Origin: an uncultured Neglectibacter sp.
Lineage (GTDB): Bacteria > Bacillota > Clostridia > Oscillospirales > Acutalibacteraceae
DNA length: 64,000 nt
Assembly (NCBI GenBank): GCA_946554335.1
Contig: CAMNSA010000010.1
Span: 1 to 64,000 of the forward strand
Direction: 5' to 3'
Part shown: piece after piece, positions 1-64,000 of the stretch
Layout of the letters: the number at the start of each line of letters is the position of its first letter
Numbering within the stretch: the stretch's first letter is position 1
Notes under the pieces: model-generated
Told to the model about the DNA's origin: nothing
Databases searched by the model: none
The model's input: only the letters and a program-made list of their open reading frames with translations
Made by a program: the position numbers and the translations under genes

Positions 1-1
1 A

Positions 2-96
2 TCATCGCCCTGCTCGCGGGTCATCGCCCTGCTCGCGGATCATCGCCCTGCTCGCGGGTCATCGCCCTGCTCGCGGATCATCGCCCTGCTCGCAGG
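2..96. repeat. Tandem repeat, 5 copies of a 19-bp unit (TCATCGCCCTGCTCGCGGR), last base alternating G/A
   Basis: Read directly: units at 2-20, 21-39, 40-58, 59-77, 78-96; the last unit forms a 9-bp hairpin (81-89/92-100). Confidence 0.95.
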
Positions 97-928
97 GCGA
101 GGCAAGAAAGATCTCTCCTTTTCCCATTAAGAGAGAACGGCATTTCCCGGCGGCTTTTTCACTGCGGAATATCCCGTACACCGCAGAGCCGCTTCCCGAC
201 ATCATGGCGCCCAAAGCGCCGGAGGATCTCATCACTTTTTCGATCTCCCGCACCTTTGGAAGCTTCATCACCTCGTCAAATCGATTCCCAAGGACCCCGG
301 CGATCTCCGCAAGGTCTCCGCCCTTCAGGGCCTCCACCATATTCGGAGTGAAGCGGCGTCCGGTCAAAGGATATTGATCGATCAGCGCGTAAGCCCGGGG
401 GGTACTCATCCCCACCGGGGGCTTACAGATCAGGATGGCACAGGGAGGCAGCGTGGGGACATCGGAGAGCTGTTCCCCTATGCCTTCGCACCGCTTCGCC
501 CCTCCCACCACGCAGAATGGGACATCCGCGCCGATCTCGCTTCCAAGCTGGGCCAGGCTCGCCTGGGAAAGCCCGGTTTGAAACAGGAGATTCATGCCCC
601 GCAAAACCGCGGCAGCGTCCGCGCTTCCCCCGCCCAGACCGGCCCTGCTGGGGATATGCTTCTCAATAGAGAGGGATACCCCCTCCCCCTCCAGCCCGCA
701 ATGGGTGAGGAAAAGCCGGGCCGCCCGGTAAGCGGTGTTGCGCTCATCCAAGGGAAGATAGCTTTCGCTGCACTTAAGGCGGATGCCGGGAGCAGTCTCC
801 CGCACCAGCTCCACCTCATCGGAAAGGGACACCGTGTGCATCACCGTGTCCAGCAGGTGATAGCCGTCCTCCCGTTTTCCCGTCACATCAAGGGTCAGAT
901 TGATTTTTGCGCAGGCTTTGATTTTCAT
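59..928 (-). CDS. ispE: 4-diphosphocytidyl-2-C-methyl-D-erythritol kinase
   Basis: MKIKACAKINLTLDVTGKREDGYHLLDTVMHTV and PSRAGLGGGSADAAAVLRG GHMP kinase motifs; C-terminus lies in the tandem repeat. Confidence 0.95.
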   Translation of the reverse strand: MKIKACAKINLTLDVTGKREDGYHLLDTVMHTVSLSDEVELVRETAPGIRLKCSESYLPLDERNTAYRAARLFLTHCGLEGEGVSLSIEKHIPSRAGLGGGSADAAAVLRGMNLLFQTGLSQASLAQLGSEIGADVPFCVVGGAKRCEGIGEQLSDVPTLPPCAILICKPPVGMSTPRAYALIDQYPLTGRRFTPNMVEALKGGDLAEIAGVLGNRFDEVMKLPKVREIEKVMRSSGALGAMMSGSGSAVYGIFRSEKAAGKCRSLLMGKGEIFLASPCEQGDDPRAGR

Positions 929-938
929 AAAGTTCCTC

Positions 939-2072
939 TCAAAACCGGAATAAGCTGAACCGGTGGATCTTCACCGCCCTCTGCGGGCACATCTCGTGGC
1001 AGCAGAAGCAGCGGATACAGTGCTGATAATCGATCTTCGCCCGGTTTTCCGTGATCTTAATGGTGTGCTGCGGGCAGCTTTGGGCGCATTTTCCACAGCC
1101 CACACATTTTTCCCTCTCAATTTTGGGGTAGGGCGTGGTAAGCTTTTTGGCAAGAGGACGAAAAAGCTTCGGCACCCGCATTAAAAAATCGGTGCTCTGA
1201 GACCTGGCCCGGCGGAAATCGGACACCGCCAGCGCCTCGATAGGATCTCCCAAAAGCTCCACCTCTTCCGGTGAGCCGGGGCCCAGGCCCCGTTCAGAGG
1301 CCTTTTGCAGCAGCAAAAGCTCTTTCCTGTCCATCCCCAGCACCGCCGCTCCGATCACATCCAGCGCCCAGGGGCTTTTGGAGGAGAGCAGCGCTCCCAC
1401 CTGCCGCCTCTCTCCCCCGGTGGGGCCGTCTCCCTCCATGGCCCACACCCCGTCGATCACGGAGAGGGCAGGAGAGAGAAATTGAGAGAGGTCCAAAAGC
1501 ATATCCGCGAAGTCCTCCTTTTGGGGGAACCGGCAGTGAAGCTCCGGCTTCTGAAGCCCGGGGACCGCTCCGAACAGGTTTTTGACAGCTCCGGAAAAGC
1601 CCATCATACAGTGGGTCTTCAGTTTGGCGATATTGATGAGGTAACAGTCCTCCAGAAAGGGCTCAATCACCGGCAGATGCCTGCATCGCACCCCCTGGGG
1701 CAGCTCCACTTCCCGGCTTTTGCACTGGGTGTAAAGGGAAAAGCCGAAGCGCTTCGCCATCTCCTCATACCCGCAGGCCGCAAAGGTCCCCCTGGCGACG
1801 CCGGGGGTATAGGGGCCTCCCCCGCTTTCCGCGATCAGCACCTTGGCTCCGGCCTTCTGGACGCAGAGCCCCACGGCGGCTGTCACCAGCGGATGGGTAA
1901 CGGCGGCGGCCTCGGGCTTGGAGCGCAGGATCAGGTTGGGCTTGAGCAGCGCCGTCATGCCGGGCTTCAATTCCTCATAGACGCCCAGCGCCCGGAACTG
2001 GCCGTCCAGGATATTGCACAGCTCGTCCAGATCATACTCCGGACACCCGTTTAAACAGACCCGCTCCTTCAT
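939..2072 (-). CDS. DUF362 domain protein with C-terminal 2x[4Fe-4S] ferredoxin domain
   Basis: CVGCGKCAQSCP and CIRCFCCHEMCP motifs; DUF362-like N-terminus. Confidence 0.85.
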   Translation of the reverse strand: MKERVCLNGCPEYDLDELCNILDGQFRALGVYEELKPGMTALLKPNLILRSKPEAAAVTHPLVTAAVGLCVQKAGAKVLIAESGGGPYTPGVARGTFAACGYEEMAKRFGFSLYTQCKSREVELPQGVRCRHLPVIEPFLEDCYLINIAKLKTHCMMGFSGAVKNLFGAVPGLQKPELHCRFPQKEDFADMLLDLSQFLSPALSVIDGVWAMEGDGPTGGERRQVGALLSSKSPWALDVIGAAVLGMDRKELLLLQKASERGLGPGSPEEVELLGDPIEALAVSDFRRARSQSTDFLMRVPKLFRPLAKKLTTPYPKIEREKCVGCGKCAQSCPQHTIKITENRAKIDYQHCIRCFCCHEMCPQRAVKIHRFSLFRF

Positions 2073-3262
2073 AGCTCTCTCAAAAAGGCCTGGATCCGTT
2101 CCAGGGCTTCCGTGATATGTTTAATGGAGTAGGAATAGGAGATGCGTACAAATCCCTCTCCGCTTTCTCCAAAGGCGTCTCCAGGCACCACGGCCACATG
2201 CTTGGAGTAGATCAGCCGCTCACAAAATTCCGCAGATGTAAGGCCGGTAGACTTTACAGACGGAAACGCATAAAAAGCCCCTTCCGGCTCAAAGCAGGAC
2301 AGCCCCATGGAATTGAGCCCATCCACAATCAGCCGCCTGCGCATGTCGTACTGCTCTCGCATCTGACGAATATCATCGTCTCCGTTTTTCATGGCCTCGA
2401 TGGCCGCGTACTGGCTGGTAGTGGGCGCGCTCATAATGGCAAACTGGTGGAGCTTCGTCATCTGCCCGATGACCTCCCTGGGTCCCGCGGCGTACCCTAA
2501 GCGCCAGCCCGTCATGGAGTGGGATTTGGAAAACCCGTTTACCACCACGGTGCGCTCTCTCATGCCGGGAAGATGGGAAAACATGATGTGGGGCTCCGTT
2601 CCGTAGGTCAGGGTGCTGTAGATCTCGTCGGACAGCACAAAGAGGTTGTGGCGCTTCACCACCTCTGCCACCGCCTCCAGATCCTCCCTGCGCATCACGG
2701 CCCCGGTGGGGTTATTGGGATAGGGAAACACCAGAAGCTTGGTATTTTCTGTGATTTTTTTTTCCAGTTCTTCTGCCGTCAGACGGAACCCATTTTCCGC
2801 CCTGGTCTCCAGGATCACCGGCACGCCTCCTGTCATCTGAGCAAGGGGCACATAGCACACGAAGCTGGGCTGGGGGATCAGCACCTCGTCTCCGGGGCAC
2901 AAAAGGGCTCGCATACAAAGGTCGATGGCCTCCGAGCCGCCCACCGTCACCAGGATCTCAGACTCCGGAAGATAGCGCTCTTCGTAATGGCGATAGAGAT
3001 AATTCGAGATCTCCTCCCGAAGCTTCAAAAGACCCCGGTTCGGCGTGTAGCGGGTGCGTCCCTTTTCCAGAGTGCGGATCGCCTCCTCCCGGATATGCCA
3101 GGGCGTATAGAAGTCTGGCTCGCCCACGGAGAGGGAGATCACATCCTCCATCTCATTGGCAATGTCAAAAAACCGGCGGATCCCGGAAGGCTTCAGCCTT
3201 TGGATCGTAGGGTTCAAGATTTTCTCGTAATCAATCACCAAGGTTGCTTCCTCTCTCGTCAA
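2069..3262 (-). CDS. Pyridoxal-phosphate-dependent aminotransferase, class I/II
   Basis: SLSVGEPDFYTPWHIREEAI, YPNNPTGAV, NGFSKSHSMTGWRLGY. Confidence 0.92.
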   Translation of the reverse strand: MTREEATLVIDYEKILNPTIQRLKPSGIRRFFDIANEMEDVISLSVGEPDFYTPWHIREEAIRTLEKGRTRYTPNRGLLKLREEISNYLYRHYEERYLPESEILVTVGGSEAIDLCMRALLCPGDEVLIPQPSFVCYVPLAQMTGGVPVILETRAENGFRLTAEELEKKITENTKLLVFPYPNNPTGAVMRREDLEAVAEVVKRHNLFVLSDEIYSTLTYGTEPHIMFSHLPGMRERTVVVNGFSKSHSMTGWRLGYAAGPREVIGQMTKLHQFAIMSAPTTSQYAAIEAMKNGDDDIRQMREQYDMRRRLIVDGLNSMGLSCFEPEGAFYAFPSVKSTGLTSAEFCERLIYSKHVAVVPGDAFGESGEGFVRISYSYSIKHITEALERIQAFLREL

Positions 3263-3719
3263 TTTCCTCGTAGTCGCTGTTGAAGGTCACGCCGCCATCC
3301 TTGTACTTGGTAAGTATAAAATGGGTGGCGGTGGACAAAACGCCGCCGATGGGAGCCAGGCGTCTCGCCACGAACATGGCGATATCGGACATGGTTTTCC
3401 CGGTGACCACCACGGCCAGATCATAGCCTCCGGACATCAGATACACGCTTTGCACCTCCGGGAAATTCATCACCCGTCCGGCGATCTCGTCAAACCCGGT
3501 ATCCTTCTGGGGAGAGACCCGCAGCTCGATCAAAGCCTGGGCGCGCTGGGCGTCGGTGCGTTCCCAGTTGATAAGAGCCTGATACCCCTTGATCACGCCG
3601 TCCTTTTCGTACTGACGGATCGCCTTTTTGATCTCCTCCTCCGTCTTCCCCAGCAGCACTGCCAGCTGGGCGGGAGTCAGAGCGCAGTCGTTTTGCAGCA
3701 ACTCCAAAATCCGCTCCAT
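3231..3719 (-). CDS. Lrp/AsnC family transcriptional regulator
   Basis: N-terminal HTH plus RAM/AsnC-like C-terminal domain; overlaps the aminotransferase start. Confidence 0.9.
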   Translation of the reverse strand: MERILELLQNDCALTPAQLAVLLGKTEEEIKKAIRQYEKDGVIKGYQALINWERTDAQRAQALIELRVSPQKDTGFDEIAGRVMNFPEVQSVYLMSGGYDLAVVVTGKTMSDIAMFVARRLAPIGGVLSTATHFILTKYKDGGVTFNSDYEEIDERGSNLGD

Positions 3720-3752
3720 ATTCTTTCATCCTTTCTGTGCAAAAAATGATTT

Positions 3753-4580
3753 CTATTCCAGCGGCAGCATGACCGGCTTCCGGTTTACATAAACCGCAAA
3801 TTCCCGGAATCCCGCCGCCTTTAAAAGCTCCATTCCCTCGTCAATGCCTTGGGCCAGATCCGCTGTACAGTGGGCGTCCGCCCCCAGGGTGACAAGCTTT
3901 CCTCCCAGCTCTCGATACCGGGTGAACAGCTCCAGCTCAGGCAGATACGGCCCGTCTGTTTTCAATAGCCGGGAGGTGTTGAGCTCCATCGCCTTTTCCC
4001 TTCGCACCGCGGTCTCAAGTACCTCGTCTGCCTCCTCCTGCCGAACAAGAAAAGGACAGCGCTCCTGTGCGGGGAGATACCGCAAGGGGTAGGTGAAATG
4101 GGCAAGAGAGTCAAAGTCCCCGGTCATAAGCATCTCTTTGGCCTCTTCAAAGTATTGGGTGATAAGGTCCCGGGCCCGCTGTTCGGAAAGGCCCTCTTTC
4201 CCCAGGTGGTAAAAGTCCTTTTCCCCCTTCACGCTGTGCAGAGACCCCAGCACGAAATCGTAGTCTCTCCCCGAAAGGGCGTCTCTCGCCGCCTCGGGAG
4301 CCTCCAGGGGCTGACCCAGCTCGATCCCCCTTAAAAAGCGAAGGCCTGGGTACGCCTCACGGCAGTCCTTCATCTGCTTCCAGGCCTTACGCACCACTTC
4401 AAAGTAACCGCTTTCCCGGGAGGGGACATAGGGGTACTTATTGCACTCGCAGTGGTCGCTTACGGTATAATAATAAAGCCCTTTTCTGATCGCCTCTTCG
4501 CACATGGCGGACATGGGAGAGCTTCCGTCAAAGGAACAGTCGCTGTGGCTGTGACAGTCGCTTGCGTAACGATGCTTCAT
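3753..4580 (-). CDS. PHP-family histidinol-phosphatase-like protein
   Basis: DCHSHSDCSFDGSSPM, TVSDHCE, LGSLHSV, LGADAH motifs. Confidence 0.85.
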   Translation of the reverse strand: MKHRYASDCHSHSDCSFDGSSPMSAMCEEAIRKGLYYYTVSDHCECNKYPYVPSRESGYFEVVRKAWKQMKDCREAYPGLRFLRGIELGQPLEAPEAARDALSGRDYDFVLGSLHSVKGEKDFYHLGKEGLSEQRARDLITQYFEEAKEMLMTGDFDSLAHFTYPLRYLPAQERCPFLVRQEEADEVLETAVRREKAMELNTSRLLKTDGPYLPELELFTRYRELGGKLVTLGADAHCTADLAQGIDEGMELLKAAGFREFAVYVNRKPVMLPLE

Positions 4581-4731
4581 GGCTTTCCCCCTTCTTCCAT
4601 TGGGATCCTTCCGGCTCTGGTCAATGGACCCGGCCGGGTTTCCGGCTTTTTTAGACCGGCATCTGCGGCTTTTGCTATTTTAGCATAAACCGGATAAAAA
4701 AGAAAGCCTCTCCTCTCCCGGCTGCTTTCCC

Positions 4732-4760
4732 TTGACAGGCGGGGCGATCTGTTCCATAAT
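4732..4760 (+). promoter_or_regulatory. sigma70-type promoter TTGACA-N17-CATAAT upstream of ACT gene
   Basis: -35 4732-4737, -10 4755-4760. Confidence 0.7.
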
Positions 4761-4817
4761 AACCATGAAGAGAAAAAACGCGCAACCAGCGGCGCTGTCC
4801 GCGGAAAGGAACCTTTC

Positions 4818-5099
4818 ATGATAAAAACAGAAAAGGCCGTAATCACGGTAATCGGAAAAGATATGGTGGGAATTCTTGCCAAGGTGTCCGCCATGTGTGC
4901 GGAAAAAGGAATGAATGTTCTGGAAGTGACCCAGTCTATTCTGCAGGACATGTTTGTGATGGTCATGCTGGTGGATATCACCGGCTCCTCCTCTGCCATC
5001 TCCGAGCTGGCGGACGAGTTCGACACGCTGGGTGAAAGCCTCCATCTGAAGATCCATATCATGCATGAGGACATCTTCAACTCCATGCATAAGATCTGA
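4818..5099 (+). CDS. ACT domain-containing protein (UPF0237-like)
   Basis: MIKTEKAVITVIGKDMVGILAKVSAMCAEKGMNVLEVTQSIL. Confidence 0.9.
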   Translation: MIKTEKAVITVIGKDMVGILAKVSAMCAEKGMNVLEVTQSILQDMFVMVMLVDITGSSSAISELADEFDTLGESLHLKIHIMHEDIFNSMHKI

Positions 5100-5146
5100 G
5101 GCCGTCCGCCGCTTTCCGCACAAAAGGCTTTTAAGGAGGCATTTTT

Positions 5147-6505
5147 TTGAACACCAATGAAATTTTAGAGACCATCAATATGATCGATAACGAAGACCTG
5201 GATGTGCGCACCATTACCATGGGCATCTCCCTGTTGGACTGTGTCGATCCTGACATAGAAAAGGCCTCGGGAAAGATCTACGACAAGATCTGCCGGTACG
5301 CCCAGAATCTGGTAAAGACCGGGGAAGATATCACCCGCCAGTACGGCATCCCCATTATCAACAAACGCATTGCCGTCACCCCCATCGCCATGATAAGCGG
5401 CGCGTGCCCCGCCTACTCTCCCGTCCATTTCGCCAAGGTTTTGGACAGGGCCGCCAAACAGGTGGGCGTCAACTTTATCGGCGGGTATTCCGCTTTGGTC
5501 CAGAAGGGCTTCGGCCCCGGAGACTACGCCCTGCTGGAGAGCATTCCCGAGGCCCTCGCGGAAACGGAATTTGTGTGTTCCTCCGTGAATGTGGGCTCCA
5601 CCAAGGCCGGGATCAATATGGACGCCGTGGAGAAGATGGGGCGCATCGTCAAGGAAACGGCGGAGCTTACCGCCCATCGAGAGTGTATCGGAGCCGCCAA
5701 GCTGGTGGTGTTCTGCAACGCCCCGGAGGACAATCCCTTCATGGCGGGAGCCTTTCACGGCCCGGGCGAGCCGGACTGCGTGATCAATGTAGGCGTTTCC
5801 GGACCCGGCGTGGTGCGGGCCGCCATCAAGAAAAGCGGAGGTGGCTGTGATCTGACGGAGATCGCGGAGCTCATCAAGCGCACCGCCTTTAAGATCACCC
5901 GCATGGGACAGCTGGTGGCCAAGGAGGCCTCCCGCAGGCTGTGCGTGCCCTTCGGCATAGTAGACCTCTCTTTGGCCCCCACGCCCGCCGTGGGAGACAG
6001 CGTGGCCTATATCCTAGAAGGAATGGGCCTTTCCCGGTGTGGAGCCCATGGCACCACTGCCGCTCTGGCCCTGCTCAACGACGCGGTCAAGAAGGGCGGA
6101 GTGATGGCCTCCTCCAGCGTGGGGGGCCTGTCCGGCGCATTCATCCCCGTCACAGAGGACGCGGGCATGATCGAGGCCGCCAGAAGCGGCTGCCTCACCT
6201 TAAACAAGCTGGAGGCCATGACCGCCGTGTGTTCGGTGGGCCTTGACATGATCTGCATCCCCGGCGATGTCACCCCCGAGATCATCTCCGGGATCATTGC
6301 CGACGAGGCCGCTATCGGCATGGTAAACTCCAAGACCACCGCAGTGAGAGTGATCCCCGCCATCGGAAAAAAGGCAGGGGAAGAGCTGGACTTCGGCGGC
6401 CTTTTGGGCGGAGGACCCGTTATGCCGGTGAACACCGCCTCTCCCGCCGAATTCATCCACCGGGGAGGAAAGATCCCCGCTCCGCTGCAAAGTTTGAAAA
6501 ACTAA
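5147..6505 (+). CDS. PFL family protein (UPF0210/DUF711)
   Basis: Family-typical sequence and pairing with the ACT protein; TTG start. Confidence 0.9.
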
Positions 6506-6584
6506 CGAGAATGGTTTTTTTCCTCTGGTACATATTATAAAAGAGTCCATTTTTATATCGGACAAAAGACAGGAGGAAAATATA

Positions 6585-7580
6585 ATGTGTACAGCAGTGG
6601 CCTTTCGTACCCGAGACTTCTATTTCGGCCGCACCCTTGACCTGGATCGTTCCTACGGGGAGGAGGTGACCGTCACCCCCCGCATCTACCCCTTCCAGTT
6701 TCGCAAAATGGGACCGGTGGAGCGCCACTACGCCATGATCGGCATCGCCCATGTGGAGGAAAACTATCCTCTGTATTACGAGGGAGTCAACGAAAAGGGC
6801 CTTGGCATGGCGGGGCTCAACTTTGTGGGCAACGCCGCATATGAAGAGAACTGCGCTCCCGGATTCGACAATATATCCCCTTTTGAGTTCATTCCCTGGA
6901 TCCTGGCCCAATGCGCCACCGTGAAGGAAGCGAGAAAGCTCCTTGGAAAGCTGCGGCTTGTCTCCCTCCCCTTCCGGGAGGACCTGCCTCTCAGCGAGCT
7001 TCACTGGATCATCTCTGACCGGACGGGATCCATTGTGGTGGAGTCCACCAGATCAGGGCTCTCCGTCTATGACGACCCGGCCCAGATACTCACCAACAAT
7101 CCGACCTTTGATCAGCAGCTGTTCGGGCTCAACAACTATCTGTCTCTTTCGCCCGGGCCCGTCTCTAACCATTTTTCCCAAAAGCTTACCCTGGATCTCT
7201 ACAGCAACGGAATGGGCTCCATCGGACTGCCCGGCGGTTTTTCCTCCCAGGCGCGCTTTGTCAGGGCCGCCTTTGTATCCCTCAACTCTCTGTGTAAAGA
7301 GGGAGAAACGGAAAGCGTCAGCCAGTTCTTTCACATTTTGGGGGCTGTGGAGCAGCCAAGGGGCTGCTGCCGGTTGGAAAGCGGCAAGTGCCAGTACACC
7401 CTGTACACCTGCTGCTGCAACGCGGACAAGGGGATCCTTTACTACACCACCTATGAAAATCATCAGATCACCGCTGTGGATATGAACCTGGAGGATCTGA
7501 GCGGCTCTGCGCTCATCCGCTATCCCATGATCACAGGAGAACAGATCCACCTGCAAAATGCCGTTGGAACGAACGCCTAA
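6585..7580 (+). CDS. Choloylglycine hydrolase family protein (bile salt hydrolase-like)
   Basis: MCTAVAFRTRDFYFGRTLDLD (Cys2/Arg/Asp), NEKGLGMAGLNF, LTNNPTFD, GLPGGFSSQARFVRAAF, YTTYENHQITAVDMN. Confidence 0.9.
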   Translation: MCTAVAFRTRDFYFGRTLDLDRSYGEEVTVTPRIYPFQFRKMGPVERHYAMIGIAHVEENYPLYYEGVNEKGLGMAGLNFVGNAAYEENCAPGFDNISPFEFIPWILAQCATVKEARKLLGKLRLVSLPFREDLPLSELHWIISDRTGSIVVESTRSGLSVYDDPAQILTNNPTFDQQLFGLNNYLSLSPGPVSNHFSQKLTLDLYSNGMGSIGLPGGFSSQARFVRAAFVSLNSLCKEGETESVSQFFHILGAVEQPRGCCRLESGKCQYTLYTCCCNADKGILYYTTYENHQITAVDMNLEDLSGSALIRYPMITGEQIHLQNAVGTNA

Positions 7581-7652
7581 GCCCCAATAAAGATTGGCGG
7601 GCTTAAGACTTTCCTTCCGCAAAGCAGAGGCGCAAAAAAGGAGGAATGGGCT

Positions 7653-9896
7653 TTGAGCTCGCAGAAAAAGCAAAAGCTTACGAAAGAAGAAAAAAAGGGA
7701 AAAAGAAAGGAAACCTTTTCCCGGACAAAAAGCGATATTCGCAGTCACCCCTTTTTGTTTTCCGCCTATGTGGTGCTGCGCGTGCTGGTGATCACGGTGA
7801 TGATCCTGCAGATCTTCAACCGGGAATACTACGATGTGTTTCTCTGCGCGCTGACTTTAATTCTGTTCATGATTCCCAGCTTTGTGGAGCGCAGGCTCCA
7901 CATCGATGTCCCCAACACCCTGGAGGTACTCATCCTGCTGTTTATCTTTTCGGCGGAGATTCTGGGAGAGATTCGGGAATACTATCTGGTTTTTCCCTTC
8001 TGGGACACCATGCTGCACACCATCAACGGATTTTTGATGGCAGCCATCGGCCTTGCCATGGTGGACATCCTCAACCGCTCCAAAAAGTTCAAGGTGCGCC
8101 TTTCCCCGGTATTTGTGGCCGTGGTAGCCTTCTGCTTCTCCATGACCATCGGCGTGCTTTGGGAATTTTTTGAATATGGCATGGACTGTTTCTTCCACAT
8201 GGATATGCAGAAGGATACTTGGGTAAGCGCCATCTCCACAGTGACCCTGAATCCGGAAGGGAAAAACGCGGCCGTGTACCTGCCCATAGAAAGCGTGGTA
8301 GTCAACGGGAAAGAGTGGCCGGGATATCTGGATATCGGCCTGCATGACACCATGAAGGACCTGTTGGTAAACTTCATCGGCGCCCTGGTGTTTTCCGTGA
8401 TCGGCATGCTATATATCATGGGGCGGGGGCGGGGAAAATTCGCCCCTCGCTTCATTCCCCGGCTCAAGGAAAACGAGCTGCCCCAAAAGGAAGAAGATCC
8501 GGCAAGTCTGCTGCTTCCCGTCGCCTTAGGAGGCGGGGAGGAGGAGCCGAACCATCAGGCAACAGAAAAAAGGAGGAAGATCATTTTGAAACCCATTGTT
8601 AAAACAGGACAGGGCCTGCTTGGAGGAATTCTGAGCCAGGACGAAAAAACCGCCATCTTCCGGGGCATACCCTACGCCCAGCCGCCGGTGGGCGAGCTGC
8701 GCTTTCGCCGCCCTCAGAAAAAGGAGCCCTGGGAAGGCATTCTTCCCTGCGAGGAATTCAAAGCCCGCTGCTGTCAGGCGGACCTTGCCTCCATGGATTT
8801 CTACGGTAAGGAGTTCTATGACGAAATGGTGCCTCCCTGCAGCGAAGACTGTCTGTACTTAAATATCTGGGCTCCGGCAGACGCGAAGGAAGGAGACCAA
8901 CTTCCGGTGCTGTTCTGGATCCACGGCGGCGCTTTCCTGCATGGCTGCGGAACAGAAAAGGAATTTGACGGAGAGGGCTTCGCCAAAAAGGGCGTGATCC
9001 TGGTAACCATCAATTACCGGGTCAATGTATTCGGGTTTTTCGCCCACCCGGAGCTGGACCGGGAAAACGAAGAGGGCGTCTCCGGCAATTACGGCATCTT
9101 TGACCAGCTGTTTGCCCTGTCCTGGGTGAGAGAGAACATCTCCGCCTTCGGAGGCGACCCGGAAAAAATTACCATTGCGGGTCAGTCCGCCGGATGTATG
9201 AGCGTGCAGACCATTATTTCCTCTCCCCTGTCTCAAGGGATGCTGCGCGGCGCCATCCTGCAGAGTGGAGGCGGCTACCCCTCTCTGCGCCCCACTGCTG
9301 GGAAGGAAAAGATCCTTACAATCTCAGAAAAGCTCATGGAAGAGCTTCAGGTTACAACGGTGGAAGAGCTGCGGAAAATACCCGCTGAAAAACTGTGTGA
9401 AGCGGCCTATCGCGTACTGGGATCTGATTCTCTGGGATGGACCCCTCATGTGGACGGCTTCCTGCTGCCTGACACCACGGACCGCCAGGCCGAGAAGGGA
9501 GAGATCAGGAACATCCATTATCTCATCGGTTCCACCGGAAACGATATCGGTGACGGCGTCTTTTTGCAGCAATCCGGCAGCGGCTTCTGCGAGAACCTGT
9601 TGAAGCTGGGATTTCCCCCCGCCTATTTTTACTACTTCGACCGCAAGCTGCCCGGTGACCAGGCCGGAGCCTTCCATTCCAGCGAGCTGTGGTATGAATT
9701 CGAGACCTATCCCCGCTGCTGGCGGCCCTGGGAAGCTTGGGATAAGGAGCTTTCCCGCATTTTTTCCTCCTACTGGGCCAATTTCGTGAAGAACGGGGAT
9801 CCCAACGGTCCCGGGCTGCCCCTTTGGGAGGCCTACACGGCGGAAAACCACTCCCCCATTTTGCTCTCGGACAAGGTGGAAATGAAACGCTCATAA
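7653..9896 (+). CDS. Fusion ORF: N-terminal multi-TM domain (YjdF/DUF2238-like) + C-terminal carboxylesterase type B
   Basis: N-terminal ~300 aa hydrophobic; C-terminal IFRGIPYAQPPVGELRFRRP, ITIAGQSAG; internal AGGAGG (8571-8576) and TTG (8586) at the seam. Confidence 0.8.
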   Translation: MSSQKKQKLTKEEKKGKRKETFSRTKSDIRSHPFLFSAYVVLRVLVITVMILQIFNREYYDVFLCALTLILFMIPSFVERRLHIDVPNTLEVLILLFIFSAEILGEIREYYLVFPFWDTMLHTINGFLMAAIGLAMVDILNRSKKFKVRLSPVFVAVVAFCFSMTIGVLWEFFEYGMDCFFHMDMQKDTWVSAISTVTLNPEGKNAAVYLPIESVVVNGKEWPGYLDIGLHDTMKDLLVNFIGALVFSVIGMLYIMGRGRGKFAPRFIPRLKENELPQKEEDPASLLLPVALGGGEEEPNHQATEKRRKIILKPIVKTGQGLLGGILSQDEKTAIFRGIPYAQPPVGELRFRRPQKKEPWEGILPCEEFKARCCQADLASMDFYGKEFYDEMVPPCSEDCLYLNIWAPADAKEGDQLPVLFWIHGGAFLHGCGTEKEFDGEGFAKKGVILVTINYRVNVFGFFAHPELDRENEEGVSGNYGIFDQLFALSWVRENISAFGGDPEKITIAGQSAGCMSVQTIISSPLSQGMLRGAILQSGGGYPSLRPTAGKEKILTISEKLMEELQVTTVEELRKIPAEKLCEAAYRVLGSDSLGWTPHVDGFLLPDTTDRQAEKGEIRNIHYLIGSTGNDIGDGVFLQQSGSGFCENLLKLGFPPAYFYYFDRKLPGDQAGAFHSSELWYEFETYPRCWRPWEAWDKELSRIFSSYWANFVKNGDPNGPGLPLWEAYTAENHSPILLSDKVEMKRS

Positions 9897-9910
9897 AAAG
9901 CTTTAGAAAA

Positions 9911-9950
9911 AAATTCCCGAGTCTCCAGTTGGAGACTCGGGAATTTTTTT
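9911..9950. terminator. Bidirectional rho-independent terminator
   Basis: Perfect 16-bp stem AAATTCCCGAGTCTCC-AGTT-GGAGACTCGGGAATTT with flanking A/T runs. Confidence 0.95.
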
Positions 9951-9957
9951 GTTTTGT

Positions 9958-10251
9958 TTACTCTGCCAGCGCTCGCTCAAGCCACGCGTCCGCAATATCC
10001 AGCGCTAAGTACAGGCCGTTTTTTTCACTGGTCTTGACGATCTGCTTCCTGGTACGGATCTCCGGGTCGGTGTACATCAGCTGCACCGTCACCTTGTCTG
10101 CCACATCCAGGTCGCCCACCTTTTTCTTGGACTTGATGTCGATCTTGATGACATACTTATCCTTCATGCTGCCGTAATAGATGGTGTCGCCGCTGCGCAC
10201 CAGGGGCTTTCCCTTATAGGTGGGAAAAGACACTTTTTTCTCTTCGCTCAA
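9958..10251 (-). CDS. Conserved hypothetical protein (97 aa)
   Basis: ORF with upstream gene in the same direction; no family recognised. Confidence 0.7.
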   Translation of the reverse strand: MSEEKKVSFPTYKGKPLVRSGDTIYYGSMKDKYVIKIDIKSKKKVGDLDVADKVTVQLMYTDPEIRTRKQIVKTSEKNGLYLALDIADAWLERALAE

Positions 10252-10278
10252 AGAATCACCGCGCTTTCTAAAAAATGA

Positions 10279-10536
10279 TCACTCGCCCAGATAAGAACGC
10301 ACCATAGCCTTCAGAAGCTCGTCGCGGTCGATCTTGCGCACCAGGCTTCTGGCGTTGTTATGGGTGGTAATATAGGTAGGATCTTCCGAAAGGATGTATC
10401 CCACGATCTGGCTGATGGGGTTATATCCCTTTTCTTTCAGCGCGTCGTACACCGTAAGCAGATTCCGCTTCAATTCTTCCTCCTTGATTTCCTCCAAGGA
10501 AAAGGTCAGCGTGTGGTCGGAAGGAATTTCCGGCAT
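10279..10536 (-). CDS. IreB-family regulatory phosphoprotein (UPF0297)
   Basis: [75 protein letters not shown]; start moved to ATG after GGAGGTGTTCCAC. Confidence 0.92.
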
Positions 10537-10648
10537 GTGGAACACCTCCTGTTTCTTTTTTTGTATTCTCTGAAAAGGCCGCTTGATCCCCATCTATCAT
10601 AATACATGATAATCTAAAGGAATTCAAGCCGTTTGTGAAAGATTTTCC

Positions 10649-13015
10649 TCAGATCCTCAGGGAAACGCCCTGAGTTTCCAAAGCCTTTACGATCTCATCC
10701 ACCACCGGCTGGACCTCTTCCTTTGACAGGGTCTTCTCTTTGGAGGAGAAGGCAAAGCGCAGGGTAAGGCTCCTGTTTTCCCCCAGCTGGAAGGCGTCGA
10801 TGAGCGTCACGGAGTTCAGCAGCTCTATGGAAAGCCCCTCCCAGGCGGGAGTCAGATCTCCATACCGCTTGCCGCCGGGCAGAACAAAGGAAAGGTCGAT
10901 ATCGATGCCGGGGAAGCGGGAGGGCTCCCGATATTCCAGATCCAAAGCGGATACATCGGCAAAGGCGTCCATGTCAAGCTGAGCGCAGACCACCGCCGCT
11001 TTTCTGTCCAGCTTGGAAAGCACCGCGGGATGCAGAGTGCAAAGCCAGCCAAGCTTTTCCTCCCCGCAGGAGATCTCCGCCGTGTTTCTGGGATGCTGCC
11101 AGGCGTGAACGGGCTCCCGATTGGAAAGCGTGAGTTCTGTCCGCTTGATCTCTCTGCCCAGGGTCCTCACCATATTGAGGAGCCTATAATACAGCTCCTT
11201 TTCTCCCTGGACACGGCTGTAAAGGGCGATCCCCAACACCTTGCGCTCCCGGCACTCGCCGTCCTCCTTTAATCCCTCGCAGACCCGGCCGATCTCAAAA
11301 ATGCCGAAGTCCGCCCCGAAGGACCGGTTTTCCTGTACAAAGGAGAGAAGGGTGGGGCCCATATTGGTGCGCAGGGTCTCGTGGTCAGGAGATTGGGGAC
11401 TCAGAAGCTTTACATTCGGCTCGATCTCAACCCCCAGCTCTCTGCACTTTTTGGCGTCGAACCAGATATAGGAATGGACCTCGTTGAGACCGTACCGCTC
11501 TACCAGAATATCCTTTGCAAAATTATCCGATTTATTTGCCGCGCTGCGCTTTCTGGGATACAGCGGGCTCAGAGTGGTGGAAACGGCAAAGTTATCGTAG
11601 CCGTAGATCCGGGTGATCTCCTCGATGATGTCCGCCTTGATGGTCACGTCCTTGGTGGCCCGCCAGGAGGGTACCTCCACCCTAAATTCCTTCCCGTCGT
11701 ACTGGGCGCCAAAGCCCAGAGAACGCAGGGTGGAGAGCACCTGCTCGTCAGAGATCTCAATGCCGGTATAACGGTCCACATAGGGCTTGTCAAAACGCAG
11801 GGTGACCTGGGGATAGCGCTTCACATAAACATCCGTCAGTTTGGAAATGACCTGGGCCTGAGGGTCGATCTCCAATAACAGCTTTAAAAACCGGGCAATC
11901 GCCGGCACAGTCATCTCCGGATCCAGGGTTTTTTCATAGCGCATGGAGGCGTCGGTGCGCAGTCCCAGCCTGGTGGAAGCCCTGCGCACACTGACAGCGT
12001 CAAAGCTCGCGGACTCCAAAAGGAGGCTGTCTGTGTCGTCCTCGATTTCAGATTCCAGACCGCCCATCACGCCGGCCACCGCCACCGGGCGGCCCTTGGA
12101 GCAGATCATCAAGGTGTTCTGATCTACGGCGCGTTTTGCCCCGTCCAAGGTCTGGAACTCAAAGGGCTCGGAAAAGCGCTTGACCTCAATGCTGTCCACC
12201 TTGGCGCAGTCAAAGGCGTGCATGGGCTGACCCATTTCCAGCATCAGATAATTGGTCAGGTCCGCCAACAGGTTGATGGCGCGGCTGCCGCAGTAAAACA
12301 AACGAATACGCATATTCACCGGGCTTACCTTCTTCTTGATGTTGCGCACCTTCAGGCAGGAATACCGGAAGCACAGCTGTTTGTCCTCCACCTCCACGGG
12401 AACGGAGTCAAGGCCGTCAAACTGGGAAAGCTCCACGGTTTCCAGAGGCCTTAAAGGCCTGCCGGTCAGCGCCGCGAATTCCCGGGCGACGCCGTAATGG
12501 CCCCACAGGTCCGGGCGGTTCGTCAGGGACTTGTTATCCACCTCGAACACCACATCCTTGATGTCGTAAAGCTCTGTCATATCCTTGCCCACGGGGGTGT
12601 CCTCCGGCAGCTCCCACAGCCCGGAATGGTCGTCGGAAACACCCAGCTCCTTTTCTGAGCAGCACATACCGTGAGATTCGACCCCGGCGATCTTCGCGCA
12701 GCCGATCTCCTCTCCGCCTACCATGCCCCCCTCCTTCACAAAGGGGACGATCATGCCCTCGCGCACATTGGGCGCGCCGCAGACCACACCGTACACTCTG
12801 TCTCCCCCATCCACAGTGAGCAGATGGAGCTTTTCAGAATCCGGGTGATTTTCCACAGTAAGAATCTTTCCTGCCACCACATCCCGCAGGTTCTCTCCCA
12901 TGCGGAACACCTCCTCCACCTCGGCGGTGGAAAGAGTAAAACGATGGATCAAGGCCTCCAGATCCAGGCCTCTAAGATCCACAAAATCGCTGATCCAGTT
13001 CATTGAAATAAGCAT
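10649..13015 (-). CDS. pheT: Phenylalanine--tRNA ligase beta subunit
   Basis: Full-length PheT-like sequence, EMAP II/tRNA-binding N-terminus, adjacent to pheS. Confidence 0.97.
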   Translation of the reverse strand: MLISMNWISDFVDLRGLDLEALIHRFTLSTAEVEEVFRMGENLRDVVAGKILTVENHPDSEKLHLLTVDGGDRVYGVVCGAPNVREGMIVPFVKEGGMVGGEEIGCAKIAGVESHGMCCSEKELGVSDDHSGLWELPEDTPVGKDMTELYDIKDVVFEVDNKSLTNRPDLWGHYGVAREFAALTGRPLRPLETVELSQFDGLDSVPVEVEDKQLCFRYSCLKVRNIKKKVSPVNMRIRLFYCGSRAINLLADLTNYLMLEMGQPMHAFDCAKVDSIEVKRFSEPFEFQTLDGAKRAVDQNTLMICSKGRPVAVAGVMGGLESEIEDDTDSLLLESASFDAVSVRRASTRLGLRTDASMRYEKTLDPEMTVPAIARFLKLLLEIDPQAQVISKLTDVYVKRYPQVTLRFDKPYVDRYTGIEISDEQVLSTLRSLGFGAQYDGKEFRVEVPSWRATKDVTIKADIIEEITRIYGYDNFAVSTTLSPLYPRKRSAANKSDNFAKDILVERYGLNEVHSYIWFDAKKCRELGVEIEPNVKLLSPQSPDHETLRTNMGPTLLSFVQENRSFGADFGIFEIGRVCEGLKEDGECRERKVLGIALYSRVQGEKELYYRLLNMVRTLGREIKRTELTLSNREPVHAWQHPRNTAEISCGEEKLGWLCTLHPAVLSKLDRKAAVVCAQLDMDAFADVSALDLEYREPSRFPGIDIDLSFVLPGGKRYGDLTPAWEGLSIELLNSVTLIDAFQLGENRSLTLRFAFSSKEKTLSKEEVQPVVDEIVKALETQGVSLRI

Positions 13016-13068
13016 ATCTGATTACCTCTGTTTCTTCCTGTTTCTTGATAAACCCGTCCCTTTGGGCC

Positions 13069-14097
13069 TTATTCGTGCCTAAACTGAGACAGGGCCTTGA
13101 GATTGCCGCTGTTGAGATCCCGGATATCCTTTACGCCGTACTTCATCATCACAAGCCGGGTAAGCCCCAGGCCAAAGGCAAAGCCGGTATACTTTTCCGG
13201 GTCGATCCCACCCTCTTTGAGCACATTGGGGTGAATCATCCCGCAAGGACAAAGCTCGACCCAGCCGGAATGGTGGCAGGTGGAGCAGCCCTCGCCGCCG
13301 CAGATCAGACAGTTGATGTCCAGCTCAAAGCCGGGCTCCACAAAGGGGAAAAATCCGGGGCGCAGACGCACCTTCACATCCCGCTCAAACACTTCGGACA
13401 GCATGGTTTTCATAAAGTAGATCAGGTTGGAAATGGAGATATTTCTATCCACCATGATCCCCTCCATCTGGAAGAAGGTGGTTTCATGGCTGGCGTCGGT
13501 AGCCTCGTTTCTAAAGCACCGCCCCGGGAAAATGGCCCGGCAGGGCGCCCCGTATTTTCTCAGGATATGGTTTTGCGCCGCGGAGGTGTGGGTCTTCAAA
13601 AGCTGGCCGTTATCGAGATAATAGGTGTCCTGCATATCCCGGGCGGGATGGTCCTTGGGGATATTCACCGCCTCAAAGCACTCGTAGTCCGTGACGATCT
13701 CCTTAAAATCCTCCACCACGAAGCCCATGGAGGCAAAGATCTCCTCCAGCTGCCGCTGAATGATGGTGACCGGATGATAAGAGCCGCTCTGAATGGCCGT
13801 GGGCAGGGTCACATCGTACTGCTCGGCCGAATCAATAAGCGCCTGCTCTTCCATTGCCGTGATCTGAGAAAGCTTTTGAGCCAAATGCTCTTCCACCTGT
13901 CTCTTCAGCTGGTTGATATGCTGGCCCAGCTCTTTTTTCTGATCTCCGCTCACTTCCTTGAGGCCCTTGAGCAGCTCTGTGACTTCTCCTTTTTTCCCCA
14001 GATACGCCACCCGCAGCTTTTCCACAGCCTCACTGTTCTTGGCGTTTTCCACTTCTTTGGAAAAGCGCTGCCGCAGGGATTCCATCTTCTCCTTCAT
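13069..14097 (-). CDS. pheS: Phenylalanine--tRNA ligase alpha subunit
   Basis: HPARDMQDTYYL, GRCFRNEATDASHETTFFQMEG, FAFGLGLTRLVMMKYGVKDIR. Confidence 0.97.
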   Translation of the reverse strand: MKEKMESLRQRFSKEVENAKNSEAVEKLRVAYLGKKGEVTELLKGLKEVSGDQKKELGQHINQLKRQVEEHLAQKLSQITAMEEQALIDSAEQYDVTLPTAIQSGSYHPVTIIQRQLEEIFASMGFVVEDFKEIVTDYECFEAVNIPKDHPARDMQDTYYLDNGQLLKTHTSAAQNHILRKYGAPCRAIFPGRCFRNEATDASHETTFFQMEGIMVDRNISISNLIYFMKTMLSEVFERDVKVRLRPGFFPFVEPGFELDINCLICGGEGCSTCHHSGWVELCPCGMIHPNVLKEGGIDPEKYTGFAFGLGLTRLVMMKYGVKDIRDLNSGNLKALSQFRHE

Positions 14098-14134
14098 TTC
14101 TCTTCCATCCTTTCTTAAATCTTTTCAGGGCAAA

Positions 14135-14496
14135 AAGAAGCTTCGCCCCCTATTGGGGCGAAGCGAATTCTCCGCTGCGCGGTACCACCCAATTTCAACA
14201 GGACATTCGCCCTGTCCTTTTCCAGCCTGTAACGAAGCTGACCCGTCAGAGCCTACTTTTGGGAACCCGCCCCCTGACTGAGGGGATCTCCCCCAACCAA
14301 AGGACCCTTTCCCAGCTGTTCAGCCCTGCCGCTCCAAAGGGAACTTCAGCCTTGTCTCTGCCGCGCAGGCGCTTCCAGCCAATGGCGCCCGCTCTCTGCC
14401 CGGGAGAACAATCTTACTTTCCTTTTTCACCGCGTTGTTCCGCAGACGGTCACGCCCGGAAGGTCCTCTTTTCAGAAATCATCGGCGCACCGCTGC
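14135..14496 (-). promoter_or_regulatory. T-box leader of pheST (Phe; specifier TTC)
   Basis: Minus strand: GGGTGGTACCGCGC T-box (14177-14190), GAAG-TTC-CCTTTGGAGC specifier region (TTC = 14341-14343), AGAGAG...GGCTGGAAGC, terminator stem GCTTCGCCCC/GGGGCGAAGC (14140-14164). Confidence 0.93.
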
Positions 14497-14502
14497 TTTG
14501 TT

Positions 14503-14531
14503 ATCATAGCACAGGAAAATGCTTTTTTCAA
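14503..14531 (-). promoter_or_regulatory. Promoter TTGAAA-N17-TATGAT for pheST T-box
   Basis: -35 at 14526-14531, -10 at 14503-14508 on minus strand. Confidence 0.85.
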
Positions 14532-14698
14532 GAGAGGCGCCCGCTTTTGGGCCGGTTTTCTCCGGATTTTGGCAACATTCATAAAAGATTCATTGAATTT
14601 CTCCGCTTTCCATGATATACTTTGATTCACAGAATTTTTATCAGCCTCTGCTTTTTGAAAATCAGCCGGGACGGAGGCGCCGGAAAGGGGAAACAAAG

Positions 14699-15238
14699 AT
14701 GGGCGATGTATTTATTGAGCGCATGGTAAAGAAAAAAATTCAGGGGACAGACCTTTTGATCATCATCGGCCTGATCCTGGCGGCCATTGTGCTCTGCCCG
14801 GTGCTGCTTCTTGTCAGCCTCAGCTTCCGCCTTTCCATGATCGGGGTTTTAGCCTGCGTCGGCGTGGTGTTTGGAGCCTACAAGCTTCTGTGCACACGCC
14901 TTTTGGAATATGAGTACAGCCTGACCAACGGCTATGTTACCGTGGACAAGATCATGAATAAGGCTTCCCGCAAGCGTATGACCTCCTTTGAGTGCAGCAG
15001 CGCGGAGGATATCGGGGAATACGCAAAGAACGCGGAACGCCTGAAGAACCGTTCCTTCGACGCCCGGATCTTTGCCTCTGCCGACGCCTCCTATGAAAAG
15101 GCTTGGTACATGATCGTGCAGAGCGGGAAAACCGGAAAAACACTGGTGGTGTTTGACCCGGACGAGGATTTCCTGGACGCCGTCAAAAAGTTCATCCCCC
15201 GCCCCCTGAAATTTGAGGTGTTCGGAAGGAACGCCTGA
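14699..15238 (+). CDS. Small membrane protein of unknown function
   Basis: MGDVFIERMVKKKIQGTDLLIIIGLILAAIVLCPVLLL; two predicted TM segments; divergent from pheS. Confidence 0.75.
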   Translation: MGDVFIERMVKKKIQGTDLLIIIGLILAAIVLCPVLLLVSLSFRLSMIGVLACVGVVFGAYKLLCTRLLEYEYSLTNGYVTVDKIMNKASRKRMTSFECSSAEDIGEYAKNAERLKNRSFDARIFASADASYEKAWYMIVQSGKTGKTLVVFDPDEDFLDAVKKFIPRPLKFEVFGRNA

Positions 15239-15260
15239 TTTTTAACAGAATAAAAACCGC

Positions 15261-15292
15261 AGGACCGCCGCTTCTTTGGAAACGGCGGTCCT
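15261..15292. terminator. Rho-independent terminator between convergent genes
   Basis: AGGACCGCCG ... CGGCGGTCCT stem. Confidence 0.8.
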
Positions 15293-15327
15293 TGTTTCAG
15301 TTATCTTTTTGAAAAGAACTTCCGGCT

Positions 15328-16794
15328 TTATCCGTTGGGGTACATCTCCCGCAGAGCCGGGATCTGAGAGGCTCTGGGAGTGCCCTCCAGACGCTTGATA
15401 TAGCTTTCCAGCATCCCTCTGCAATGCTCCGGGCCGCCCTCTCTCATCACAGTCCACAGCGGGTCTACATCAAACTGAGACTTCTTCATCATTTCGTCCG
15501 TCCAGTCCAGGATAAGCTTCGCGCCTTTCGCGCAAAGCTCCGGATGCTCCTGGGAAAGGTCGTGAAGCTCATGGGGATCCTGTTTCACATTGAAAAGCAT
15601 TTCCTTCTCAAACAGGTGATAGCCTCCATGTACCGTGCGCACATAGAGATAATCCCCGAACCTTACAGAGCGCTGGCACACATGACAGCACTGGGTGAGC
15701 ACTACGCTGTCTCTGGAGCAGTCAGCACCCTCCATAAGCGTCTTCGCATAGGAGACGCCGTCCCAGTCGTAGTCGCCCTGGATCCCGGTTCCCAAAAGCT
15801 CCGCCACGGTGGGCAGCAGATCCACATTGTCGTGGAAGCCCTTTGCCACAAAGTTTTTCTTCCCGTGGGGCCACTTGATGATCATGGGGATATGGCAGGT
15901 GGGCTCATCCGCCGTGGCGTGTTCGCCGTAGATCCCCAGCTCGCCCTGGTTCTCCCCGTGGTCGGAGGTGATGATCACGGCAAGGTCCTCGTCGTAAAGT
16001 CCCTTTTCCTTCAACAGGCTCAGGATCATTCCGATGTTGTCGTCCGTATAACGCACTCCGCAGTCATACTGATCCAGCATATTCTTCATGTCCGCCCGGT
16101 TTTTCAGGCTTCCCGGATGCCGGGGGAACTGAGGAGAGGTGGCGTCGGTCCACATGCCGATCTCGTTTGCGCCGTGAGGTCCTACATGAAGCAGGTGCTG
16201 GGCGAATACCTCCTCGGTGATCCAATCGCCGGGAAGAGGTTCGTTTTCAAATGGATTTCCGAAAGAGGCGGGAGCCCGGTAAGGGGTGTGGGGATCCCAG
16301 AAATGCACATGCAAAAACCAGTTGTCCTCCTGGCCGTTTCGCTCGATCCAGTCCAGCACATGGGGCGTCACGGCTTCCGCGGATTCTCCGCCTCTGCCGC
16401 CCACATTGCAGCACTCGTTGAAGCCGGCGTTGAACCACCAGGCAGAGTGGCGCTCCGCAAAGGTGGAGAAGGAGACCGTGTGCATTCCCGCTCTGCGGAA
16501 CTGCATAAACAAGCCGTTTTCGCTGCAATCGTCCGTAAAGTGGCGGCTCTCCCCCTGCAAGCGCAGATCGGCCGCCGTACCGCCGTGACCCACCACGCCG
16601 TTGCGGATGCCGTAACGGCCGGTGATCAGCGACGCTCTGGAGGGCAGGCAGGGCGCGTTGGGACAATAATAGTCGTCGAAACGCACGCCGTCTCTGGCCA
16701 CGGAGTCAATGACGGGAGAGGTGTTCCTCCCGTAGCCGTAGCAGCCCAAATGGTCGCTTCTCAGGGTGTCGATGTCGAACATGATCACTCTCAT
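15328..16794 (-). CDS. Sulfatase (Cys-type, formylglycine-dependent)
   Basis: FDIDTLRSDHLGCYGY, CLPSRASLITGRYG (C-x-P-S-R), TSDHGENQGE. Confidence 0.92.
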   Translation of the reverse strand: MRVIMFDIDTLRSDHLGCYGYGRNTSPVIDSVARDGVRFDDYYCPNAPCLPSRASLITGRYGIRNGVVGHGGTAADLRLQGESRHFTDDCSENGLFMQFRRAGMHTVSFSTFAERHSAWWFNAGFNECCNVGGRGGESAEAVTPHVLDWIERNGQEDNWFLHVHFWDPHTPYRAPASFGNPFENEPLPGDWITEEVFAQHLLHVGPHGANEIGMWTDATSPQFPRHPGSLKNRADMKNMLDQYDCGVRYTDDNIGMILSLLKEKGLYDEDLAVIITSDHGENQGELGIYGEHATADEPTCHIPMIIKWPHGKKNFVAKGFHDNVDLLPTVAELLGTGIQGDYDWDGVSYAKTLMEGADCSRDSVVLTQCCHVCQRSVRFGDYLYVRTVHGGYHLFEKEMLFNVKQDPHELHDLSQEHPELCAKGAKLILDWTDEMMKKSQFDVDPLWTVMREGGPEHCRGMLESYIKRLEGTPRASQIPALREMYPNG

Positions 16795-16841
16795 AGATAA
16801 ACCTCCTGCTGTTTATTTCCTGATTATTTATGTGAGAGGCC

Positions 16842-18194
16842 TTAACCGGCCTCTGACTTGTCGTAAAGGGCTACAATGTAGGGATGGTTCTCATCGTACT
16901 CGGTCAAGGGCTTGGGAGAGTCCACGCACAGGCAGGGACGCACCTGGGAGCCTGTCACTCCCGCGGCCTCGTCTCCCAGCTCCTCTGCAAGTTCCTTGGC
17001 CCTTAACCGGATCCGCCCGGCGACCTCCGGCTTCTCCGAGAGCAGATCCCGCTGCTCGGAGATATCCTCCTCCAGGTCATAGAGCCCCGGGTTGGGCTCT
17101 CCCTTGGAGGTGAAGTGCAGCTTATAGCTGCCCACGCGCAGAGCAGCCAGGTTCCTATCCTGATAATAGCACATTTCCTGCCGGATGGGCTGATCCTCTC
17201 CCAGCAGCATGGGAAGGATATTCACGCCGTCAATGGGATTTTCATTCGGCAGCTCACGGTGAAGCATCGCCGCGAAGGTGGGGAGAAGATCGATATTGGA
17301 GGCCATATTGCGGACGGTGACCCCTTCCTTCACATGGCCCTTCCAGTGAACGATGAAGGGCACGCGCATCCCGCCCTCCCAGGCGGTGTGCTTAGTGCCC
17401 CGCAGCGGAGCATTGCTGGCTCCGTTGGCAGCCAGGGAGCCGTTGTCTGAGGTGAAGATCAACAGGGTGTTCTCGTAAATTCCCAGGCGCTTGAGCTCGG
17501 AGACCAGGGCGTGGACCGACCAGTCCACGCTCAGCATACAGGCGCCGAAATCCCCGTTTTCCGAAGCCGTCACAAAGTGGTGAGCGGCATACAGGGGCAG
17601 ATGCACATGCATCTGGGCAAAGTAGAGGAAGAAGGGACGCTCCCGGTTTTCCCGCATAAATCGGATGCACTGCTCCACATACCGTTCCGTCAGGCTCTCC
17701 TGATCCGGCTGCTCTTCGATCACCTCGTCCCCGGACATCAAGGGCAGGGGAGGCGTCAGGAAATCGAGAGGCGCTTTTCTTCTCTGCATTCCCATATCGT
17801 TGCTGTAGGGAAGGCCGTAATAATCGTCGAACCCGAACCGTTTGGGAAGGCTTTCCGGCTGGTCTCCGCAGTGCCATTTTCCCACGATCATGGTGGAATA
17901 GCCTGCCTGGGAAAAGAGCTTGGGCATGGTGTACTCTTTGGGGTCCAGACCGAAGGGCTCTCCGGGGAACAGGACCCGGGTGATCCCCACCCGGGGCGGG
18001 TAGCACCCCGTCATCAGCGCCGCCCGGGACGGAGAACACACCGGTGAGGCGGCGTAAAATGAGGTAAAGCGCACCCCCTCTTCTGCCAGTGAATCAATGA
18101 AGGGCGTTTGGTTCACCTTCGAACCGTAGCAGCCCAGGTCTCCATAGCCCATATCGTCGCAGTTGATCAAAATGACATTCGGTTTTTCCCCCAT
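16842..18194 (-). CDS. Sulfatase (Cys-type, arylsulfatase A-like)
   Basis: NVILINCDDMGYGDLGCYGS, SPVCSPSRAALMTG, FTSDNGS. Confidence 0.93.
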   Translation of the reverse strand: MGEKPNVILINCDDMGYGDLGCYGSKVNQTPFIDSLAEEGVRFTSFYAASPVCSPSRAALMTGCYPPRVGITRVLFPGEPFGLDPKEYTMPKLFSQAGYSTMIVGKWHCGDQPESLPKRFGFDDYYGLPYSNDMGMQRRKAPLDFLTPPLPLMSGDEVIEEQPDQESLTERYVEQCIRFMRENRERPFFLYFAQMHVHLPLYAAHHFVTASENGDFGACMLSVDWSVHALVSELKRLGIYENTLLIFTSDNGSLAANGASNAPLRGTKHTAWEGGMRVPFIVHWKGHVKEGVTVRNMASNIDLLPTFAAMLHRELPNENPIDGVNILPMLLGEDQPIRQEMCYYQDRNLAALRVGSYKLHFTSKGEPNPGLYDLEEDISEQRDLLSEKPEVAGRIRLRAKELAEELGDEAAGVTGSQVRPCLCVDSPKPLTEYDENHPYIVALYDKSEAG

Positions 18195-18219
18195 CTTTTT
18201 ACTCCTCTCTGAAATGATT

Positions 18220-18846
18220 TTATCCTAAAAATCGATCCTTCAAAAGATAGGCTCCCCCACCCAGGACGCCGCAGGCCGTCATAACAAGGATGGGGCTTGG
18301 CTTCCAGCGCCGTAAGACGAAAAATCCCGCGGCGATCAGCACAAGGGCGACCCAGTCCATCGCGGAAAAAGAACTGAAGCCCGCAAGGAGGTTTTGCCCC
18401 CCCTCTCCCCACAAGGCAAGGGTCAGCATCCGCACGCCCGCGCAGGCGATCAGGCCCACCACCGCGGGACGAAGCCCCAGGAGGATCCCGGAAAACAAGG
18501 ACGCCTCCCGGTATTTCTCATAGACTTTTATGAGCATCAACACGATCAAAAAGGAGGGAAGCACGCACCCCAGGGTCGCCATCAGTGCTCCGGGAATCCC
18601 CGCCACCCGCAGCCCCACAAAGGTGGCCGCGTTGACCGCGATGGGGCCGGGGGTCATTTCTGCGATGGTGACCAGGTCTGCGAATTCTGTCAGGGAAAGC
18701 CAACCATGCAGATCCACCGTCTGGGTCTGGATCAGCGGCATGGCGGCCATTCCGCCGCCGAAGCTCAAAAGCCCGATCTGAAAAAAGCTGAGAAACAAAA
18801 AGAAAACCGCTGTCATCTTTCGCCCTCCCTCGTCCGGCGCTTCCAC
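18220..18846 (-). CDS. Chromate transporter family protein (ChrA half)
   Basis: FFQIGLLSFGGGMAAMPLIQ, DLVTIAEMTPGPIAVNAATFVG. Confidence 0.9.
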   Translation of the reverse strand: MEAPDEGGRKMTAVFFLFLSFFQIGLLSFGGGMAAMPLIQTQTVDLHGWLSLTEFADLVTIAEMTPGPIAVNAATFVGLRVAGIPGALMATLGCVLPSFLIVLMLIKVYEKYREASLFSGILLGLRPAVVGLIACAGVRMLTLALWGEGGQNLLAGFSSFSAMDWVALVLIAAGFFVLRRWKPSPILVMTACGVLGGGAYLLKDRFLG

Positions 18847-19388
18847 ACCGTCCGGAGAGCTCCCGCCGCTCCGCTTGCCAAAATGACCAGCGCCGCGTTG
18901 AGCTCAAAGAGCCACACCGCGAGAAACGCCAAAACCATCACCGCGCAGGAGAACCATTTCTCCTCCCGGATCACTGTTTTTCCCATGGAACACACCACAT
19001 CGGCGATCACGGCCACCACGCCGGAGCGCATCCCCCGCAGCACGGCCGCCACCAGAGGGCTGCTTTGAAAGGCCGCGTAGAACAGGGAGATCACGGAAAG
19101 CACCAGCATGGGCGGCAGAACAGTCCCCAAGACAGAGATTAGAGCGCCGGGAAGCTTCCCCACCCGATACCCTACCAGCACGGAGGCGTTCACCGCCACC
19201 GCCCCGGGGGAGGACTGCGCGATAGCCGTAAAATTCAGCATTTCCTCTTCCGTGAGCCAGGAAAGCTCTTCCACGAATTTTTTCCGCATCAGGGAGACGA
19301 TCACATATCCGCCTCCAAAGGTAAAGGCGCTGAGAAAAAAGGTGGTGCGAAAAAGCGTCCAGTATAGTTTCAGCGAAGCTTTCATCCC
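18813..19388 (-). CDS. Chromate transporter family protein (ChrA half)
   Basis: LYWTLFRTTFFLSAFTFGGGYVIVSLMRKKFVEEL...AIAQSSPGAVAVNASVLVGYR; start taken at MKASLKLYW, ORF extends to 19508. Confidence 0.9.
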   Translation of the reverse strand, partial: GMKASLKLYWTLFRTTFFLSAFTFGGGYVIVSLMRKKFVEELSWLTEEEMLNFTAIAQSSPGAVAVNASVLVGYRVGKLPGALISVLGTVLPPMLVLSVISLFYAAFQSSPLVAAVLRGMRSGVVAVIADVVCSMGKTVIREEKWFSCAVMVLAFLAVWLFELNAALVILASGAAGALRTVWKRRTREGER

Positions 19389-19528
19389 GTTCCTCCTCTT
19401 TTCTTCCCGCCTCTTGTTTTCACTGACAAAACCTGCCAAGCTAAGAATACCCCTTGCGGGAACATATGTAAAATAGTATAATTCAAAGTAGTTTATAAGT
19501 AATTTCATATAATCGGGAGGAGAGCGCT

Positions 19529-20419
19529 GTGACGCTGCGCCATATGAAGATTTTTGTAGCGGTATGCCGCGCCGGAAGCATCACCAAGGCGGGAAAAGAG
19601 CTGTTTTTATCCCAGCCCTCCGTGAGCCTGGCCATTTCCGAATTGGAGCAGAATTACGGGGTAAAGCTCTTTGACCGGATCTCCCAAAGGCTGCATATCA
19701 CGGAGGCGGGGAAAGAGCTTCTGCAATACGCGGAGCATATCGTGGGGCTGTTCGAGGAGATGGAGCAGGGCATCAAGAATTGGGACTCCTTAGGCAAGCT
19801 GCGCCTTGGGGGCAGCATCACCGTGGGGTGCCGCTATCTGCCGGAGGCGGTGCGGCTGCTCAGTAAAAAATACCCCTCCCTGCAGATCGAGGTGACCGTG
19901 GACAACTCAGACACCATCGAGCAGGGGATTTCGGAAAACCGTCTGGATGTGGCCGTTATTGAGGGAACGGTGCACAACCCCTATCTCATTTCAAAGCCTC
20001 TCCTGGACGACCGGCTGGTGTTCCTGTGCCCGAAGGATCACGCCTTCGCCGGGAAGGAAGAGATAGACCCTGCCCTGCTGCAAAGGGAAAACTTCCTGCT
20101 GCGGGAGAAAGGCAGCGCCGGACGGGAACGGGTGGAGGAGCTGGCCGCCGCCCAAGGCCTTCAGCTTCGCTCCTCCTGGGAGAGCATCAGCACTCACGCC
20201 CTGCTTCAGGCGGTACAGGCCGGGTTGGGCGTCTCCGTTCTCCCCTATCTTTTGGCGAAGGATTCCCTTAGGCGGGGAGAGATCTCCCTGTTTTCCGTCA
20301 AGGGCGTCTCCCTTTGGAGAAAGCTCACCGCCATCTATCACAAAAATAAATACCTCACTCAAAGCGCGTTGGATTTTCTCGCTCTCTGGGAGCGGCTCGC
20401 GCCGGAAGGCGGTTTTTAG
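19529..20419 (+). CDS. LysR family transcriptional regulator
   Basis: MTLRHMKIFVAVCRAGSITKAGKELFLSQPSVSLAISELE HTH; stop codon lies in heptad repeat. Confidence 0.95.
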   Translation: MTLRHMKIFVAVCRAGSITKAGKELFLSQPSVSLAISELEQNYGVKLFDRISQRLHITEAGKELLQYAEHIVGLFEEMEQGIKNWDSLGKLRLGGSITVGCRYLPEAVRLLSKKYPSLQIEVTVDNSDTIEQGISENRLDVAVIEGTVHNPYLISKPLLDDRLVFLCPKDHAFAGKEEIDPALLQRENFLLREKGSAGRERVEELAAAQGLQLRSSWESISTHALLQAVQAGLGVSVLPYLLAKDSLRRGEISLFSVKGVSLWRKLTAIYHKNKYLTQSALDFLALWERLAPEGGF

Positions 20420-20530
20420 TTTTTAGTCGTTAGTTTTTAGTAGTTAGTTGTTAGAGAAGGTCAAGGGAAAGGGCGTGCTCTTTCCCCTTGACCTTCTCTA
20501 ACAACTAATATCTAATATCTAACAACTACC
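20416..20530. repeat. Palindromic dispersed element: 6 heptads, 21-bp inverted repeat (20447-20467/20485-20505), inverted heptads
   Basis: GTTGTTAGAGAAGGTCAAGGG ... CCCTTGACCTTCTCTAACAAC read directly. Confidence 0.93.
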
Positions 20531-21618
20531 TCTGCCACCCGCTCTAAGGGTTCCCTGCACTGGGTCAAAAAGTCCCGATAGCCGCAGAAGCCCGTGTGAT
20601 TATCAAACAGGCTCTCATACATTCTTGCACAGCCTCCGTGGCAGAAATTTTCATAGGGGCATCCCTTGCAGGCGCTCCTGTCCCCCTTCTCCCGGGAGAT
20701 GAATTCCCGGGCCTTTTGGGATTCCTTCAACTCCTTCACGGTGTTTTCCATAAAGCTTCCCAGCTTCCACCGGTCCAGCACATAAAAGTCGCAGGGATAG
20801 ACGCTGCCATCCGCCTCCACAACAAACTGGTTCTGGCAGTTTCCCGTCAGGCCGCAGGCGGTCACCCGGCGGTAGACGAGAAGGCCCAGCACATCGTCAA
20901 AAAACTTGACGCTCACATAATTCCCCCTAAGGAATTCCTCGCTCCAAAGGCGAAACAGCCGGATGTAGAAGGAGGCAAAGCGATTGGGGCTCAGGGCCCA
21001 GGGTTCCGGGGTCTCCTCCCCCAGCTCCCTGAGGCAGGGAATGAACTGCACGAAGGAAATCTTCTCCGAAAGGAGGAATTTCCACACCTGCTCGGGATGA
21101 CGCGCGGTGCTTTCCGTCAGCACCCACAAGATATTATAGGGAACCTTCGCCTGTTCCAGAAGGGCTTTGGCGCGCATCACCTTTTTCCAGGTTCCTTTGC
21201 CCTCCTGGTCTATTCGGTTCTCATCGTGAGACTGGGCGGGTCCGTCCAGGGAAAGCCCCACGAGAAAATGATGTTCCTTGAAAAAAGCGCACCATTTTTC
21301 GTCCAGCAGGATCCCGTTGGTCTGAATACCGTAATGGACCTGCACCCTCTTTTCCTGTTTCTTTACCCGCGCCGTGAAATCCTCAAAATAGGAAAGCCCC
21401 GCCACGGTGGGCTCGCCGCCCTGAAACAGGAAGGAGACCTCGTCTCCGTCTTTCAGCTCTTCGTAAACCCGCTGCACGAGCCGTTCGATCACATCCTTCT
21501 TCATCACTCCGTAGGAGGGAATCTGTCGGCGGCGGCTCACATCGGCGTAAAAGCAGTATCGACAGCCAAGATTACAAAGAGAGGACGCGGGTTTGATCAA
21601 AAATGAATAGCGGGCCAT
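20512..21618 (-). CDS. Anaerobic sulfatase-maturating enzyme, radical SAM/SPASM
   Basis: KPASSLCNLGCRYCFYADVS, FQGGEPTVAGLSYFEDF, C-terminal SPASM cysteines. Confidence 0.93.
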   Translation of the reverse strand: MARYSFLIKPASSLCNLGCRYCFYADVSRRRQIPSYGVMKKDVIERLVQRVYEELKDGDEVSFLFQGGEPTVAGLSYFEDFTARVKKQEKRVQVHYGIQTNGILLDEKWCAFFKEHHFLVGLSLDGPAQSHDENRIDQEGKGTWKKVMRAKALLEQAKVPYNILWVLTESTARHPEQVWKFLLSEKISFVQFIPCLRELGEETPEPWALSPNRFASFYIRLFRLWSEEFLRGNYVSVKFFDDVLGLLVYRRVTACGLTGNCQNQFVVEADGSVYPCDFYVLDRWKLGSFMENTVKELKESQKAREFISREKGDRSACKGCPYENFCHGGCARMYESLFDNHTGFCGYRDFLTQCREPLERVAEVVVRY

Positions 21619-21691
21619 TTTCCTCCCCTTCCCTTTCTCCCGGCATGTTCACCGGCTCTTTTCCTCTATTCTATTCCATTTTTGCCTGAAA

Positions 21692-21720
21692 CACAAGGGA
21701 ACCTTTCCCTTGTGCTTTTT
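21692..21720 (+). terminator. Hairpin CACAAGGGAA-CCT-TTCCCTTGTG followed by CTTTTT
   Basis: Perfect 10-bp stem; also overlaps a possible promoter TTGTGC-N17-TAAAAT. Confidence 0.5.
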
Positions 21721-21775
21721 CCCTTTATCTGATAAAATCTTGAAAAGAGAGTTTCCATGTGTGGGAGGAAAGCCT

Positions 21776-22834
21776 ATGCCGATCAAAATCATCAGAGAGT
21801 CCCTTGCCGGGAGACGGATCCTGTTAGTCAGCGATATCCACGGGAATTTTCCCCTGTTTCGGGAGCTGCTTGAAAAGATGGAATATCAAGCGGGGCAGGA
21901 CGCGCTGGTGATCCTGGGGGATCTGATCGAAAAGGGAAGAGAGAACCTCAAGACCCTGCGCTTTGTGATGGAGCTTCAAAAGAAACCCTTTGTCTATGTG
22001 CTTCGAGGCAACTGCGATCAGCCCGGAGAGGATGAAGACCGCCTGCTGCAATATCTCACCTGGTTTAAAGAACGCACTCTGTTCGGGGAGATGGCAAAAG
22101 AGCTGGGCGTCTCCCTGCCCCAGAAAAAAGAGGAGCTTGCCGCTTTTCAGGCAAGGCTCCGGGACGCCTTTCCAAAGGAGCTCTCTTTTCTTCAAGCCCT
22201 TCCCCATATTCTGGAAACGCCTGATTATCTCTTCGCCCATGCAGGCCTTTCGGGAGAAGCGCTTTCGGAGGAATCACCCGATTTTGTACTGTCCACTCCC
22301 CTTTTCGGCAAGCTGCCGGGAAAAGCCTTCCCAAAGCTTCTGGTGGTGGGCCACTATCCCACGGCCAACTACCGGGAAAACTGCCTGGATAACTCCCCCT
22401 ATTACAACGAGCAGCGCAATGTGCTGTCCATCGACGGGGGCAATGTGGTAAAAACAGCCGGAGAATTAAACGGCGTGATCCTGGAAAACAGCCGGGAAGG
22501 ATTTTCGTGGACCTATACCGACTCGTATCAAAAAATCGCGGCTCCCTGCGCGGGGGAGGCTGCTCCCGGCATTGCCGTCATGTGGCCGAACCACCAGGTA
22601 GAGCCTATCTCCCGAGGGGAGGAGTTCTCCCAGTGCCGCGTGAAAGCTTCCGGCACTCTTGTGGAGATCCCCAACGATCTGCTGTTTCAGCGGGAGGGGA
22701 ACTGGTTCTGCCTGGATATGACAAACTGCTGTCTCGCTGTCAAAAAAGGAGAAACGGTAAGCCTTATCAAGGAGTACAGCGACCGGCTGATGATCCTGAA
22801 GGACGGAAAGGTGGGCTTTCTCTTTAAGGCTTGA
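21776..22834 (+). CDS. Calcineurin-like metallophosphoesterase
   Basis: ILLVSDIHGNFPLFRELL, VILGDLIEKG, LRGNCDQ, VVGHYPT. Confidence 0.88.
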   Translation: MPIKIIRESLAGRRILLVSDIHGNFPLFRELLEKMEYQAGQDALVILGDLIEKGRENLKTLRFVMELQKKPFVYVLRGNCDQPGEDEDRLLQYLTWFKERTLFGEMAKELGVSLPQKKEELAAFQARLRDAFPKELSFLQALPHILETPDYLFAHAGLSGEALSEESPDFVLSTPLFGKLPGKAFPKLLVVGHYPTANYRENCLDNSPYYNEQRNVLSIDGGNVVKTAGELNGVILENSREGFSWTYTDSYQKIAAPCAGEAAPGIAVMWPNHQVEPISRGEEFSQCRVKASGTLVEIPNDLLFQREGNWFCLDMTNCCLAVKKGETVSLIKEYSDRLMILKDGKVGFLFKA

Positions 22835-22898
22835 TCCAGCCGATAAGCTCACATGGAAGCCTTACCTCAATTTTTCGAAAAGAAAACAGGAATTCTTC

Positions 22899-22927
22899 TT
22901 GATTTTCGTTTTAAAAAGTGTTAAGAT
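22899..22927 (+). promoter_or_regulatory. Promoter TTGATT-N17-TAAGAT upstream of hyd operon
   Basis: -35 22899-22904, -10 22922-22927. Confidence 0.6.
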
Positions 22928-23008
22928 AAAACCGTATCCTGACGCCAAAAACCATGTTTGAGGGGAAAGGTTCGGCAAAAGTGCTCTTCTGTTTCAAAAG
23001 AGTTTGTT

Positions 23009-23040
23009 CCGCCGTGCCTTTTCGGGCATGGCGGTTTTTG
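23009..23040 (+). terminator. Terminator-like hairpin in leader between promoter and first hyd-operon gene
   Basis: CCGCCGTGCC-TTTTCG-GGCATGGCGG then TTTTTG; 10-bp stem with one G-U. Confidence 0.75.
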
Positions 23041-23074
23041 TTTCGGTGGGAAATATTTTCAAAGGAGACAGAAG

Positions 23075-23326
23075 ATGGACACACGCATCGCCGTCATCGG
23101 CATTGTAGTGGAACAGGCGGATTCCGTGGAGGCCTTAAACGAGATCCTTCACGAGTACCGGGACTATATCATCGGCCGGATGGGGATCCCCTACCGTCAG
23201 AAAAACCTGAGCATTATCAGCATCGCGGTGGACGCTCCACAGGACATGATCTCCGCCCTTTCCGGAAAGGTGGGCAAGCTGCCCGGCGTGTCCTCCAAAA
23301 CGGCTTACTCCGCGGTGAAATCATGA
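23075..23326 (+). CDS. TM1266-family iron-only hydrogenase system putative regulator (ACT-like)
   Basis: MDTRIAVIGIVVEQADSVEALNEILHEYRDYIIGRMGIPYRQKNLSIISIAVDAPQDMISALSGKVGKLPGVSSKTAYS. Confidence 0.88.
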   Translation: MDTRIAVIGIVVEQADSVEALNEILHEYRDYIIGRMGIPYRQKNLSIISIAVDAPQDMISALSGKVGKLPGVSSKTAYSAVKS

Positions 23327-24375
23327 AAAAGCAGTGGGAGCTGTGCGAAAAGCTTTCTGAAACACACGACCTCAATGAGGAAGAGCTTTTGTCTCTGCTT
23401 ACCGGGCGTACTCCTGAAACGGACGAGTATTTGCGGGAAAGGGCCTGCGAGGAATGTCTTGCCCACTACGGGGATCAGGTTTTTCTCCGGGGGCTCATCG
23501 AGTTTACCAACTTCTGCAAAAATGACTGCCTGTACTGCGGAATCCGAAAGGGAAATTCCTCTATAAAGCGGTATCGCCTTACAGAGGGAGAGATCCTTTC
23601 CTGCGGGGAGTACGGTTACGAGCTGGGTTTTCGTACCTTTGTCCTCCAAGGCGGCGAGGACCCCTATTTTTCAGACGACCGCCTGTGCCGGATCGTATCC
23701 TCCCTGAAAAGCCGGTTTCCGGAGTGCGCCGTCACCCTCTCTGTGGGAGAGCGCACAAAAGAAAGCTACCAAAAGCTTTTTCAGGCGGGGGCTGACCGGT
23801 ATCTGCTGCGCCATGAAACGGCGGACTGCGCTCATTACCGAAGACTGCATCCCCCTGAGATGAGCTTTGAAAACAGGATGGAGTGCCTGAGGAACCTCAG
23901 GGAGATCGGCTTTCAAACCGGCTGCGGCTTTATGGTGGGCTCTCCCTTCCAAACGCCGGAGGCCCTCGTAAAGGACCTGCGGTTTTTAAAGGCTTTTCAG
24001 CCCCATATGGTGGGCATCGGCCCTTTTCTCCCCCATAAGGACACCCCCTTCCGGGATTTTCCCAAGGGTTCAGGAGAATTGACGGTCTTTTTGCTGTCTG
24101 TGATCCGTCTGCTTTTGCCACGGGTACTGCTGCCCGCTACAACGGCTCTCGCCACCTTACTTCCGGAAGGAAGGGAGCTTGGGATCTTACACGGGGCGAA
24201 CGTGGTGATGCCCAATCTCTCGCCGGATGACGCTAAGGAAAACTACACCCTCTATGACCACAAGCTGTCCTCCGGGCAGGAGGCGGCACAGGGGCTCATA
24301 GAACTGAAAGAAAGTCTTCAAAAAATTGGCAGAACCGCCACCGGCATGAGGGGCGACAGCCTCATGGACCTCTGA
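23323..24375 (+). CDS. hydE: [FeFe] hydrogenase H-cluster radical SAM maturase HydE
   Basis: EFTNFCKNDCLYCGIRKGN, LQGGEDPYFSDD; ATGA overlap with upstream gene. Confidence 0.95.
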   Translation: MKKQWELCEKLSETHDLNEEELLSLLTGRTPETDEYLRERACEECLAHYGDQVFLRGLIEFTNFCKNDCLYCGIRKGNSSIKRYRLTEGEILSCGEYGYELGFRTFVLQGGEDPYFSDDRLCRIVSSLKSRFPECAVTLSVGERTKESYQKLFQAGADRYLLRHETADCAHYRRLHPPEMSFENRMECLRNLREIGFQTGCGFMVGSPFQTPEALVKDLRFLKAFQPHMVGIGPFLPHKDTPFRDFPKGSGELTVFLLSVIRLLLPRVLLPATTALATLLPEGRELGILHGANVVMPNLSPDDAKENYTLYDHKLSSGQEAAQGLIELKESLQKIGRTATGMRGDSLMDL

Positions 24376-24449
24376 GCGTTTCAAAAATATAAAACCGCCT
24401 GTGTTTTCACAGGCCTGACGGGAAAGAAGCTTCTGACCCAAAAGAAAGG

Positions 24450-25877
24450 ATGAGAAAAATGTACGATCCCAAATCCATGAAAGCGGAGGAATTCATCTCT
24501 CACGAGGAGATCCTCAGCACGCTGCAATATGCAGAGGAAAACAAAAACAATTTGGCTCTGGTGGACGAAGTCCTCCAAAAGGCTGAGAAGAGGAAAGGCC
24601 TGACCCATCGGGAGGCCTCTCTGCTTCTCGCCTGTGAGGACCCGGAAAGGCTTCAAAGGCTTTATGCTCTGGCGCGGCAGATCAAAGAGGATTTCTACGG
24701 CAACCGTATCGTCATGTTTGCTCCCCTCTACCTTTCCAACTACTGCGTCAACGGCTGCGTCTACTGTCCGTATCATTTGAAAAATAAGCATATCGCAAGA
24801 AAAAAGCTGACACAGGAGGAGATCGTCCGGGAGGTCACCGCCCTGCAGGACATGGGGCACAAGCGTCTGGCCATTGAAGCGGGAGAGGACCCCGTCAATA
24901 ACCCCATCGAATATATTCTGGAATGTATCCACACCATCTACTCCATCAAGCACAAAAACGGGGCTATCCGCCGGGTCAATGTGAATATCGCGGCCACCAC
25001 CGTGGAAAATTACCGAAAGCTCAAAGAGGCGGGCATCGGCACCTATATCCTCTTCCAGGAAACCTACCACAAGGAAAGCTATGAAAGCCTGCACCCCACC
25101 GGCCCCAAGCACAATTACGCCTACCACACCGAGGCGATGGACCGGGCCATGGAGGGCGGGATCGACGACGTGGGCCTTGGGGTGCTGTTCGGGCTGGAGC
25201 TTTACAAGTATGAGTTTGCCGGGCTTCTGATGCACGCGGAGCATCTGGAGGCCGTTCACGGCGTGGGCCCCCACACCATCAGCGTTCCCCGTCTCAAGCG
25301 GGCGGACGACATCGACCCTGACGCCTTTGACAACGGCATCGACGACGAGATCTTTGCAAAGCTCTGCGCCTGTATCCGGGTAGCGGTACCCTATACCGGG
25401 ATGATCATCTCCACCAGAGAGAGCAAGGCTGTCCGGGAGAAGGTACTGCCTTTGGGCGTCTCTCAAATCAGCGGCGCCTCCCGCACCAGCGTGGGCGGCT
25501 ACTGCGAGCCGGAGCCGGAGGAAGAAAACTCCCAGCAGTTTGATGTCAGCGACAAGCGCACGCTGGACGAGGTGGTGCGCTGGCTCATGGAGCTCGGGTA
25601 TATCCCCAGCTTCTGCACGGCCTGCTACCGGGAGGGACGCACCGGAGACCGGTTCATGACGCTGCTGAAAAACGGCCAGATCTTAAACTGCTGCCATCCC
25701 AACGCCCTGATGACCTTAAAGGAGTTCCTGATGGATTACGCCTCCCCGGAAACAAAAAGGCTGGGAGAGGAGATGATCTCCCGAGAGCTTGAAAAGATCC
25801 CGGGGGAAAAGGTAAAGCAGATCGCCAAGGAACGGTTGGAAAAAATCGAAAACGGGATCCGGGATTTCCGGTTCTGA
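24450..25877 (+). CDS. hydG: [FeFe] hydrogenase H-cluster radical SAM maturase HydG
   Basis: LYLSNYCVNGCVYCPYHLKNKHIARKKLTQEEI, EAGEDPVNNPIEYILECI. Confidence 0.95.
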   Translation: MRKMYDPKSMKAEEFISHEEILSTLQYAEENKNNLALVDEVLQKAEKRKGLTHREASLLLACEDPERLQRLYALARQIKEDFYGNRIVMFAPLYLSNYCVNGCVYCPYHLKNKHIARKKLTQEEIVREVTALQDMGHKRLAIEAGEDPVNNPIEYILECIHTIYSIKHKNGAIRRVNVNIAATTVENYRKLKEAGIGTYILFQETYHKESYESLHPTGPKHNYAYHTEAMDRAMEGGIDDVGLGVLFGLELYKYEFAGLLMHAEHLEAVHGVGPHTISVPRLKRADDIDPDAFDNGIDDEIFAKLCACIRVAVPYTGMIISTRESKAVREKVLPLGVSQISGASRTSVGGYCEPEPEEENSQQFDVSDKRTLDEVVRWLMELGYIPSFCTACYREGRTGDRFMTLLKNGQILNCCHPNALMTLKEFLMDYASPETKRLGEEMISRELEKIPGEKVKQIAKERLEKIENGIRDFRF

Positions 25878-25899
25878 TCACTGAAAGGAGGAGTTTTTC

Positions 25900-27099
25900 A
25901 TGGGACTTCAGGAGACCCCCAGCGGGGAGCGGGTGCATATCGCCTTTTTCGGCAGGCGAAACGCGGGAAAATCCAGCCTGGTAAACGCCGTGACCGGTCA
26001 GGCTCTTTCCGTGGTGTCCGATATCAAGGGCACCACCACGGACCCGGTGTACAAGGCCATGGAGCTGCTGCCCCTGGGGCCCGTGGTCATCATAGACACC
26101 CCCGGCTTTGACGACGAGGGAGAGCTGGGCGCTCTGCGGGTGCAAAAGGCGAAGGAAGCTCTCAGCCGGACCGACTGCGCCGTGCTGGTCATAGACGCGA
26201 AGGAAGGGAAAACAGCTGCCGACGAAGCGCTTCTCGCCCTTTTTCAGGAGAGAGGGATCCCCTACCTTGTGGCCTACAATAAAAGCGATCTGGTTTCCAA
26301 AGAAAGCTGCGGGGAAAACGAGATCGCCGTCAGCGCGCTAAGGGGCGACCATATTTTTGAACTCAAGGAGCGCATTGCAAGGCTCACGGGAGAAAAGGAA
26401 AACCCCAGAAGACTTTTGGGAGACCTTTTGAGCCCCGGAGACACGGTGGTGCTGGTGACCCCCATCGACAGCGCCGCCCCCAAGGGCAGGCTGATCCTGC
26501 CCCAGCAGCAGGCGATCCGGGATATTCTGGATTCGGATTGCGCCGCCTTTGTCACCAAGGAGAACGGCCTCAAGGAGACACTTTCCAAGCTTTCCTCCCC
26601 GCCGCGGATGGTGGTGACGGACAGTCAGGCCTTCGCAAAGGTAAACGCAGACACCCCAAAGGAGATCCCCCTGACCTCCTTCTCCATTCTCATGGCCCGC
26701 TACAAGGGCTTTTTGGAGGAGGCCGTCAAGGGGGCCGCCGCCTTAAACACCCTTTCAGACGGCGACCGTGTGCTGATTGCGGAGGGCTGTACACATCACA
26801 GGCAATGCGGGGACATCGGCACGGTGAAGCTTCCCAAATGGCTTTCGGAATATACCGGGAAAGCCCTTTCCCTCACCCATGTTTCCGGCCGGGAATTTCC
26901 GGAGGACCTCTCTCCCTACCGGCTGGTGATCCACTGCGGAGGCTGTATGCTCACAGAGCAGGAAATGAAATTCCGGGAAAGCTGCGCGAAAAGGGCGGAC
27001 ATTCCCTTCACCAATTATGGGGTAGCCATCGCCCAGATGAAAGGGATCCTGAAACGAAGCCTTTCTCTTTTCCCAAAGCTTGCCGGGATGCTCCCGTAA
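25900..27099 (+). CDS. hydF: [FeFe] hydrogenase H-cluster maturation GTPase HydF
   Basis: IAFFGRRNAGKSSLVNAVTGQ, DTPGFDDEGELG, C-terminal CTHHRQCGDIG and HCGGCML cluster ligands. Confidence 0.95.
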   Translation: MGLQETPSGERVHIAFFGRRNAGKSSLVNAVTGQALSVVSDIKGTTTDPVYKAMELLPLGPVVIIDTPGFDDEGELGALRVQKAKEALSRTDCAVLVIDAKEGKTAADEALLALFQERGIPYLVAYNKSDLVSKESCGENEIAVSALRGDHIFELKERIARLTGEKENPRRLLGDLLSPGDTVVLVTPIDSAAPKGRLILPQQQAIRDILDSDCAAFVTKENGLKETLSKLSSPPRMVVTDSQAFAKVNADTPKEIPLTSFSILMARYKGFLEEAVKGAAALNTLSDGDRVLIAEGCTHHRQCGDIGTVKLPKWLSEYTGKALSLTHVSGREFPEDLSPYRLVIHCGGCMLTEQEMKFRESCAKRADIPFTNYGVAIAQMKGILKRSLSLFPKLAGMLP

Positions 27100-27117
27100 A
27101 AGCTCGACTCCGTCAAA

Positions 27118-27164
27118 AGAACCAGCCCTGCAATCGGTTTCCTGCTGCAGGGCTGGTTCTTTTC
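27118..27164 (+). terminator. Rho-independent terminator after hydF
   Basis: AGAACCAGCCCTGCA ... TGCAGGGCTGGTTCT TTTCC. Confidence 0.9.
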
Positions 27165-27230
27165 CATTTTAGAATATGCTTCACGGCTCAGGGGTTCTTC
27201 CTAAGGACAAAGGCTACGCCTTTGTCCTTT

Positions 27231-27911
27231 TTACCAACTCAGCTCCCGGAACAGGCTGTCTCTTCTCACCAGTCGGTTTTCATCCGAGTGGATATAGTCG
27301 TCCTCCGGCAGATAGGAAAAGTCCTGCAGGATGTAATCCGCGGCGCTCATTCCGCCTTTAGGACCGTCGGTCACAAAGTTCCGGAAGGTAAAGCCCTCGG
27401 GGCGCAGCTCATTGAAGGAAACCTTCAGCATATTATGTATTGCCGCCTGGGCCATATGCCAGGCAAAGTCGTCCTTATCCTCACAGAACCCGATGCCCGC
27501 GCTTGTCCTGGAGAGGAAAGCGATCCGTTTGCCTTCACTCTTTTTCATCAGGGGCAGGAAAGCGGTGAGAATCCGCTCCATTCCCACTGTACCCAGGTCT
27601 ACGGCTTTGGCAAGCTCTTCATAGTCCCGGCCGCTGCCCACCGGCTTGTCCTCCAAATGATGGGCGCTTTCCAGCACCAAAATGTCCAGCGCGCCCTCCT
27701 TCTCCTCTACCGCCTTCGCGGCGCTCTGGGCGCTGGCGCGATCCGCAAGGTCAATGCTCAAAAGGCTGATTCCCTCTTTTTCTCCCGCCTCGTGAGATGC
27801 GCCGTCCGTATAAGCTCCGTACACCTGATAGCCCGCCTTATTTAGCTGCTGTGCAGTCTCCCAGGCGTCCTGCTCCTGGATGGACGCGATAAACGCAACC
27901 TTTTTACTCAT
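27231..27911 (-). CDS. SDR-fold protein with degenerate motifs
   Basis: Similar layout to the neighbouring SDR (FNELRPEGFTFRNF) but no TGxxxGxG or YxxxK. Confidence 0.75.
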   Translation of the reverse strand: MSKKVAFIASIQEQDAWETAQQLNKAGYQVYGAYTDGASHEAGEKEGISLLSIDLADRASAQSAAKAVEEKEGALDILVLESAHHLEDKPVGSGRDYEELAKAVDLGTVGMERILTAFLPLMKKSEGKRIAFLSRTSAGIGFCEDKDDFAWHMAQAAIHNMLKVSFNELRPEGFTFRNFVTDGPKGGMSAADYILQDFSYLPEDDYIHSDENRLVRRDSLFRELSW

Positions 27912-27958
27912 GATGATCTCCTTTCACAGCTGTCCGCTGAAATACTCGTTTTTTTGGC

Positions 27959-28657
27959 TTAGAAAGGCCAGGCCTGGTTTTCCACATCGGTCATCACCAG
28001 GGCGTCCTCCCAATCTCTGTGTCCTGTAAACTGCTTAAAAGCGGGCATAGCCGCCTGCTCCGGCTCATACTTTCCGCGGGTGCTTTTCACATCGCCGCCC
28101 ATATAGGAATTCACCCATCCCGGATGATACAGCCGGAAGCTGTAGCCCTTGGGACGAAGCTCGTTGAACATCAGCTTGACCGCCATATTCAAAGCGGATT
28201 TGGACATGGGATAATAGGGCGCTTCACCCTTGCGGTGGGCTACCGTGATGCTGCCTGCCTCAGAGGATACGAAGCACAGCCGCTTTTCCCCCTTCTGCAT
28301 CAGGGGCAGGAAAGCCTCTACCATGCGCATGGCGCCCACGGCGTTCACATTGACGATCTGCCGAAAGGCCTCTTCTCCCTCACCCCGGGAAATTCCCGCG
28401 CAGTTGACCAGCACATCCACGGTATCCGTCTTCTGAGAAACGGTCTTTGCCGCCTCCTGTACGGACTGCGTGGACCCCACATTCAGAGGGATCAGCTCCA
28501 CCGTTTCGGGAAACTGCTTCTTGAGCTCATCCAGCTCCTTCCAGTAATCCAGAAATTTTCCGGCGAATACCCGCCAGCCATTCTCTGCGAAAATACGGCT
28601 CAGGGCAAAGCCTACGCCTCTGTCGGCCCCTGTGATAAACACTGTTTTCATTGACAT
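27959..28657 (-). CDS. Short-chain dehydrogenase/reductase
   Basis: VFITGADRGVGFALSRIF, LVNCAGISRG, YYPMSKSALNM; start after GGATGGAGC. Confidence 0.9.
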   Translation of the reverse strand: MSMKTVFITGADRGVGFALSRIFAENGWRVFAGKFLDYWKELDELKKQFPETVELIPLNVGSTQSVQEAAKTVSQKTDTVDVLVNCAGISRGEGEEAFRQIVNVNAVGAMRMVEAFLPLMQKGEKRLCFVSSEAGSITVAHRKGEAPYYPMSKSALNMAVKLMFNELRPKGYSFRLYHPGWVNSYMGGDVKSTRGKYEPEQAAMPAFKQFTGHRDWEDALVMTDVENQAWPF

Positions 28658-29691
28658 GCTCCATCCTTTCTTTCTCTCAAGGCCTGTTCCAGCTTCTCTG
28701 CCAGCTGCCGGAAGGACAGACCGTTTACTGCCTCGATTCGCTTGATATCCTCCTCCGGGAAACCCTCCGGACCGGAAACCGCGCCGCAGATCCCGCAGGC
28801 GATGGCGCCGATGGTATCCGTATCGCCGCCCACATTGGCGCACAGCCTTCCGCAGCGTGCCGGGTCTCCCTGAGAAAAGCAGGCCAGAGCCATGGCGGCT
28901 GCCGCCGTTTCAGAGCTGGAAAGCCCGGTGCCCAGGTCATAAAACACATAGTCAAGCACCCGATCTTCCAAATAGCCCTTCGCCTCGGCCTCCTCTATAT
29001 AGGTCCGTGCCCGAAAAAGAGCGTGCTCCACATTTGCCCCTGCCACATAATAGCCCATACCGTCCCCCAGCCGGGCCGCCGAAAGCGCCAGCTCCCACAT
29101 GCGCTCCCAAGAGGCGTTTTCATACACCGCCCCGGAAACCGCGGCTGCCAGGGCTGCAGCGGCGGAAATGGCCAGATTCGTATTGTGAGTGGGCAGGCAC
29201 AAAAGCCGTACCTGCTCCACCAGAGCCTCTAAGGGGGCGGGAGGATTCACCAGCCCGATGGGCAGGATCTTCATGGCCGCCCCATTGGTGGAGCCGGCCT
29301 TTCCTGTCTCGGTCACCGAAACGCCCTGTTCCATCAGCTCCAGTGCTTTGCGGGTGCTGGGGCCGATGACGGAGGCCGTCTTTTCCGCCCCTGCCCACTC
29401 TCTTAACAGGCGGACAAAGGCTTCCACCTCCACCTTCCCGCCATGCTTCCACAGAAGCTCTACCACCAGCTGGGTGTTTTCCGTATCGTCCGTGACCTCT
29501 CCCGCCTTTAAAGAGCGCTTGATCTCCCCTTTTTCACTAGAGAGAAGTCCTTCGATCACGCCAAAGCGCTTCCTGATGCTCTCACGGCGCATCATCTCCG
29601 AGGGCATCCCCATGGCGTCTCCATAGGCGATCCCCATCAGGGCCCCCAGCCTTCTTTGCGCAGGACAAAGCGCTGGCTCTTCCTGTTTCAT
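28648..29691 (-). CDS. ADP-ribosylglycohydrolase family protein
   Basis: RRLGALMGIAYGDAMGMPSE, VTDDTENTQLV, VGGDTDTIGAIACGI. Confidence 0.92.
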   Translation of the reverse strand: MKQEEPALCPAQRRLGALMGIAYGDAMGMPSEMMRRESIRKRFGVIEGLLSSEKGEIKRSLKAGEVTDDTENTQLVVELLWKHGGKVEVEAFVRLLREWAGAEKTASVIGPSTRKALELMEQGVSVTETGKAGSTNGAAMKILPIGLVNPPAPLEALVEQVRLLCLPTHNTNLAISAAAALAAAVSGAVYENASWERMWELALSAARLGDGMGYYVAGANVEHALFRARTYIEEAEAKGYLEDRVLDYVFYDLGTGLSSSETAAAAMALACFSQGDPARCGRLCANVGGDTDTIGAIACGICGAVSGPEGFPEEDIKRIEAVNGLSFRQLAEKLEQALRERKDGACQ

Positions 29692-29725
29692 GCTCACGAT
29701 CTCCTCCCATCCTTTCAGGTCTGTC

Positions 29726-30031
29726 TCACTTTTCGATCTCCATTTCCAGAAGGGCAAAGCCCAGCGTCTTTCCGTGCATGTCCACCGCTAAAGACCGGGT
29801 CACCCCTCCCCCTAAGGCGTTCTCCATCACGAAGTTAAAGGCGTGCAGCTTCGGCAGCTCGTAGCGGGTCACCTCTCCCTGAACGATCCCGGAGAAATGC
29901 TCCTTAACACGCTTTGCGGTCGCCTCGCGCTTTAAAAGCTCATAATCCTTTTCCTCAAAGGGGATCAGAGAGATAACGGAGATATTCCCCTTGTCTCCTG
30001 TACGGGAATGTGCAAGCTCATATAATTTCAT
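29726..30031 (-). CDS. AtuA C-terminal-like domain protein
   Basis: MKLYELAHSRTGDKGNISVISLIPF...NFVMENALGGGVTRSLAVDMHGKTLG. Confidence 0.85.
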   Translation of the reverse strand: MKLYELAHSRTGDKGNISVISLIPFEEKDYELLKREATAKRVKEHFSGIVQGEVTRYELPKLHAFNFVMENALGGGVTRSLAVDMHGKTLGFALLEMEIEK

Positions 30032-30045
30032 GGATTTTCCCTCCT

Positions 30046-31380
30046 TTAAAGCATGGTCACCTCAGGGCTTACCAGGTCGTTCGGCAGCAGTACGGAAGCC
30101 ACAGAAACGATCTTTCGCAGGGATTTCGTCACTCCCCCGCCTCCGGCAGGGCCGTTGGTGTAAAGGGCCTCCACCTCGTTGCCGATAATCTGGGCCGCCT
30201 CTTCTGTTTTTGTTCTGGCGGCTACCCGCAGACGCACCTCCACAGGCTCCAACCCCTGGGGCAAAGTCTCCCGGTAAAGGGAATCCACTCCCATGCAGTC
30301 TACCCGGAGTTCACTAAAGGGGCAGCCGCATAGCTCCAAGCGCTTCTTGATGATCTCTCCCGCAAGGCGCGCTCGCTGAAGGGCGTTGTGCCCTCCGTAG
30401 CTGATCTGCCCCTCGCCGATAAAGCAGTCCTGATAGCCTACGCTCACCTTCAGCTTCCCATTGTTGGGCTTTCCGGAGGCGCCCGAGACCTTTACCCTGT
30501 CCTTTCCCACCTGCCGGACCTCCGCCATTTGGAAATCCGCCGTGCAGTCCGGGGTAAAGTAATTGGCAGGGTCCTGAAGCTCATAGATGATCTGCTCCTT
30601 GCAGGTCCTTTCGCTGACTAAACCTCCGGTACCCGGAAGCTTTGTGATCTCCAGACTTCCGTCCTCGCCGATCTCGGCAATGGGGAAGCCCAGGTTCCAA
30701 AGGTCCTCCACGTCCTTTTTCCCGGGGTCGCAGAAATAGCCTCCCGTCACCTGGCCGGCACATTCCAGCAGGTGGCCGGCAATGGTGCCCTTACCCAGAT
30801 GGTCCCAGTCGTCCATTTTCCAGCCGAACTCGTAAACGAGCGGCCCTAAAACCAAAGCGGGATCCGCCACCCGGCCGGTGATCACCAGATCCGCCCCCTG
30901 CCTCAACGCCTCCACGATACCGGAGCAGCCCAGGTAGGCGTTGGCGGAAACAATGTCCTCCTTCAGCTCTTTCAGAGGCTTCCCTGTCTCCATGGTGGGC
31001 AGGTCCCAGAATTCCGGAAGCCGGGAAAGCACGTCGTCGCCGGTGACGGCGGCGATCTTCAAGGAGGAAAGGCCCCTTTCCTGTGCCATTTCCCTGGCCT
31101 TTTTCGCCGCCGCTATGGGGTTTGCCGCCCCCATATTGGTGATCACCTTTACGGGGCGCTCCTTTAAGGCGTCCAGGATACGCTCCATCCGGTAAGAAAA
31201 CAGGGGGTTATATCCCTTTTCCGGATGCTCCAGCCGCTCCAGCTGAGCGAGAGCGATGGTGCGCTCCGCCAGACATTCAAAGATGATGTAATCCAGGTTC
31301 CCTCGTTTCATCAAATCGACGGCGGGCTCGATCCGATCTCCTCCATAGCCCGCCCCGGAGCCAATGCGCACGGTTTTCAT
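30046..31380 (-). CDS. Acyclic terpene utilization AtuA family protein (DUF1446)
   Basis: VRIGSGAGYGGDRIEPAVDLMKRGNLDYIIFECLAERTIALAQ. Confidence 0.9.
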   Translation of the reverse strand: MKTVRIGSGAGYGGDRIEPAVDLMKRGNLDYIIFECLAERTIALAQLERLEHPEKGYNPLFSYRMERILDALKERPVKVITNMGAANPIAAAKKAREMAQERGLSSLKIAAVTGDDVLSRLPEFWDLPTMETGKPLKELKEDIVSANAYLGCSGIVEALRQGADLVITGRVADPALVLGPLVYEFGWKMDDWDHLGKGTIAGHLLECAGQVTGGYFCDPGKKDVEDLWNLGFPIAEIGEDGSLEITKLPGTGGLVSERTCKEQIIYELQDPANYFTPDCTADFQMAEVRQVGKDRVKVSGASGKPNNGKLKVSVGYQDCFIGEGQISYGGHNALQRARLAGEIIKKRLELCGCPFSELRVDCMGVDSLYRETLPQGLEPVEVRLRVAARTKTEEAAQIIGNEVEALYTNGPAGGGGVTKSLRKIVSVASVLLPNDLVSPEVTML

Positions 31381-31582
31381 CTCGTTACCCTCTTTCTCAT
31401 CAAAGCAGCGCCGCTTCTCTCAGGGAAGCCCTGCCTTTTCTGCCATTCAGTATACTACAAGCCGCGAAAAAAGGCCAGGGATAAAAGCGGGATTTTCTTT
31501 CCCGCCGCTTCCCCTCCTTTTCAAAAAATGCTATAATGGAAGAAAAGCCGGGATCCCGGCGGCTTAAAAGGAGGAGTATTTT

Positions 31583-32365
31583 ATGGAAAAACAGATCGTG
31601 GTCACCCCTATTTCCGATCGTATCTGGCAATTTAACGAAAGCAACGCGGACGGCCCTTATGTGGACGCCTATCTGATCTGCGGAAAAGAGCGGGCTTTGC
31701 TCATCGATTCCCTGCAAAATCTTCCCGGACTTTATGAAGAGGTGAGAAAGCTCACAAGTCTTCCCGTGGATGTGGCCCTCACTCACGGACACGGCGACCA
31801 TGCCGGCGTTTCCCTGAAGGAATTTGAGGAGGCGGGCTGCAAGATCTATCTCGCCCCTGCCGATTTCTTTTTTCTCAAGGACCGGAAAAACGCCCCGGTA
31901 AGCGCCGGCGCACTCTCTCCCCTCTCTTCCGGGCAGGTCTTCGATCTGGGCGGCAGAAAGCTTACGGCGCTGGATGTGGGCGGGCACAGCCCCGGAAGCG
32001 TCGCGTTCCTGGATGAGGAAAACCAGCTGCTGTTTTCCGGAGACAGCATCGGCTCCGGAAACTTCTGGATGCAACTTTCCTCCTGCCTTCCTCTGGATGA
32101 ATTCCTTGTAAAATTGGAGGCGCTTGCCAAACGGGTGGAGCCGCTTTCCGGGCTGAAGATCTATCCGGGCCACCGAAACCAGTCTCCCGTACAGCTGACG
32201 CTTCAATATGTAAAGGATGTGCTGGGCCTTACCAGAGACATTCTTGCCGGAAAGGAAGCCGGAGAAGAGTATCCCATGAACCTGCACGGGACCATGATCT
32301 CTGCCCGGGAGGTCAAGCGCGGGCAGATGAGAAGCTATCTCTACGACCCGAAGCATCTGCACTGA
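31583..32365 (+). CDS. MBL-fold metallo-hydrolase
   Basis: VDVALTHGHGDHAGV, GHSPGSVAFLDEENQLLFSGDSIG, YPGHRN. Confidence 0.92.
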   Translation: MEKQIVVTPISDRIWQFNESNADGPYVDAYLICGKERALLIDSLQNLPGLYEEVRKLTSLPVDVALTHGHGDHAGVSLKEFEEAGCKIYLAPADFFFLKDRKNAPVSAGALSPLSSGQVFDLGGRKLTALDVGGHSPGSVAFLDEENQLLFSGDSIGSGNFWMQLSSCLPLDEFLVKLEALAKRVEPLSGLKIYPGHRNQSPVQLTLQYVKDVLGLTRDILAGKEAGEEYPMNLHGTMISAREVKRGQMRSYLYDPKHLH

Positions 32366-32394
32366 GCCTTTCAAAAGATTCCCCGGATGCACAA

Positions 32395-32430
32395 ACGGCC
32401 CCCCTGACGATCGGGGGGGCCGTTTTTTCA
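32395..32430. terminator. Rho-independent terminator
   Basis: ACGGCCCCCCTGACGATCGGGGGGGCCGTTTTTT. Confidence 0.9.
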
Positions 32431-34473
32431 TTACAGCACGGGCGTGCCGCCGTTTCCCGCCTTTTCAAAAAGGCGCTTCACCTCTGCCCGAAGCTCCCGG
32501 TACTCTTCTCCCATCAGCCTGTTTTCCCCGAGCAGTTCCTTTGCGCATTGCTGGGCCTTTTTCAGCACCTCCAGGTCGTTTGTCATGTCGGCGATCTTCA
32601 GCTTGGGCAGGCCGTGCTGGCGGCTGCCGAAAAAATCACCGGGACCGCGAAGCTTCAGGTCCGCGTCAGCGATCTGAAAGCCGTCGCTTGTATCCCGAAA
32701 CAGCTTCAGGCGTTTGACGGTATCCTCGTTCTGGGCGTCTGTGATGAGGATACAGGTGGATTTAAACCTGCCCCGGCCGATCCTTCCCCGCAGCTGATGA
32801 AGCTGGGAAAGACCGTAGCGCTCCGCGTTTTCGATGAGCATGATCACCGCGTTGGGAACGTCCACCCCCACCTCCACCACGGTGGTGGATACCAGCAGCT
32901 GAAGCCGTCCGGAGGAAAATTCATTCATGACCGCCTCTTTTTCCCCGCTCTTCATCCTGCCGTGAAGCAGGCCTACCGCGGCGGTGGGGAAGCACTTTCG
33001 CACCAGCTTCCCGTATTCCTCCACGCTCATCATCCCGGTTTCGTCCTCCTCGATCAAGGGACAGATCAAATACCCCTGCCGTCCCTCATCCAGATGCTTC
33101 TGCACAAAGCGGAATGCCCGAGGCCGCTTGGGGGAATCGATCAAATAGGTCTCGATCTTCTGTCTGCCGGGAGGCAGCTCGTCCAAAACGGAGATGTCCA
33201 GATCCCCATACATCATCAGCGCCAGCGTGCGGGGAATGGGTGTGGCGCTCATGACCAGCAGATGAGGAGAGCTGCCCTTGTGGGCCAGCCGGGAGCGCTG
33301 TTCCACGCCGAAGCGGTGCTGCTCGTCCGTGATGACCAGGCCCAGATCCTGAAAGGCGACTCCTTCGCTCAACAGCGCGTGGGTGCCGATCGTCAGCTGG
33401 ATCTCTCCTGTTTGCAGCCCCTGATAGATTTCGGCTTTCTCCTTCGCCTTTGTAGAGCCGGTAAGCAGCGTGGCTTTGACCCCCGCAGGCTCCAGCAAAG
33501 CCGAAAGCGAGGCGTAATGCTGACCCGCCAGGATCTCGGTGGGGGCCATCATTGCGGCCTGCATCCCGCTTTGAATCACACAATAGCACAAGGCCGCCGC
33601 CACGGCGGTCTTTCCGCTTCCCACATCTCCCTGCACAAGACGGTTCATGGGGGAGGGGCCGGACATATCTTTCACCGCCTCCCTGATGGCCCTTTCCTGA
33701 GCTCCTGTGAGAGAAAAGGGAAGCAGCTTTGTAAACTCTGTGGGAAATTCGTTTTTGACCGGATGCAGGTTCTTTTCCCGTCTCCGGTTTTTTATGCTCA
33801 AAAGCCCTAACTGGAGAAGAAGAAATTCCTCGAAAATCAGCCGGGTCCGGGCAAGCTCCAGTTCCTTTTCTGAGCCGGGAAAATGGATCTGCTCTAAGGC
33901 AAAGCCCAGATGGCACAGATGATACTGCTTTCTCAGCTGAGGCGGCAGGGGATCCCGGGGCGGCTGAGGAAGCAGCTTTAGCGCGTTTCTCACGGCGGAA
34001 GAGATCATCCGGGAGGAAAGGCCCTGGGTGGCGGGATAGACGGGGACTACCCCCTGGGCCTTTTCTTCAGGAAGGAATTGGGGCGATACCATTTCCTTTC
34101 GCAGAAATCCCCCTGTCACCTTTCCCCGGAACAGATAGGTCTCCCCCTTTTTCAACAGGGTGGGGATGTAGCGGTTATTGAAAAAGGTAAGGGTCATATC
34201 GCTTTCCTCATCGGTGACCGTCACCTTATAAAGAAGCTTTCCTCCCTTGACACGGTGCTCCTCCGGCTGTCTTACCACCGTGGCCCGCACCACGTTTACT
34301 TCTCCTAAAACCGCGGCGGAGATCAGAACGGGATGGCCCCAGTCCTCATAGGCTCTGGGATACAGGCGCAGAAGATCCCCTACCGTGGGCGCGCCCAGCC
34401 TCTCATAGAGAGGCCCGCGCTTCTCCCCCACGCCCTTCAATTCAGTGATTTTCATTTGAAACAGGGAGGCCAT
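32431..34473 (-). CDS. recG: ATP-dependent DNA helicase RecG
   Basis: LKGVGEKRG, QGDVGSGKTAVAAAL, DEQHRFGVEQR, MSATPIPRTLAL. Confidence 0.97.
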   Translation of the reverse strand: MASLFQMKITELKGVGEKRGPLYERLGAPTVGDLLRLYPRAYEDWGHPVLISAAVLGEVNVVRATVVRQPEEHRVKGGKLLYKVTVTDEESDMTLTFFNNRYIPTLLKKGETYLFRGKVTGGFLRKEMVSPQFLPEEKAQGVVPVYPATQGLSSRMISSAVRNALKLLPQPPRDPLPPQLRKQYHLCHLGFALEQIHFPGSEKELELARTRLIFEEFLLLQLGLLSIKNRRREKNLHPVKNEFPTEFTKLLPFSLTGAQERAIREAVKDMSGPSPMNRLVQGDVGSGKTAVAAALCYCVIQSGMQAAMMAPTEILAGQHYASLSALLEPAGVKATLLTGSTKAKEKAEIYQGLQTGEIQLTIGTHALLSEGVAFQDLGLVITDEQHRFGVEQRSRLAHKGSSPHLLVMSATPIPRTLALMMYGDLDISVLDELPPGRQKIETYLIDSPKRPRAFRFVQKHLDEGRQGYLICPLIEEDETGMMSVEEYGKLVRKCFPTAAVGLLHGRMKSGEKEAVMNEFSSGRLQLLVSTTVVEVGVDVPNAVIMLIENAERYGLSQLHQLRGRIGRGRFKSTCILITDAQNEDTVKRLKLFRDTSDGFQIADADLKLRGPGDFFGSRQHGLPKLKIADMTNDLEVLKKAQQCAKELLGENRLMGEEYRELRAEVKRLFEKAGNGGTPVL

Positions 34474-34583
34474 CTTCTCATCGCTCCTTTCTCCCGATCA
34501 AGCCCGGAAAATGGAAAAGGGAGAATTCAGAAAAAGAAACCTTTCCCGAAAGAAAGGTTTCTCAAAACCAAACTGACCCTTGC

Positions 34584-36269
34584 TTACTCTACGGAAATAA
34601 TAAAGTAGTAAACCGGCTGGCCTCCGTTCACCAGAGTGATCTCCACATTGGAGTGAATCTTGGCGGCCAGCTGCTGCTTGGCCTCTTCCGCCTGCTCTTC
34701 GGAAACGCCCTCTCCGTAGATCAGGGTGATGAAGGAGGTGCGCTTGGTGGTAAAGCCCCTTGCCACCTTCACACAGGCGGCCACAGGATCCTTTTCGATA
34801 TATTCCAGCTTTCCGTTGGAAAGGCCCATGATGTCTCCATGGCGAATGGTGTGCCCGCCAAACTCCGAATCCCTGGCGGCAAAGGTGACCACGCCGGTAT
34901 CCACGCCCTCGATAGCCTCCAGCATAGCGGCTTCATTCTCCCCCGCGTCGCTGTCAGGGTCAAAGGCCAGCATAGCGGAAAGGCCCTGGGGAATGGTCTT
35001 GGTGGGGATGACGATCACTTCCCGATCCGTCACCAGGGGGACCGTCTGCTCGGCAGCCATAATGATGTTCTTATTGTTGGGAAGCACGAATACCTTCTTC
35101 GCGGGAGTGGCCAACACAGCCTCTAAAATATCTTCCGTGCTGGGATTCATGGTCTGGCCGCCGCTGACTACATTGGCGCAGCCCAGATCCGTGAACAGGC
35201 TCTTGAGTCCATCCCCCGCGGCCACGGAGATGAAGCCCACCTCCTCCTCGGGAGCCTGGAACACAAGCTTTTCCTCGCTTTCCTTCTTTGCAGAGACCGC
35301 TTTCTTTCTCTCCTCATTTTCCTCTGCGGCCTTGCGGTGCTGCTCCTTCATATTCTCGATCTTCACCGAAAGCAGCTCGCCGTACTGCAAAGCATACTGC
35401 AAAGCGTCTCCGGGGTTCTCCGTATGGACGTGAGTCTTGATGATCTCCTCGTCGTCCACCACTACCACACAGTCGCCGATGGTCTCCAGGAACAGGCGAA
35501 GCTCCAGAGGATCCTTGCTGATCTCCGGGTCACGGCCCACGATGAACTCCGTGCAGTAGGTAAAATTGATCTCGCTGTCAAATTCCGCAGCCACATTGCG
35601 GAAGAATTCCGCCGTCTCCTCGGCTTTCTCCTCTTGTGTCAGGCCGGATTCAATGATGACGCCGCCCCGGAACACGCTGAGCATCCCCTCGAAGATCAGG
35701 CAGAGCCCCTGGCCGCCCGCATCTACCACACCGGCTTTTTTGAGCACAGGCAGAAGCTCGGGGGTCTCCTCCAATGCCTCGGCCGCTCCAACGCACACCG
35801 CGTCCCAGACGCTCACAGGGTCCCCGCTCAGCTCCAGCGCCTTTCTGCCCTGCTCCGCCGCCACTCTGGCCACCGTGAGGATGGTGCCCTCCGTGGGCTT
35901 CATCACCGCCTTATAGGCCTCGCTGACTCCCAGATCCAAGGCGTCTATCATATCCTTCGCGCCGATCTCCTCTTTGCCCTCCAGGCCCTTGGAGAAGCCG
36001 CGGAACAGCAGGGAGAGGATCACGCCGGAGTTGCCTCTCGCGCCGCGCAGCATGGAAGAGGCCGCCCGCTTGGCCGCGTCCGCGGCGGACACTTCATCTT
36101 CCAGCTTTTTCATCTCCTCAGCGGCAGCCCCGATGGTCATAGACATATTGGTGCCCGTGTCGCCGTCCGGCACCGGGAAGATATTCAGGTCGTTGACCTG
36201 CCTTTTGTACTTGGAAATATTATTGGACCCGGAGATGATCGCGTTTTTCAGCTCTTTGCCTAAGATCAT
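34584..36269 (-). CDS. DAK2 domain protein (FakA/DhaL-like kinase)
   Basis: NIFPVPDGDTGTNMSMT, MLRGARGNSGVILSLLFRGF; ORF extends to 36362, start chosen at MILGKELKNAI. Confidence 0.9.
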   Translation of the reverse strand: MILGKELKNAIISGSNNISKYKRQVNDLNIFPVPDGDTGTNMSMTIGAAAEEMKKLEDEVSAADAAKRAASSMLRGARGNSGVILSLLFRGFSKGLEGKEEIGAKDMIDALDLGVSEAYKAVMKPTEGTILTVARVAAEQGRKALELSGDPVSVWDAVCVGAAEALEETPELLPVLKKAGVVDAGGQGLCLIFEGMLSVFRGGVIIESGLTQEEKAEETAEFFRNVAAEFDSEINFTYCTEFIVGRDPEISKDPLELRLFLETIGDCVVVVDDEEIIKTHVHTENPGDALQYALQYGELLSVKIENMKEQHRKAAEENEERKKAVSAKKESEEKLVFQAPEEEVGFISVAAGDGLKSLFTDLGCANVVSGGQTMNPSTEDILEAVLATPAKKVFVLPNNKNIIMAAEQTVPLVTDREVIVIPTKTIPQGLSAMLAFDPDSDAGENEAAMLEAIEGVDTGVVTFAARDSEFGGHTIRHGDIMGLSNGKLEYIEKDPVAACVKVARGFTTKRTSFITLIYGEGVSEEQAEEAKQQLAAKIHSNVEITLVNGGQPVYYFIISVE

Positions 36270-36508
36270 GGGTAACACATCCTTAAACATAGTTTCCGGC
36301 AGACCGCCAGCGAAGCTTTTCTCTGTTTCCAGATCGGCAGGTATGCCGTTATTCAGACGCAAAGTGCGCCGCTGAGTTAAAAAATCCTAAGAGAACCGCC
36401 TATAGTTCAAAGGTTCTTCCAGATAGCTGCATGGCCATCATTGATCATTACCATACGCCTATTTTATCATAGATTATAAAAAAATACAATCACGGAAACA
36501 AAGAGCGT

Positions 36509-37282
36509 TCACCGCAGGGAAAAACGCTCCGCGCCGGTGCAGAGCCCCGTTTTTTCATCGGCGGAAAACAGGACGCAGTCCATTTTGCAGGGGCCCGCCG
36601 CGTTTTCAAAGCGCACGGGAAGCTTTCCCCGCAGCTTTTCGATGATCAGCTCTGCCTTGACCCCCAGGACCGACTGGATGGGGCCTGTCATGCCCACATC
36701 CGTCAGATACCCGGTGCCGTGGGGCAGAATACATTCGTCAGCCGTCTGCACATGGGTGTGGGTGCCGAACAGAGCGGTCACCCGACCGTCCGCGAAATAG
36801 CCCATCGCCCGTTTTTCTCCGGTGGCCTCCGCGTGAAGATCCACGACCACCAGCCGGGGCAGGTTCTCCGTTTTCAAAAAAGTCTCCAAAGCCTCAAAAG
36901 GGCAGGAAAGACTTTCCAGATAAACGGTCCCCATCAGGTTGAGCACCGCCACCCGCGCCCTTCCCAGGTCCACAATGCAGTATCCGCGCCCCGGCGTACC
37001 CCTGGGGAAATTCGCCGGACGCACCAAGGTCTCGCAGGAATCCAGGAAGGGATAGATCTCTCTGCGGCGAAAGGTGTGGTTCCCGGCGGTGATCACATCC
37101 ACGCCGCTGTCCAGAAGATACTGGGCCGATGTGGGCGTGATCCCGTTTCCGTCCGCAGAATTCTCTGCGTTGGCGATCACCAGATCAATGTTTTTCAGCT
37201 TTCGAAAGGCGGGCAGATGCCGGCGCAGGAACTCACATCCGGCAGACCCTACCACATCGCCGATACAAAGAATATTTACCAT
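36509..37282 (-). CDS. YmdB-family metallophosphoesterase
   Basis: MVNILCIGDVVGSAGCEFLRRHLP, ITAGNHTF, GTHTHVQTADE, YLTDVGMTGP. Confidence 0.93.
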   Translation of the reverse strand: MVNILCIGDVVGSAGCEFLRRHLPAFRKLKNIDLVIANAENSADGNGITPTSAQYLLDSGVDVITAGNHTFRRREIYPFLDSCETLVRPANFPRGTPGRGYCIVDLGRARVAVLNLMGTVYLESLSCPFEALETFLKTENLPRLVVVDLHAEATGEKRAMGYFADGRVTALFGTHTHVQTADECILPHGTGYLTDVGMTGPIQSVLGVKAELIIEKLRGKLPVRFENAAGPCKMDCVLFSADEKTGLCTGAERFSLR

Positions 37283-37312
37283 GGTTCTCCCGGCCAAAAC
37301 GGTTTTTCTCCG

Positions 37313-38308
37313 TCAGGGCCTCTCCTTTCCACTGCTCTTTTGGGGAAACGGCGGCCCGCCGTATTCCCGCAGCTGCTTTTTCAGCTCCCCTTCCCAGCTT
37401 TTTTCCCGGGGCAGAGCGGCGATCTTCGGGTAAACGGTTTTCAAAAACCGCGTCACTTCTATGTCCTGTTTTCCGTCAAAGGAATAGCCCAGACGCTCCG
37501 CCGTCACGGCGGAAGCCTCAGAAAACAGCTCGCAGGCGCAAAACAGCGCGTCTGCGATCTTCTCCCCGTCAAAGGAAGCATAGGTCAACCGGTAGCGTTC
37601 CCACATTTCTTTCGGAAGATACTCCCGAAGGCCGTCTCCATATTTTCCAAAGGAGATCTGAAAATCGTGCCGGGCCGCGCACATCCAGGAAAGCATCAGG
37701 CGCAGCATTGCCCTGGTACAGGTTTCCAGATGATTCTGCGCGTAGGAGAGCTGATTTCTGAGAACCGCCTTCTGCACATAGGGTGCGGTCCACCAGAACT
37801 CGGTCCTACATTCCGAAAACATCCGCTCGCTGGGCCTTTTGACCCAATGGGCGCTGTTGTCCGGAAAGGGGAGGGAAGGCAGCAGCCCGTCCTTGTCCAG
37901 AATCGCTACACTCAGCCGATCCTCCAGACAATAGGCCCTCCAGTCCTCCTGTGGAGCGACGGTCAGATCGATGCGGTTCCCGTCCTGAAACTGCATGAGA
38001 TAGGCCGCCTCACGGGGCAGATGATCTCCGAAAAGCTCAGATTCATCCGGGCGCTCCATCACCAGTATTTCCCCGAACTCAGAGGAGATGTCTCCCTGCT
38101 TGTAGGGGGTCAGGTCGGTGACCAGATACACGATATCAAAGTCCCGCAGCCGGTCAGGCTCTGCGGCGGGATCGGCGCGGGAGCCGTTGAGGATCACTGC
38201 CCTCACCCGTGGGTCCCGCCGGGCAAAGCCCAGAATCAGCCGGTACATCTCCTCTTCGCTGCGAAGAGTGCCGATCCCCTTCTCCCCATTGAGAAAAGCC
38301 TCAGCCAT
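37313..38308 (-). CDS. ANT(6)-family aminoglycoside 6-adenylyltransferase-like protein
   Basis: AVILNGSRADPAAEPDRLRDFDIVYLVTD, NRIDLTVAP, FWWTAPYVQKAVLRNQLSYAQNHLE. Confidence 0.88.
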   Translation of the reverse strand: MAEAFLNGEKGIGTLRSEEEMYRLILGFARRDPRVRAVILNGSRADPAAEPDRLRDFDIVYLVTDLTPYKQGDISSEFGEILVMERPDESELFGDHLPREAAYLMQFQDGNRIDLTVAPQEDWRAYCLEDRLSVAILDKDGLLPSLPFPDNSAHWVKRPSERMFSECRTEFWWTAPYVQKAVLRNQLSYAQNHLETCTRAMLRLMLSWMCAARHDFQISFGKYGDGLREYLPKEMWERYRLTYASFDGEKIADALFCACELFSEASAVTAERLGYSFDGKQDIEVTRFLKTVYPKIAALPREKSWEGELKKQLREYGGPPFPQKSSGKERP

Positions 38309-38331
38309 CAAAAGCCCCCCTTTACCAGAAA

Positions 38332-38359
38332 ATGGGGCGCCTCGCTGGAAGCACCCCAT
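38332..38359 (-). terminator. Hairpin between rny and ANT(6)-like gene
   Basis: Minus strand ATGGGGTGC-N9-GCGCCCCAT then TTTTCT. Confidence 0.5.
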
Positions 38360-38392
38360 CTGCCGTTTTGGAACCTCCGAAGGAACAGGGGA

Positions 38393-39955
38393 TTACTTGG
38401 CGTAATCCACAGTCCTGCTCTCGCGGATCATATTGACCTTGATCTGTCCGGGATAATCCAGATCCTCTTCGATCTTCTTGCAGATCTCCCGGGCTAAAAG
38501 CGTCATCTTCTCGTCGCTGACCTGCTCCGGCTTTACCATGATACGGATCTCACGACCGGCCTGGATGGCATAGCAGTTGTCTACGCCGTCAAAGGAGGAA
38601 GCGACCTCCTCCAGCTTCTCCAGCCGCTTGATATAGTTTTCCAGATTCTCTCTTCTGGCGCCGGGACGGGCGGCGGAAATGGCGTCTGCGGCCTGTACCA
38701 GACAGGCGATAATGGTCTTCGCCTCCACATCGCCGTGATGAGCCGCGATGGCGTGGATCACGGCCTCGCTCTCTTTATACCTTCTGGCCACATCCACACC
38801 GATCTCCACATGAGAGCCCTCGATCTCGTGGTCCAGCGCCTTGCCGATGTCGTGCAGGAGCCCCGCGCGCTTGGCAACGGTGGGGTCAAGACCCAGCTCT
38901 GAAGCCATCATACCGGCAAGATAGGCCACCTCCAGAGAGTGGTTGAGCACATTCTGGCCGTAGCTGGTGCGGTAGCGCAGGCGTCCGAGAAGCTTTACCA
39001 GCTCGTGATGGACCCCGTTGACGCCGACCTCCAGCACCGCCCGTTCGCCCTCCGCCTTGATGGTGGCGTCCACCTCACGGCGGGCCTTTTCCACGGTCTC
39101 CTCAATGCGGGTGGGATGGATGCGCCCGTCGGAGATCAGCTTCTCCAAAGCGATGCGCGCCACCTCCCTGCGAACCGGCTCAAAGCTGGACAGGGTGATG
39201 GCCTCCGGCGTGTCGTCAATGATCAGGTCCACGCCCGTCAGGGTCTCGATGGCCCGGATATTCCGGCCCTCGCGCCCAATGATGCGGCCCTTCATCTCGT
39301 CGTTGGGAAGGGGCACCACGCTGATCGCGGCCTCAGACACATGGTCCGCCGCGCAGCGCTGGATCGCCAAAGAGATGATCTCTCTGGCGGACTTTTCACA
39401 GTCCTCTTTGGTCTGCTGCTCGAATTCCATGACCTTTACGGCCTTTTCATGGGTCAGCTCGCTTTCCAAATTGCGAAGCAGATATTCCTTGGCCTGTTCC
39501 ACTGAAAAAGAGGAAATTTTCTCCAGCATATCAAACTGGCTCTTTTTCACAGACTCCGCTTCCTGCAGACGCTCTTCCGCCTTCTTGTTTTTCTGCTCCG
39601 CCTGCTCTTCTTTTCGCTCCACATTTTCCAGCTTCTTTTCCAGGCTCTCTTCCTTTTGCAGGATCCTTCTTTCCTGGTGCTGGATCTCCTTGCGGCGGCT
39701 GTTCAGCTCCCGCTCGGATTCATTTCTCATCCGGTGGATCTCGTCCTTGCCTTCCAGGACGATCTCCTTCTTCTTTGCTTCCGCCGTTTTAATGGCGTCG
39801 CTTACGATCCGCTTTGCCTCCTGCTCCGCGGAACCGATCGCCGACTCAGCCTGGTTTTTCCTGTGAGCAACTCCCAGGAAAAAGGCGACAACACCGGCAA
39901 CTGCCGCGCAGGCCGCAGCGATCACGATGCAAAGCCATACAGCAACTTCGCCCAA
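38393..39955 (-). CDS. rny: Ribonuclease Y
   Basis: KH domain [15 protein letters not shown] and HD domain [15 protein letters not shown] start after GGAGGTGCCCCA. Confidence 0.97.
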
Positions 39956-40217
39956 TGGGGCACCTCCTTTTCCTTGTGTCTCTAGTTTTATTCATTCAGA
40001 GATAAGTGAGAATAGGGGGCCGAAAACGGCCCAAAATGCCCCGTTGCTTTTTCCTATGCAGTTGTTTCATTGTTCTATTGATGAAATTACATCTATACAA
40101 AAATGTAAACAAAAAAATAAACAAGAAAAATATGAAAAAAGCACTCAGTGCATTCTAAGCTTAATTGTATCTCTATCAGGGGACCCTTGTCAAGAAATTT
40201 GTAACATTTTTGTAAAA

Positions 40218-40272
40218 GTAGTTGTCAGAGTTTAGAGGTTGGTTGTTAGAAAAGGTCAAGGGCGCCCTTGAC
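40218..40272. repeat. Half copy of the palindromic heptad element, ending in GTCAAGGGCGCCCTTGAC palindrome (40255-40272)
   Basis: Degenerate heptads then TTAGAAAAGGTCAAGGGC|GCCCTTGAC. Confidence 0.85.
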
Positions 40273-40296
40273 AAAATGATTTCTCAGTGCTATGAT
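40268..40296 (+). promoter_or_regulatory. Promoter TTGACA-N17-TATGAT for thrS
   Basis: -35 40268-40273, -10 40291-40296. Confidence 0.9.
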
Positions 40297-40303
40297 GACC
40301 TCA

Positions 40304-40600
40304 AATCGGAAATGCTTTGATAAGGAAGTTTTCCTTTGTGAGTTTCACGAAAGAGAGCCTTCGCCATTGGCTGAAAGCGCGGGCAGTGAACGAAAAGGAA
40401 GATACCACCTTGGAGCAGCCGCCGTACACAGCGCACGGGAACTTCTCCGGGCCTGTTAAGGCGAGCCGGCCGGCGCCGTTACAGCCTCAATGAGGAAGCG
40501 CGTTTTATGCGCTTTGAATCCGGGTGGAACCGCGGGTCATCGAGAAAATTTTACAGCTTGATGCCTGCCCCAGAATTTGCTGGGGCAGGCATTTTTTCTG
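40304..40600 (+). promoter_or_regulatory. T-box leader of thrS (Thr; specifier ACC)
   Basis: GAAGAT-ACC-ACCTTGGAGC (ACC 40404-40406), GGGTGGAACCGCGG (40522-40535), terminator TGCCTGCCCCAG-AATTTG-CTGGGGCAGGCATTTTTT (40562-40597). Confidence 0.93.
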
Positions 40601-40624
40601 CTTTGGCAGGAAAGGAGAAAGAGT

Positions 40625-42529
40625 ATGGTCAAGATCGATTTGAAGGGTCAAATCAAAGAGTTCGAAAGCGGGATCACCGCCGCCGAAGTGGCTAAGTCCA
40701 TCGGCATGGGGCTCTACAAAGCCGCTTGCTGCGCCCGCATTGACGGCGAGGCGTGCGATTTGCGTACCCCCATCCAGAAGGACTGCTCTCTGGAAATTCT
40801 CACCTTTGACGAGGCGGAGGGCAAGCACGCTTATTGGCACACTACCTCCCACATCATGGCCCAGGCGGTAAAAAGGCTGTATCCCGGCACAAAATTCGCC
40901 ATTGGCCCCGCCATTGAAAACGGCTTCTACTACGACTTCGATCTGGAAGCGCCCCTCTCTCCGGAGGACCTTGTGAAGATCGAGGAAGAGATGAAAAAGA
41001 TCGTAAAGGAAAACCTGCCTTTAGAGCGCTTCGAACTGAACCCCGATAAGGCCAGGGAAGAAATGGCCGGGCAGGACTACAAGCAGGAGCTCATCGAAGA
41101 ACATTCCGGAAACGGGGAAAAGATCAGCTTTTACCGGCAGGGAGACTTTGAGGATCTCTGCGCCGGCCCCCATCTGATGACTACCGGCGGCGTCAAGGCC
41201 ATCAAGCTCACCTCCATCACCGGCGCTTACTGGCGCGGGGACGCCTCCAACAAGATGCTCACCAGAGTGTACGGCATCTCCTTCCCCAAGCAGAGCGAGC
41301 TGGACAGTTATCTGCAAATGCTGGAGGAGGCCAAGAAGCGGGATCACCGCCGCCTGGGCAAAGAGCTGGGGCTCTTCATGCTGCGGGACGAGGGCCCCGG
41401 CTTCCCCTTCTTCCTGCCCAAGGGCATGGTGCTGAAAAACACCCTCATCGAGTACTGGAGAAAGATTCACAAGAAGTACGGCTACCTGGAGATCTCCACT
41501 CCCATCATGCTCAACCGCCAGCTGTGGGAGCGCTCCGGCCACTGGGACCACTATAAGGACAATATGTACACCACCGTCATCGACGAGACCAATTTCGGCA
41601 TCAAGCCCATGAACTGCCCGGGCGGTATGCTGGTCTATGCCAGCGAGCCCCACTCCTACCGGGAGCTGCCCTTACGGGTGGGCGAGCTGGGGCTCGTTCA
41701 CCGTCATGAGCTTTCCGGCACCCTCCACGGCCTGTTCCGGGTGCGGTGCTTCACTCAGGACGACGCCCACATCTTCATGACCAGAGAGCAGATGCAGGAG
41801 GTCATTCAGGAGACGGTGCGCCTGTTCGACGAGGTGTATTCCACCTTCGGCCTCAGCTATACCATTGAGCTTTCCACCATGCCGGAAGACCACATCGGCG
41901 AGGTGGAGGAGTGGGAGCGCAATCAGGAGATCCTGAAAAGCGCCATCACGGCCATGGGCAAGGACTATGTCATCAACGAGGGCGACGGCGCGTTTTACGG
42001 CCCTAAGCTGGACTTCCATATCGCCGACTCTCTGGGACGCACCTGGCAGTGCGGCACCATCCAGCTGGACAGCCAGCTGCCGGAGCGCTTCGAGCTGGAG
42101 TATACCGGCGCTGACGGCCAGAAGCACCGCCCCGTCATGATCCACCGGGTGGTTTTGGGCTCCATCGAGCGCTTCATCGGCGTAATCACCGAGCATTTTG
42201 CCGGGAAGTTCCCCCTGTGGCTCTCTCCCGTACAGGCGGTGATCCTGCCCATTTCCGAGCGCCATCACGAATACGCGCAGGCGTTGAAGGAGCAGCTGGA
42301 GGCCGCGGGGCTGAGAGTGGAGTGTGACACGAGAAATGAGAAGATCGGCTATAAGATCCGGGAAGCTCAGCTGCAGCAGACCCCCTATATGCTGGTGGTA
42401 GGCGACAAGGAGATGGAGAGCAGAACCATTTCTCCCCGCCACCGGAAGGACGGCGACCTGGGCTCCATGTCCGTGGAGGAGTTCATCCAAAAGACTCTCG
42501 CGGAAATCGATTCCATGGAGATCAAATAA
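40625..42529 (+). CDS. thrS: Threonine--tRNA ligase
   Basis: TGS domain, HTTSHIMAQAVKRLYP, MNCPGGMLVY, HRHELSGTLHGLFRVR. Confidence 0.97.
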   Translation: MVKIDLKGQIKEFESGITAAEVAKSIGMGLYKAACCARIDGEACDLRTPIQKDCSLEILTFDEAEGKHAYWHTTSHIMAQAVKRLYPGTKFAIGPAIENGFYYDFDLEAPLSPEDLVKIEEEMKKIVKENLPLERFELNPDKAREEMAGQDYKQELIEEHSGNGEKISFYRQGDFEDLCAGPHLMTTGGVKAIKLTSITGAYWRGDASNKMLTRVYGISFPKQSELDSYLQMLEEAKKRDHRRLGKELGLFMLRDEGPGFPFFLPKGMVLKNTLIEYWRKIHKKYGYLEISTPIMLNRQLWERSGHWDHYKDNMYTTVIDETNFGIKPMNCPGGMLVYASEPHSYRELPLRVGELGLVHRHELSGTLHGLFRVRCFTQDDAHIFMTREQMQEVIQETVRLFDEVYSTFGLSYTIELSTMPEDHIGEVEEWERNQEILKSAITAMGKDYVINEGDGAFYGPKLDFHIADSLGRTWQCGTIQLDSQLPERFELEYTGADGQKHRPVMIHRVVLGSIERFIGVITEHFAGKFPLWLSPVQAVILPISERHHEYAQALKEQLEAAGLRVECDTRNEKIGYKIREAQLQQTPYMLVVGDKEMESRTISPRHRKDGDLGSMSVEEFIQKTLAEIDSMEIK

Positions 42530-42538
42530 GAAAAGAGA

Positions 42539-42592
42539 CGAAAAACCGCCCTGTCCCGATGAAAAATCGGGGCAGGGCGGTTTTTCATTTTT
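42539..42592 (+). terminator. Rho-independent terminator after thrS
   Basis: AAAAACCGCCCTGTCCCGAT-GAAAA-ATCGGGGCAGGGCGGTTTTTC. Confidence 0.92.
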
Positions 42593-42628
42593 TGTTTTTT
42601 CTGCATTTGCAGTGCTTTCCCACAAAGC

Positions 42629-44176
42629 TTACACTCTGGGCTGATTCGGGCAGTTGGGCGGCCCGATCTTCTCGAACTTAGCGGGCACCAAGGCGCCGCC
42701 CTCATTGAGCAGCACAAAAGGGATATGGTAGAGCCTGCCCCGCTTGCTGTCCTCAAAGCCCAGCTCCAGCACAAAGCGGTACAAAGGAGCCCTGGCTTCC
42801 TCAATGAGAAGGTCAAATTCCACCGCCCGGATCCCGCCTCCCATATGGCCCATGGTGACAAAGGTGGTCAGATCCTTGGACGGGGACACCTGCACCTCGT
42901 CCGGCGTGAACAGGTGCATCCAAATCCGTTCGGAGGAGATGGTCTTCGCCGTGTTGGAAATGAGAAAGCGCACCCTTTTCGGCTCGCCCGGATGAATGGT
43001 GGGCTCGCCGCAATAGTCCAGGCGCACATTGAGATATTCCGAGAGATAGCGCACGACCTTCATCTCGTCATAGATATTCTGGAACCAGGGCTTGGCGCGG
43101 AAATCCGGTACGCCCTCCTCTCTGTACAGCCCGAATTCCTCCACCGCCTGCTCATGGAGCTTTGCAACTCTCGCGGAAAACTCCGTCACATCCTTGGGGA
43201 TCCGTTTCTCCATGCGGAAGGGGTCGATGCTGATGGTCTTGATCTTGGCGCCGATGGGCTCGATCCATTTTTTATCAATGGCGTCGATCCCATGGCGCAG
43301 GCCGTAAAGGGCGGCAATGGTCCCCGCCGTGCAGTCGGTATCCTCGCCGAAATACACCGCCGTACACATGGACTTTTCCAGGTCGTCGGCTCCGTACAGC
43401 AGGCAGTAGGCGATGATGAACAGATTGGAGGGAACATCCCAACCGAAGGGGCCCTCTCCATAGCCCTTCTCCTCATCCTTGGGCGCGATATAGTGCCACT
43501 CGATATGCCCGATGAAATTCTGCATTACAAATTCCCGGGCCTCTTCCGGGGTCATCCCCTTATCATAGCACTGGATCCCCGCGCGGATGGCTTTCGCCAC
43601 CGCGCAGCCTTCGGGGATATAGGAAAGTGCGATGTCCAGAAGCTTTGTGAGATCCTCCTCGAAAAAGGCGGCGCTTTCCAAAGCGGCGGTAAACACCTCG
43701 GCATAAACGCCCTCGCCGTCTCCGTGGTCCACAATGGCGTCCTCAAAGGCATACTTTGCGGCAAGCTCCGGATACCCCGGGAACAGACATGCCCAGATCT
43801 CCGAACGGATGAAGGAGCCGCAGCTGTCCTTGAAGGAATTGTTATAGCTGCCGCTGTAGGGCGGCTCCAGCCCCACTCTCAGGTTGGCCTTCGCCGTGCC
43901 GTACTCCGCGTGGGTAAAGATCATCAGCTCGTTAAAATACTGCCCCAGAATTTTGGCGTCCAGATGAAGGCCGTGATCCTCCAGGGCCAAAAGCCACAGC
44001 ACCTGAATGTCCAGGTCGTCGTTGGGCAGAGGCTCACCGCTGATATCGTGGGTATAATAGGAAATATGGTTTTCCTGGCGGTTCCACTCCATGGGCATCC
44101 CCAAAGTGCCGCCCACATTTTTTCCCATCCAGCAGCCTTCCACCCGTCTTGCGTATTCCTCTTTACTGAGTTTCAT
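42629..44176 (-). CDS. ADP-ribosylglycohydrolase family protein
   Basis: RVEGCWMGKNVGGTLGMPMEW, PNDDLDIQVLWL, GEDTDCTAGTIAALYG. Confidence 0.88.
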   Translation of the reverse strand: MKLSKEEYARRVEGCWMGKNVGGTLGMPMEWNRQENHISYYTHDISGEPLPNDDLDIQVLWLLALEDHGLHLDAKILGQYFNELMIFTHAEYGTAKANLRVGLEPPYSGSYNNSFKDSCGSFIRSEIWACLFPGYPELAAKYAFEDAIVDHGDGEGVYAEVFTAALESAAFFEEDLTKLLDIALSYIPEGCAVAKAIRAGIQCYDKGMTPEEAREFVMQNFIGHIEWHYIAPKDEEKGYGEGPFGWDVPSNLFIIAYCLLYGADDLEKSMCTAVYFGEDTDCTAGTIAALYGLRHGIDAIDKKWIEPIGAKIKTISIDPFRMEKRIPKDVTEFSARVAKLHEQAVEEFGLYREEGVPDFRAKPWFQNIYDEMKVVRYLSEYLNVRLDYCGEPTIHPGEPKRVRFLISNTAKTISSERIWMHLFTPDEVQVSPSKDLTTFVTMGHMGGGIRAVEFDLLIEEARAPLYRFVLELGFEDSKRGRLYHIPFVLLNEGGALVPAKFEKIGPPNCPNQPRV

Positions 44177-44228
44177 CAGGGATCTCTCCTTTTAATGCCT
44201 CTCGTTTCTTTTGAAAATCCGCCGCCGC

Positions 44229-45320
44229 TTACAGATCATAATGCACGCCGGGAGGATTGCACAGCAGAATGGCGATCTCCTCGCCGGGCTTCGCCTCTAC
44301 CGTCACTTCCCCGCAGGCATAGGGGAAAAACAGCTCGTCGCCCTGCTTCAGTTCCTCCTCACGGTCTCCACAGCGCAGGACGCCCTTGCCGGAAAGCACA
44401 ATGGCGATCTGATGGAAGCCTGTCTTTAACATGGGAGCGCTGGAGTTGACCGAAAGCCTGGTAAAGGAGAAATACTCCGTCTGACCCTGCCCGATGATCA
44501 GCTCTTCCCTGCCCCAGTCGCCCTCCCGGATGGTCCTGGGGGCAATGCGGTAGCGGCGCAGGTTCTCTGCAAAGTCGGCCCCGTTGTAGTTGTAGCAGCC
44601 TAAAAGCCGCTGCTTATAAGCCTCCTTCTCCTCCTCGGTGCCGTCCCTTTTCTTCCAGGCTCCCACCGTGATGTCAGAGGGCTCCTGCACCTCCGCCACG
44701 AAACAGCCCGGACCGATGGCGTGAGGCAGCCCGGCCTCGATAAAGAAGGCGTCTCCCACCTCTACCGGCACCTTGTGGCAGCACTGCTCCATGGCGTGGA
44801 TATCTCCCGCGTCAAAGCCTTTTTCAAACTGCTCTCTGGTCACGCCCTCCTTGAAGCCCATGAGCACATAGGGAGGCTCCTCCACATCCTCCCGCTTGGA
44901 AAGCACATACCAGCTTTCCTCCTTGCCGAAATCACTGCCGAAATGCTCTTTCGCATAGGATCTGGTGGGGTGGGTCTGAAGCCCTAACTGCTTCTCGGCG
45001 TCCAAAAGCTTAACGAGCACCCCCAGCTGATCGCCGGTGAGCTTTCTGTGCTTTTCGCCCAGAGCCTTCTCCGGGTCCTTCCCGATGGCTTCAAACAGAT
45101 AACAGCGCGTCCCGTCCGGCAAAATACATTCCGCGCAGCCGTCGTTGGGGTCTCCTTTTTCCACGGCGTTTACCGTCCTGGTGTCGGACCCTACCCAGGC
45201 CTCCGGCCTGCCGTCATCCGCTCCGGGGTAAATTCCCCGGAAACGGTCGATCTCTCTGCCGCCCGGATAGCGCACGATCTTGTTCTGTACCAGGCGCCAG
45301 GGATAGGCGTAAAGTTCCAT
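44229..45320 (-). CDS. manA: Mannose-6-phosphate isomerase, class I-like
   Basis: EAWVGSDTRTVNAV, KLLDAEKQLGLQTHP, GDAFFIEAGLPHAIG. Confidence 0.88.
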   Translation of the reverse strand: MELYAYPWRLVQNKIVRYPGGREIDRFRGIYPGADDGRPEAWVGSDTRTVNAVEKGDPNDGCAECILPDGTRCYLFEAIGKDPEKALGEKHRKLTGDQLGVLVKLLDAEKQLGLQTHPTRSYAKEHFGSDFGKEESWYVLSKREDVEEPPYVLMGFKEGVTREQFEKGFDAGDIHAMEQCCHKVPVEVGDAFFIEAGLPHAIGPGCFVAEVQEPSDITVGAWKKRDGTEEEKEAYKQRLLGCYNYNGADFAENLRRYRIAPRTIREGDWGREELIIGQGQTEYFSFTRLSVNSSAPMLKTGFHQIAIVLSGKGVLRCGDREEELKQGDELFFPYACGEVTVEAKPGEEIAILLCNPPGVHYDL

Positions 45321-45340
45321 AGCAATTCCTTCCCTTCAAT

Positions 45341-45899
45341 TTAGTCATTAGTCGTTAGTGGTTAGTTGTTAGATGCTGGATTCTAGATGCTAGATGCTGG
45401 ATATTAGACAGCCTGTCCTTGGCTCTCTCTGAGGAGGGAGGCAGGGGGAGCCAAGTGAGGGGCTGCGAACCGCAGGAATCCCTTGCCTCTCCCTACTCCT
45501 TACTTGCCTCTCCCTATGGGAGAGGTGGCATGGCGAAGCCATGACGGAGAGGGCGGCCTTTTAGTTGTTAGTTTTTAGTCGTTAGTGGTTAGAAAGGGCG
45601 CTCTTCTCGCCTACCGGCTCGGTTGCTGCATGCCAGTGGCATGCGTTCAGCAACGACCGGAGCGACAGCGGAGACCAGTTCGCACCAGCGGTCTCGCCTG
45701 CCGGCTCGATTGGGTCAGAACGATTGCCACCGGCAATCTTCCCCCCACAGGGACACGCTCTCTCGCCTACCGGCTCGGTCAGTTCGCACCAGCGTCCCAC
45801 CGGGACGCGCTCACCCCTCTCAGTCACCTTCGGTGACAGCTCCCCCAAAGGGGGAGCCAAGGCTCTTTCTAACGACTAATATCTAATATCTAACAACTA
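45341..45899. repeat. Composite repeat copy 1: 10 heptads, GAGAGG/GGCATGGCGAAGCC hairpins, 5 heptads, hairpin cassettes, inverted heptads
   Basis: 45341-45410 = TTAGTCA TTAGTCG TTAGTGG TTAGTTG TTAGATG CTGGATT CTAGATG CTAGATG CTGGATA TTAGACA; 19-bp constant blocks at 45605, 45692, 45761. Confidence 0.93.
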
Positions 45900-45945
45900 C
45901 CAAGAGGGAGAGCCAAAGGGCGGCTTTTCCTTCTTGCTTTTCCTT

Positions 45946-48546
45946 TTATTCCCAGTTGATCTTGATCTCCGGGAAGTCCGCGGTGTTGCTGCCCTCGGCG
46001 TAGGTCGTCTCCAACACATGAAGCTGGGGTGTTTCCTTGCATTTTTCCACTCTGACCGTCTTTTTCTCGCCAGGATACAGCTTAAAGTAGTTGTCGCTGT
46101 AATGTACCCTGTCGTCAGAGGTGGTCAAATACGCCACCGGCACATATGCGTCAGAGGAAACCGTGACCAAAAGCCCGTCCTTGTCCTCTTTCACATCCAC
46201 GATCTCCGCTTTGCCCTGGGGGAAGCTGTGATCGCGGTAATAGGCCCGCAGGCTGTCCGCGGTCTCAAAGCCGTTTTGGGGATCACCGGCAAAGAAGAAC
46301 CCGTTCTTCAAATCTCCCTTGCAGTCGAAGGTAAACTGCTGCCAGGAATGAGGAGCGGCCTTCAGCTCTTTGACGCCCTCCTGGGACGCCTTGCCCGTAA
46401 AATCCATATAGCCGTAACGGATCTTCAGGGAAAGCTCCTCCGGCGACTCATTAATCACCGTCACCCTCGCGCCGTTCTCTTCCGAGCGAACGATCAGCTT
46501 CTTAGGGGCGAAAGCCCTCTTTAAGAAGTAGAAGGACACCTTGCGGGTGAGATAATAGTCGATCACGGTCCAGCCGGTCTCCGGCCAGCAGTCGTTATAC
46601 ATCCAAATCAGGTCGCCCGACCCAAAGGACTTGCGCCGGATCCCCTCCGCCATCTCGTTGTAGAGCAGTCCCTGAGCCACTCCGCTGTAAAGCAGATAGC
46701 CTTTCCAGTCTAAAGTGGTCTGGTCTGTCAGGTGGCGGTTGATGGAGTTGAGGATGCCCTGGTGCTTGAACTTATGCTCGCCGTGGTATTCCCAGGTCTT
46801 TCCCTCGCCCGTAATTTCTTCCCCGTCGTGATAGCGCCGGACAGAACTTTCCATCAGCGCGCCGAAGAAACCGTATTCACTGGAGAAACGGGCCGGGAAC
46901 CGATCGAAGGCCTCCAGCTCATAATCGAACTTGAAGCTGGTGTTGGGGTCTCTTCCGAAATAGGTCCAGGCATGCACATCTCCCTCGGTCACCTCGTTGG
47001 CGCGGGGATCTCCGAAGTACGGCGTGGAGGGCATGTAGGGGATCTGAGGACTGTTGCGGTGCACCGCACGGGGCTGGATATAGTTGAAGATCTTCTCGCC
47101 GTAAAAACGCTCCGGATGAACGTCCCCCGGGAACCAGTCGGTATAGGATTCCGCGATCTCGTTGTTTCCTGTCCAGACCGCCATACAGGGGTAATGGGCC
47201 AGACGCTTGGTCTGGAACTCGGCCTCTTCGGTGGCCTCATAGAGGAACTTCTTATCCATGTCCGGATAATAGGCGCAGGCGTACATAAAGTCGTGCATCA
47301 GAAGGATCCCGTTTTCCGAGCAGTACTCATAGAAGCAGTCCGGCTCATAGGTTCCGCCGCCCCACATGCGCAGCATGGTGAAGCCCGCTTCCTTTCCTTC
47401 CTCCACCAAAGTCCGGTAAGTGGAATCAGGTGTGCGCAGATACACGGAATCTGTGGGCACCCAGTTTCCGCCCTTACAGAATATCCGCACTCCGTTTACC
47501 TTGAAGAAGAAGTTCCGGGTCCCGTCCGGAAGCTTGGAGTGGTCGATCTCCACAGTGCGCACGCCCACCTTCTTCACCCGGTCTTCATAGGTGTTTCCCT
47601 TGCAGATACACCGGGCATGAAGCTCATAGAGGGCCTGGTCGCCGTAGCCGTTAGGCCACCAAAGCCTCGCGTCCGGGATCACGGCCTTTTCCCGCACATA
47701 GTTTTCTCCGCCCACCAGGAAATGAGTGCTTTCCTTTTGAAGGACGGGCTTTCCCTCATACAACAGCTCATACTGAAGGGTCACTTCAGAGGAGGCTGTC
47801 ATGCCGGTCTTTTCGATCTCAAAGAAGAACTCCACCTGGGCGTCCTTTTCCGTCGTATAGGTGTCCATACGGGAAGAGGCAATCTTCGCGCCGGAGAAGG
47901 CCTCCAGATAGATATTTCTGCCGATCCCGCAGGTGGGAACGGGCTTGCACCAGTCCCAGCCATAGGTGAACTGGGGCTTTCTGGTGTACACGCGCTGGTC
48001 GCAGATGGCAAAAAAGCTGGCGCAATAAAAAGAAAGGCTGTCTTTGGGGTAATTGTCCTCCATGCCGGAGGTCAGGCGGATGATGACGGTGTTCTTCCCC
48101 ACCTTCAAAAACCGCTTCACATCCTCATAGAAGGGACAGAAGGCGTTGGTGTGATGTCCTGCCGGGCGGCCGTTGATGATGATATCGGCCTTGAAGTCCA
48201 GCATTTCGATATAGAGGCGCACCACATCCTCTGAAAGCATCTCTTCACTTACCTCAAATTCCCGGATAAACCACCAGGAAAGGTCCTTGATCCAAAGACA
48301 ATCCTCAATATTCGACTTTAAAAAGGGCTCTTTGATAATATCGTTCTCCACTAAAGGCGTAATAACATCGCAGGGCACCTTCGCCTCTAAAAAGCCCTGC
48401 TTCACAGGCAGCACATTGGGAAACTTTTCCCGATTGACGGAGAACTTCCCCGCAGGGCGTTCCATCACTTCCACAAAGCGCTCAGGACCTACATCCAGAA
48501 ATTCGCCCCGCAGCTTCCAAATACCGGAAAGATCTATTTTCTGCAT
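45946..48546 (-). CDS. Glycoside hydrolase family 2 (beta-mannosidase-like)
   Basis: YGWDWCKPVPTCGIGRNIYLE, MLRMWGGGTYEPDCFYEYCSENGILLMHDFMYAC, AVWTGNNEIAES, FSSEYGFFG. Confidence 0.92.
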   Translation of the reverse strand: MQKIDLSGIWKLRGEFLDVGPERFVEVMERPAGKFSVNREKFPNVLPVKQGFLEAKVPCDVITPLVENDIIKEPFLKSNIEDCLWIKDLSWWFIREFEVSEEMLSEDVVRLYIEMLDFKADIIINGRPAGHHTNAFCPFYEDVKRFLKVGKNTVIIRLTSGMEDNYPKDSLSFYCASFFAICDQRVYTRKPQFTYGWDWCKPVPTCGIGRNIYLEAFSGAKIASSRMDTYTTEKDAQVEFFFEIEKTGMTASSEVTLQYELLYEGKPVLQKESTHFLVGGENYVREKAVIPDARLWWPNGYGDQALYELHARCICKGNTYEDRVKKVGVRTVEIDHSKLPDGTRNFFFKVNGVRIFCKGGNWVPTDSVYLRTPDSTYRTLVEEGKEAGFTMLRMWGGGTYEPDCFYEYCSENGILLMHDFMYACAYYPDMDKKFLYEATEEAEFQTKRLAHYPCMAVWTGNNEIAESYTDWFPGDVHPERFYGEKIFNYIQPRAVHRNSPQIPYMPSTPYFGDPRANEVTEGDVHAWTYFGRDPNTSFKFDYELEAFDRFPARFSSEYGFFGALMESSVRRYHDGEEITGEGKTWEYHGEHKFKHQGILNSINRHLTDQTTLDWKGYLLYSGVAQGLLYNEMAEGIRRKSFGSGDLIWMYNDCWPETGWTVIDYYLTRKVSFYFLKRAFAPKKLIVRSEENGARVTVINESPEELSLKIRYGYMDFTGKASQEGVKELKAAPHSWQQFTFDCKGDLKNGFFFAGDPQNGFETADSLRAYYRDHSFPQGKAEIVDVKEDKDGLLVTVSSDAYVPVAYLTTSDDRVHYSDNYFKLYPGEKKTVRVEKCKETPQLHVLETTYAEGSNTADFPEIKINWE

Positions 48547-48607
48547 ATCAAATCAACTCCTCTTTTGAAAAAACTCACGCGTTTTCATCGCTTCCCCAAA
48601 AAGAATC

Positions 48608-48638
48608 GCGGGAGAAGGAGGAATCCTCCTTCTCCCGC
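48608..48638 (-). terminator. Near-perfect 15-bp stem between SBP and GH2 genes
   Basis: GCGGGAGAAGGAGGA-A-TCCTCCTTCTCCCGC; minus-strand downstream GATTCTTTTT. Confidence 0.7.
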
Positions 48639-48702
48639 TCTTCCTATTTTACCTTTGATCTCTCAAAGGAAATCATTTGGAACGCAAAGACAAAGTCAAA
48701 GC

Positions 48703-57096: not shown

Positions 57097-58277
57097 ATGG
57101 GAGTTTATGCCGTAACCTTTTTTCAAACGCTTTACACAGCCGGGTCAGCGTCAATGTGACGATCCCCCGGATCAACGGTACCGATGTGGCAAGGAGGTCT
57201 TTTCCCGTGTTATACCTGACACACGGAAATACGGATGACAGGAATGCCTGGCTGTGGATGACTTCTGCGGAGAGATACGCGAGCGACCGCGGGCTGATTA
57301 CCGTAATGACCTCCACCTGGTCCTCTTTTGGCATGGATATGTATTACGGAAAAAAGTATTTTACCTATCTTTCGGAAGAGCTGGTGCCGCTGATGGACCG
57401 GCTCCTGCCCATTGCGCCCGGACATGAGAATCATTTTGTGGCCGGTTTGTCTCTGGGCGGTTATATCTCCTTTAAGCTGGGACTGGTGCGCAACGACTAC
57501 TTCTCTGCCATCGGGGCTTTTTCCAGCCCCATCGATATGGTGGACACACTGCGGCGCTCTTATGAGGGCACCACGCCGGGAGGAAAGGATTTTGAGGAGT
57601 GCTTCGGCAATCTGGAGTATATGGCAAAGTGGCCCAATGACACCATGGCCGCGGCCAGGGATATTGTGGAGAAGGGAAAGCCCATGCCCAGACTTTACCA
57701 GGAATGTGGTTTTGACGATTTCACTTTTGAGCAGAACGAGGCCAGCTCCCGTCAGCTCAAGGACATGGGATATGATGTGACCTATATATCAAGAGAGGGA
57801 GATCACGGCTGGGAGTTCTGGGACGAGGCTTTGCCCCATTTCCTGGATTTTATCGAGGCAAAGAAAACGGCTCATGGACAGCTGCCCGGGCTCGCCCTGC
57901 CCCGCGCCTATGAGCCCTGCGAGATGCCGGCTTTCGATATCCGGGGCGCCTTTGAGTCCTTCGGGGCCAGAGGCACCATAGACTGTGAGTTTATTCTTCC
58001 CCCCGAAACCCCGCAGCGCCAGTGGAAGGCAGGCAAGGTCATGATCCACCCCACTGATGATGATTTTACTTATTGGCAAAGGAAGCGGGATCTGGAAAAG
58101 CTTGCCGAGGAGCAGGGGATCGCCATCGGCTGTCTCCAGCTCTATGACAGTCTGGGCTATGACCAGGAACACGGCAGAGAATTCGGCATCCTGGTGGAAA
58201 AGGAGCTTCCCTTCCTGTTCAGCTTTTGCTTTGGGCACGGCCGCGAGGTGGAGTTTAAACGGGCGGAAAAAATCTGA
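57097..58277 (+). pseudogene. Frameshifted alpha/beta-hydrolase esterase (tributyrin/S-formylglutathione hydrolase-like)
   Basis: Frame 1 MGVYAVTFF..., +1 frame ALHSRVSVNVTIPRINGTDVARRSFPVLYLTHG...HFVAGLSLGGYISFKL; joined if one T is added to T6 at 57118-57123. Confidence 0.8.
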
Positions 58278-58454
58278 CCGGAAAGGTGATTTTTCTCTTT
58301 CATGGGCTTTTTCAGCGCTGAATTGGGCGCTGTCCACAAAAAGCGTCTGTCCCCTGATGAAATTTTTTCTGAAGAAAATCCTGCAAAACGACTCCCAAAA
58401 ACAGATTTTTGCGATATAATAAGAGGCAGTATAATGGAAGGAAGAGTCAGGACG

Positions 58455-58919
58455 ATGAAAAATGTCTGCTATATGTCGTCTCCCATTGGAGTTTTGGGTA
58501 TTGCCGAAGAAAACGGGCAGATTACCGATGTGTTTTTCGGCCGTGACAAAGCGCCCATCGGTACGCTGGAAACGGTAACGCCTATTTTGCAGCGCGCCAT
58601 GAACGAACTGCGGGAATACTTTGAGGGGACCCGCCGGGAGTTCAGCATCCCCCTGGACCCCCACGGAACAGAATTCCAGCGCAGCGTATGGAAGGCCCTG
58701 CTGACGATCCCCTATGGAGAGACCAGAAGCTACGGTCAGATCGCCGCTCAGATCGGGAGCCCGGACGCCAGCCGGGCCGTGGGAACCGCCAATCATAACA
58801 ACCCCGTTTCCATTTTCATCCCCTGCCACCGGGTGATCGGCCAGGACGGAAGCCTGACCGGCTACGGCGGAGGGCTGGAAGCGAAAAAATTCTTGTTAGA
58901 GCTGGAGCAGCGCAAATAA
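58455..58919 (+). CDS. ogt: Methylated-DNA--protein-cysteine methyltransferase
   Basis: FIPCHRVIGQDGSLTGYGGGLEAKKFLLELE. Confidence 0.95.
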   Translation: MKNVCYMSSPIGVLGIAEENGQITDVFFGRDKAPIGTLETVTPILQRAMNELREYFEGTRREFSIPLDPHGTEFQRSVWKALLTIPYGETRSYGQIAAQIGSPDASRAVGTANHNNPVSIFIPCHRVIGQDGSLTGYGGGLEAKKFLLELEQRK

Positions 58920-58951
58920 GCGCTGCTCTTTCTATGTTCTGCCAGACGAAT

Positions 58952-58983
58952 AACGGCGCCCGTTCTTTTCAAACGGGCGCCGC
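58952..58983 (+). terminator. Rho-independent terminator
   Basis: GGCGCCCGTT-CTTTTC-AAACGGGCGCC. Confidence 0.75.
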
Positions 58984-59010
58984 TGTCATTTTTATTGGAC
59001 CGATTTTCCC

Positions 59011-59781
59011 TTATTCCTGCTTCTGCTGATGCAGCTCGCCGATGGTGTGCTTGATCTCTCCCTTTACCTCTACCACAGGCTGGGTATTCCCATAGGTCAC
59101 CGCCGGGATATTCCCGGGAGCCGCCCATTTCACGGCGTTGATGATAACCTTCTGGATCTCCGGCTGATGATAGATGGGGAACACCTCGTGTCCGGGCCGG
59201 AAATAGAACACCTTGCCCTTGCCGCGGTGGTAGCAGCAGCCGCTGCGGAACACCTCTCCCCCCTCGAACCAGCTGATAAACACCAGCTCGTCCGGCTGCG
59301 GGATATTGAAGTGCTCGCCGTACATTTCCTCGTGGGGGATCACGATCTTCTCATCCAGCCCATCCACAATGGGATGGCCGGGATCCACCACCCAAAGGAT
59401 CTCTTTTTCCCCGTCCTCTCTCCATTTGAGGTAGCCGGAATTGGTTCCGCACACCTTCCGGAAGATCTTGGAAGCGTGGCCGGAGTGCAGCACAATCAGC
59501 CCCATACCGTCCAGGATCCTCTTATGTACCCGCTCAACGATTTCGTCCTCTACTTCGCCGTGCGCCATATGGCCCCACCAGATCAGCACATCGGTCTGAT
59601 CCAGCACCTCCTGGCTTAGGCCGTGCTCCGGCTCTCGCAGGGTGGCGGTGCGGGTCTCCATGCCGGCTTCCTTTAAAAAATCGGCAATGCAGCCGTGGAT
59701 CCCCTTGGGATACACATCGGCAACCTCCTGAAGCTCCACCTCGTGCAGATATTCATTCCAAACTGTCACACGAATCGCCAT
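59011..59781 (-). CDS. ThuA domain-containing protein
   Basis: [58 protein letters not shown]. Confidence 0.92.
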
Positions 59782-59818
59782 CTGTTTTCTCCTTTCCGGT
59801 TTTCACCTGAAACGCCTC

Positions 59819-60889
59819 TTACAGCTGGATCCAGCTGCCGGTTTCCCCGGACTTCAACACCGCGTCTACCGCATGCTGGTTTACCTGTCCGTCAAACACC
59901 GTAGCGGCCATGCCGTCCCCCTTGCCGTTGATGATATCGGCAAAGGACTGCATCTGGTCTACCTTATACTTTTTGGGAATGGGCAGCTTGGAGAACACAT
60001 GGGCCTCCGCGTTGGCCTTTCCGATGCAGATGGAGATCTCGTCCGTCTCCGGGGCCACATGATCCAGCTCGTACTGGATGGCGCCCTCGCTGCCGTAAAT
60101 CTCCATGGTCTGATAATTTCCGCGGCCATAGCCAAACCGGGTGATGCGGAAGGTGGCGGCAGTGCCGTCTTCCATTTCCGCCATGTAGTTGGAGAAATCG
60201 TCCACATCCACCTTGCCCATTCCACTGCCGTCCAGCTTCCTGCGCTCTGTGATAAAGGTCCCCACATGGCTTACCAGGCGCTTGTACTCCTGGCCGGTGA
60301 CAAATCGCACCAGATCGAGAGCATGGCTTCCCAGATCTCCCAAAGCACCGGAGCCGGTGAGCTCCTTCTGGAACCGCCATCTTAAAGGCGTGTCAAAGAA
60401 GGGCAGGCCCCAGGCCTGATAATACTGCATATCCACATGATAGATCTTTCCGATCATCCCGCGGTCGATCAGGTCTTTCGCATAGCGGGCGGAGGCCTTG
60501 AAGCGATAGGAGAAGCACACCATGTTCTTGACATTTTTCTCCTTGGTGACCTGGGCCAGGTGATCCGCCTGCTCTGAGGTAAGGGTCAGAGGCTTTTCCA
60601 CCGCATAGGGCTTTCCCGCCTGGGCAGCCGCCAAAGCCACCTCGTAGTGCACATTGTTGGGTGTGGAAATATCTATGGCATCCACATCGGGGCAGTTGAT
60701 CAGATCGTGATAGTCGGTAAAGCAGTGGGCCTCGTCGATGCCGTAGGTCTCCCGGGCGTAGCGCAGAGCCTCCGGGTCGATATCGCACACGGCCACCAGC
60801 TTCAAATCGGGGCTTCTATCGATCCCGGGCAGGTGAACGCCCCTGGAGATCCCGCCGATTCCCACACTTCCTACACGAATGATTGACAT
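59819..60889 (-). CDS. Gfo/Idh/MocA family oxidoreductase
   Basis: VGSVGIGGISRGVHLPGI, VEKPLTLTSEQADHL. Confidence 0.95.
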   Translation of the reverse strand: MSIIRVGSVGIGGISRGVHLPGIDRSPDLKLVAVCDIDPEALRYARETYGIDEAHCFTDYHDLINCPDVDAIDISTPNNVHYEVALAAAQAGKPYAVEKPLTLTSEQADHLAQVTKEKNVKNMVCFSYRFKASARYAKDLIDRGMIGKIYHVDMQYYQAWGLPFFDTPLRWRFQKELTGSGALGDLGSHALDLVRFVTGQEYKRLVSHVGTFITERRKLDGSGMGKVDVDDFSNYMAEMEDGTAATFRITRFGYGRGNYQTMEIYGSEGAIQYELDHVAPETDEISICIGKANAEAHVFSKLPIPKKYKVDQMQSFADIINGKGDGMAATVFDGQVNQHAVDAVLKSGETGSWIQL

Positions 60890-61372
60890 TGCACATTCTC
60901 CTCCTTTTTTTCTTTCAGACTGGTCCGAAAGGACAACTTCAATATATCCTCACACCAAGAACAAAAGAATGGATAATAGAGACTTGTCTTTGAAAATAGC
61001 GACTTTTTTGATATGAGATTCTTTACTTCTTTTTATAGAACTTTTTTGACTTCAAGCCATATTTTTTATTTTTAAAAATATGTAAAATAGCTACTTTTCC
61101 TCCTCTTTGTACCATCCGGCTGCCAGAGGGATTTCCGGCTTCGCGTTCAGGCGCTTTCGGAAACGAAAAGAGAGGGAAAGGAAATCATCCAAAGTCCTAA
61201 AGGCAGATTTCCCAGGAAAAATCCGGAAAATCGAAAAAATAAATTGTAAGTTGGAGAAGAACCTGCTATAATGAGAGTACTTATCGAAAGTTGTACGAAA
61301 GCATGCGGATATTTTTTTGATTCAGATCTTAATTTTTACCCTCAATCCATTTACAAAGGGAGTGCTGTTTTC

Positions 61373-63106
61373 ATGATGAAAAAACGATTGATCAAAAGGG
61401 GGATCGCCCTGCTGCTGGCCGCTGTGATGGCCTCCTCTGCCATTCCTGTCCTGGCCGCTCCCACCAGCGGGGATCTGGTATTTTCCGCCGGAGAGCCTCC
61501 CTTTATCTATCAGATCACCGATTCCGCCAGCGGCGCCTCCAAGGTAAAGCTGGTACAGATGGCGGAAATGCTCCCCGAGGGCGGCTCCTACGCGAACTAT
61601 ACCGGCAACTATGTGATCCCGGAAACGGTTTTGTCCAGCGGCGGGATCTTCGGCGGAGAATACGCCGTGACAGAAATTGCCGGCTCCAATCCTCTGGCAG
61701 ATCCGGGCGCTTTTTCCGGAATGCCTCTCACCGGCGTCACCATTCCCAAAACAGTACAGAGCATCGGCGCCAGAGCCTTTGCCGACTGCCAGAATTTGCA
61801 GCGGCTGTCTTTGAGCTCCAGCACGATGTTTATCGCTTCCGACGCTTTTGCCGGCACGACCCAGAGAGCCCTCACCCGGATGGAGCTTACCCTGAGGGTA
61901 TCGGAAGCCACTGCCATCCTCACCCCGACCTCTTATCAGGGTTCCACCGGCAGGACGGTGACGCTCCCCAAGAGCATTGACAGCTTCTCCGTCAGCGCCC
62001 CCTTAACAATCTCCGCCCAGTGCGTTGATCCTGTGGATCTGGAGCTTTCCGGCGCGGGCAGCGTGGTGGTAAACACCGGCGCGGTCCTCTCCATAAAAAG
62101 CTTTACCGGCGACGCCAAGCAGATTCGGGTCCGCCCGGGCGGAAGGCTTTTGAACCTGTCTAACACAACTTTGGTGGTGACAAACGGAAACGGCACCACC
62201 ATTTCCCTCGCCCCCGGCGTCACCCTGATCGGCGCCAACGCGGGCGGCGCGCCGGATCCTCTTCCCGGCACGGTAAACCGGCCCCGGATCTCTGTGAACT
62301 TCGGCGGCACGGTAGCGGTACAGCAAAGCGGAAGAGTGGTGCTCATCACCCCCTTTGAGGGCTATCATGTGAAAAATGTGGTGGTCAACGGAGTGAGCAT
62401 GGGCGAGATCACCCACTACACCTTCCTGACTGCCAGCCGGGAAAACACCATCAAGGTGACTTTTGCGGAGGGAAAATCCACCCTGCCCAATGACGATGAC
62501 AGTGACGATCCGGAAAAGAAGCCGGAGGTGGACCCCTCTTTGCTGTTCACCGATGTGAGTAAGGACGACTGGTACCTGGACGCCATCGCTTTCATGGTGA
62601 AGAATAAAATTTTCCTGGGCGTCAGCGATACCCGCTTTGCTCCCAGGGCTTCTGTGTCCCGGGCCATGTTTGTCACGGTGCTTCACCGTCTGGTCAACTA
62701 TGATGACAAATACGGACTGATCGCGGAGGAGCCCATGAGCTTCCCGGATGTGGAGAAAACCGCCTGGTATGCCGATGCGGTGGGCTGGGCAGCCGCTCTG
62801 GATCTGACTGACGGCGTGGTGACCGCGAATCAGTTCCAGCCCTCGGCAATTCTCACCAGAGAGCAGTTCGCCATGATCCTCTTTAACTTTACCCACGCGC
62901 TGGGCTACGATACGGTTGGTGACGAGACCCTTCTGGACCGCTATTCCGACGGTCGGAAGATCTCTCCTCTGGCCAGGGAGGCAATGGCCTGGGCAGTAAA
63001 CAACGGCTATATTACCGGAAAGACGGAAACGCTTCTGGATCCTCTGGGCAACATCTCCCGGGCGGAAACCTCTGCCATTCTGATGCGTTATCTGCAAAAC
63101 AGCTAA
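61373..63106 (+). CDS. Secreted surface protein with BspA-like leucine-rich region and C-terminal SLH domains
   Basis: Signal peptide MMKKRLIKRGIALLLAAVMASSAIPVLA; TIPKTVQSIGARAFADCQNLQRLSL; SLH repeats FTDVSKDDWYLDAIAFMV, FPDVEKTAWYADAVGWA, ISPLAREAMAWAVNNGYITG. Confidence 0.92.
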   Translation: MMKKRLIKRGIALLLAAVMASSAIPVLAAPTSGDLVFSAGEPPFIYQITDSASGASKVKLVQMAEMLPEGGSYANYTGNYVIPETVLSSGGIFGGEYAVTEIAGSNPLADPGAFSGMPLTGVTIPKTVQSIGARAFADCQNLQRLSLSSSTMFIASDAFAGTTQRALTRMELTLRVSEATAILTPTSYQGSTGRTVTLPKSIDSFSVSAPLTISAQCVDPVDLELSGAGSVVVNTGAVLSIKSFTGDAKQIRVRPGGRLLNLSNTTLVVTNGNGTTISLAPGVTLIGANAGGAPDPLPGTVNRPRISVNFGGTVAVQQSGRVVLITPFEGYHVKNVVVNGVSMGEITHYTFLTASRENTIKVTFAEGKSTLPNDDDSDDPEKKPEVDPSLLFTDVSKDDWYLDAIAFMVKNKIFLGVSDTRFAPRASVSRAMFVTVLHRLVNYDDKYGLIAEEPMSFPDVEKTAWYADAVGWAAALDLTDGVVTANQFQPSAILTREQFAMILFNFTHALGYDTVGDETLLDRYSDGRKISPLAREAMAWAVNNGYITGKTETLLDPLGNISRAETSAILMRYLQNS

Positions 63107-63142
63107 CTCCTTATCCGGCAAAAAACAAGGAACAATTTGCGA

Positions 63143-64000
63143 TGATTAAGCTAGCCTTACTAAGTGCATGGCATGTGCACACTCATTGGTTTCTCGGCGA
63201 GCTGAAGCGTTCTGACACAGACGCCGCCATTGCGGTTGTGTGGGACGATGACGAAGAACGCGGCAGACAGATAGCCGGAGAGCTGAATGTGCCTTTTGAA
63301 TCTGACCTGCACAAGGTGCTTTATGAGTATGACATTCAGGGCGTGATGGTGGAATATGCCACTATGAAGCATACTGATGTGATCATACAGGCGGCAAATG
63401 CCGGCAAGCACATTTTCTCTGATAAACCGTTGGCTGTTACAGTGGAAGATTGTCTGAAAATCAAAGAGGCGATCGAGCGCAGCGGCGTAAAATTCCTTCT
63501 CTCCCTGGAAACAAAGATCGTCGGCGCTTACCAACAGGCGGCAGAGATGATTCGGGAAGGAAAGCTGGGCAGAATTATCGGCGCCCACTTCCGCCGCACG
63601 CACGGAGCGCTCCTCAATCCCGGTTCCCTGCCCTCACGCTGGTTTGACCCCAAGGAAACCGGCGGCGGCGTGACTCTTGATTTGGGGTGCCATGGCCTCT
63701 ATATTCTGCCCATGTTCTGCGGAAAGCCCAAGAAGGTCACCTGCTTTATGAACGAGCTGTATGGTTCCGGCCTGGATGAAAATTCCACTACCCTGATAGA
63801 GTTTGAAAACGGTGCACTCGCCTCAGCTTATACCACTACATTGGTACCCAGCGACCACAATTTATTGGAAATACTGGGCGCCGAGGGCCATATAGTGATC
63901 ACAGGAGATCACGAGCAGTTCCTGCTCCAGTCTGAGCATGTGCCGGGCTATGAAAAAATCAAGCCCCTGCCCCAGGAAGAAATCTGGGACAATGAGGAAA
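63143..64000 (+). CDS. Gfo/Idh/MocA family oxidoreductase, truncated by window end
   Basis: ATG at 63143: MIKLALLSAWHVHTHWFLGELKRSDTDAAIAVVWDDDEERG...AGKHIFSDKPLAVT; frame open to 64000 (absent from ORF track). Confidence 0.92.

Follow-up and report, generated by a model that had tools for sequence, protein, structure and literature searches.

A repeat array in an Acutalibacter-group genome is probably a nest of copies of a small, mobile double-hairpin element

The window, the whole stretch of 64,000 nucleotides analyzed here, carries an array of short blocks and hairpins that the first-pass annotation described as a constant 19-bp block alternating with interchangeable hairpin cassettes. The blocks lie at 45605-45623, 45692-45710, and 45761-45779, the first and third being identical and the one at 45692-45710 89% identical, and the three 17-nt hairpins that had been listed are present at 45628-45644, 45722-45738, and 45792-45808. 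Across the 2.5-Mb genome the 19-mer, with up to two mismatches, is found 56 times and a reversed control pattern 0 times, so the array pattern is not due to chance. Folded as single-stranded DNA, the array stretch is 3.4 standard deviations better than dinucleotide shuffles. A CRISPR is excluded, as had been proposed: the blocks are spaced 87 and 69 apart, and what lies between them is again the same element. A known RNA family was also rejected, as no Rfam model matched the array at its gathering score and the chance-level matches (E up to 1) all lay outside it.

The plain form of the repeating unit was read from copies in other genomes, where units are often solitary. This unit of approximately 53 nt has the order TCTC, a 3-bp mini-hairpin with a TRYC loop, TCGGTC, the 5' arm of a 6-bp stem (P1), nnAC, a 7-bp stem (P2) with an ACY loop, and the 3' arm of P1 (P1'), and it ends directly 5' of CC. 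Variants of the P2 loop are ACC, ACT, and ACA, and the four bases between P1 and P2 are often, rather than always, nnAC. It follows from the plain form that the 19-bp block and the hairpin are parts of one unit, its leader and its P2, respectively. The short form aligns without gaps, and a longer form of 62-72 nt, common in Ruminococcus-like genomes, has an extra hairpin in place of nnAC. An alignment of 66 units shows invariant columns at TCTC...TCGGTC and at the terminal C's, and G or T immediately precedes TCTC in 96%. Because there are 0-2 extra bases, mostly G or T, to the left of TCTC, and because runs of C blur the right end, the ends can be placed only to within 1-3 nt. In one genome, two units of the long form (L115 6940 and L136 67) are cut at the same base of the extra hairpin (CTTCTCAGCCTGC), and the sequence after the cut differs between them. 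Truncated units such as that in L115 were considered as ends of an autonomous element, and no matching right half was found.

Read with this unit, the array resolves into four units, U1 split by the antisense U2 and by U3, followed by U4. A second, similar array that the first-pass annotation had missed lies 7.5 kb away at 53069-53262. The parts of both arrays, with the evidence for each, are as follows.

45605..45622, plus strand: 5' part of U1, leader TCTC-GCC-TACC-GGC-TCGG, interrupted by U2 (partial model match 45605-45648, 28.9 bits; excision test)
45622..45674, minus strand: U2, complete antisense unit in the U1 leader (model match 45620-45674, 57.7 bits, E 9e-13; excision test)
45676..45690, plus strand: middle part of U1, CAGTTCGCACCAGCG, the same as 45780-45794 of U4 (repeat comparison; excision test)
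45692..45742, plus strand: U3, complete unit lying within the 5' arm of U1 P2 (model match 45692-45746, 65.7 bits, E 8.5e-15)
45744..45760, plus strand: 3' part of U1, CCCACAGGGACACGCTC, the rest of P2 and P1' (excision test)
45761..45817, plus strand: U4, complete unit at the (A)CCCC end of U1 (model match 47.9 bits, E 2.5e-10; L254 compared with the empty L019)
53069..53086, plus strand: second array, leader of another unit, broken by an antisense unit (model match 53069-53112, 32.7 bits)
53086..53119, minus strand: second array, antisense unit without leader (model positions 20-53), P2 the same as that of U2 (30.2 bits)
53121..53175, plus strand: second array, complete unit, P2 GGCCTCC ACC GGAGGCC (73.2 bits, E 1.1e-16)
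53208..53262, plus strand: second array, complete unit, P2 GATTGCC ACC GGCAATC, nested in the P2 of another unit (CAACG..CCCCACCGGGG) (64.3 bits; L194 filled, L192 empty)

Each of the three hairpins first described is the P2 of a unit. The first belongs to U2, a minus-strand element that had gone unnoticed, and reads GCATGCC ACT GGCATGC on that strand; the second is the P2 of U3 (GATTGCC ACC GGCAATC) and the third that of U4 (GCGTCCC ACC GGGACGC). When the nested U2 and U3 are removed from 45605-45760, the copy that remains almost matches the first part of the unit at 45761. The antisense orientation of U2 and this excision test on U1 led us to reject the proposed swapping of cassettes, the block being instead the 5' end of each element, followed by the element's own hairpin. 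The apparent alternation thus arises because elements are inserted in one another, also in opposite orientation, and the nesting of U1 to U4 reproduces it down to the exceptional AGT loop, read as ACT on the opposite strand. The insertions of U2, U3, and U4 each adjoin (A)CC, and the site of U3 recurs elsewhere in the genome as filled and empty pairs (L191/L192 and L193/L254).

Other repeats occur in the window. At the contig start (1-95) stand five head-to-tail copies of a different 19-bp sequence (ATCATCGCCCTGCTCGCGG). Low-complexity TTAGT/TAGATGCTGG tracts flank the arrays (45341-45410, 45562-45592, 45868-45902, 20412-20530, and 52898-52960), often as inverted pairs such as 20424-20470 with 20482-20528 (85% complementary), and look like a separate repeat family bordering hairpin arrays. 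Further hairpin modules, CTCTCCCTATGGGAGAGGTGGCATGGCGAAGCCATGACGGAGAGGG and CTCAGTCACCTTCGGTGACAGCTCCCCCAAAGGGGGAGCC, recur beside units (45503-45553 and 53317-53367; 45819-45858) and are also insertion targets of the unit.

The pattern recurs throughout the genome itself and in related genomes. This Acutalibacter-group genome holds 98 covariance-model matches, partial ones included, and genomes of the genus hold from 0 to 219 leader matches each. In Acutalibacter sp. 1XD8-33 (G020), one stem variant occurs about 20 times, at different sites. Units of the same genome (L214-L250) also lie inside larger repeats with a covarying outer stem, its pairs being GTGGGG/CCCCAC, TTGGGG/CCCCAA, and CTTAGGGG/CCCCTAAG. 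A search of the order with a strict 55-nt pattern found few genera because the pattern required the short form; the covariance model found more, detecting the unit in 20 of the 223 genera sampled from the class Clostridia. Outside the class, a phylum-wide search returned one match below E 1e-3 (G965, 7e-7), the others being marginal. Seventeen viral contigs from IMG/VR carry the unit, all confirmed by the model. The units lie mostly outside long open reading frames (95 of 133), which cover 80% of the loci. A search for an orthologous empty site found that gene order around the array is not conserved in G028 and G007. A limited literature search turned up no earlier description of the unit sequence or of a comparable Clostridia repeat.

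The suggestion that structure rather than sequence is conserved is borne out by strong compensatory change in the stems. We assembled 66 distinct units, most of them picked by leader and spacing with pairing disregarded. Standard pairs fill 94.7% of cells in this set compared with 74.3% in shuffles and at most 49% in slid controls, and double-sided compensatory changes affect 13 of 16 pairs, in 210 cells compared with 59 in shuffles. A genome search in which the triplet of the mini-hairpin was left free (TCTCNNNTGYCNNNTCGGTC) recovered complementary triplets in most of the matches listed and none in the control, with at least six kinds of pair (GCC/GGC, ACC/GGT, GGC/GCC, CGC/GCG, GTC/GAC, and GAC/GTC). 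One-sided changes are nearly absent, and G-T pairs occupy just 5 of 944 cells (0.5%), whereas tRNAs of the same loci have them in 25 of 301 acceptor-stem and 23 of 185 T-stem cells (8-12%). This scarcity is more readily reconciled with a DNA hairpin than with an RNA; selection on RNA is expected to leave more wobble pairs, and an RNA reading is less favored for that reason. Watson-Crick pairs are restored in a single step when the template is switched between the arms of a hairpin (PMC8794818), and such switching, or selection on DNA hairpins, would give covarying stems that are poor in G-T. Near-absent G-T pairs beside massive compensatory change make the unit a clean case of stem upkeep at the level of DNA.

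Comparison of loci with and without the unit yielded 59 candidate filled and empty site pairs, which vary in quality, some being weak or ambiguous, and in which most empty sites are paralogous, not allelic. The clear ones fall in hairpin loops or arms. The clearest sites are GGCTTAGGGGCTCTG^CCCCTAAG, CCAAAGGCTCTG^CCTTTGG, and GAGGGGCTTCG^CCCCCTCC; another clear site, CGTGGCAACG^CCCCACCGGGGCG, is the P2 of another unit. Targets include palindromes such as GGGGCTCTG^CCCC. No target-site duplication is visible in the pairs, save for ambiguity inside runs of C, and at the two closing positions of the unit C is found in 96% and 94%. Of the junctions, 65% fall within a local hairpin, compared with 48% of other CC dinucleotides of these regions (a value as high was reached in 0 of 2000 simulations), and flanks pair with their own partner in stems of at least 6 bp in 24 instances, compared with a mean of 6 and a maximum of 13 when flanks were swapped (200 shuffles). 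One third of junctions are outside any predicted hairpin, and the excess is thus a preference for hairpins, not a rule.

Known RNA genes are among the targets. One unit interrupts the anticodon arm of a tRNA-Glu (L070 1973-2098) on a contig with many tRNA genes that is probably phage; ARAGORN called no gene there with the unit in place and tRNA-Glu(ttc) once it was removed. Another sits in the terminal loop of a Clostridiales-1 RNA (RF01699; L133 1-174). Partial tRNA 3' ends with units in the T-arm (GGCAGGGGCAGAAGGA..GAACCC; L062, L033, and L180) are themselves dispersed. Units are also inserted into their own copies, in both orientations.

Dispersal, covariation, insertion 5' of CC, preference for hairpins, and self-nesting are all directly supported, and we consider it probable that the array consists of nested copies of a small (approximately 53 nt), non-autonomous, mobile double-hairpin element. 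We propose that such a unit would move as a folded single strand of DNA, cut at its leader end and its CC end by a putative enzyme supplied in trans, and that it would insert at exposed CC/GG in hairpins of single-stranded DNA or of cruciforms. Template switching, in which each hairpin arm is recopied from the other, may keep its stems perfectly complementary. The unit is probably a selfish repeat, not a host function. No linked transposase was found for the unit, and the candidate movers examined (Y1 transposase and reverse transcriptase) do not track copy number.

Three other explanations bear on the same observations. A structured RNA copied through RNA and reverse-transcribed into new sites, perhaps at the loops of RNA hairpins, would fit the absence of target duplication, the compact junction-like fold with invariant single-stranded parts, and targets such as the tRNA anticodon arm and the Clostridiales-1 RNA loop. 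Allomyces double-hairpin elements also lack target duplication, and RNA intermediates were suggested for them for that reason, the way of moving being given as a suggestion only (PMC2800124). The 5 G-T pairs in 944 cells are unlike RNA stems, however, and the reverse transcriptase domain PF00078 was not found in the copy-rich G023, G026, and G025 (assemblies 85-86% complete), its presence being uncorrelated with copy number; we regard this route as unlikely. Somewhat less likely still is a REP moved as single-stranded DNA by a Y1 tyrosine transposase of the RAYT or IS200-IS605 type, with insertion 3' to GG on the opposite strand, which would account for the single-strand hairpin architecture with an unpaired foot and for a fixed short target without duplication. 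Against it, Y1 transposase (PF01797) occurs in 9 of 29 genomes of the genus and is absent from the genome of the array and from the copy-rich G013 and G023, none of the 8 Y1 loci examined has a unit nearby, and the conserved ends lack the GTAG and CGTC tags of the known REP super-families (PMC3733652). Y1 transposases, the usual candidate for hairpins of this kind, thus follow neither the copy number nor the position of units and are not supported as the mover.

The least probable of these explanations, in our estimate, is that the units are not mobile at all and are intergenic structured elements spread by repeat recombination or template switching, or else attenuators or terminators. Their position mostly outside long open reading frames and often in repeat-rich stretches agrees with this, but no T-run follows the unit, many near-identical copies occupy unrelated sites of one genome, and tRNA, ncRNA, and other units are interrupted with both sides intact.

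Among known systems, the double-hairpin elements of fungal and sponge mitochondria (PMC2800124) and the REP/REPIN repeats (PMC3116915, PMC3733652) appear nearest to the mobile unit in build and behavior. Like the mitochondrial elements, the unit is tens of nucleotides long, non-coding, repeated, and hairpin-forming, and consists of two hairpins joined by short unpaired stretches, with stems that vary while pairing is kept; those elements, too, occur in intergenic regions and RNA genes and have no known mover (PMC2800124). The unit differs in its conserved leader (TCTC..TCGGTC), which has its own mini-hairpin, in its fixed CC target, and in its frequent self-nesting. It is found in bacterial and viral contigs, and the likeness is one of build, not of descent, with no relation in sequence to be expected. 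With REP, REPIN, and BIME sequences the unit shares short, palindromic, extragenic copies in high number that differ greatly between relatives, and CGTC-type REPs are also without a known transposase (PMC3733652). Unlike a REP, however, it has two hairpins and a conserved leader of 20 nt, lacks a GTAG or CGTC tetranucleotide at the hairpin foot (the definition in PMC3733652), and, unlike REPs with a RAYT, shows no RAYT association in its genus. GTAG and CGTC repeats were reported from Proteobacteria, Cyanobacteria, Chloroflexi, Bacteroidetes, and others, and a word search of that text found neither "Firmicutes" nor "Clostridi" (PMC3733652).

The unit is small, non-autonomous, and dispersed, like a MITE. 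MITEs are small non-autonomous dispersed repeats, but no inverted copy of the leader stands at the 3' end of the unit, which is thus without terminal inverted repeats, and its filled and empty pairs show no target-site duplication. None of the defining features of REPs and MITEs (tags, RAYT link, terminal inverted repeats, and duplications) turned up in the unit. The attC sites of integrons are folded single-stranded recombination sites in which structure is kept while sequence varies, and their R' and R'' boxes have the consensus RYYYAAC / GTTRRRY. These boxes are absent from the aligned ends of the 66 units, where TCTC and CC are invariant instead, in agreement with the first-pass annotation that the array is not an obvious attC. 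Units also differ from integron cassettes in being nested, not tandem, with no open reading frame between them.

It is conceivable, though we hold this only tentatively, that the unit represents an undescribed class of bacterial and phage elements that targets hairpins and owes its movement, as a folded single strand, to an enzyme other than Y1/RAYT (possibly one of host replication or repair), or else moves through RNA in a manner like reverse splicing. If true, these would rank with the smallest bacterial mobile elements known to target structure. The unit, its ends, its CC target, and its preference for hairpins form a precise, testable model, and a bacterial counterpart with more than 100 copies in a cultured species would make the question of double-hairpin mobility approachable. 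For annotation, arrays of the unit explain repeat-rich intergenic stretches and spurious small open reading frames, and the unit interrupts tRNA and ncRNA genes. It is an abundant, patchy repeat of gut Clostridia that reaches their phages.
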